A stretch of 33,862 nucleotides of DNA from Hydrogenophilales bacterium CG_4_10_14_3_um_filter_63_21 (lineage in GTDB: Bacteria; Pseudomonadota; Gammaproteobacteria; Burkholderiales; Thiobacillaceae): the NCBI GenBank assembly GCA_002784045.1, contig PFJX01000057.1, forward strand, positions 1 to 33,862. The letters run 5' to 3'. The notes under the pieces were generated by a model, which worked only from the letters and a program-made list of their open reading frames with translations, did no database searches and was not told the DNA's origin. Positions 1-33,862 of the stretch are shown here, one piece after another (position 1 is the first letter of the stretch; every line of letters begins with the position of its first letter). The position numbers and the translations under genes are program-made.

Positions 1-89
1 CATTTCCAACACCCTGAATGGAATGATTTTTTCTAGCTACCTGAGTAGTTACGGTTTGCTTATCAAATCCATCCTGTGCCCCGCGCCAA

Positions 90-380
90 CTATCTTGGCC
101 GGCTGGATCTGAAACGAGAAGGCATCAGCATGGATGGCCGGGTATGAGCGATTCGAAGACGAGGCTCTGGCGCAGCGTCAAGCACGAGGACGAGTATCTG
201 ATGGGCTATGCCACGCTGGGCGTGTTGACGGTCGGCCTGGCCGAATACTTTGCCTTCTACAACGGCGGGCGCCCGCACCCGTCGCTGGGCCAACTGACGC
301 CCGATGTCATCTATCAAACCGCTGTGGGTGGCGGGGCGGTGATGCTGGGCAAATTCGGCGGCATGTGGGGGCGGAGCCCA
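90..380 (+). pseudogene. IS3-family transposase (OrfB) C-terminal remnant, frameshifted
   Basis: This is the end of a DDE integrase-type transposase of the IS3 group. Two blocks in different frames match the family. About 90-144 reads LKREGISMDGR and then meets a stop at 145. From about 174 another frame reads LWRSVKHEDEYLMGYATL and later FYNGGRPHPSLGQLTPD, the typical end of such transposases. The DNA expected between them, which normally encodes the RAIDNIFVE stretch, is shortened and scrambled around 140-170, so a small deletion broke the frame. The N-terminal catalytic part is absent. The fragment ends only a few bases from the stop codon of the converging chemoreceptor gene. I saw no clear terminal inverted repeat. 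It is certainly non-functional as it stands. Confidence 0.82.
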
Positions 381-382
381 CT

Positions 383-2044
383 TCAAACTTTGAATATCTC
401 TACCGAATTGCGAACTCCGGACGCTCTAGCTTCCAGCGCATTAGCCAGTTGCAATAATTGCTGCGCAGCACCTGAATTACTTTCCGACATTTGCGATACG
501 CGCTCGGTGCTCTTGGCCAGTTCCGTTGCCGCCACGCTCTGTTCATTTAGCGCCACTGAGATGTCGTCGATCACACTTGCCACTTCACCAAAGTTCTGTT
601 GAATATGTTTAATGGAAGTTTGTGCGATCTCGGCATCGCCCACGCCCTGCTGAGTGGTCTTCACCACCTTGTCCATACCACTTAGTGCGTGGTTCGCCAC
701 TGACCCAATCTTGGATGACATCTGGTTGATCTCGTTGGTCGCGCCGGCGGTACGTTCGGCCAGTTTGCGCACTTCATCCGCCACCACGGCAAAGCCGCGC
801 CCCTGCTCGCCCGCGCGCGCTGCTTCGATTGCGGCATTCAACGCCAGCAGATTGGTCTGGTCTGCGATCTCTTTGATGACTTTCACCACATCGCTGATGC
901 GCGAGGCATCCTCACCCAAGCGCGATACTTCAGCCGAAGCCCCTTGTATCTCTTGCGCCGAGGACAACAATCCCTTGACGGTCTTGTTGACCACTTGCGC
1001 CCCTTCTTCAGCATTGCTTCGTGAGCTGTTGGCAATAAGTTTGGCGCTCGCCCCCTGATCGCTGATGTGATTGGTGGAAACACTCAATTCCTCGATGGCT
1101 GCTGCCATATTACTCACCGCATCCGATTCTTGATTAACGTTCTCGGCAATCTGATTGGCTGAACCTGCCAGGATGTGTGCCATTTCCCCTACTTGGTCGG
1201 ATTGATTTTTGACTGACGTGATCATTTCGCGCAGCTTGCCCTGCATCTGATAGGCATTCGCCAGCAGGCTTCCAGCCGCGGGAAATTTATGCGGATGTTG
1301 CGAGAAATCACCGGTGGCCATGGTGTTGACCACTGTCGCCACCTCCCTCGGGTCGCCTCCCAGTTGCTGCATCACTTTACGGATGATCAAACTGGCCAGC
1401 ATCACGGAGAGCAACAATGCCAATACAGCCCATAGCGCGACCATGGCCCGGCGCGAATGAAGATTCTCTTCGGCCAAGGCAACTTTCTCTGCCGCTGCCT
1501 TTTCGGAGAATTGAATGAAGCTCTCGCGTAGCGTAATGGCCTGTGCGCTCACATCGCGGTCTATCCCGGCTACTTTGGCATCTGATTCTGCGGCATCGCC
1601 GGCATGCGCATCGATCTGCGTTAAATATTTACCGCTCATCTGTTGATGCGCGTGCGCGATGTTCTCAAGCTGCTGGATAAATCCATCGAATTCTGGATGG
1701 CCATTCCCAAGTTTCTTCAAGTCGACACGAACCGCCTCCAGACTGTGCTGGAACCGTTGTTGCTGTTCTGTGAACTGGGAACGATATTTTGCCTTCCTAT
1801 CCAGGTCTTTGCCGCGAAGAAAAATGTCTTTCGCGAGTTTCGCCTCCGTGATGATAGTGATATCCATGGTATCGATATTGCTCATCACCCGCATATGCAA
1901 CTGGAGACGAAAGACGTTTTCTATTTCGGCCTTGGTCGCACTATTCAATATCAGCAACCCGAACACCACCGTGACCAGCAACATGCTGAAAGATACCGCT
2001 TCCAGTACAACCAACTTGCCTTTCAACGTCATATTCGCAGGCAT
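383..2044 (-). CDS. Methyl-accepting chemotaxis protein (receptor 1)
   Basis: This 553-aa inner-membrane receptor passes ligand signals to the CheA kinase. A first membrane helix lies at about residues 10-33 and a second at 200-221. They enclose a roughly 165-residue, mostly helical periplasmic sensor of the four-helix-bundle kind. A HAMP-like linker follows, then a long cytoplasmic coiled coil. Its conserved hairpin tip ([19 protein letters not shown] and the following [20 protein letters not shown]) is at about 391-431. The C-terminus, EIFKV, has no CheR/CheB-tethering pentapeptide of the NWETF type. The start has an AAAGGAA ribosome site about 9 nt upstream. It lies 48 nt downstream of cheA in the same orientation. 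Ligand unknown. Confidence 0.95.
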
Positions 2045-2062
2045 TTTGTAGTTCCTTTACTT

Positions 2063-2090
2063 CGTCATTCCCGCGGAGGCGGAAATGCCA
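2063..2090. repeat. CGTCATTCCCGCG-type palindromic intergenic repeat, copy 1
   Basis: The gap between cheA and the receptor gene carries cgtcattcccgcg followed by ag and a degenerate inverted arm (cggaaatg). A related copy lies at 3973-3999. I recall elements with this core as common dispersed palindromes in betaproteobacterial genomes. The two copies here share the left arm exactly and differ in the right arm. Confidence 0.65.
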
Positions 2091-2092
2091 AT

Positions 2093-3952
2093 TTAATTGC
2101 CACGCATGTCACTCAACAGTTCTTTGATGTCCAGGATCAGCACGATGTCACCTTCGCTGGACATGGTGACTCCCGCCACGCCTTTCGGGCGGAAGGTGTC
2201 TAGTGACTTGATCACCACATCTTCATGGCCGACAAAGCCATCCGCGGTGAGGATGAAGCTGTTGCTGCCGAACTGCATCAGCACACCGACTTCTGAATGC
2301 TCGTTGTTGCCCCAGCCAATGAGTTGGGTGAGTGGCAACACCGGCAACACTTCGCCGCGCACCACCATGGTGGCTTTGCCGGAGATTTGTTGTAACTCTT
2401 GCCGGGTAACGGGAAGTATCTCGCGCACCATGGACAGCGGCACGGCGAACGATTGGTCGCCCAGGCGTAGCACCAGTACCGGCAAGATCGCCAAGGTGAG
2501 CGGTAAGGAAATAGAGAAGGTCGATCCCTTGCCCGGTTCTGAATGAATCTGGATGCTACCGTTGAGTTTTTCGATATTGGTCTTCACCACGTCCATGCCG
2601 ACGCCGCGACCCGATACGCTGGAGATTTCGTCCTTGGTGGAGAAACCCGGCAGCAAGATCAATTCCAGGCATTGGTTCTCGTCCAGCGTGTTCGCCATCT
2701 CACTGGTGATGAGTCCCTTCTCGATAGCCTTGCTGCGGATCATTTCCGGGCGCATGCCTTTGCCATCATCGGAAATGGTGATGAGGATGTGGTCGCCTTC
2801 CTGATGCGCACTCAATTCCACCACACTCTTTTCCGGCTTCCCTGCCGCGCGCCGACCTTCAATGGTTTCCACGCCGTGATCGACTGCATTGCGCACCAAG
2901 TGCACCAGCGGATCGTTCAGGTCCTCGATCATGGTCTTGTCCATCTCGGTTTCTTCGCCGGTGAGCACCAGCTCCACATCCTTGCCCAGCGAACGCGCCA
3001 AGTCGCGCGCCAACCGTGGATATTTCTTGAACAAACGACCGATGGGCTGCATCCGCGTCTTCATCACCGCGTTTTGCAGATTGACCACCAGCATGTCCAA
3101 CTGGGTCACCGATAGGTCCAGCTCGCGCAGGATGTCCGCACCGCTGCGCCCCTGCAGCAGGTCGGAGCGCAAATGCGTCAGCCGGTTCTTGGTCAGGCCG
3201 ATCTCGCCGGACAGGTTGAGCACTTGATCCAGCCGCACGGTGTCCACGCGAATGGTCGTTTCCTTCGCTTCGGCAGCGGGCACATCGCCGCCGCGGCGTC
3301 CGACCGTCGCACCCGGCACATCCGAGGTGCGGCGTCCAAAGGCTTTCCTGGTGGATTCCTCTTCGTCGATCGCCTGCTTGATCTGTGCCGGATCGCGAGT
3401 CGCCCCGACTGTCTCGACGATGTCGGTGCCAGTGAGGACTTTGTATAGCGCATCCCAATCGACATTCTCTGGCCCAATCACTGGCGATGTCGCGGCTTGT
3501 GCCGCCCCGACCCCGGTGGGCGCGGCGACGGGTTTGGGTTGGCCAACGGGTGCGATCGCTTTGCCTTCCAATGCGGATTGCAGCGCCGCCAATATATCTG
3601 CGGGCGCGGCGGTGGGTTGTTGGTTCTGTTGCAATGAACTGAACATCAGGCGCACTTCGGCCGTGGCGGCAAAGATCGCATCCAGCAACTCTGCATCCAA
3701 GGTGAGTTGGTTGGTGCGCAGCTTGTCGAACAGGTTCTCGGTGAGGTGGCACAAGGTCACCAGTTCATTCGCGTTCAAGAACCCCGCACCGCCTTTGATG
3801 GTGTGGAATCCTCGAAATATCTCATTGAGCAGATTGCCGTCGCTCGGGCGCTTTTCCAGTTCCATCAATTTGCTGTCCACATCGGACAACATGTCTCCGG
3901 CTTCCAGCAAAAAGTCACTCAGCAATTCTTCCATTCCGGCAAAGTCATTCAT
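2093..3952 (-). CDS. cheA: Chemotaxis histidine kinase CheA
   Basis: CheA autophosphorylates on an N-terminal His and passes phosphate to CheY under receptor control. The 619 residues show an HPt domain (1-105) with the phosphorylated His50 in FRGFHTIKGGAGF. A linker of about 120 residues follows, rich in Ala, Pro and Gly. The dimerisation helices lie at about 230-305. The HATPase domain has its N box (HLVRNAVDHG, 351-360), G1 box (DDGKGM, 395-400) and the GFSTKD/GRGVGMDVV boxes (436-455). A CheW-like P5 domain covers about 485-615. The linker is too short and low in complexity for a normal P2 CheY-docking domain, so CheY may be phosphorylated without it. The start has GGAGG 8 nt upstream. 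Stop and gene order place it in one operon with cheZ. Confidence 0.97.
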   Translation of the reverse strand: MNDFAGMEELLSDFLLEAGDMLSDVDSKLMELEKRPSDGNLLNEIFRGFHTIKGGAGFLNANELVTLCHLTENLFDKLRTNQLTLDAELLDAIFAATAEVRLMFSSLQQNQQPTAAPADILAALQSALEGKAIAPVGQPKPVAAPTGVGAAQAATSPVIGPENVDWDALYKVLTGTDIVETVGATRDPAQIKQAIDEEESTRKAFGRRTSDVPGATVGRRGGDVPAAEAKETTIRVDTVRLDQVLNLSGEIGLTKNRLTHLRSDLLQGRSGADILRELDLSVTQLDMLVVNLQNAVMKTRMQPIGRLFKKYPRLARDLARSLGKDVELVLTGEETEMDKTMIEDLNDPLVHLVRNAVDHGVETIEGRRAAGKPEKSVVELSAHQEGDHILITISDDGKGMRPEMIRSKAIEKGLITSEMANTLDENQCLELILLPGFSTKDEISSVSGRGVGMDVVKTNIEKLNGSIQIHSEPGKGSTFSISLPLTLAILPVLVLRLGDQSFAVPLSMVREILPVTRQELQQISGKATMVVRGEVLPVLPLTQLIGWGNNEHSEVGVLMQFGSNSFILTADGFVGHEDVVIKSLDTFRPKGVAGVTMSSEGDIVLILDIKELLSDMRGN

Positions 3953-3972
3953 GTTTCACACCTCCATCTATT

Positions 3973-3999
3973 CCGTCATTCCCGCGTAGTCGGAAGTGA
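3973..3999. repeat. CGTCATTCCCGCG-type palindromic intergenic repeat, copy 2
   Basis: The cheZ-cheA gap carries the same left arm (cgtcattcccgcg) as the element at 2063, followed by tag and a degenerate right arm. Both copies sit just after a stop codon within the same operon, where they could form mRNA hairpins. Confidence 0.62.
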
Positions 4000-4019
4000 C
4001 AAAGGGTTACCTTCACTTT

Positions 4020-4751
4020 CTAAAACCCCAAGCTTTCCAGCAGATCGTCCACCTGGTCCTGGCTGGTCACCACGTCGTTGCGTCCTTCCGCATTGACAAC
4101 CGGCCCGTTCAGCAATCCGGTATTGAGTTCCGCCTTGACCGTGGCTGGCGCGTTTTCCACCAGCAGCGCCACCAATTGCTGTTCCATGTCCCGCGTCAGC
4201 TGAATGATCTTTTTGATGACTTGTCCGGTCAGATCCTGGAAGTCTTGCGCCATCATGATTTCCAGTAGATAGGCATTGGCTATTTTGGCTTGCTCCGGCG
4301 CTTCATGCAGATAGGCATGGGTCTGTGTGGCCAACTCTTTGAATTGCTGCACGTTCAATTTTTTCTGAAACAACAAATCCCACTGCGTGGTGAGCCGATG
4401 GGATTCTTCGCCCAGCTTGACCACGATGGGCTGCGCCGCTTCAGACGCGTTCAATACGCGTTCCGCCGCTTGTTGCGTCAGGGTGGCCACATAGTTGAGA
4501 CGGTCGCGGGCATCGGGGATGCTGGATGCCGCTTTCTCGATTTCTTTATGCAGGCCGAGCTCGCGCAGGGTGTCGTGCAGCCTGCGCGCCATCTGTCCAA
4601 CCTGGGTGATCACTTTTTCCTGCTCGCCAGCCGCGGCATGGCTCACCACTGCGGCTGCGGCGGGACTTTCCTCTTTCGCTTTCGCCTGGAGGATGCTGTC
4701 GAACAGCGCTTCGAGATCGTCCGAATCCTTGTTTGCTGTGTTGGTCGCCAT
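4020..4751 (-). CDS. cheZ: CheY-phosphate phosphatase CheZ
   Basis: CheZ dephosphorylates CheY-P and ends the tumble signal. The protein has 243 residues from the ATG at 4751. A GTG at 4763 would add four residues, but AAGTGAGG lies 6 nt before the ATG, which favours the ATG. The long helical hairpin contains the family signature QDFQDLTGQVIKK. The catalytic Asp and Gln (equivalent to E. coli D143 and Q147) are at residues 173 and 177. The last residues, DQVDDLLESLGF, match the amphipathic CheY-binding helix at the CheZ C-terminus. The gene begins 8 nt after the cheY stop. CheZ is typical of beta- and gammaproteobacteria. Confidence 0.96.
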   Translation of the reverse strand: MATNTANKDSDDLEALFDSILQAKAKEESPAAAAVVSHAAAGEQEKVITQVGQMARRLHDTLRELGLHKEIEKAASSIPDARDRLNYVATLTQQAAERVLNASEAAQPIVVKLGEESHRLTTQWDLLFQKKLNVQQFKELATQTHAYLHEAPEQAKIANAYLLEIMMAQDFQDLTGQVIKKIIQLTRDMEQQLVALLVENAPATVKAELNTGLLNGPVVNAEGRNDVVTSQDQVDDLLESLGF

Positions 4752-4759
4752 GGATTGCC

Positions 4760-5158
4760 TCACTTGTTCAAGTGCGGAAACGCAGCAAAGATCTTCTTCA
4801 GCTTCTCATCCAGTGTGGCCGCCGTGAATGGTTTGACCACATAGCCGGAAGCACCCGCCTGTGCCGCCTCGATGATGTTTTCTTTCCTGGCTTCCGCCGT
4901 CACCATCAATATCGGCAAATGTTTGAGGTTGGCGTCAGCGCGTATCGCGCGCAGCAACTCGATGCCGGTCATGTTGGGCATATTCCAGTCGGACACCACG
5001 AAATCGAACGGCGCGCTGCGCAGTTTGTTCAGTGCATCCGTACCGTCTTCGGCTTCCTCTACGTTGGAGAATCCCAACTCTTTGAGCAGATTGCGCACGA
5101 TGCGCCGCATCGTGGAGAAATCATCGACCACCAGAAATTTTGTGTTCTCTATTCCCAT
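4760..5158 (-). CDS. cheY: Chemotaxis response regulator CheY
   Basis: This single receiver domain of 132 residues binds the flagellar switch when phosphorylated. All key residues fall at E. coli CheY positions: acidic D12 and D13, phosphoacceptor D57 (in [10 protein letters not shown]), switch T87 (MVTAEA), Y106 and K109 (VVKPF). A strong AGGAG ribosome site lies about 7 nt before the ATG. There is no output domain. It is followed at once by cheZ, the usual pairing. The 136-nt gap upstream, which separates it from cheV1, is where an additional promoter could lie. Confidence 0.98.
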
Positions 5159-5202
5159 CTCAATCTCCTACGGTTGGTTTGGAGTGCGCTGACTCGTCCG
5201 CG

Positions 5203-5221
5203 TGTCGCTATCGCGGCGACA
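5203..5221. other. Short inverted repeat in the cheV1-cheY gap
   Basis: Arms TGTCGC and GCGACA (6 bp) flank a 7-nt centre, about 45 nt upstream of the cheY start. It could be a hairpin attenuating readthrough from the cheV genes, or chance. No T-run follows on either strand. The rest of the 136-nt gap (5159-5294) shows nothing else I can support. Confidence 0.3.
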
Positions 5222-5294
5222 GGTCTACCCGCAAGGAGCACGCAAAGGTGGTAACGGGCTGAAGCTCCAACAAAAACGCAGGCCGCACACCTTA

Positions 5295-6236
5295 TCAAGT
5301 CAGCAGCGGCCGCAAGGTGGACGACAACACCATCGAATCGAACTTCGGCACGTAGTAATCCACGCCCACGCGTTTGCCCATGGCGCGGTTTGCATCCGAC
5401 GACAGCGACGAATGCATCACCACCGGTATTCCTTCAAAACGCTTGTCGTTCTTGACGCATTGGGTCAATACATAACCGTCCATTACCGGCATTTCGGCAT
5501 CAGTCAGAATGACCTGTATCTGATCGCGCAGGCACTGCCCCGTGCTCTCTGCGGAATCCGCCATGGTACACAGGCGATCCCATGCCTCCTGCCCGTTATT
5601 GGACTGGATGTGTTTGACACCCATCTTGTCCAATACTTCAGCGATCTTGCGCCGCGCGACCAGCGAGTCGTCAGCGAAGAATACGCACAGCTCATGGGCT
5701 GAATTGATCGGCTCGACATTGCCGACAATGGCCTCACCGAAGGCATCGGAGAGAATTTGCTCAACATCCAGAATAGAGACCAGCGACCCGTCTTCCAGAT
5801 TGGTAATGGCGGTAATCAGCGCGCCCTTGTCCGACAGCATGCCTTCGGTCGGGCGCACCTTGTCCCAATCCACGCGGATGATGCGATCCACCTCTTTCAC
5901 CAGGAACCCCAGGATGTGATTGTTGTATTCCGCCACCATCATGGTCTGATGCGGCTGGCGTTCCTCGATGCCCATGAATTTCGCCAGATTAAGCACCGGC
6001 ATCACATGACCGCGCAGGCTGACGATACCGTCAACGCCGGCGGGCATATTGGGGGTACGGGTGATCTTGCCGGCTTGCGACGCCTCTTTTACCTTGAACA
6101 CATTGATGCCGAACTTTTCTTCGGTGCCCAAGTTGAACAGCAGGATCTCCATCTTGTTGGTGCCCGCCAGATTGGTGCGCGCATCGATGTGGTCGAGCAG
6201 GCTGTCGGAAGACGATGTTTCCTCGCTGTAGCTCAT
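5295..6236 (-). CDS. cheV: CheV-type coupling protein 1 (CheW-receiver fusion)
   Basis: CheV combines a CheW-like scaffold, which links receptors to CheA, with a receiver domain that can tune this link. The 313 residues have a CheW domain at about 25-165 (EILLFNLG, FGINVFKVKE, VSLRGHVMPVLNLAKFMG). A receiver domain at about 182-313 has the acidic pair D189/D190, phosphoacceptor D246 (VILTDAEMP) and a PKF motif in place of the usual KPF. The frame runs open further upstream, but the ATG at 6236 has AGGGAG at a good distance and begins MSYSEET. The gene starts 10 nt after the stop of a paralogous cheV. In place of the FKVREVMRIPEI seen in the paralogue, this copy reads FKVKEASQAGKI, a change in the CheW core. 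Confidence 0.93.
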   Translation of the reverse strand: MSYSEETSSSDSLLDHIDARTNLAGTNKMEILLFNLGTEEKFGINVFKVKEASQAGKITRTPNMPAGVDGIVSLRGHVMPVLNLAKFMGIEERQPHQTMMVAEYNNHILGFLVKEVDRIIRVDWDKVRPTEGMLSDKGALITAITNLEDGSLVSILDVEQILSDAFGEAIVGNVEPINSAHELCVFFADDSLVARRKIAEVLDKMGVKHIQSNNGQEAWDRLCTMADSAESTGQCLRDQIQVILTDAEMPVMDGYVLTQCVKNDKRFEGIPVVMHSSLSSDANRAMGKRVGVDYYVPKFDSMVLSSTLRPLLT

Positions 6237-6246
6237 CTTTCGCTCC

Positions 6247-7191
6247 CTAAGCCAAGAGACGCGCCAGCGTCTGTGACAATTTTTGCGGCTCAAACTTCGG
6301 CACATATTCGTCTACGCCAACCGCCTTGCCCAATTGCTGATTGGACGAACTGGACAGCGAGGAATGCATCAGCACCGGGATACCGTTGAAGCGTTTGTCC
6401 GCTTTGATCTTGCGCGTCAGCATGTAGCCATCCATCTCCGGCATCTCCACATCGGTGAGGATGACCTGCACGAGGTCCTTCAGCGGTGTATTGGAGGCAT
6501 TGGCATAGTCTGCCATTCTGGTCAGCTCCTCCCATGCCTTGCGGCCGTTGATCGCCGAGAGGTGTTTGATGCCCATCGCCTCCAGGGTGCGCGCGATCTG
6601 GTTGCGCGCCACCGATGAATCGTCGGCGAAGAACACCGTGCAATTCTCTTTTCCCAACTGTTTGACCGAATTGAAGATCATCTCGTCGGAACCGAAATGG
6701 CCGGTTTCAGACAACACCTTCTCCACGTCCAGCATCATCACCAGCCGCTTGTCTTTCAGTTCGGTGATGGCGGTAACCAGCCCCCCCAGTTCCGCCAACA
6801 GCATTTCCGGCGGCACGCGCATCGCGGACCAATCCAGACGCAGGATGTTATCCACCGCCTTGACCAGGAACCCCTGCGTATGCCCGTTATATTCGGTGAC
6901 GATCATGATGTCCGGTTTGCAATCTGTTTCCATGCCGATGTATTTGGCCAGATCAATCACCGGCACCAGCGCACCGCGCAAGCTCACCATGCCCTCGACC
7001 GAAGGCGGCATCTCAGGCGCGCGCGTGATCTCAGGGATGCGCATCACTTCGCGCACCTTGAACACGTTGATGCCGAATGTCTCCTCACGTCCGCTGCGCA
7101 AATCCTTGCCCAGCGAAAACATGAGAATCTCAAGCTTGTTGGTCCCCGCCAGCTTAGTTCGGGCATCAATATTTTTTAACAAATCCGACAT
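6247..7191 (-). CDS. cheV: CheV-type coupling protein 2 (CheW-receiver fusion)
   Basis: This 314-aa paralogue of the next gene in the operon has the same layout: a CheW domain at about 17-165 and a receiver domain at about 183-314 with D190/D191 and phosphoacceptor D247 (VILTDVEMP). The CheW part is closer to the family norm (INVFKVREVMRIPEITRAPEMP). It differs from its neighbour by a longer loop (KDLRSGREETFG) after the first strand. GAGGAAC precedes the ATG. A candidate sigma-28 site lies about 80 nt upstream. Since no stand-alone cheW is present in the window, the two CheV proteins may be the coupling proteins for the neighbouring CheA. That is inference, because cheW could lie elsewhere. 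Confidence 0.94.
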   Translation of the reverse strand: MSDLLKNIDARTKLAGTNKLEILMFSLGKDLRSGREETFGINVFKVREVMRIPEITRAPEMPPSVEGMVSLRGALVPVIDLAKYIGMETDCKPDIMIVTEYNGHTQGFLVKAVDNILRLDWSAMRVPPEMLLAELGGLVTAITELKDKRLVMMLDVEKVLSETGHFGSDEMIFNSVKQLGKENCTVFFADDSSVARNQIARTLEAMGIKHLSAINGRKAWEELTRMADYANASNTPLKDLVQVILTDVEMPEMDGYMLTRKIKADKRFNGIPVLMHSSLSSSSNQQLGKAVGVDEYVPKFEPQKLSQTLARLLA

Positions 7192-7272
7192 TTTCTGTTC
7201 CTCGTTTGCCGCGTATTTTCTGACCAGGCGGCGCTGGCCAACGGATAGCTCGCCTTGCCAAATTCATTCAAT

Positions 7273-7298
7273 TCATCGGCGGATTTCGCCAATTCTTA
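7273..7298 (-). promoter_or_regulatory. Possible sigma-28 (FliA) promoter for the cheV-cheY-cheZ-cheA operon
   Basis: On the minus strand TAAGAATT is followed after 10 nt by GCCGATGA. The sigma-28 consensus is TAAAGTTT, 11 nt, GCCGATAA. The -10 half fits 7 of 8 bases, but the -35 half fits only 5 and the spacer is one base short. It lies about 80 nt upstream of cheV2. Weak on its own; it gains some weight from the near-perfect site before receptor 2. Confidence 0.4.
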
Positions 7299-7319
7299 GC
7301 GTGAAATAACCGCCACGCC

Positions 7320-7424
7320 GTAGGAGCGGACGCGCCGGTAGGCGCAACAGTGGAGCGCTTGCCAAGACCACACGCCTTACCTTTGCGGGCTGCCACCCGC
7401 ATCGCGGACACGGTCCGCTCCTAC
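7320..7424. repeat. REP-like element bounded by a perfect 12-bp inverted repeat
   Basis: gtaggagcggac at 7320-7331 is the exact reverse complement of gtccgctcctac at 7413-7424, with 81 nt between. The gtaggagcgg start is the form seen in REP/BIME-type elements of pseudomonads and betaproteobacteria (recalled). The whole unit could be a mobile palindromic element or a transcript-end hairpin. Confidence 0.65.
7356..7389. repeat. 34-nt dispersed repeat, copy A
   Basis: Read on the minus strand this element matches 28630-28663 at 31 of 34 positions. The shared core includes gtaaggcgtgtggt. The copy sits inside the larger REP-like unit of this gap. The two copies are in opposite orientation and both lie in intergenic DNA. 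Confidence 0.75.
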
Positions 7425-7507
7425 AGTGGGTTCATTCTCCGGAGCGGCTTTGTCGCCATGGCCGCCAGCGTTGAACCCCAACGCGAATAGCGCCAAGACA
7501 GGGGGAC

Positions 7508-9157
7508 TCACACCCGGAAGCGCCCCGCCAGTTGCTGGAGGCCGCCAGCCAGGACACGCAACTGCTCGGCGGAGGCGGCGGTCTGGTTGACGGTGGCGCT
7601 GTTTTCTTCGGCGCCCTGGGCGATGCGTTCCACCTTCTGGGCGATTTCCCGCGCGGCCACGGCCTGTTCCTTGAGCGCCAGGTTGATGTCGTCCACCGCC
7701 TGGGTGACTTGCTCGGCGCTGGCACGGATACCGGTGACGGAATCACCCGCCCTGTGCGCCAGGTTGACGCCCTCGTTGACCCGCTGCACGCCGGATTCCA
7801 TTTCTTGCGCGGCACGCTGGGTGCCCTGCTGAATCTTGCCGATCATGCCGGTGATTTCCTGGGTGGACTTGGCGGTGCGCTCGGCCAGCTTGCGTACTTC
7901 GTCGGCTACCACCGCGAAACCGCGCCCCTGCTCGCCGGCCCGAGCCGCTTCGATGGCGGCGTTGAGCGCCAGCAAGTTGGTCTGGTCGGCGATATCCTTG
8001 ATGACATTGACGATGCTGGAAATCTGCCCGGAAAAGCCTTCCAGTTGCCGGATGGTGCCGGCGGTGGCGTTCACCGCCTCGGCGATGCGGCCCATCTCGC
8101 TGGCCGCCTCGTGGATGATGCGACCGCCCTCTTCCGACTGGCTGCCGGAGGTCAGGGTGGCGCCGCGCGCCTCACGGGCATGTTCTTCCACCTGGTCGAT
8201 GGACACGGAAAGCTGTTCCACCGATGCGGCCATGCTGGAGGCGGCTTCCGACTGCGATTCGCTGGCGCGGGCGCTGCTCGATGAAAAGGCTGACAGCTCC
8301 CTGGCCGCGTGGTTGAGGTTGTCCACATCGCCGCGCACCGCGCTGATCAGATCGCGCAGGTTGCTCTGCATGGCCGAAAGTTTGGCGAGCATCTCGCCGA
8401 TTTCATCGGAACCGGCTTGCGGAACCGGCCGGGTCAGGTCACCGGAAGCGATCGCCTCGACCGCATCGCCCGCCTGTTTCAGGCTGCGGGTGATGTGGCG
8501 AATGGTGAGAACCGAGGTGCCCAACACGCCGGCCACGCCGATCACGATCAGCACGCCATAGAGCCACAGCATCCGCGAATCGCGGGCCTGTGCCGCCTCG
8601 TATTCCTGCCGCGCCACGGTTGCCTGATAGGCCATGAGCTTGTCCAGCGCCGCTTGCGCGGACTTGCGCTCCCCGCTCCCGGCTTTCAGGAAACGCGCCA
8701 TCGTGTCCGGACTGAAATTGCCTGCCGCGACGCCTTTGCCGGCTTCCGCCACCTTCGCATCCCAGGCGCTGCGTTTCTCGGTGAAGTCCGCCGCCAGGGC
8801 TTTTTCCGCGTCGCTGAGCGCGGTAGCCGAAAACTTGGCCCAGATCGCGTCAACCTCCTCATTGTGCTTGGCTATCGCTTCCAGGTGCGTGCTCGCCGGG
8901 TGGTCATGAACTGAATGCAAGGGGCCCGCGGGGTCATGCTGAAACGCAAGCAGGGTAAGGCGATAGTTTTCCTCGATGATCTTCCCGACACGGGCAAGCT
9001 GTTGCATGGGAAGCGCCCGATCCTCGAACACCGTTTTCAGCGATTTTTCCGCCGCAACCATGCCCAGGTAGCCGGCGATCACGGCGATGAAAAACAAGCT
9101 GGCGGCCAGGAGGGCGATAAACCATAGCCGGTGAGCGATCTTGAGATTGTCGAACAT
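7508..9157 (-). CDS. Methyl-accepting chemotaxis protein (receptor 2)
   Basis: This is a 549-aa transmembrane receptor. A first membrane helix lies at about residues 11-33. A periplasmic helical domain of about 160 residues follows, then a second membrane helix at about 196-218, a HAMP domain to about 270 and a long signalling coiled coil. The hairpin tip is at about 388-428 ([19 protein letters not shown], then [20 protein letters not shown]). The C-terminus, GRFRV, lacks a CheR/CheB tether. The frame is open 16 codons further upstream, but the ATG at 9157 has AGGAG 6 nt away and begins [11 protein letters not shown], as such receptors usually do. It has its own sigma-28 promoter. It is much richer in GC than the chemotaxis cluster to its left and appears to be a separate transcription unit. 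Confidence 0.95.
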
Positions 9158-9195
9158 GAGGGCTCCTGGAGCAGTGTGCGGTTGGAATAGCCGCC

Positions 9196-9222
9196 ATATC
9201 GGCAAGGAGGAGCGAAACTTTA
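9196..9222 (-). promoter_or_regulatory. Sigma-28 (FliA) flagellar-class promoter for receptor 2
   Basis: On the minus strand TAAAGTTT is followed by exactly 11 nt and GCCGATAT. The consensus is TAAAGTTT-N11-GCCGATAA, so 15 of 16 bases match with ideal spacing. A start of transcription near 9189 would give a leader of about 30 nt before the ATG at 9157. This ties receptor expression to flagellar assembly. Confidence 0.88.
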
Positions 9223-9343
9223 ATGAGTAACAACCGCGATGTGCCAGCTATAGCGCCGGCGTTATGTCCAGAAGGGACGGCATCCTTCAGGGCTCGCCGG
9301 CGTCGTCTTTCTGATCAGGCCCACGCAAGCCGACAAGCCCGCC

Positions 9344-10963
9344 TCATTCCAGCCCCTGGCTCGCCAGGTATTCCTCGTAGCCGCCTTCGTAGACACTGTG
9401 GCTGCCATCGAGCTTGAGTTCGATGATCTTGTTGGCGAGCGAAGACACGAATTCGCGGTCGTGCGAGACAAACACCAGGGTGCCGGGGAATTTTTCCAGG
9501 CCGGTGTTGAGGGCTTCGATGGATTCCATGTCCAGGTGGTTGGTTGGCTCGTCCAGCAGCAGCACGTTGCGGCGCAGCAGCATCAGCTTGCCGAACAGCA
9601 TGCGGCCCTGTTCGCCGCCGGAAATCACCCGTACCGGCTTCTTCACATCGTCGCCGGAGAACAGCAGGCGGCCGAGTGTGCCGCGGATCAGGGTTTCCAC
9701 GTCGTTGCCCGCGTAACCGCCGGCGCGCACCCATTCGGTGATCCATTCAGTGAGCGGCTGGTCGGAATCGAAATCGGCGGTATGGTCCTGCGCGAAGTAG
9801 CCCGGCTTGGCCTTCTCCGTCCATTTCACGGTGCCTTTCTGCCCGGCCAGTTCGCCCACCAGCAGGCGCAGCAGGGTCGTTTTGCCCACCCCGTTCTCGC
9901 CGATGATGGCGATCCGGTCGCCGGCGGCGATGTTGAAACTGACGTTGCGTATCACCGGCTGTGACGGCTCGTAGCCGAAGTTCAGCCCCTCCACCTCACA
10001 GGCCAGGCGGTGCAGTTTGTCCTTCTCGTCGTAATCGAAACGAATCCAGGGGTACTGGCGGCTGGAAGGCTTCATGTCTTCCGGCTTGATCTTGTCGATC
10101 AGCTTCAAGCGGCTGGTGGCCTGGCGGGCCTTGGAGGCGTTGGCGGAAAAGCGGCGGACAAAATTCTGCAAGTCGGCGATCTTTTCCTTGGCCCGCGCGT
10201 TGGATGCGCTCTGGCGTTCGCGCGCCTGGGTGGCGGCTTCCATGAAATCGTCGTAATTGCCGGGATAGACCTTGAGGGTCTGGTAATCCAGGTCCGCCAT
10301 GTGGGTGCAGACCTGGTTCAGGAAGTGGCGGTCGTGGGAAATGATGATCATGGTGGAGTTGCGGTTGTTGATCACGTTCTCCAACCAGCGGATGGTGTTG
10401 ATGTCCAGGTTGTTGGTCGGCTCGTCGAGCAGCAGGATGTCCGGGTTGCCAAACAGTACCTGCGCCAGCAACACTCGCAGTTTCCAGCCCGGCGCCACTT
10501 CGCGCATCGGCCCCTGGTGTTTGTCGGAAGGAATATCCAGGCCCAGCAGCAACTCTCCGGCGCGCGCCTCGGCGTCGTAACCCCCCATTTCGCCGAACTG
10601 GGTCTCCAGCTCGGCGGCGTGCAGGTACTCGGCTTCAGTCGCCTCCGGGTTCATATAGATGGCGTCCTTCTCCCGCATCACCCGCCACATCTCGGCGTGG
10701 CCCATCAACACCACATCGAGCACACGCACGTCCTCGAAGGCGAACTGATCCTGGCGCAGAAAGGCCATGCGCTCGTGCGGATCGGTCGAGACATTACCGG
10801 CGGACGGCTCCAGCACCCCGGCGAGGATTTTCATCAGGGTGGATTTGCCGCAGCCGTTGGCGCCGATCAGGCCATAACGGTTGCCGTCGCCGAATTTGAC
10901 GTTGACGTTCTCGAATAACGGGCGGGCGCCGAACTGGATGGTGAGGTTGGAAGCGGTAAGCAT
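9344..10963 (-). CDS. ybiT: ABC-F family ATPase YbiT
   Basis: ABC-F proteins are soluble tandem ATPases that act on the ribosome. They are not transporters. The 539 residues hold two nucleotide-binding domains. The first has Walker [10 protein letters not shown] at about 34-42 and [11 protein letters not shown]. The second has GENGVGKTT and [11 protein letters not shown]. Between them is the charged linker helix (about 240-300) that reaches the peptidyl-transferase region in this family. As in E. coli YbiT, which I recall as about 530 aa, the first signature motif is degenerate ([14 protein letters not shown]) while the second is SGGEQGRM. Phrases such as [17 protein letters not shown] and [12 protein letters not shown] also match YbiT. 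The ribosome site is weak. Flanking genes are unrelated. Confidence 0.92.
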
Positions 10964-11021
10964 GGGTAGGCACCAGAAAAATCAACCGGCCATTTTACAT
11001 GCGCATGGCGACAGGCCTGGA

Positions 11022-13148
11022 TCAGAACAGCCCGAGTTGGGGGTAATCCGATTTGCTGGCTGTCCCCGCCACGCTGCGCTGCAGGGCGGAGAGCTTTTCC
11101 AGTATCTGGCCTTTCAGAGCAAGCAGTTCGTGCGCTTGTTCGCGCGCTTGCGCCACCTCGCCGGCCGCGCGCAGTGCGACGATGCGGGGGCCGAGTTGGT
11201 GCACGGCGATGTGGATGGGTTCCAGGTCGATGAATTCCTGAAGTTGCCCATAGCGGCGAAGGCCGTGGCTGTAATACCAGTTGCCAAAGCGGCACTGGTG
11301 GTGGTCGAAAAGTTCGGCCGGGCTCAATTGCAACGTGGCGCCATCCAGGTAGCGCTCGATGCGACGCACCCATTTGACGTGGTCGTATTGCGCCACCAGG
11401 AGCGGGAAATCGCTCATCTCCCAGTGGGTATTGGCCCACAGCGCCCATTGCGGGTCGGGGCGATAAGCGGCGATCCAGGCGGGGACGTCCGCGGCCGGCA
11501 TTGGGCGGGCGATGCCGTTACCCTGGGCGAGGTCACAGCCCAGGCGCATCATCAACACCCCCTGTCCCGACGTTTCCACGCCCTCGGCGACCACCCTGCT
11601 GCGGAAGGCGGTGGCCAGGTCGATGATGCCTTCCACCAGGGTCAGGTCGTCGCTGTCTTCCAGCACGTCGTGCGCGAAGCTCTGGTCGATTTTCAGGGTC
11701 TCAGCGGGGATGTCGCGCAGGGAGAAGAACGAGTCATAACCGGTGCCGAAATGGTCCAGGGCGAAGCCCACGCTGAGCTCCCGGCAGGCTTCGATCACGC
11801 CGCGCACATGGAGCGTATTTTCCCGCGCCGCCGATTCGAGTATTTCCAGTTCCAGGCGCCCCGGCGGCACCTCCGGATAGTCGTTCAGGCAGCGCCGGAT
11901 ACCGTCCACGAAGTCTTCTCGCATTAGTTGCCGCGCCGCCACGTTGACGCTCACCGAGACGGCCAGGCCGTCGCGATCCCAGGCGGCGATCTGGGCCAGC
12001 GCCTGGCGGATGACCCATTCGCCGATTTCCACGATCAGATCGTGATGCTCCACCTGCGGCAGGAAGGCACCGGGCAGCAACAGGCCCTGTTGCGGATGTT
12101 GCCAGCGCAACAGCGCTTCCGCGCCGACCACCTGGCCGCTGCGCAGATTGACCTTGGGCTGGTAGTGCAAGAGCAGTTCATCGTTGGCCAAGCCATAGGC
12201 CAAGCGGTCGAGCAACTGGTGCTGGGTCTGCGCCTGCTGGTCCTGTTCGGTGTCGAACCAGTGGTAGCGGTTGCGGCCGTTTTCCTTGGCCTGGTACATG
12301 GCCTGAGCGGCATGACGCAAAAGGGTGTCCGGGTCGGCATTGTCAAAGGGAAACAGGGTCAGCCCCATGCTGGCGGAAAGCGGGTAGCGCTGGCCGTCGA
12401 TCTCACAAGGAGCGCCGGCCAGGGCGAGGATGCGCGCGGCCACGGGTTCCACTTCGTCCACGTTGGGCAGGCCGCGCAGCACCAGGGCGAACTCGTCGCC
12501 ACCCAGGCGCGCCACCACGTCGCTGCTGCGCGCCACTTGTTTCAGGCGTTGCGCGATGGCGACCAGAACGCGGTCGCCGATGGCATGGCCATAGCGGTCG
12601 TTGAGGTTCTTGAAGCCGTCGAGGTCGAGCAGCATGACGGCGAGGAGCTGGTTGCCACGCCGGGATTCATCCACCAGTTGCCGCAAGCGCTCGCTGAGCT
12701 GGGCGCGGTTGGGCAGTTCGGTGAGCGCATCGAAGTGGCTGCTGCGCCGCAACTTCTCTTCCGCGCGGTGCAGGGCCTGAGTGTCGGTAAACACCGCCAC
12801 ATAGCGCTCGATGTCGCCGCCCGCATCGCGCACGGCGGTGATGGAAAGCCGCTCCGGGTAGATCTCGCCGTTCTTGCGGCGATCCCAGATTTCCCCTTGC
12901 CACTGCCCTGCTGCACGCAGCGTGTTCCACATACCCTGATAGAACGCCGCATCATGGCGGCCGGATTTGAGAAGGCAGGGGGTATTGCCGAGTGCCTCCT
13001 CGGGCGTATAGCCAGTGACTTCGCTGAAGGCGCGGTTCACGTAGACGATCCGGTTGTCGGCGTCCGTGACCATGACACCGTCGCGCGTGTGTTCCAGCGC
13101 AATGCCCGCCAGATGCGAGTCGATGCAGTCCTGGGATGGGTCGGGCAT
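11022..13148 (-). CDS. PAS-GGDEF-EAL cyclic-di-GMP enzyme with C-terminal zinc-binding CZB domain
   Basis: This is a soluble 708-aa protein that should make and/or degrade cyclic di-GMP. A PAS domain covers about 9-125. GGDEF follows at about 130-300, with an intact GGDEF motif (216-220) and the RxxD inhibitory site (RSSD, 207-210). EAL covers about 310-560 with EALLRW (344-349). In the EAL loop the usual DDFGTGY reads DHFGTGY, with His466 in place of the second Asp, which may weaken phosphodiesterase activity. The last 130 residues form a CZB domain. Its predicted zinc ligands are H590 (DHVKW), C619 (HHQCRFGNWYY), H646 and H650 (IHIAVH). Zinc control of cyclic di-GMP is known for E. coli DgcZ through a CZB domain. 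The ATG at 13148 has GGAGA upstream; the open frame 18 codons longer is unlikely to be used. Confidence 0.92.
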   Translation of the reverse strand: MPDPSQDCIDSHLAGIALEHTRDGVMVTDADNRIVYVNRAFSEVTGYTPEEALGNTPCLLKSGRHDAAFYQGMWNTLRAAGQWQGEIWDRRKNGEIYPERLSITAVRDAGGDIERYVAVFTDTQALHRAEEKLRRSSHFDALTELPNRAQLSERLRQLVDESRRGNQLLAVMLLDLDGFKNLNDRYGHAIGDRVLVAIAQRLKQVARSSDVVARLGGDEFALVLRGLPNVDEVEPVAARILALAGAPCEIDGQRYPLSASMGLTLFPFDNADPDTLLRHAAQAMYQAKENGRNRYHWFDTEQDQQAQTQHQLLDRLAYGLANDELLLHYQPKVNLRSGQVVGAEALLRWQHPQQGLLLPGAFLPQVEHHDLIVEIGEWVIRQALAQIAAWDRDGLAVSVSVNVAARQLMREDFVDGIRRCLNDYPEVPPGRLELEILESAARENTLHVRGVIEACRELSVGFALDHFGTGYDSFFSLRDIPAETLKIDQSFAHDVLEDSDDLTLVEGIIDLATAFRSRVVAEGVETSGQGVLMMRLGCDLAQGNGIARPMPAADVPAWIAAYRPDPQWALWANTHWEMSDFPLLVAQYDHVKWVRRIERYLDGATLQLSPAELFDHHQCRFGNWYYSHGLRRYGQLQEFIDLEPIHIAVHQLGPRIVALRAAGEVAQAREQAHELLALKGQILEKLSALQRSVAGTASKSDYPQLGLF

Positions 13149-13200
13149 GTGCGAACTTCTCCGAGTTGAAATACGCGGGAATGGTAGCAGCGCGAGCAAC

Positions 13201-13224
13201 AAAAAACCCTGCCGCGGCAGGGTT
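13201..13224 (-). terminator. Rho-independent terminator of rpmB-rpmG
   Basis: On the minus strand a 20-nt perfect palindrome (AACCCTGCC and its complement around a GCGGC centre) is followed by TTTT. This is a classic intrinsic terminator 28 nt after the rpmG stop. It ends the ribosomal-protein operon just before the leader of the PAS-GGDEF-EAL gene. Confidence 0.92.
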
Positions 13225-13251
13225 ATTGTCGAGCCGGAAATTCCGCAGCGC

Positions 13252-13419
13252 TTATTTCAGCTTGGTTTCCTTGTAAGCCACATGCTTGCGGGCGACGGGA
13301 TCGAACTTGCTGATCTCCATCTTACCGGGCATGGTCTTCTTGTTCTTGGTCGTGGTGTAGAAGTGGCCGGTGCCCGCGGAAGACTCCAGCTTGATTTTTT
13401 CACGTCCGCCTTTAGCCAT
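13252..13419 (-). CDS. rpmG: 50S ribosomal protein bL33
   Basis: This small basic protein of 55 residues has the same length as E. coli L33 and begins [20 protein letters not shown]. It continues with YTTTKNKK and ends [18 protein letters not shown], all family hallmarks. It belongs to the large ribosomal subunit near the E site. It lacks the CxxC zinc-ribbon pairs, so it is the zinc-independent form. AAGGAG lies 8 nt before the ATG, and the gene starts 11 nt after rpmB. A strong terminator follows. Confidence 0.97.
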
Positions 13420-13430
13420 GATGACTCTCC

Positions 13431-13676
13431 TTACTGTGCGCTATCGGTTGACTTGCTCGCGCGCAGATCGGCCAGGACGGACTCGATGCCGTTCTTGTCA
13501 ATGGTGCGCAGCGCGGCATTGCTGACCCGCAGACGTACCCAGCGGTTCTCGCTCTCAACCCAGAAACGGCGGGATTGCAGATTGGGCAGAAAACGACGCT
13601 TGGTTCTGTTGTTGGCGTGGGAAACGTTGTTACCCACCATCGGCTTCTTGCCGGTGACCTGACATACACGGGCCAT
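13431..13676 (-). CDS. rpmB: 50S ribosomal protein bL28
   Basis: The 81-residue protein begins [21 protein letters not shown] and carries [13 protein letters not shown] and [16 protein letters not shown], clear L28 signatures. E. coli L28 has 78 residues; this one is slightly longer at the C-terminus. It contains a single Cys and no zinc-ribbon pairs. AGGGG stands 8 nt before the ATG. It is the first gene of the rpmB-rpmG operon and follows radC, the same order as in E. coli. Confidence 0.97.
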
Positions 13677-13714
13677 GATGATTACCCCTGCTACACGAAT
13701 ACGGAAAGTCCGGC

Positions 13715-13743
13715 TTTATACGCGAAACCTGGGCGATGGTCAA
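13715..13743 (-). promoter_or_regulatory. Sigma-70 promoter of rpmB-rpmG
   Basis: On the minus strand TTGACC and TATAAA stand 17 nt apart, close to the TTGACA-17-TATAAT consensus. The -35 box overlaps the last codon and stop of radC (GGCTTTGACC). Transcription would begin about 30 nt before the rpmB ATG. This gives the ribosomal genes strong expression independent of radC. Confidence 0.78.
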
Positions 13744-14414
13744 AGCCAACCGCGTTCGCAGAACGAGAAACCTTCGCTGCCGGCGACGATGAAATGGTCG
13801 ATCACCTTCACATCGACCAGGCCGAGCGCGGTTTTCAACTGGTCAGTCAGCCAGCGGTCGGCCTGCGAGGGCTCGGCCACACCCGACGGGTGGTTGTGCG
13901 CCAGGATTACCCCGGCGGCGTTGTGGTGCAGGGCGCGAATCACGATTTCGCGGGGATAGACCGAAGTCTGGCTGAGGGTGCCGCGAAACAGTTCTTCACT
14001 GGCTAGCACGCGGTTCTGCGCGTCGAGAAACAGCACCATGAACACCTCATGGGCGCGGCCGCCCAGCAGCAAGCGCAGGTAGTCGCGCACCGCGCGCGGC
14101 GAATTGAGGGCGTCATTCTGTTTCATGTTTTCGCCCAGCGCGCGCCGGGCCATTTCCAGTACCGCTTGCAACTGCGCGTACTTGGCCGGCCCCATGCCGG
14201 GGAAGGCGGTGAATTCGGCTTGCGCCGCGCTGAACAGGCGGGTGAGGCTGCCGAAGTGCTGAACCAGGTCACGCGCCAGATCGACCGCGCTTTTTCCGGC
14301 CACCCCCACCCGCAGGAAAATCGCCAGCAATTCGGCATCGGACAAGGCCGCCACCCCACGTTGCAGCAGCTTTTCCCGGGGCCGTTCGCCCTCGGGCCAA
14401 TCGGTGATCGCCAT
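13740..14414 (-). CDS. radC: RadC/MPN-family JAB-domain protein
   Basis: The 224-residue protein (E. coli RadC has about 222) has an N-terminal helix-hairpin-helix region ([17 protein letters not shown], about residues 70-86). The C-terminal JAMM metalloprotease-like domain carries [14 protein letters not shown], the His-x-His-x10-Asp zinc site. The family was once linked to DNA repair, but its true role is unresolved. The frame is open for another 180 codons upstream, but GGGGAG sits 6 nt before the ATG at 14414 and [17 protein letters not shown] is the standard RadC start. It lies 63 nt upstream of rpmB in the same orientation. Confidence 0.95.
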
Positions 14415-14489
14415 GCCTAACTCCCCATTGTTGTGGTGTTGCGGCGTGTTACTTGAGAAGGGGATTAGAACGGTGGAAAGATCACTGAT

Positions 14490-14513
14490 CAAGAGAGGGC
14501 TTGGTTTCTCTTG
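14490..14513. other. 7-bp inverted repeat in the radC/TPR divergent promoter region
   Basis: caagaga (14490-14496) and tctcttg (14507-14513) form a perfect inverted repeat with a 10-nt centre. It lies in the 147-nt gap between divergent genes. It could be an operator for either, or chance. No better promoter boxes are obvious here. Confidence 0.3.
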
Positions 14514-14561
14514 CCTCTTGCTTCTTGTTCCTTGACCCTTGGCGCTTTTATGGAGCCCGCC

Positions 14562-14897
14562 ATGAGCGCCCTGGAAACCTTTGAAATAATGTTGGCTGCC
14601 GGCAAGGATAACGTCCTGCTGCGCTATTCCCTCGGCAATGAGTATTTCAAGCTGGGCCGGTTCGCCGCAGCACGCGCGCATCTGGAGGCGGCGCTGGCGT
14701 TCGACCCGCGCTATTCCGCCGCCTGGAAGCTGCTGGGCCGGACGCTTGCCGACTCGGGCGCCTTGGCGGAAGCGCTGGAAACGTACCGGCGTGGTATCCG
14801 TGCCGCCGAGGAAAAGGGCGATTTGCAGGCGGGGAAGGAAATGCGGGTGTTTGCCCGCCGCATCGAGAAGCAGTTGGCCGCAGCGTCCGCCGGGTGA
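14562..14897 (+). CDS. Small tetratricopeptide-repeat protein
   Basis: This 111-residue protein consists mainly of TPR helices: [21 protein letters not shown], then [24 protein letters not shown], then [17 protein letters not shown]. That makes about two and a half TPR units at residues 17-95, followed by a charged helix. There is no signal peptide or membrane segment, so it is probably a cytoplasmic protein-binding scaffold. The partner is unknown. The ATG at 14562 has GGAG 6 nt upstream; longer versions starting at 14511 or 14550 are less likely. It is the first of five rightward genes, 59 nt ahead of yggX. Confidence 0.85.
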
Positions 14898-14956
14898 CGC
14901 TACCGACTGGCATGGGCTACCATCCGCCGCATCGAGTCCCTCCTCAGGAGAAATAC

Positions 14957-15223
14957 ATGGCACGGATGGTGCATTGCGTGAAACTCGGCCGCGAGGCCGA
15001 AGGCCTGGATTTCCCGATGCTGCCCGGTGATCTGGGCAAGCGCGTATTCGAGAACGTGTCCAAGGAAGCCTGGCAAGGCTGGATCAAGCTCCAGACCATG
15101 ATCATCAACGAGAACCGCCTCAACCTGGCCGATGCCCAGCATCGCAAGTACCTGATGGAACAGGCTGAAAAATACTTTTTCGGCGACGGCGTGGGCGCTC
15201 CCGAAGGTTTCAAGCCGCATTGA
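14957..15223 (+). CDS. yggX: Probable Fe(2+)-trafficking protein YggX
   Basis: This small cytoplasmic protein of 88 residues protects iron-sulfur enzymes from oxidative damage and helps iron handling in enterobacteria. Family hallmarks are all present: the conserved Cys7 (MARMVHC), [45 protein letters not shown] and HRKYL. AGGAG lies 6 nt before the ATG at 14957. In gammaproteobacteria yggX usually neighbours mutY. Here it sits between a TPR gene and ubiE instead. Confidence 0.96.
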
Positions 15224-15261
15224 CATGAGACCACAGCCCCCACGCTCACATAGTTCGCAGA

Positions 15262-15285
15262 GGGCCGGCTTTGCGCAGCCGGCCC
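15262..15285. repeat. Perfect 9-bp hairpin between yggX and ubiE
   Basis: gggccggct (15262-15270) pairs fully with agccggccc (15277-15285) across a 6-nt loop. No T-run follows, so it is not a typical intrinsic terminator. It lies 38 nt after the yggX stop and may reduce readthrough or protect the upstream message. The rest of the 155-nt gap shows no clear promoter. Confidence 0.55.
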
Positions 15286-15378
15286 GTTCCGGCAGCGCGG
15301 AGCCGTGCTCCAGGAAACCCTGCCTTCACCCCCCCGAGGGGGCGCGTCAGTCCCTTCGGACGGCCGGGCGGTACTGAC

Positions 15379-16116
15379 ATGGCCGAAAAGCAGACCCATT
15401 TCGGCTTCAAGACCGTCGCGGAAGAAGAGAAAGCCGCCAAGGTCGCCGAGGTGTTCCACTCCGTGGCGCAACGCTACGACGTGATGAATGACCTCATGTC
15501 CCTGGGGCTGCACCGCCTCTGGAAGCGCTTCCTCTCCCTACACGCGCGGGTGCGCCCCGGCGCCAGGATTCTCGACATCGCCGGCGGCACCGGCGACATC
15601 GCCCGCCTGCTGGCGCGGGACGCCGGCCCCACCGGCGAAGTCTGGTTGACCGACATCAACGGCTCGATGCTGGGCGTCGGCCGCGACCGTATGCTGGATC
15701 ACGGCCTGATGCTGCCGGTGGCGCAGTGCGACGCCGAGAAACTGCCCTTCCCGACCGACTATTTCGACCTGGCCACGGTGGCCTTTGGCCTGCGCAACAT
15801 GACCCACAAGGAACTCGCCCTGGCCGAGATGCGGCGGGTGCTTAAACCCGGCGGCAAGCTGATGGTGCTGGAGTTTTCCAAGGTGTGGAAACCGCTGGCA
15901 CCGCTCTACGACACTTATTCCTTCCAGGTGCTGCCGCGCCTGGGTGATTGGGTAACCAAGGACGCGGAAAGCTATCGCTACCTCGCTGAATCCATCCGTA
16001 TGCACCCGGATCAGGAAACCCTGAAAGGGATGATGGAGTCGGTCGGCTTCCAGCGCGTCGATTACTTCAATCTCAGTGTCGGCGTGGTCGCGCTGCACGT
16101 CGGGTACAAGATTTGA
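15379..16116 (+). CDS. ubiE: Ubiquinone/menaquinone biosynthesis C-methyltransferase UbiE
   Basis: UbiE transfers a methyl group from S-adenosylmethionine to the ring of demethylmenaquinol and of the ubiquinol precursor. The 245-residue class I methyltransferase starts [13 protein letters not shown]. It has the UbiE signature [18 protein letters not shown] (about 33-50), the SAM-binding loop [12 protein letters not shown] (64-75), [24 protein letters not shown] and the C-terminal [15 protein letters not shown]. The frame is open 36 codons further upstream, but family length and start point to the ATG at 15379. The ribosome site is poor there. It is followed by hemF on the same strand. Confidence 0.97.
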
Positions 16117-16122
16117 GCCGTG

Positions 16123-16172
16123 CAGGGTGTGCCGCGCGCACCTTCAACGGCGGTGCGCACGGCGCAGCCTAC
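16123..16172. repeat. GGGTGCGCCGTGCGCACC-type palindromic repeat, copy 1
   Basis: This is an imperfect palindrome of about 50 nt: agggtgtgccgcgcgcacc, a short centre, then ggtgcgcacggcgcagcct. It can fold into a long hairpin between ubiE and hemF. Related units lie at 22301-22323 and 23689-23739. I recall such elements as common between betaproteobacterial genes. Confidence 0.75.
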
Positions 16173-16198
16173 AGAACCCGATACTCGACAAACCCAAT

Positions 16199-17110
16199 AT
16201 GAATACTCAGCCGGTCAAAGAATTTCTTCTGGAATTGCAGGAACTCATCGTCGAACGGATGGAACAGATCGACGGCCAGACTTTTCGTCGTGATGCCTGG
16301 GAACGCCCGGAGGGTGGCGGTGGGATTACCCGGTTGATCGAGGAAGGCGATTTTCTGGAGCGTGGCGGGGTGAATTTCTCGCAGGTGACGGGCGGCAAGC
16401 TGCCGCCTTCGGCTACCGCGCAGCGCCCGGAACTGGCTGGCCGCCGCTGGCAGGCGATGGGGGTATCGCTGGTGATGCACCCGCGCAATCCCTATGTGCC
16501 CACCACCCACATGAACGTGCGTTTCTTCGTCGCGGAAAAGCCCGGTGAAGAACCGGTGTGGTGGTTCGGCGGCGGCATGGACCTGACGCCTTACTATGGC
16601 TTCGAGGAAGACGCGGTGCACTTTCACGCCATGTGTAAGCGCGCGCTCGACCCCTTTGGCGCCGATGGCTACCCGCGCTTCAAGCGGGGGTGCGATGAGT
16701 ATTTCTTTCTCAAGCACCGCAACGAACCACGCGGCATCGGCGGTATCTTCTATGACGATCTCTCCGCGGGCGGCTTCGAGCACTGTTTCAACCTCACCGG
16801 GAGTGTGGGCGATCATTTCCTGGCGGCTTATCTGCCCATCGTCGAGCGTCGTGGCGAGATGCCTTATGGCGAGCGCGAACGCGATTTCCAGGCTTACCGG
16901 CGCGGGCGTTATGTGGAATTCAATCTGGTGTTCGACCGCGGCACCCTGTTCGGACTGCAATCCGGCGGCCGCACCGAATCCATCCTGATGTCCATGCCAC
17001 CCATCGTGAAATGGCGCTACGACTGGCAGCCAGAACCGGGCAGCGAGGAAGCGCGCCTGTACAGCGACTTTCTGCGTCCACGCGACTGGCTGGGCGAGTT
17101 CCAGACTTAA
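16199..17110 (+). CDS. hemF: Oxygen-dependent coproporphyrinogen III oxidase HemF
   Basis: HemF uses O2 to decarboxylate two propionates of coproporphyrinogen III, giving protoporphyrinogen IX in haem synthesis. The 303-residue protein (E. coli HemF has about 299) has [24 protein letters not shown] in two parts, [53 protein letters not shown] and [31 protein letters not shown], all family blocks. A longer frame from 16076 overlaps ubiE and is not favoured. The ATG at 16199 gives the normal N-terminus but has no good ribosome site. Its presence indicates aerobic or microaerobic growth. Confidence 0.97.
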
Positions 17111-17116
17111 GCGCCG

Positions 17117-20100
17117 ATGCAATCCGATTCCGATACCGCCGCGCCTGAAGCGAGCGAGGCGCCCGCGTCGCCGCCTCGGCAACTTCCGCCTGACCCGATG
17201 AAGCGCAAGAAACGCCGCTTTTTGATCGGGGTGCTGATCGTGCTGGCGCTGATTGTCGGCGCGGTCATCGCCGCCTATGAAATGATCGCCTCGCCGTTCC
17301 AGGCGATGTTGCTGGCGGGCTATGGCAAGCGCCTGACGTTCCAGATCGAAGCGGGTGAGGCCGCCGCTCCGCGCGTACCGAAGTATGGTCCCTACAACCT
17401 GCGCACCGGCTATGCCAGGCTGCCGGAGTTCGTGCGCAAACTGAAGGGACAGGATTTCGAAGTCACCGCGCAGGCGCGCATCTCGCCGGATATGGCGCGC
17501 ATTTTCGATTACGGCCTCTACCTGCCATACAAGGAAAAATCCGTCACTGGCCTGTCTCTGCTCGATTGCAGCGGGCGTGGCCTCTATGAGGCGCGTTTTC
17601 CGCGCTATGCCTACGCCGATTTCACCGCCGTGCCGCCGCTGATCGCCAACACCCTGTTGTTCATCGAAAACCGCGAACTGCTCGACCCCAACCACCCGCA
17701 GCGCAACCCCGCCGTGGAATGGGACCGCCTGGCCGAGGCCGTGATGGAAAAGGCGATCCAGACCGTGGACCCCTCTCGCAATGTTCCGGGCGGCTCCACT
17801 CTGGCCACCCAGATCGAGAAATATCGCCACTCGCCCGACGGCCTGACCATGACGGCGACCGACAAGCTCACCCAGATGGCCTCCGCCTCGCTGCGCGCCT
17901 ATCTGGATGGCGAGGACACGCGCGCCACCCGCCGCCGCATCGTCCTGGATTATCTCAATACCGTGCCCCTCTCGGCCGCGCCCGGCTTTGGCGAGGTCAA
18001 CGGCATCGGCGAAGGGCTGGAGGGCTGGTTCGGCCTCGCTTTCTCCCGGGTCAACCAGTCGCTGATGCGGCCGCGCGAGACAGCGGAAGCGGCGCGCGCC
18101 TACAAGCATGTGCTGGCCCTCCTGATTTCGCAGCGCAAGCCCTCGTATCACCTGCTGAGTGGGCGCCGCAGCCTGAATGCCTATGCCGATACGCATTTGC
18201 GCCTGCTCGCGGCCGCGCACGTCATTACGCCGGCCTTCCGCGATCTCGCCCTGCGCGAAAAAATCGTGTTCCAGAACCATGGCGGCAAGAAATCCGCGAA
18301 TGGCGGCTTCGCCGAGAACAAGGCGGCCAGCACCCTGCGCGTGGAAGTCGCGGAACGCCTGGGGGTGGCGCGCCTGTATGACCTCGATCGCCTCGACCTG
18401 AAGGCCAGCGCCACCCTGCATGGGGCCACCCAAAGAACGGTTTCGGATTTCCTGCGCCGCCTGTCCGACCCGGTGGTGGTGGAGGCCGCTGGCCTCTATG
18501 GGCACTACCTGCTGGCGCCGGAAAATGATCTCTCCAAACCTATCTACAGCTTCACCCTCTACGAGAACAGCGAGGAGGGCGCCCTGTTGCGGGTGCAGGC
18601 TGATAACCTGAATCAGCCCTTCGACATCAACAAGAGCGCCAAGCTGGACATGGGCTCCTCGGCCAAGCTGCGCACCCTCATCACCTACCTGCAACTGGTT
18701 ACCGAGCTGCATGATCAGTACGCCGCCGCGCCCCGCGCCGAGCTGCTCAAGCTGAAAATTGCCGACAAGGATATGTTGCTGCGGTGGGTGCGCGACTATC
18801 TGCTACAAGCCGAGGACAAATCGCTTCCCGCCATGCTGGAAGCGGCGATGGCGCGGACCTATTCCGCCAGCCCGGCGGAAGCCTTCTATACCGGCGGCGG
18901 GGTGCACCATTTCCACAATTTCCACAGCCCCGACGACCACAAGGTGATGGACTTGTGGGAGGCCACCCAGAATTCCGTGAACCTGCCCTTCATCCGCCTG
19001 ATGCGCGATCTGGTGCGCCACTTCATGTACCGCGATCCCGAGGGCGCCGCGCAAATCCTGGCCGACCCCGATGACCCCCGGCGCGAGGTTTATCTGAAAC
19101 GCTTCGCCGACAAGGAAGGCAAGGCTTATCTCGCCCGCTTCAACAAGAAATACAAAGGGTTGCAGCCTGCGGCGGCGACCGAGGCGCTGCTCAACCATCT
19201 CACCGCCAACCCCAAGCGCCTGGCCGCCGTGTTCCGCTATCTGGAACCGAATGCCGATGTCGCGGCCCTCACCGATTTCCTGAAAGCGCGTCTCAACAAT
19301 CCCGCCAGCCTCGACGAGGGCGACTACCAATACCTGTATGAAACCTACGGCCCGGACAAATTCAACCTCGCCGACCGCGGCTACATCGCCCAGATTCACC
19401 CCCTGGAACTCTGGTTGGTGGCCTATCTGCGCGCCCATCCCGGCGCCGGCTGGAAGGAAATCGTCAAGGCCAGCTTTCAGGAACGGATCGATGTCTATGG
19501 CTGGCTGCTCAACACCAGCCACAAGAACGCGCAGGACATCCGCATTCTCTCCTTGCTGGAAATCGAAGCCTTCCAGGAAATCCACAAGCGCTGGCGCCGC
19601 CTCGGCTACCCCTTCGGCAGCCTGGTGCCGTCCTATGCCACCGCCATCGGCTCCTCGGCCGACCGCCCGGCCGCCCTGGCCGAGTTGATGGGGGTGATTC
19701 TCAACGACGGTGAAAAACTGCCGCCGATCACCCTGACTCGCCTGGAATTCGCCGCCGGCACGCCCTACCACACGCTGCTCAAGCGCAAGCGTCCCGTGCC
19801 ACAGCGCATCTTCCCGGTCGTCGTTGCGAGCGTGGTGAAGCGGGCACTGGCGAATGTGGTGGAACAGGGCACCGCGCGGCGGCTACGCGGCGCCTTCGCC
19901 CTGGGCGACGGCAGCACCCTGCCGATCGGCGGCAAGACCGGCACCGGCGACCACCGCCTCGAGGTCTATTCCGCGCGCGGCCAGGTCATCGAATCGAAAG
20001 TCATGAACCGCACCGCGACGTTCGCCTTCTACCTGGGCACGCGGTTCTTCGGGGTGATGACCGTGTTTGTGCCGGGCGAAGCGGCGGCGGACTACCACTT

Positions 20101-20557
20101 CACCAGCGCCATCGCCGTGCAGATCGTGAAAGACATGGAACCCGCCCTGCGCGGCATGGTGCTGGGCAGCGAAAAGCCGGAGCCGGGCTGGGATGAGCTG
20201 GCGCTCGCCTTTGATAGTGAAGCCGATGTCGCCAGCGGCGCACTGCCCAAGGTCGAAGCCCTGCCGCCGCCAGGAACCCCGCTGGCCGCGCCCGCGGCGG
20301 CCACGCCAGCCGCGAAAAAGCCGATTGCCGCCGCGAAGCCGGCGGTGCGCAAGCCCGTTCCCGCCAAGCCGGTGGCCAAACCCACCGCCAAGACGGCAGC
20401 CCGCCCCGAGCCGGAACACGCAGAACCGCCGCCCGCTCCGCCACCGCCACAAATGGACAAGCCGGATCCGCCGCCCCCGCCGCGCGCTCCACCGCCTACC
20501 CCGAAGACCAGGAAATCCGGCTGGACCTGGCAGGAAGGCGACAACCCCCTGTTCTGA
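17117..20557 (+). CDS. Large class A penicillin-binding-protein-like transglycosylase/transpeptidase
   Basis: This 1146-residue protein should build peptidoglycan from lipid II and cross-link it. A Pro-rich cytoplasmic start is followed by one membrane anchor (about 35-57). A family 51 glycosyltransferase domain lies at about 165-345, with catalytic-type Glu184 (FIENREL), GGSTLATQ (225-232) and RRRIVLDYLNTVP. A transpeptidase domain follows with SxxK (SSAK, 514-517), SxN (SVN, 620-622) and KTGTGD (940-945). The SxxK-SxN spacing (about 105 aa) and the SxN-KTG spacing (about 320 aa) are far longer than usual, so large insertions sit in the transpeptidase. The last 80 residues are Lys/Ala/Pro-rich. 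The gene starts 6 nt after hemF without a clear ribosome site, so coupled translation or a start at 17198 is possible. It is probably a divergent PBP1-type enzyme. Confidence 0.87.
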   Translation: MQSDSDTAAPEASEAPASPPRQLPPDPMKRKKRRFLIGVLIVLALIVGAVIAAYEMIASPFQAMLLAGYGKRLTFQIEAGEAAAPRVPKYGPYNLRTGYARLPEFVRKLKGQDFEVTAQARISPDMARIFDYGLYLPYKEKSVTGLSLLDCSGRGLYEARFPRYAYADFTAVPPLIANTLLFIENRELLDPNHPQRNPAVEWDRLAEAVMEKAIQTVDPSRNVPGGSTLATQIEKYRHSPDGLTMTATDKLTQMASASLRAYLDGEDTRATRRRIVLDYLNTVPLSAAPGFGEVNGIGEGLEGWFGLAFSRVNQSLMRPRETAEAARAYKHVLALLISQRKPSYHLLSGRRSLNAYADTHLRLLAAAHVITPAFRDLALREKIVFQNHGGKKSANGGFAENKAASTLRVEVAERLGVARLYDLDRLDLKASATLHGATQRTVSDFLRRLSDPVVVEAAGLYGHYLLAPENDLSKPIYSFTLYENSEEGALLRVQADNLNQPFDINKSAKLDMGSSAKLRTLITYLQLVTELHDQYAAAPRAELLKLKIADKDMLLRWVRDYLLQAEDKSLPAMLEAAMARTYSASPAEAFYTGGGVHHFHNFHSPDDHKVMDLWEATQNSVNLPFIRLMRDLVRHFMYRDPEGAAQILADPDDPRREVYLKRFADKEGKAYLARFNKKYKGLQPAAATEALLNHLTANPKRLAAVFRYLEPNADVAALTDFLKARLNNPASLDEGDYQYLYETYGPDKFNLADRGYIAQIHPLELWLVAYLRAHPGAGWKEIVKASFQERIDVYGWLLNTSHKNAQDIRILSLLEIEAFQEIHKRWRRLGYPFGSLVPSYATAIGSSADRPAALAELMGVILNDGEKLPPITLTRLEFAAGTPYHTLLKRKRPVPQRIFPVVVASVVKRALANVVEQGTARRLRGAFALGDGSTLPIGGKTGTGDHRLEVYSARGQVIESKVMNRTATFAFYLGTRFFGVMTVFVPGEAAADYHFTSAIAVQIVKDMEPALRGMVLGSEKPEPGWDELALAFDSEADVASGALPKVEALPPPGTPLAAPAAATPAAKKPIAAAKPAVRKPVPAKPVAKPTAKTAARPEPEHAEPPPAPPPPQMDKPDPPPPPRAPPPTPKTRKSGWTWQEGDNPLF

Positions 20558-20642
20558 ACCGGTTTGGCATCGCCACTGGAACGGTTGTGGGAGCAGGCGG
20601 ATTCGTCCGGTATCAAGTGGGGATCGGTTTGGCGGTTGGCGG

Positions 20643-21380
20643 CTATATTTTTCTCGCGCCAGCCGCCAGCCCAGCCACCACCACCAAGGCCAGCACGATG
20701 GCCGCACCCGAGGGCAGATCGAACAGGCCGGACGCGATCAGGCCGAGCGCATAGCCGGCTGCCCCGATGGCATAAGCGCGCGCCAGACGTTCTCCGGACG
20801 CCAAGGCCGGCACGATCAGGCTGGCGAACACCAGATAGATGCCGACCACCTGCACCGAGGCGGTGATGCTGACGGCAAACAACAGGTAAAAGCCGAGCGG
20901 CGAGGCGCGCCAGCCAAGGCCGAACCAGGCCGCCAGCACCAGCGCGGTGACCGCTGCCAGCGGCAGCAATCCGTTCCAGGTGGTCCACAGGATCTGCCCC
21001 ACCAACAGGTCTTGCAGATGCTCCGCGCCGTGCGGGTCATGGCTCATCAGGATCAGCGCCAGGCAGGCGGCGGCGACAAAGGTGACGCCGATGATTGCCT
21101 CCTGTCTGGCGCCAGCGGTCTTTTCCATGTGGCGCAGGAACAAGGCGCCAAGCAAGGCCGCCGTGACGGCGCCGGCTTGAGTGAGCCAAGGACTGTCCTC
21201 GCCGCCCAGGCTATGGGCGATCACCACGCCCAGGCCGGCGATCTGGGCGATGGCGAGATCGAGGAAAACGATGCCGCGCCGCAATACCGCCTGGCCGAGC
21301 GGCACATGGCTGGCCAGCACCAGCAGTCCCGCCACGAAGGCGGGCAGGAGGATGGCGGGTTCGAGGGAGGCGAGATTCAT
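20643..21380 (-). CDS. znuB: Zinc/manganese-type ABC transporter permease (ZnuB-like)
   Basis: This is an integral membrane permease of the ABC-3 family, 245 residues, with about eight hydrophobic segments. Family blocks include ILLPAFVAGLLVLASHVPLG, GIVFLDLAIAQIAGLG, DLLVGQILWTTW and YLVFASLIVPALA. A His-rich stretch, SHDPHGAEHLQD, lies at about 118-129. The frame is open further upstream, but the ATG at 21380 has GAGGGGAG at a good distance. This start overlaps the stop of the binding-protein gene (ATGA), so the two are translationally coupled. The metal is not proven; zinc is inferred from the binding protein. No ATPase gene is adjacent. Confidence 0.88.
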   Translation of the reverse strand: MNLASLEPAILLPAFVAGLLVLASHVPLGQAVLRRGIVFLDLAIAQIAGLGVVIAHSLGGEDSPWLTQAGAVTAALLGALFLRHMEKTAGARQEAIIGVTFVAAACLALILMSHDPHGAEHLQDLLVGQILWTTWNGLLPLAAVTALVLAAWFGLGWRASPLGFYLLFAVSITASVQVVGIYLVFASLIVPALASGERLARAYAIGAAGYALGLIASGLFDLPSGAAIVLALVVVAGLAAGARKI

Positions 21381-22273
21381 TTCAGCGCTCCCCTCAGCTT
21401 CGCCAGCGTGTCGTCGAACAAGCTGAACAAGTCTTGCGCCGCCACCGAGCCGCCCACGGTGTAGGGCAATTCCACAGCGGCCATGCCGGCACGCTTGGCC
21501 AGCCATTCGGAGGGCTTGGGCGACTGATAGGCGGTGCGCAGGATCAGCCGCGCCGGTTGCGCCTTGAGCCGCTGCAGCAGGCTGGAAAGCGAGGACACCG
21601 AAGGCTCGATGCCCGGCTTGGGTTCCAGGTCCGCCACCACTTTCAGGCCCAGCCAGTCGGCGAGATAGCTCCAGCTCTTGTGATGCACCACCACCGGCAC
21701 GCCGCGCAAGCCGGCGGCGTCCTTCTCCCAGCGCGCGATGGCCGCCGCCATGCGTTTCTGGAAGTCCTGGTTGCGTGCGGCATACACGGCGGCATTGGCC
21801 GGGTCCAGTTGCGCCAGGCGCGGCGCCAGCGCATTCGCCACTTTCAGCAGATTGCGCGGGTCAGCCTGCAAATGCGGATTGCCACCGGGATGCACATCCC
21901 CCTGGGCGCGGTCGGCGCTGCCGGTTTTCTCCAGCAGGCGGACTTGCGCCGCCGCCTCGAAATACCCCGGCTGCCCGGGATGGATGCGGGCATTGCCGGA
22001 TTCCCGCTGCAACAGCGGCAGCCAGCCGATTTCCAGTTCGGCGCCGGTGCAGACCAGCAGATCGGCGTTGCGCGCGCGGGCGATCAAGGATGGCCGCGCC
22101 TCGATGTGATGCGGGTCTTGCCGCGCCGTGGTGGCGGACGTGATGCGCGCCAGGTCGCCGGCCAGTTCCTGGGCCAGTGACGCCCATTCCGGTTCGCAGG
22201 CGAGGACGTTGAGGGCGGCTTGAGCGGCATTGGCCGTCAGCAGCAGAGTCAGGAAAATGAATCGGATAAACAT
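21377..22273 (-). CDS. znuA: Periplasmic zinc-type metal-binding protein (ZnuA-like)
   Basis: This is the substrate-binding protein of a cluster A-I metal ABC transporter, 298 residues. A signal peptide of about 19-20 residues ends AAQA. Conserved metal-ligand positions are present: His55/56 (DPHHIEARPS), His128/134 (DVHPGGNPHLQADP) and His197/198 (VVVHHKSW). Three His ligands favour zinc over manganese. The C-terminal ELPYTVGG block matches the family, but the fourth ligand is not obvious. The long His-rich loop of E. coli ZnuA is missing; only the short HPGGNPH part stands in its place. AAAGGAA precedes the ATG. It is followed by the permease with a 4-nt overlap. Confidence 0.9.
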   Translation of the reverse strand: MFIRFIFLTLLLTANAAQAALNVLACEPEWASLAQELAGDLARITSATTARQDPHHIEARPSLIARARNADLLVCTGAELEIGWLPLLQRESGNARIHPGQPGYFEAAAQVRLLEKTGSADRAQGDVHPGGNPHLQADPRNLLKVANALAPRLAQLDPANAAVYAARNQDFQKRMAAAIARWEKDAAGLRGVPVVVHHKSWSYLADWLGLKVVADLEPKPGIEPSVSSLSSLLQRLKAQPARLILRTAYQSPKPSEWLAKRAGMAAVELPYTVGGSVAAQDLFSLFDDTLAKLRGALK

Positions 22274-22300
22274 GATGTGGATTCCTTTGGATGAATTACG

Positions 22301-22323
22301 AAGGGTGCACCGTGCGCACCCTC
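22301..22323. repeat. GGGTGCGCCGTGCGCACC-type palindromic repeat, copy 2 (short)
   Basis: agggtgc (22302-22308) and gcaccct (22316-22322) form a perfect 7-bp stem around accgtgc. This is the same core as at 16123 and 23689, but only one arm of the larger element remains. It fills most of the 66-nt gap between the outer-membrane gene and the binding-protein gene. Confidence 0.65.
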
Positions 22324-22339
22324 CGCTGTGTCGCCTGGT

Positions 22340-23668
22340 TCAGAACTTGTGTGCGCCGTGCGGGCCCAGGCTGTAGAGGTATTGAAGGCTGATCTGGCTG
22401 TCGTCCGGGTTGCCCTGCATCGAGCGGTCGCGCGCCAGTTGCAGGCGGAATAGCGAGAACTCGCTCGGCGCGTAGTCGGCCATCAGGCTCCACTTGTTCG
22501 GGCTGTATGCGGCCGGCAGCAAACGGGCGTTGTTGGCGCCGTAATCCAGGTTGCCCTGGTTCAAGCGGTCGTAACGCAGGCCGGCGCGCCAGTGCGGCAT
22601 GAACTGGTAAACCCCTTGCGCATACCAGCCGGATTGGCGGGCGCGGTAGGCGCCGGGTGAAGGGGCGCCGGCGCTGTCGTAGACCAGTTCACCCGTTTCA
22701 TTGCGCTGGAAGTATTCGCTCTGAAATTTGAAGTTGCGTTCCTTCGGGTTGCCGTCCGGCGCCCATTTCCAGATGAAATCCGCGATCCAGGTGTTCGAGC
22801 GGCCGCTGAACAGGTTGAGGGTGTCTATGCCGGTGTTATTCAGCAGCAGGCTTTCCCGTTCGCGTGGCCGTGCCGACAGCCAGGACAGGCCGGCGCGCCA
22901 GGCATTCGATTCGCCGACATCGCCGCCGACATGGCCGAAGATCGTCCAGGCGCCAGCGCCGTTCTTGTCGCCACCCGCTTCGGAGCCGGGGAAGGCGCTG
23001 CCGCGTCCGATTTCCGCACCGAGTTCAACAAAGGTATCCACCGGCGCCAGCCATTTGAGTTGCAGGCCATCCTGCACCAGGTGCTCCCCGAACAGGGTCT
23101 GGACCATCAGGTTGTTGTCGGCGAAATCCCAGGCGTGCGGGTGTTGCTCGTTGGCGTAGCCGATACCGGAGATGAAGCGGCCGCCTTTGAGGGTCAGGCC
23201 GTGGTCGAGTGCGAGGGTCTGGAACCAGGCTTCCTCCACGATCGCCTGGCCGTCGGCCAGGATCACATTGGCCAGGCCGCGGAAATAGGGGTCGATGTTG
23301 GCCGCCAGAATCAACTCGGTGTCGTTCAGGGAAAAGCCGCGCCTGGGCGTGCCAATCCCGGCATCTTGCAAGAAGCCCGTGGGCCGGCGCTCGCCCGCTT
23401 TCCTCTGCGCGTAACTGCCTTGCAGGATCAGCGACAGCTCGGGGTTGGCGGCGCTGGCCGGCGGGCTGGTGGCTGGCTCGGGGTTGGCAGTCGGTGGCGC
23501 CAGGCGCGCTTCCATTTCCGCCAGGCGGGCTTCATAGGCGGCCTGGATTTCCTTGAGTTTCTGATCGAACTCGGCGCGCAGTTGCGCCAAATCGGCATCC
23601 GTGACGGCCGCGGCCGGCAGGGGCAGCGCGCACGCCAAAGCGGCGGCGAGCAGGGGTGGCTTGAACAT
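22340..23668 (-). CDS. Outer-membrane beta-barrel protein linked to metal uptake
   Basis: This 442-residue exported protein starts with a signal peptide ending near residue 21 (LPLPAAAV). A short coiled coil follows (about 24-58, ADLAQLRAEFDQKLKEIQ) and then a Pro/Ala spacer. The rest alternates hydrophobic and polar residues with many aromatic and Gly residues, as in a 14-18-strand barrel. It ends SLGPHGAHKF; the terminal Phe is the usual BAM assembly signal. It has no TonB box or plug domain that I can see, so it looks like a porin rather than a TonB receptor. Operon position just before the ZnuA-like and ZnuB-like genes suggests it lets metal across the outer membrane. That is inference. 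AAGGA precedes the ATG. Confidence 0.83.
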   Translation of the reverse strand: MFKPPLLAAALACALPLPAAAVTDADLAQLRAEFDQKLKEIQAAYEARLAEMEARLAPPTANPEPATSPPASAANPELSLILQGSYAQRKAGERRPTGFLQDAGIGTPRRGFSLNDTELILAANIDPYFRGLANVILADGQAIVEEAWFQTLALDHGLTLKGGRFISGIGYANEQHPHAWDFADNNLMVQTLFGEHLVQDGLQLKWLAPVDTFVELGAEIGRGSAFPGSEAGGDKNGAGAWTIFGHVGGDVGESNAWRAGLSWLSARPRERESLLLNNTGIDTLNLFSGRSNTWIADFIWKWAPDGNPKERNFKFQSEYFQRNETGELVYDSAGAPSPGAYRARQSGWYAQGVYQFMPHWRAGLRYDRLNQGNLDYGANNARLLPAAYSPNKWSLMADYAPSEFSLFRLQLARDRSMQGNPDDSQISLQYLYSLGPHGAHKF

Positions 23669-23688
23669 GGTGAATCCTTGGCAATCAG

Positions 23689-23739
23689 GTAGGGTGCGCC
23701 GTGCGCCAACGCACTCCGTGGCGGTGCGCGTGGGGCTAC
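23689..23739. repeat. GGGTGCGCCGTGCGCACC-type palindromic repeat, copy 3
   Basis: gtagggtgcgccgtgcgcc is matched 20 nt later by ggcggtgcgcgtggggctac, forming a long imperfect hairpin. It lies in the gap between the DUF2946-like gene and the outer-membrane gene. It is the same family as the copies at 16123 and 22301. Confidence 0.75.
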
Positions 23740-23758
23740 ACGGGGTAGGCCGGAAGAA

Positions 23759-24112
23759 TTACCTGTTGGGACTCGGCGGCGCGCGGCTCTGGTAGGTGGG
23801 CCGAAAGGCCGTGGGTGACGCCAGCGGAATCAGGGCGTCGAAGGAAAAGGTTGCCGCAGGCGCGGACCAGGTCGGCGGGGCGCTGGCCGCGCCCGCGCCC
23901 AGCGCGGCAAAGGCCAGGCACTGTGCGCACACCGGCTCGTCGCCGCTGGTCTGATCCGGGAAGTGCATGTAGCCATGCGCCAGCGCGCCAGCCTCGGCGA
24001 GCAGCAGGAGCAGCGCGAGCAACAAGGCCAGGATGGCCGCCAATCCGCTCCGCCGCATCGAGAAGCGGCGGGGTGACGGCGCGTTATCCAGGGAAAGGCG
24101 TGGCGGTGTCAT
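23759..24112 (-). CDS. DUF2946-like small exported or membrane protein
   Basis: The 117-residue protein has a very hydrophobic segment (LAAILALLLALLLLLAEAGAL, about 22-42) acting as a signal peptide or anchor. A short His motif (AHGYMHF) and a Cys pair (CAQCLAFAAL) follow. The HxxxH plus CxxC plan matches DUF2946 proteins, which I recall sitting beside metal outer-membrane receptors. The tail is Pro-rich. The start is uncertain. ATG 24112 is chosen, but 24058 (MRRSGLAA) would give a cleaner signal peptide, and neither has a good ribosome site. It heads the outer-membrane/binding-protein/permease gene set and could bind metal in the periplasm. Confidence 0.68.
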   Translation of the reverse strand: MTPPRLSLDNAPSPRRFSMRRSGLAAILALLLALLLLLAEAGALAHGYMHFPDQTSGDEPVCAQCLAFAALGAGAASAPPTWSAPAATFSFDALIPLASPTAFRPTYQSRAPPSPNR

Positions 24113-24173
24113 AGGCCAATAGGCCATTCGCGAAAATATTCCGTAGGGTAGGGCGGGATTATCTGTCAAGGGA

Positions 24174-24890
24174 TTATCTGTCAAAGGCCGGCGGGAGGGC
24201 GTTTTCGATCATGGCGCGGAAAGTCTCGACCTCTTTGCTCGGGCCGATGACGACCAGGACGTCGTTGAAATCCAGGTGGTGGTCGATGCCGCGGGTGCTG
24301 AAGATCAGTTCCTTGCCCCGCTCCAGATCCACCACGCCGAGCAGGATGACGTTCTGCTGCATGTGCCGGCGCAGTTCCGAGAGGTACACGCCATGCAGCC
24401 AGGAGCCGGAGGGAATGGTGACTTCGGCGATGTTGAGGTCTTGCAGGCCGAACACCGTTTGTTCCATGAGTTCCACCACTTCCGGGCGTTCGATCAATTC
24501 GTGCACGCGGGCGCCGCTGATTTCGTAGGGGTCCACCACCTTGTCGGCGCCGGCGGCGAGCAGTTTGGCGGCGGCTTCCGGCGCCTGGCAGACGGCGACG
24601 ATACGCAGCGCGGGGTCGAGCGCCCGCGCGGAGATCGCCAGGAACACATTTTCCGAATCCTCTCCGAGCAGGCAGAACACGCCTTCGATATGGCTACCGA
24701 TGCCCACGGCGCGCAGGGCGGCGTCGTCGGTGTAGTCGATGCGCTCGGCGGCAAGGCCTTCCTGGCGTGCTGCCTCGACCCGCCCGGCATCGCGGTCGAG
24801 CATGGCGAAGGGCAGCCGCGCCAGCGACAGGCGCCAGGCCACCTCGATGGCCAGCGGGTTGCAGCCGAACAGGGCGAATCTGGGGGTCAT
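24174..24890 (-). CDS. TrkA-type NAD-binding potassium regulatory protein
   Basis: This is a soluble 238-residue protein with a Rossmann-type TrkA-N domain (1-125) and a TrkA-C domain (about 140-235). The start, FALFGCNPLAIEVAWRL, replaces the usual GxGxxG with GCNPLA, so NAD binding may be altered. LLGEDSENVFLAISAR and GADKVVDPYEISGARV match RCK subunits. Its ATG overlaps the stop of the channel gene upstream by 4 nt (ATGA), so the two are coupled. It may form mixed gating rings with the channel's own RCK domain, but this is inference. A TTG further upstream of the next gene overlaps this gene's end. Confidence 0.88.
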   Translation of the reverse strand: MTPRFALFGCNPLAIEVAWRLSLARLPFAMLDRDAGRVEAARQEGLAAERIDYTDDAALRAVGIGSHIEGVFCLLGEDSENVFLAISARALDPALRIVAVCQAPEAAAKLLAAGADKVVDPYEISGARVHELIERPEVVELMEQTVFGLQDLNIAEVTIPSGSWLHGVYLSELRRHMQQNVILLGVVDLERGKELIFSTRGIDHHLDFNDVLVVIGPSKEVETFRAMIENALPPAFDR

Positions 24891-26482
24891 ATGTTTTTTC
24901 GTCGGCTGGCTTGTTCATGGAACTGTGCCAGGCTGGCCTGATAGCCGATGAGCATGAGGATGTCGCCCGCGCGCAGTTGCAGGCGCGGGCCCGGGTTGAA
25001 GTAGAAATGGCGGCCCGCGAGGTCATAGCGGCGGTGGCCGCTTTCGCCAGGGGAGGTGTGCGGGCGGATCACGCCGAACAGCAACAAGTGCTGGGCGGCG
25101 AAGTCGATCGCGCCGATGCGCCGCAGCGCCAGCCAGTCGCCCGCGCGCACCGGTAGCGGCTCCAGGAACACCCCGACGGCGCGCGTGACCACATCGTAGA
25201 GGGCGTCGAACGCCACCGGCTGGCCGATGAATTCCGCCGCCATGCGCGCCACCACCTCATACGGCCGCACGACGTGGGTGGCGCCCGCCTGGGTGAGCTT
25301 CTTCACCGTTTCCGCCTTGTTGGCGCGGGAGATGATGAGAATGTCGGGCGACACCTGGCGCGCGGTGAGGGTGATATAGACGTTGCTCACGTCGTCATGG
25401 GTCAGGCAGAGGATGCGCGAGGCCTGGCGGCCGAGGCCGAGATTGGCGAGCAGGGCGCTATCGGTGGCGTCCCCGGCCACCGCCGGAAAGCCGCGCCGGC
25501 GCGCGAGTTCAATGCTCTCGACTTGCTTGTCGACGATGACGAAGGGCTCGCGCGCGGCGGCCAGGCGCTCCGCCACCACCTGGCCGATGCGCCCGAAACC
25601 GCACACGATGGTGAGGTCGGACTTGCGCTCCACCTCGGCATAGACCCGGTTGTCGCGCAGATCGCGCATCTTCTCCTGGAAGGCCATGACGATGATGGAG
25701 GTGGCGAAGGAAATCACGCCGATGCCGGCGAACACCAGCACCATCGCCACCACGCGGCCTTCCGTGGTGGTCGGCACGATGTCGCCGTAGCCGACCGTGG
25801 TCAGGGTGACGACTGCCCAGTAGAGGGCGTCCATCAGGGTGAGTACCTGGCTGCCCGGGGCTTGGGCCTCGAACAGATAGATGGCCACCGTGGCGATCAG
25901 CACCACCGAGCCGACGAACAGGGACAGGGTGTAAAGCTCGAAGCGCTTTTCCACCAGCACCTCGCCGAAGGCACTCAGGCTGCGCGCATAACGGAACAGC
26001 TTGAACAGGCGGAACAGGAGAAACAAGCGCAGGAAACGCAGCGGCCGATAACTGGGCAGGATCGCCAGCAGGTCGATGATGGCCAGGGGTGAACTCATGT
26101 AAGCCAATTTTCGCCGCAGCACGGCCCATAGCGCCGCGCCAGTATTGAACGGAAGCCCCATCAGTTCCGCGCGTTCCCAGTGTTCGATGAGGATCGTGTG
26201 GCTGTCGTTGTAGAGCCACATACGCAACAGGTACTCGCTAACGAACACCGCCACCACCAAGGCCTCGAACAGATCGGCCCAGGGCCCTAGCGGGTGGCGC
26301 ACCCCATAGATCAGCAGCATCACGCTGGACAGCACCAGCACCAGCATGAAGGCGTCGAACAGCGCTCGGCGATGCGAGCGCGGATCGGTCAGCAGCTTGC
26401 GAAAGAAGCCCTTGAGGCGGCCATGCCGGTCGGACGCTTGCAGCCGATAAGCCAGACGGACCAACAACTGGGCGATAGACAT
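24887..26482 (-). CDS. Voltage-gated-type potassium channel with RCK/TrkA domain
   Basis: This 531-residue inner-membrane protein has six transmembrane helices (about 42-260). S4 carries regularly spaced charges (RPLRFLRLFLLFRLFKLFRYAR, about 146-167), a voltage-sensor pattern. The pore loop has the selectivity filter TTVGYGD (about 228-234). A cytoplasmic TrkA-N domain begins at about 290 with GFGRIGQVVAE. A TrkA-C domain follows to about 525. This is the Kch/Kv-RCK layout, though the insert between S3 and S2 is long. The ATG at 26482 is chosen because MSIAQLLVRLAYRL makes a sensible start; no good ribosome site is visible, and 26590 would add 36 residues. It overlaps the following TrkA gene. 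Confidence 0.92.
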   Translation of the reverse strand: MSIAQLLVRLAYRLQASDRHGRLKGFFRKLLTDPRSHRRALFDAFMLVLVLSSVMLLIYGVRHPLGPWADLFEALVVAVFVSEYLLRMWLYNDSHTILIEHWERAELMGLPFNTGAALWAVLRRKLAYMSSPLAIIDLLAILPSYRPLRFLRLFLLFRLFKLFRYARSLSAFGEVLVEKRFELYTLSLFVGSVVLIATVAIYLFEAQAPGSQVLTLMDALYWAVVTLTTVGYGDIVPTTTEGRVVAMVLVFAGIGVISFATSIIVMAFQEKMRDLRDNRVYAEVERKSDLTIVCGFGRIGQVVAERLAAAREPFVIVDKQVESIELARRRGFPAVAGDATDSALLANLGLGRQASRILCLTHDDVSNVYITLTARQVSPDILIISRANKAETVKKLTQAGATHVVRPYEVVARMAAEFIGQPVAFDALYDVVTRAVGVFLEPLPVRAGDWLALRRIGAIDFAAQHLLLFGVIRPHTSPGESGHRRYDLAGRHFYFNPGPRLQLRAGDILMLIGYQASLAQFHEQASRRKNI

Positions 26483-26691
26483 GGCACCGAAAAAGGCTTG
26501 AAAAGATTCGGGAATTATCGCGGAAATCGGCGCGCGACAAGATCGCCATGGCGAAATGCTCATAAACCCCCGCCATCGGCCCATAAACAAAGCTTCGCTG
26601 ACAGCGCGGGGGCGCCTCGGTAAACTCGCGCGCCATCACGCTCATCAAGTCAATCGCTGGACCGCCCCAGGGTTGACTTGGCCTTCTCGGG

Positions 26692-26714
26692 GGGCTCGGA
26701 TGCCGCTCCCGAGC
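26692..26714. other. Hairpin in the leader of the helical-repeat gene
   Basis: ggctcgg pairs with ccgagcc around a short centre about 55-70 nt before the 26765 start. A TTGACT (26673-26678) with TCGGAT 17 nt on is a poor promoter match overlapping it. The rest of the 282-nt gap 26483-26764 shows nothing I can support. Confidence 0.35.
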
Positions 26715-26764
26715 CGGGGGCACTACCCATCACCGTTTTCCTTAAATTCTCAAGGAGTTGTCTT

Positions 26765-28615
26765 ATGGCTACCCGTGACACCCTGGCCGCCCGCGCCGCC
26801 ACTGCTTCCAGCGCCGCCGATCTGTTCGCCCTTGCCCGCGAAGCCTTCGAGGCGCCGGCCGATATGGCCTACGCCAAGGAACTCCTGAGCGGCGCCGCCT
26901 TCGCCGGCGACGCCGGCGCGAAAGCCGCGCTCGACAAGGTCGCCGGTGACGCCATGTTCACCAAGGATTTCGTCGCCCTGGCCATTGGCTACCAGGCGCT
27001 GGGTGAGGCCGGAAAGGCCAAGGACATGCTCGGCCAGGGTGCCGACTTCGCCATGGACGGCAGCGAGAAAGTGGCCGTGGGCATGGGCCAGTGGCTGGCG
27101 CTGGGGGATGCCGCCGCGGCCGGCCGTGCGCTCGCCGGTGCCCTGAAGGAAGTTTCAGCCACCGAAGAACTCTACGGGCTGGCCGCCGTGGTGGCCGAGT
27201 TGAACGACGCCACCCTGTTCGGCCAGATCGCCGACAAGATCAAAACCAAGGCCGGCCGCGCCGGTGACTTCGCGCGCCTGGCCAAGATGCTGGCCAGCGG
27301 CGGCGATCAATCGAAAGCCGTGGAAATCATCAACGAAGGCGCGGCCAAGTACGGTAACCCGGCCGACCTGATCGTGCTGTCCGGCGCGATGGGCGAAATC
27401 GACCCGGCCGCCGCCGGCGCGCTGTACGACAAGGCGCTCGACTCCGCCAAGAATTTCACCGCCCTGATGCAGGTGCTGGCCGCCGCCGCCGGCAACGAAA
27501 CCTTTACCCAGGCCGTGCTGGCCAAGGGCAGTGCCATCGCCCAGAGCACCGGCGAGTTTCTGCAACTGGTCGAAGCCAACGCCACCCGTGGCAATGCCGC
27601 CGGAGTGGCCGACATGCTGACCCGCGCCGAGGATGCCGTGAACAACCTCGACGACATGCGCAAAATTGTCGAGGCGGTGGACAAACACGCCGCCACCGAT
27701 GTCGAGCGCGCGACCCGCCTGAAGGATCGTCTGGCCAAGCGCGAAGCCAACCAGGCCAAGTATGTCGCCATCCAGAACGAGGAAGAAAAGGCCAAGACGG
27801 TCAAGCAGTTCATCGGCCTGGCCGACCGCATCATGGCGGAACTGGATGACGCCTCTTACGCTTCCAAGCTGCTGACCTCCGCCGAAGACCTGATGCGCGG
27901 CGAAGGCGCTTTCCACTTCGCCCGTTTCAAGCCCCTGATCCTGGCCGTCGACCGCCTTGGCGACAAGCCCTGGCTGGGCAAGCTGCTGGATGAAAGCGTG
28001 GCCGCCGCCGCCGACTTCGTCTGGTTCCGCGAGATCATCATGACCTGCGCTGGCGAACTGAAGGACACCGCGTATGGCAAGGCGCGCGCCTGCGTGTTCG
28101 TGGCCGAGCGCGCGCTCGGCGACAACCCCTACGACTACACCAAGATGGCCGAAACCGTGCAGACCGCCCTGGGCGACTCCGCGCTCGCCGCCAAGCTGCT
28201 GGGGGATGCCGCCAGCCGCGCCAAGGATCACTACGCGCTGGCCCATATCGCCAAGCTGTACCGCGACATCGGTGACCACACCGCCGCCAATGCCCTGTTC
28301 GCCCAGGCCGCTGCCGCCTGTGGCAACGGCGACACCTGCGTGCAACTGGCTAACCGCCTGAAATCCTATGAATTGCCCAAGTCCGAAATCGCTCCGCTGA
28401 TGAGCGCCTGCGGCGCCAAGCTGGCCTCGGCCGCCGACAAGCTGCGCTGGGCCGAAGGCGTATCCGATCTGCTGCTCGACGGCGCCTGGGCGGAGCAGGC
28501 CTTCAACAGCATCGCCGCCAGCTTCGCCAGTGGCGCCGACAAGAAGCGCTTCGAAGTCAGCCGCCAGATGCGCATGGGCTACCGCTACTTCGGCCCCGGC
28601 GTAGAAGCGCACTGA
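26765..28615 (+). CDS. Alanine-rich helical-repeat protein of unknown function
   Basis: I do not recognise this 616-residue protein. It is almost entirely alpha-helical and rich in Ala, Leu, Asp and Lys, with no signal peptide, membrane segment or catalytic motif. A repeated pattern (A-x-x-LL-x-x-A, then a second helix) is visible near residues 37, 85, 185, 217, 249, 282, 366, 403, 475 and 507. Several neighbours lie 32-33 residues apart, for example 185, 217, 249 and 282. This predicts a TPR- or HEAT-like superhelix. A charged segment at about 318-345 breaks the array. The end reads RQMRMGYRYFGPG. AGGAG sits 7 nt before the ATG, a strong site suggesting good expression. It stands alone between oppositely directed genes and is flanked downstream by a dispersed repeat. 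Confidence 0.9.
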   Translation: MATRDTLAARAATASSAADLFALAREAFEAPADMAYAKELLSGAAFAGDAGAKAALDKVAGDAMFTKDFVALAIGYQALGEAGKAKDMLGQGADFAMDGSEKVAVGMGQWLALGDAAAAGRALAGALKEVSATEELYGLAAVVAELNDATLFGQIADKIKTKAGRAGDFARLAKMLASGGDQSKAVEIINEGAAKYGNPADLIVLSGAMGEIDPAAAGALYDKALDSAKNFTALMQVLAAAAGNETFTQAVLAKGSAIAQSTGEFLQLVEANATRGNAAGVADMLTRAEDAVNNLDDMRKIVEAVDKHAATDVERATRLKDRLAKREANQAKYVAIQNEEEKAKTVKQFIGLADRIMAELDDASYASKLLTSAEDLMRGEGAFHFARFKPLILAVDRLGDKPWLGKLLDESVAAAADFVWFREIIMTCAGELKDTAYGKARACVFVAERALGDNPYDYTKMAETVQTALGDSALAAKLLGDAASRAKDHYALAHIAKLYRDIGDHTAANALFAQAAAACGNGDTCVQLANRLKSYELPKSEIAPLMSACGAKLASAADKLRWAEGVSDLLLDGAWAEQAFNSIAASFASGADKKRFEVSRQMRMGYRYFGPGVEAH

Positions 28616-28629
28616 GCGAGCTTCGGCTC

Positions 28630-28663
28630 CCCGCAAAAGTAAGGCGTGTGGTTTTGGCGAGCG
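28630..28663. repeat. 34-nt dispersed repeat, copy B
   Basis: It matches the reverse complement of 7356-7389 at 31 of 34 bases, sharing gtaaggcgtgtggt. It begins 14 nt after the stop of the helical-repeat gene. Its occurrence at the end of one gene and in another intergenic region more than 21 kb away marks a mobile or REP-like family. Confidence 0.75.
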
Positions 28664-28722
28664 TCTCTCCTTTGCGCATGCCGGCGCATCGCGGCTACCG
28701 AAGGGTATAAACAGCGACTTGG

Positions 28723-28741
28723 CAGCCATTTTTTGGCTGTT
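28723..28741 (+). terminator. Possible weak terminator in the convergent gap
   Basis: cagcca and tggctg form a 6-bp stem around five T residues, followed by ttt. It lies just before the pepN stop codon and could end transcription of the helical-repeat gene. The stem is short, so confidence is low. Confidence 0.35.
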
Positions 28742-31483
28742 TCACGTTAATGGACAATCCAGGTTCAAGGCCTTGCCGACCACCTCGGCGACGTCTTTCG
28801 CCAGGCCCTCGCAGGCCTTGATCCGCTCCAGCGCGGTGCGCGCGTGGCCCTGGCGCACGGCATCGAACTGGCGCCAGCGGTCGAACGAGCGCGCCAGGCG
28901 CGAAGCCACCTGCGGGTTGATCGCCTGTAGTTCGATGATGACGTCGGCCGCCAACTGGTAGCCGCTGCCGTCGAGCGCGTGGAAGTGGCGCGGGTTGGCG
29001 GCGCAGAAGCCGCGCACCAGGGCATAGACCTTGTTCGGGTTCTTCAGGTCGAAGGCCGGGTGGCGCAGGAGTTCGCGCACCCGCGCCGTGGTGCCAGGCA
29101 GGATGGATGTCGCCTGCACCGACAGCCACTTGTCGACCACCAAGGCTTCGTCGTGCCAGCGTCTGTAGAACGCCGCGAGGGTGGTCTCGCGTTCGGGTAG
29201 ATCGAGATTGGCGAGGCTGGCCAGCGCCGCGATCACGTCGGTCATGTTGCCTCCCTGCTCGAACTGGGCCAGCAGACGCGGCAACACCGAGGCCCGCAAA
29301 TAGGCCTCGTCGCTTTCCGCGAGGATGCCGAGGCACAGGTTGCGCAAGGCGCGGCGGCCAGCCTGGGCGCCGTCCGGGGCGTACGGTTCGCTGGGGGCGA
29401 GTGCAGCCCAAAGGGTTTCGAAGCGGCCCCGCAGTTGGGTGGCGAGGTGGCGCCGCAGGTTGACCCGGGCGCGGTGGATCGACTCGGGGTCGATGGCCTG
29501 GCCGCGGCCAGCCACCTCTTCCGCCAGCACCTGCTCGGCCGGTAATACCAGAGCTTCGGCGGCCAGCCCGGGATCGCCGCCGTTAGCCAGATTCAGGCCG
29601 GCGTCGAGGACGCGGCCACAGGTGGCGACGAAGGCCTCGGGTATCCAGGCCGTACCCTCGCCACCGACGGCAATGCCGGCGAGCAGGACGCGGGTGGCGA
29701 GGCGCTGGCCAGCCTCCCAGCGGTTGAACGCATCGGAATCGTGCGCCATCAGGTGGGCGAGTTCGGCATCTGTCTGCTCAAGGTCGAGCCGTACCGGCGC
29801 GGAAAAATCGCGCAGCAGCGAGACGACGGGCACGGCCGGAACATCCTCGAAGACGAAGGTCTGGCTCATCTCGGTCAGGGAAAGCACGCGCGTGGTACCC
29901 CGCGGCGCGGGCTCACCGGCCAGGCGTAGCGGCGCATCCGCACCCTCCGGCAGCACCAGGCCGAGGGCCACCGGAATGTGCAGCGGGCCGGCGTCGGTCT
30001 GCACGCCCGCTGCCTGGAGACGTTGCTCGTAGGCGGTGGCGGCGAGGCTTTGCGTGAGGGTCAGCGTGTAGCGTTGCATCGCCTCGTCCCAAATGCCTTC
30101 GGCTTGCAGGCGCGGCGTGCCGGCGCGGGCGTACCAGCGGCGGAACTGGGTGAGGTCGACGCCTGAGGCATCCCCCATGGCGGCGACAAAGTCCTCGCAA
30201 GTGACGGCCTGGCCGTCGTGGCGCTGAAAATACAGATCCATGCCATTGCGAAACGCCGCGCGCCCAATCAGCGTTTGGATCATGCGCACGACTTCGGCGC
30301 CTTTTTGATACACCGTGGCGGTGTAGAAATTGTTGATCTCGGCGTAGGAGGCCGGGCGCACTGGATGCGCCATCGGCCCCGCATCCTCCGGAAACTGGCC
30401 GACGCGCAGGCCGCGCACTTCCTGGATGCGGGTGGCCGCGCGCGAATGCGTGTCGGCGCCGAATTCCTGGTCGCGGAAGACGGTGAGGCCCTCCTTCAGC
30501 GAGAGCTGGAACCAGTCGCGGCAGGTGACGCGGTTGCCGGTCCAGTTGTGGAAGTATTCGTGGGCGACGACGCGGTCGATAGCCTGGTAGTCGCTGTCGG
30601 TCGCGGTGTCGGGGCGGGCCAGCACGTACTTGGTGTTGAAAATGTTGAGGCCCTTGTTCTCCATCGCCCCCATGTTGAAGTCACCCACTGCGACGATCAT
30701 GTAGTGGTCGAGGTCCATCTCCAGGCCGAAGCGATCCTCGTCCCAGCGCATCGCTTTTTTCAGCGCCGCCATGGCGTGGCCACACTGGTCGAGCTTGCCA
30801 GGTTCGACATACACCGCGAGGCGAACCGCGCGGCCGGAGCGGGTGGCGAATTCATCCTCCAGCAGGTCCAGCTTCGCGGCGACCAGCGCGAACAGGTAGC
30901 AGGGCTTGGCGAACGGGTCTTGCCAGCGCGCCCAGTGGCGTGAGGCATCGCCTTCGCTGACGCCGGAAGCGACCCGGTTGCCGTTGCACAGCAAACGCGG
31001 GAAGCGCTCGCGTTCAGCCTCGATGGTGCAGGTGTAGCGCGCCATCACGTCGGGCCGGTCCGGAAAAAAAGTGATGCGGCGGAATCCCTCGGCCTCGCAT
31101 TGGGAAAAGTAGCCGTCACGGGAACGGTAGAGGCCGGAGAGCTGGGTGTTGCTGTCCGGCTTGATGCGCACGACGGTTTCCAGCACGAAGGCATCGGGTA
31201 GCGGGTCGGAATCCACGCCCACGATGGCCAGCGTGTTATCGGTCAGCGTGTAGCACGAGGGGTCGAGCGCGGCGGCGTCGAGCCTGACCGCCTGCAACGC
31301 GAGCTCCTCGCCATTCAGAACGAGGGCGCCGCCGGCCCCCAGCGGATTGCGTTTGCAGGCAATCCTGGCGCGGACTTCGGTGTGGCCAGCATGGATCGCG
31401 ACATGGAGATCGACCGTGTCGACCAGCCAGGCGGGGGGCGTGTAATCCTTGAGGTAGCGGGTGTTCGGGGTTTCAGTACGCAT
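28742..31483 (-). CDS. pepN: Aminopeptidase N (alanyl aminopeptidase)
   Basis: This is a cytoplasmic M1 zinc aminopeptidase that removes N-terminal residues from peptides. The 913-residue protein (E. coli PepN has 870) has GAMEN (272-276), which binds the substrate N-terminus. The zinc site is HEYFH (308-312) with the third ligand E331 (LKEGLTV). VGDFNMGAMENKGLNIFNTKYVLA and TATVYQKGAEVVRMI are classic PepN blocks. The last 300 residues form the helical C-terminal domain. The frame is open 87 codons further upstream into the neighbouring gene, but AGGAA lies before the ATG at 31483 and MRTETPNTRYLKDY fits the family start. It follows the dihydroorotase-like gene by 58 nt on the same strand. 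Confidence 0.96.
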   Translation of the reverse strand: MRTETPNTRYLKDYTPPAWLVDTVDLHVAIHAGHTEVRARIACKRNPLGAGGALVLNGEELALQAVRLDAAALDPSCYTLTDNTLAIVGVDSDPLPDAFVLETVVRIKPDSNTQLSGLYRSRDGYFSQCEAEGFRRITFFPDRPDVMARYTCTIEAERERFPRLLCNGNRVASGVSEGDASRHWARWQDPFAKPCYLFALVAAKLDLLEDEFATRSGRAVRLAVYVEPGKLDQCGHAMAALKKAMRWDEDRFGLEMDLDHYMIVAVGDFNMGAMENKGLNIFNTKYVLARPDTATDSDYQAIDRVVAHEYFHNWTGNRVTCRDWFQLSLKEGLTVFRDQEFGADTHSRAATRIQEVRGLRVGQFPEDAGPMAHPVRPASYAEINNFYTATVYQKGAEVVRMIQTLIGRAAFRNGMDLYFQRHDGQAVTCEDFVAAMGDASGVDLTQFRRWYARAGTPRLQAEGIWDEAMQRYTLTLTQSLAATAYEQRLQAAGVQTDAGPLHIPVALGLVLPEGADAPLRLAGEPAPRGTTRVLSLTEMSQTFVFEDVPAVPVVSLLRDFSAPVRLDLEQTDAELAHLMAHDSDAFNRWEAGQRLATRVLLAGIAVGGEGTAWIPEAFVATCGRVLDAGLNLANGGDPGLAAEALVLPAEQVLAEEVAGRGQAIDPESIHRARVNLRRHLATQLRGRFETLWAALAPSEPYAPDGAQAGRRALRNLCLGILAESDEAYLRASVLPRLLAQFEQGGNMTDVIAALASLANLDLPERETTLAAFYRRWHDEALVVDKWLSVQATSILPGTTARVRELLRHPAFDLKNPNKVYALVRGFCAANPRHFHALDGSGYQLAADVIIELQAINPQVASRLARSFDRWRQFDAVRQGHARTALERIKACEGLAKDVAEVVGKALNLDCPLT

Positions 31484-31541
31484 GAGCCATTCCTGGGAAA
31501 CTTTTAACCCGGATACGGTGTTGGGAACAAAATCCGCCGGA

Positions 31542-32837
31542 TCAAGCGCCGTTGCCAGCCCGGCCGCGCTTGAAGTCGAGGTGGCCGTCGATGATCGTGT
31601 AGCGTACCTGGCCGAGCATCTCCAGGCCCAGATAGGGGCTGTTCTTGCCCAGGCTGGCCAGGCTGGAGGGGCTGACGATCCAGGCCGCATCGGGGTCGAA
31701 CAGGCACAGGTCGGCGGGCCGGCCGACCGCGATTTGACCGGCATTCACCCCCATGATGGCGGCGGGACGATAGGTGATGAAACCAAGTGCTCGGGCCAGC
31801 GACAGGCCGGTCTCACCCGCCCATTTCAGGGTCAGCGGCAGCAGCAGCTCGACCCCGGTGGCGCCCGCTTCGGCTTCCTGGAAGGGCAATTCCTTGGCGT
31901 CCTCGTCCACCGGCGCATGGTCGGAACAAATGGCGTCGATCACGCCGTCCTTCAGCGCCTGGCGCAGGGCATCGCGGTCGCGCTGGCTGCGCAGCGGCGG
32001 CACCAGATGGCAGTTGGCATTGAAGTCGGCGGTGTCCATCTCGGAAAGATGCACGTGGTGGATGCCCACGTCGCAGGTCACCCGCAAGCCGTCCCTCCTG
32101 GCCTGTCGCACCATCTCCACCCCGGCGCGGCTGGATAACCGGCACAGATGCACGCGTGCCCCGGTTTCCCGGACCAGTAGCAGGATGGTGGCCAGCGCCA
32201 CGGTTTCCGCCGGCACGGGAATCGGATGCAGTCCCAGTCGCGCGGCCACCACGCCGTCATGGGCAACCCCATTGCGCGACAGATGCGGGTCTTGCGGGCG
32301 CAACCACACCGGCAGGTCGAAGGTGGCGGCGTATTCCAGGGCGCGCAGCAGCACCTGGGTGTCGATCAGCGGCGCGTCGGCCTGGCTGAAAGCGATGCAG
32401 CCGGCTTCATTCAATTCCGCCATCTCGGTGAGGCGCTCACCCTTGAGTTCACGGGTCAGCGCCCCCACCGGATAGACTCGCGGCCCTGGCATGTTGCGGG
32501 CGCGGAACTTGAGCATTTCCACCAGGCCCGGCTCGTCCAGGGGCGGATCGGTATCCGGCGGGCAGGCCAGCGAAGTCACCCCGCCCACCGCCGCCGCGTG
32601 CATCTCGGACTCCAGCCCGGCGATGTATTCCAGCCCCGGCTCACGCAGGCGCAGGGACAGATCGACTAGGCCGGGACAGACGATCAGCCCGGTCGCGTCG
32701 AGCACTTGATTGGCATGGAAATCGGCCGGCGCCTGGCCCAGTGCCTGGATGTGCCCGGCGGCGACGTAGACGTCCTGAATGCTGTCCAGGCCGCTGGAGG
32801 GGTCGATGACGCGGCCGTTCTTGAGGTGGATTTTCAT
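31542..32837 (-). CDS. pyrX: Dihydroorotase homologue lacking the metal-binding His pair (PyrX/PyrC'-like)
   Basis: The 431-residue protein has the amidohydrolase fold of class I dihydroorotase. The HxH of the metal site is lost: the usual DxHxHLREPG reads DLSLRLREPG, with Ser61 and Arg63. CSDHAPV keeps the Asp-His pair. Such dead homologues (PyrC') are known to stabilise dodecameric aspartate transcarbamoylase with PyrB, and the genes usually overlap or adjoin. Here the upstream neighbour is a restriction endonuclease whose stop overlaps this ATG (ATGA), not pyrB. GGTGGGGAT stands before the ATG. A non-catalytic structural role is inferred from the motif loss. Confidence 0.88.
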   Translation of the reverse strand: MKIHLKNGRVIDPSSGLDSIQDVYVAAGHIQALGQAPADFHANQVLDATGLIVCPGLVDLSLRLREPGLEYIAGLESEMHAAAVGGVTSLACPPDTDPPLDEPGLVEMLKFRARNMPGPRVYPVGALTRELKGERLTEMAELNEAGCIAFSQADAPLIDTQVLLRALEYAATFDLPVWLRPQDPHLSRNGVAHDGVVAARLGLHPIPVPAETVALATILLLVRETGARVHLCRLSSRAGVEMVRQARRDGLRVTCDVGIHHVHLSEMDTADFNANCHLVPPLRSQRDRDALRQALKDGVIDAICSDHAPVDEDAKELPFQEAEAGATGVELLLPLTLKWAGETGLSLARALGFITYRPAAIMGVNAGQIAVGRPADLCLFDPDAAWIVSPSSLASLGKNSPYLGLEMLGQVRYTIIDGHLDFKRGRAGNGA

Positions 32838-33445
32838 GGTTCGATCCCCACCAGAATGAGCGGTACGGCAGGTACTCCGCGTCCTTGTCTGACCACGTTA
32901 TAAAGCTCGCCTTCGTAATATGGCACGCCGGAACTCATCTGTGCCTGCAACGATTTCATGGGGAGTATTTCGATACCGACATCAATTTGATCGCCAATGT
33001 AGAAGGCGAGGTGTTTGACGAAGAGGTCGTAGGCCACGAAAGAATATTTTCCGAATTGAACTTCTACTGCTACGCGGTCTTTCACGAAATCCGTCTGGTT
33101 GTAGCTGAAAATTGCTGTGGCCCCAGACGCTTCAATTTCGCGTTTTTGCTCTTCAGGTGGCATGGTCAGTGTCTTTCGTATAAGACGCGCATCTTTAGTA
33201 ACCCAATAACTCACCCGGCTTTCGTGCCAGTGCTTCTCCCCGAGCAAAGTCTTGAAGGTCCGATTCATCTCGACCGGGCTGAAAAATACTTTGCCCTCTG
33301 TACGTTTCTCTTTGGATACCTTGTTTTTACACGCCTGACCATCCACGGCGGCAATCACCTCTTGAATTTCTTGCCACAGCAATGGCTGGTGAACTAGAAG
33401 AAATTCCAGGCCGTTGAGATGCGAATAGGTTTCAACGATTTTCAT
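32834..33445 (-). CDS. Type II restriction endonuclease, BstYI/BglII family
   Basis: The 203-residue protein matches my memory of BstYI (also 203 aa, cutting RGATCY) almost throughout: MKIVETYSHLNGLEF, then SYNQTDFVKDRVAVEVQFG, then YEGELYNVVRQGRGVP. The active-site residues fall at D119, E128 and Q130, the same spacing as D84, E93 and Q95 in BglII. The cut site RGATCY is inferred from homology, not shown. The gene overlaps the end of the methylase gene by 14 nt and the start of the dihydroorotase-like gene by 4 nt. GC content is clearly below its downstream neighbours, a sign of transfer. Endonuclease and methylase in one operon is the normal type II plan. Confidence 0.9.
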   Translation of the reverse strand: MKIVETYSHLNGLEFLLVHQPLLWQEIQEVIAAVDGQACKNKVSKEKRTEGKVFFSPVEMNRTFKTLLGEKHWHESRVSYWVTKDARLIRKTLTMPPEEQKREIEASGATAIFSYNQTDFVKDRVAVEVQFGKYSFVAYDLFVKHLAFYIGDQIDVGIEILPMKSLQAQMSSGVPYYEGELYNVVRQGRGVPAVPLILVGIEP

Positions 33446-33862
33446 GGTTGTAGCGTGCCCTGTTTTGCATTAAACGGAGCTGCTTCTCCTCCGGATTTTC
33501 GTGTGCTTCCCAAGGTGCTTTGGTCAGACTATTACCGGCGGCCAGCGGGTCATATTTCGGGCGTCCCATCGGGCGGACGCGCAGTGTCCCTTCCATAGCG
33601 GAGGCGACACGCTCTCGCGCGATAGCGACATAACGTCCGAGTATCTCGGCTCCGGCGCCTCGGCGACCGTGACGCACAGCCGAGGCAATGGTGGTTCCCG
33701 TCCCAAGGAAAGGATCGAATACCCAATCTCCTGGATTAGTCATGGAGAGAACCAATCGGTCAGTCAACTCTGTTGGAAACTGGCAGGGATGCTCGGTTTT
33801 TTCGACGTGATTGCTTTTAACATTTGGAATATCCCAAACGTCACCCGGATTCTTGCCTAGCG
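33432..33862 (-). CDS. DNA methyltransferase of the BstYI-like system (partial, 5' end missing)
   Basis: The reading frame is open to the window edge, and about 142 residues of the C-terminus are present. It shows TEHPCQFPTELTDRLVLSM (motif X region) followed by the SAM-binding motif I, FDPFLGTGTTIASA, then RRGAGAEILGRYVAIARERV. Motif order X then I near the C-terminus is that of beta-class amino-methyltransferases (N4-cytosine or N6-adenine). The catalytic SPPY/DPPY motif would lie upstream, outside the window. It should protect the host from the neighbouring endonuclease. An apparent TTG at 33767 is an internal codon and not the start. Which base is methylated cannot be told here. Confidence 0.9.
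   Translation of the reverse strand, partial: LGKNPGDVWDIPNVKSNHVEKTEHPCQFPTELTDRLVLSMTNPGDWVFDPFLGTGTTIASAVRHGRRGAGAEILGRYVAIARERVASAMEGTLRVRPMGRPKYDPLAAGNSLTKAPWEAHENPEEKQLRLMQNRARYNHENR

What the first reader, a model, noticed from the sequence alone, without database searches (positions are those of the whole stretch)
26765..28615. Orphan 616-aa alanine-rich helical superhelix with no known domain
The protein is a well-expressed-looking stand-alone gene (AGGAG, 7 nt spacing) built from about ten degenerate two-helix units, several exactly 32-33 residues apart. It has no enzyme motif, signal or membrane segment. I cannot match it to a named family. Such superhelices usually act as large protein-binding scaffolds, so it may organise an unknown complex. 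It is the best candidate for an undescribed system in this window.
Basis: partly seen in the sequence, partly recalled or inferred. Interest (0 to 1): 0.75.

Follow-up and report, generated by a model that had tools for sequence, protein, structure and literature searches.

The report
Unnamed TPR-like scaffold in sulfur oxidizers
This is a real, conserved gene for a long coiled-rod protein of tetratricopeptide-like repeats that nearly all members of one sulfur-oxidizing bacterial family carry; no library searched names it, its fold is of a familiar scaffold type, and its partner is unknown.

Summary
Window 26765-28615 (+) encodes a 616-aa all-helical protein with AGGAG 7 nt before ATG, purifying selection and the strongest codon bias of 22 called window genes. 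It has no Pfam or NCBIfam match above cut-off. AlphaFold2 gives a confident superhelix (pLDDT 88.6, pTM 0.52) of about 16 helix pairs, not ten. A 34-residue repeat profile finds 15 units here (9 strong) and 20-21 in distant gammaproteobacterial homologues. The repeat is TPR-like, so 'no known domain' is too strong. The family is nearly universal in the host's own family (106 of 117 genomes; inferred Thiobacillaceae) and otherwise rare and patchy. All eight carriers found outside it have the sulfur-oxidation gene aprA, and seven of eight have dsrA; the eighth carries only a gene fragment. Most aprA-bearing genomes sampled lack the protein. A link to hslVU is seen in 18 of 41 loci but not in the window's clade. 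Best reading: an abundant cytoplasmic protein-binding scaffold or assembly factor of sulfur lithotrophs; the scaffold part is well supported, the link to sulfur metabolism is correlative. It is a new, unnamed family of a known kind.

The parts
26765..28615 (+). CDS, 616-aa TPR-like alpha-solenoid protein (with stop)
26753..26757 (+). AGGAG ribosome-binding site, 7 nt before ATG
   Evidence: read
26598..26626 (+). weak sigma-70-like promoter match (9 of 12); 1 found in the region scanned, 0.2 expected
   Evidence: consensus match only
26813..27748 (+). N-terminal solenoid, residues 17-328: one cap pair, a linker, then 8 regular helix pairs
   Evidence: helix list; repeat profile
27740..27790 (+). 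extra helix and its lead-in, residues 326-342 (R326, A328, N329, Y333, E340 invariant in the 15 aligned sequences); not significantly denser in invariant residues than chance
27800..28522 (+). C-terminal solenoid, residues 346-586, 7 helix pairs

Best explanation
The gene encodes an abundant cytoplasmic TPR-like superhelical protein that acts by binding other proteins along its concave surface, as a scaffold or assembly factor, in chemolithotrophic sulfur oxidizers. Shown: a real conserved gene; a repeat solenoid of TPR-like units whose number differs between lineages; near-universal presence in its family; rare presence elsewhere, in the samples searched only in genomes with aprA. Inferred: cytoplasmic (no signal or membrane segment evident), high expression (from codon bias), protein binding (from the fold class), and a client tied to sulfur lithotrophy (from co-occurrence only).
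For: AlphaFold2 pLDDT 88.6, 37 helices, no strand. Foldseek's best rows are chains of spliceosome, Paf1, Ski, IFT-A and O-GlcNAc transferase entries and PPR10, with two designed repeat proteins among them; that the chains concerned are HAT or TPR rods is recalled. VIA rows include the OGT TPR domain 1w3b at Z 9.9. The family profile finds a designed TPR protein in the PDB at 1.3e-6 and CLF1 at 0.033. Homologues reach TPR models: TPR_8 26.0 bits against a cut-off of 25.7 in one of five scanned. 34-residue repeat. 106 of 117 family genomes, 57 of 59 of the good ones. aprA: 8 of 8 gene-bearing genomes against 101 of 361 others in the class sample (hypergeometric p 4.8e-5, 1.6e-4 without the window's genome). 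dsrA: 7 of 8 outside the family against 37 of 141 gene-less genomes (Fisher p 8e-4). In genus g46, G395 has gene and aprA, G150 and G366 have neither, all three have dsrA.
Against: Most aprA+ genomes lack the gene (101 of 109 in the class sample), so it is not needed for that pathway in general. The markers were chosen after seeing the carriers, and carriers are clustered: by family four cases outside the host's in the class sample, p about 0.01 with an approximate family count; dsrA in the class subset alone is 6 of 7 against 21 of 62, p 0.012. No sulfur gene is a conserved neighbour; sat lies about 5 kb away in G565 and, by reading, in its congener G801. The Pfam TPR models do not reach the protein itself. 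pTM 0.52 leaves the overall curvature unsure.
Confidence: 0.5

Rival explanations
1. Adaptor, substrate-delivery factor or assembly factor of the HslUV protease, reflecting an ancestral hslV-hslU-X arrangement.
For: hslU lies upstream on the same strand in 18 of 41 distinct loci, next gene in 11 with gaps of 93-254 bp, in both deep branches of the family and four genes away in G395 of another family.
Against: The link is not seen in the held flanks of the window's clade and of many others; on reading the called genes, none of the gammaproteobacterial loci has hslVU beside it; hslVU is far more widespread than this gene (recalled). The pattern also fits mere inherited gene order.
Confidence: 0.12
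2. RNA-processing factor: a HAT-like superhelix that organizes an RNA-protein complex.
For: The best Foldseek row and several VIA rows are spliceosome and Rrp5 chains (HAT nature recalled); a polyA polymerase gene (pcnB) is the divergent neighbour in both f113 loci scanned.
Against: Such matches are common for any long TPR-like rod; the protein is acidic (pI 5.18); no HAT model was among the Pfam matches; pcnB was not noticed beside the gene in other lineages.
Confidence: 0.08
3. A general housekeeping scaffold (for example of cell envelope or chromosome) that happens to sit in lineages that oxidize sulfur; the aprA link is shared ancestry and sampling.
For: Carriers form few clusters; most aprA+ genomes lack it.
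Against: Patchy carriers in five further families (f35, f113, f144, f167, f206) all have aprA, and G395 differs from its two aprA-less congeners.
Confidence: 0.3

Closest known systems
TPR superhelices (for example the O-GlcNAc transferase TPR domain 1w3b, Ctr9, Ski3, designed CTPR proteins)
   Same: 34-residue two-helix unit, small residues at the helix crossings, long superhelical rod in the model, presumed peptide/protein-binding groove
   Different: below Pfam TPR cut-offs in this protein; helix A about one residue longer before a L-G-D turn, no proline near position 32 of the consensus (reading of the consensus against the recalled TPR consensus); no fused catalytic domain
HAT-repeat proteins (CRNKL1/CLF1, Rrp5 C-terminal domain, CstF77)
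   Same: among the best structural matches by Foldseek and VIA, weak profile match to CLF1 (E 0.033)
   Different: eukaryotic RNA-processing factors (recalled); no HAT model among the Pfam matches, no constant RNA-processing neighbour
Bacterial TPR proteins named in NCBIfam (PrsT, FimV C-terminal, MamA, LapB)
   Same: one to three of 15 homologues reach each of these models at E 7.9e-8 to 0.0056 (cut-offs not shown there)
   Different: the window protein itself matches none; no signal, lipoprotein or membrane part evident

Membership tests
TPR repeat superfamily | tandem two-helix units of about 34 residues | tested here: met
   helix starts mostly 31-34 apart; repeat profile with 15 units here (9 at i-E below 0.01) and 20-21 in the long homologues
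TPR repeat superfamily | score above a curated TPR model cut-off | tested here: not met
   no TPR model for the window protein at E up to 1; one of five homologues just passes TPR_8. Hence 'TPR-like', not filed as a canonical TPR protein
TPR repeat superfamily | superhelical fold similar to solved TPR rods | tested here: inconclusive
   Foldseek E 2e-7 to 7e-5 in the 50 rows shown; VIA Z 8.4 to 12.7 in the rows shown, mostly over part of the rod or at high rmsd, below the 13 or so that helical repeats may reach by common arrangement
HAT repeat family | HAT sequence motif and role in RNA processing | tested here: inconclusive
   weak profile match to CLF1 (E 0.033); no HAT row in the Pfam scans; role not testable
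Named family in NCBIfam, Pfam, PHROGs or PADLOC | match above cut-off, or strong match where no cut-off is given | tested here: not met
   best PHROGs E 0.031, best PADLOC E 0.056. Talin_R4 in one homologue (28.3 against 27 bits) is taken as a chance helical match
HslUV accessory factor | binds HslU or HslV | not testable with these tools
   only gene order available

The most novel reading that the evidence does not exclude
The protein is a dedicated cytoplasmic scaffold that gathers the enzymes of sulfite or sulfur oxidation (Apr, Sat, rDsr and their sulfur carriers) into one assembly in certain chemolithotrophs, with rod length tuned by whole-repeat gain or loss (20-21 units in gammaproteobacteria, about 15-16 in Thiobacillaceae).
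Probability: 0.1. Interest if true: 0.7.

Novelty: new member of a known kind. Interest (0 to 1): 0.35.

Why it matters
A conserved, apparently well-expressed, near-universal gene of an environmentally important family of sulfur oxidizers has no name or model in the libraries searched. Its co-occurrence with aprA gives a concrete, cheap hypothesis (deletion and pull-down in a laboratory Thiobacillus). If it proves to scaffold sulfur-oxidation enzymes it would bear on how cytoplasmic sulfur intermediates are channelled; if not, it is one more lineage-specific TPR-like scaffold.

Tried and rejected
Named families: nothing above cut-off in Pfam or NCBIfam, nothing better than E 0.03 in PHROGs and PADLOC. 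PDB by single sequence: none at E up to 1. Plasmids and phages: no match. A paralogue in the window's own genome: none at E up to 10. A second match in G004 (37% over 83 residues, E 5.4e-4) falls in a 412-aa ORF of the same strand that reads as a glycosyltransferase (the name is my reading) and was rejected as chance; my notebook entry calls it antisense, which is wrong. A conserved functional patch at residues 326-340: the density of invariant residues is matched by 771 of 2000 random draws, so no site is claimed. Downstream terminator: none found on the + strand. Literature: nine word searches, three of them empty and some with capped lists (12 of 15, 10 of 66 and 8 of 915 papers shown), gave no paper recognisable from the listing as describing this family; none was a search by sequence. 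I opened one paper, PMC3753534 (passages only); its main text has no hslU, hslV or tetratricopeptide. The rest were seen as search listings. dsrA as the sharp marker was set aside: dsrA+ genomes without the gene are common (21 of 62 and 16 of 79 gene-less genomes), and G596, with only a gene fragment, lacks dsrA.

Rows dropped: alignment A1 holds the window protein and 16 of the 25 loci; L022 was left out because its reference ran past a stop, the others for brevity or truncation. The neighbour count leaves out L025, L031 and L048, where my simple gene caller did not return the focal ORF, truncated L032, and two duplicates. 'Gene-less' means no match with profile A1 at E up to 1e-3; a very diverged copy could be missed.

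Full report
The gene. Window 26765-28615 on the + strand reads as one 616-aa protein, ATG to TGA, with AGGAG ending 7 nt before the ATG. An upstream in-frame TTG would lengthen the ORF to 26678, but the methionine at 26765 is invariant in 17 aligned homologues. Coding is certain: six comparisons with relatives give dN/dS 0.16-0.31 and most changes in third positions. The effective number of codons is 32.1 (computed on the longer ORF), the lowest of 22 called genes of at least 200 aa in the window, and the homologue ranks lowest in 21 of 43 loci (two of the 43 are duplicates); this points to high expression but does not measure it. The protein is 22.7% alanine, pI 5.18.

What it looks like. The protein matches no Pfam model above cut-off, the only match at E up to 1 being DUF7273 at 16 bits against 31, and no NCBIfam model. 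From an alignment of 17 sequences (68-87% identical to the window protein), AlphaFold2 predicts 37 helices and no strands at mean pLDDT 88.6, pTM 0.52. I count about 16 helix pairs: one N-terminal pair, eight pairs from residue 66 to 328, an extra helix 330-342, and seven pairs from 346 to 586, plus a last helix. First helices start 31-34 residues apart, with exceptions of 51 (at the extra helix), 39 and 37.

The repeat. A 34-position profile built by iteration from seeds in nine proteins, this one included, finds 15 units here (9 at i-E below 0.01), 13-14 in two other short homologues (G122, G395) and 20-21 in six gammaproteobacterial homologues; the consensus is SFEDLLALAAGVAEDLGDKDWARELLEKAEEKCT. 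On this protein it scores 88.8 bits; of 50 shuffles, 32 gave any match, the best 1.8 bits. The width was set at 34 by the seeds, but neighbouring seeds such as 318, 352 and 386 in G565 are 34 apart of themselves. The short proteins lack roughly 155-170 residues that the long ones have behind the N-terminal cap, as expected if whole blocks of repeats were lost or gained.

Fold class. Foldseek's best PDB rows are chains of spliceosome (E 2e-7), Pol II-Paf1, IFT-A, Ski and O-GlcNAc transferase entries and PPR10, with two designed repeat proteins among them; that these chains are HAT, TPR or related rods is recalled. VIA-align lists retromer VPS35, spliceosome, Rrp5 and O-GlcNAc transferase chains at Z 8.4-12.7, mostly over part of the rod or at high rmsd; its note warns that values below about 13 can be common for helical repeats. 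The profile of 15 diverse homologues finds a designed TPR protein at E 1.3e-6 and CLF1 at 0.033. One of five homologues just passes Pfam TPR_8, and one to three of 15 touch TPR models of NCBIfam. So the protein is TPR-like. It fails the curated TPR cut-offs and is not filed as a canonical TPR protein.

Who has it. In its own family 106 of 117 genomes match, 57 of 59 of those at least 90% complete and at most 5% contaminated, in 12 of 12 genera. Record titles of matching loci include Thiobacillaceae bacterium, Hydrogenophilales bacterium and Thiobacillus denitrificans, though others say Gallionellaceae, Tepidiphilus or Hydrogenophilus, so Thiobacillaceae is an inference. In the order sample 12 of 399 genomes match, all in this family but one, G395 of family f35. 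In the class sample 8 of 369 match: the window's genome and seven in families f113, f206, f167 and f144. In the phylum sample 2 of 299, both of the own family. In f113 3 of 3 held genomes have it; the order of f206 has two held genomes and both have it. G596 (f144) has only pieces matching the two ends, in different frames. A tree of 31 rows puts the six long gammaproteobacterial proteins together and places G395 with the Thiobacillus-type branch (99/98), with a long-branch caution.

Link to sulfur oxidation. The carriers looked like sulfur oxidizers, so I tested two markers, chosen after seeing the carriers. dsrA (TIGR02064, counted at E up to 1e-80): present in 10 of 10 family carriers tested (one partial, below the cut-off) and 7 of 8 carriers outside, against 21 of 62 gene-less genomes picked by handle number from the class sample and 16 of 79 from the order sample. 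Fisher p is 8e-4 for 7 of 8 against 37 of 141, and 0.012 for the class subset alone, 6 of 7 against 21 of 62. aprA (TIGR02061): in the whole class sample 109 of 369 genomes have it at E up to 1e-50, and all 8 carriers are among them (p 4.8e-5, 1.6e-4 without the window's genome; by family, with an approximate family count, about 0.01). In a chosen set of 75, 16 of 18 carriers have a full-length aprA and two a fragment; 27 of 37 gene-less dsrA+ genomes have it at E up to 1e-50 and 0 of 20 gene-less dsrA- genomes (two of these have weaker matches near 1e-32). In genus g46, G395 has gene and aprA, while G150 and G366 have neither; all three have dsrA. Against the link: 101 of 109 aprA+ genomes of the class sample lack the gene, and the carriers are phylogenetically clustered. 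The association holds in these samples but is correlative.

Neighbours. In the window the gene stands alone between a divergent potassium-channel-like gene (Ion_trans plus TrkA-N) and a convergent M1 aminopeptidase gene. In 41 distinct loci, hslU is upstream on the same strand in 18 and the next gene in 11, with gaps of 93-254 bp (HslU and HslV named from my reading of the sequences; HslU's AAA domains). This order occurs in both deep branches of the family and, looser, in G395. It is not seen in the held flanks of the window's clade, nor, on reading the called genes, in the gammaproteobacterial loci, where pcnB (f113) or Rrf2 and phosphoglucomutase genes (f206) lie near instead. I read it as an ancestral arrangement that is not strictly kept.

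How it probably works. A long TPR-like rod without a recognised enzyme domain most likely binds peptides or proteins along its groove. Strong codon bias and near-universal presence suggest a constant need in these chemolithotrophs. I therefore favour a cytoplasmic scaffold or assembly factor, with a client in or near sulfur lithotrophy as the leading but unproven idea. HslUV adaptor, RNA-binding HAT-like factor and an unrelated general scaffold are the rivals.

Verdict. What is new is an unnamed family of a familiar structural kind, not an undescribed system.

Noticed in passing
window 20643-23668: Zinc-uptake genes (ABC-3 permease, ZnuA) and a 442-aa protein without a Pfam match lie a few genes upstream of the focal gene; a homologue of ZnuA or of the 442-aa protein, or both, also lies within six genes of the focal gene in L026, L035-L038, L050 and L053.
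   Followed up: partly
window 24174-26590: An Ion_trans/TrkA-N potassium-channel-like protein and a separate TrkA-N/TrkA-C protein stand in tandem and overlap by four bases.
   Followed up: no
window 17117-20557: A 1146-aa protein whose only Pfam match at E up to 1e-5 is a transglycosylase domain at residues 165-313; its long remainder and proline-rich tail are unexplained.
   Followed up: no
L080 957-1468: In G596 only pieces matching the two ends of the family remain, in two different frames: a shortened or decayed copy, in the one carrier outside the family without dsrA.
   Followed up: partly
L079 2699-5083: A GT41 (O-GlcNAc-transferase-like) protein with many canonical TPRs on the same contig as the G734 homologue.
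   Followed up: no
L038 10808-11878: A DUF6866 gene follows the focal homologue in seven Thiobacillus-type loci and lies near it in L010 of the window's genus (cluster 4; DUF6866).
   Followed up: no
G092:C195 and G043:C256/C263: Two family genomes show a second, partial or stop-bearing copy besides the main one.
   Followed up: no
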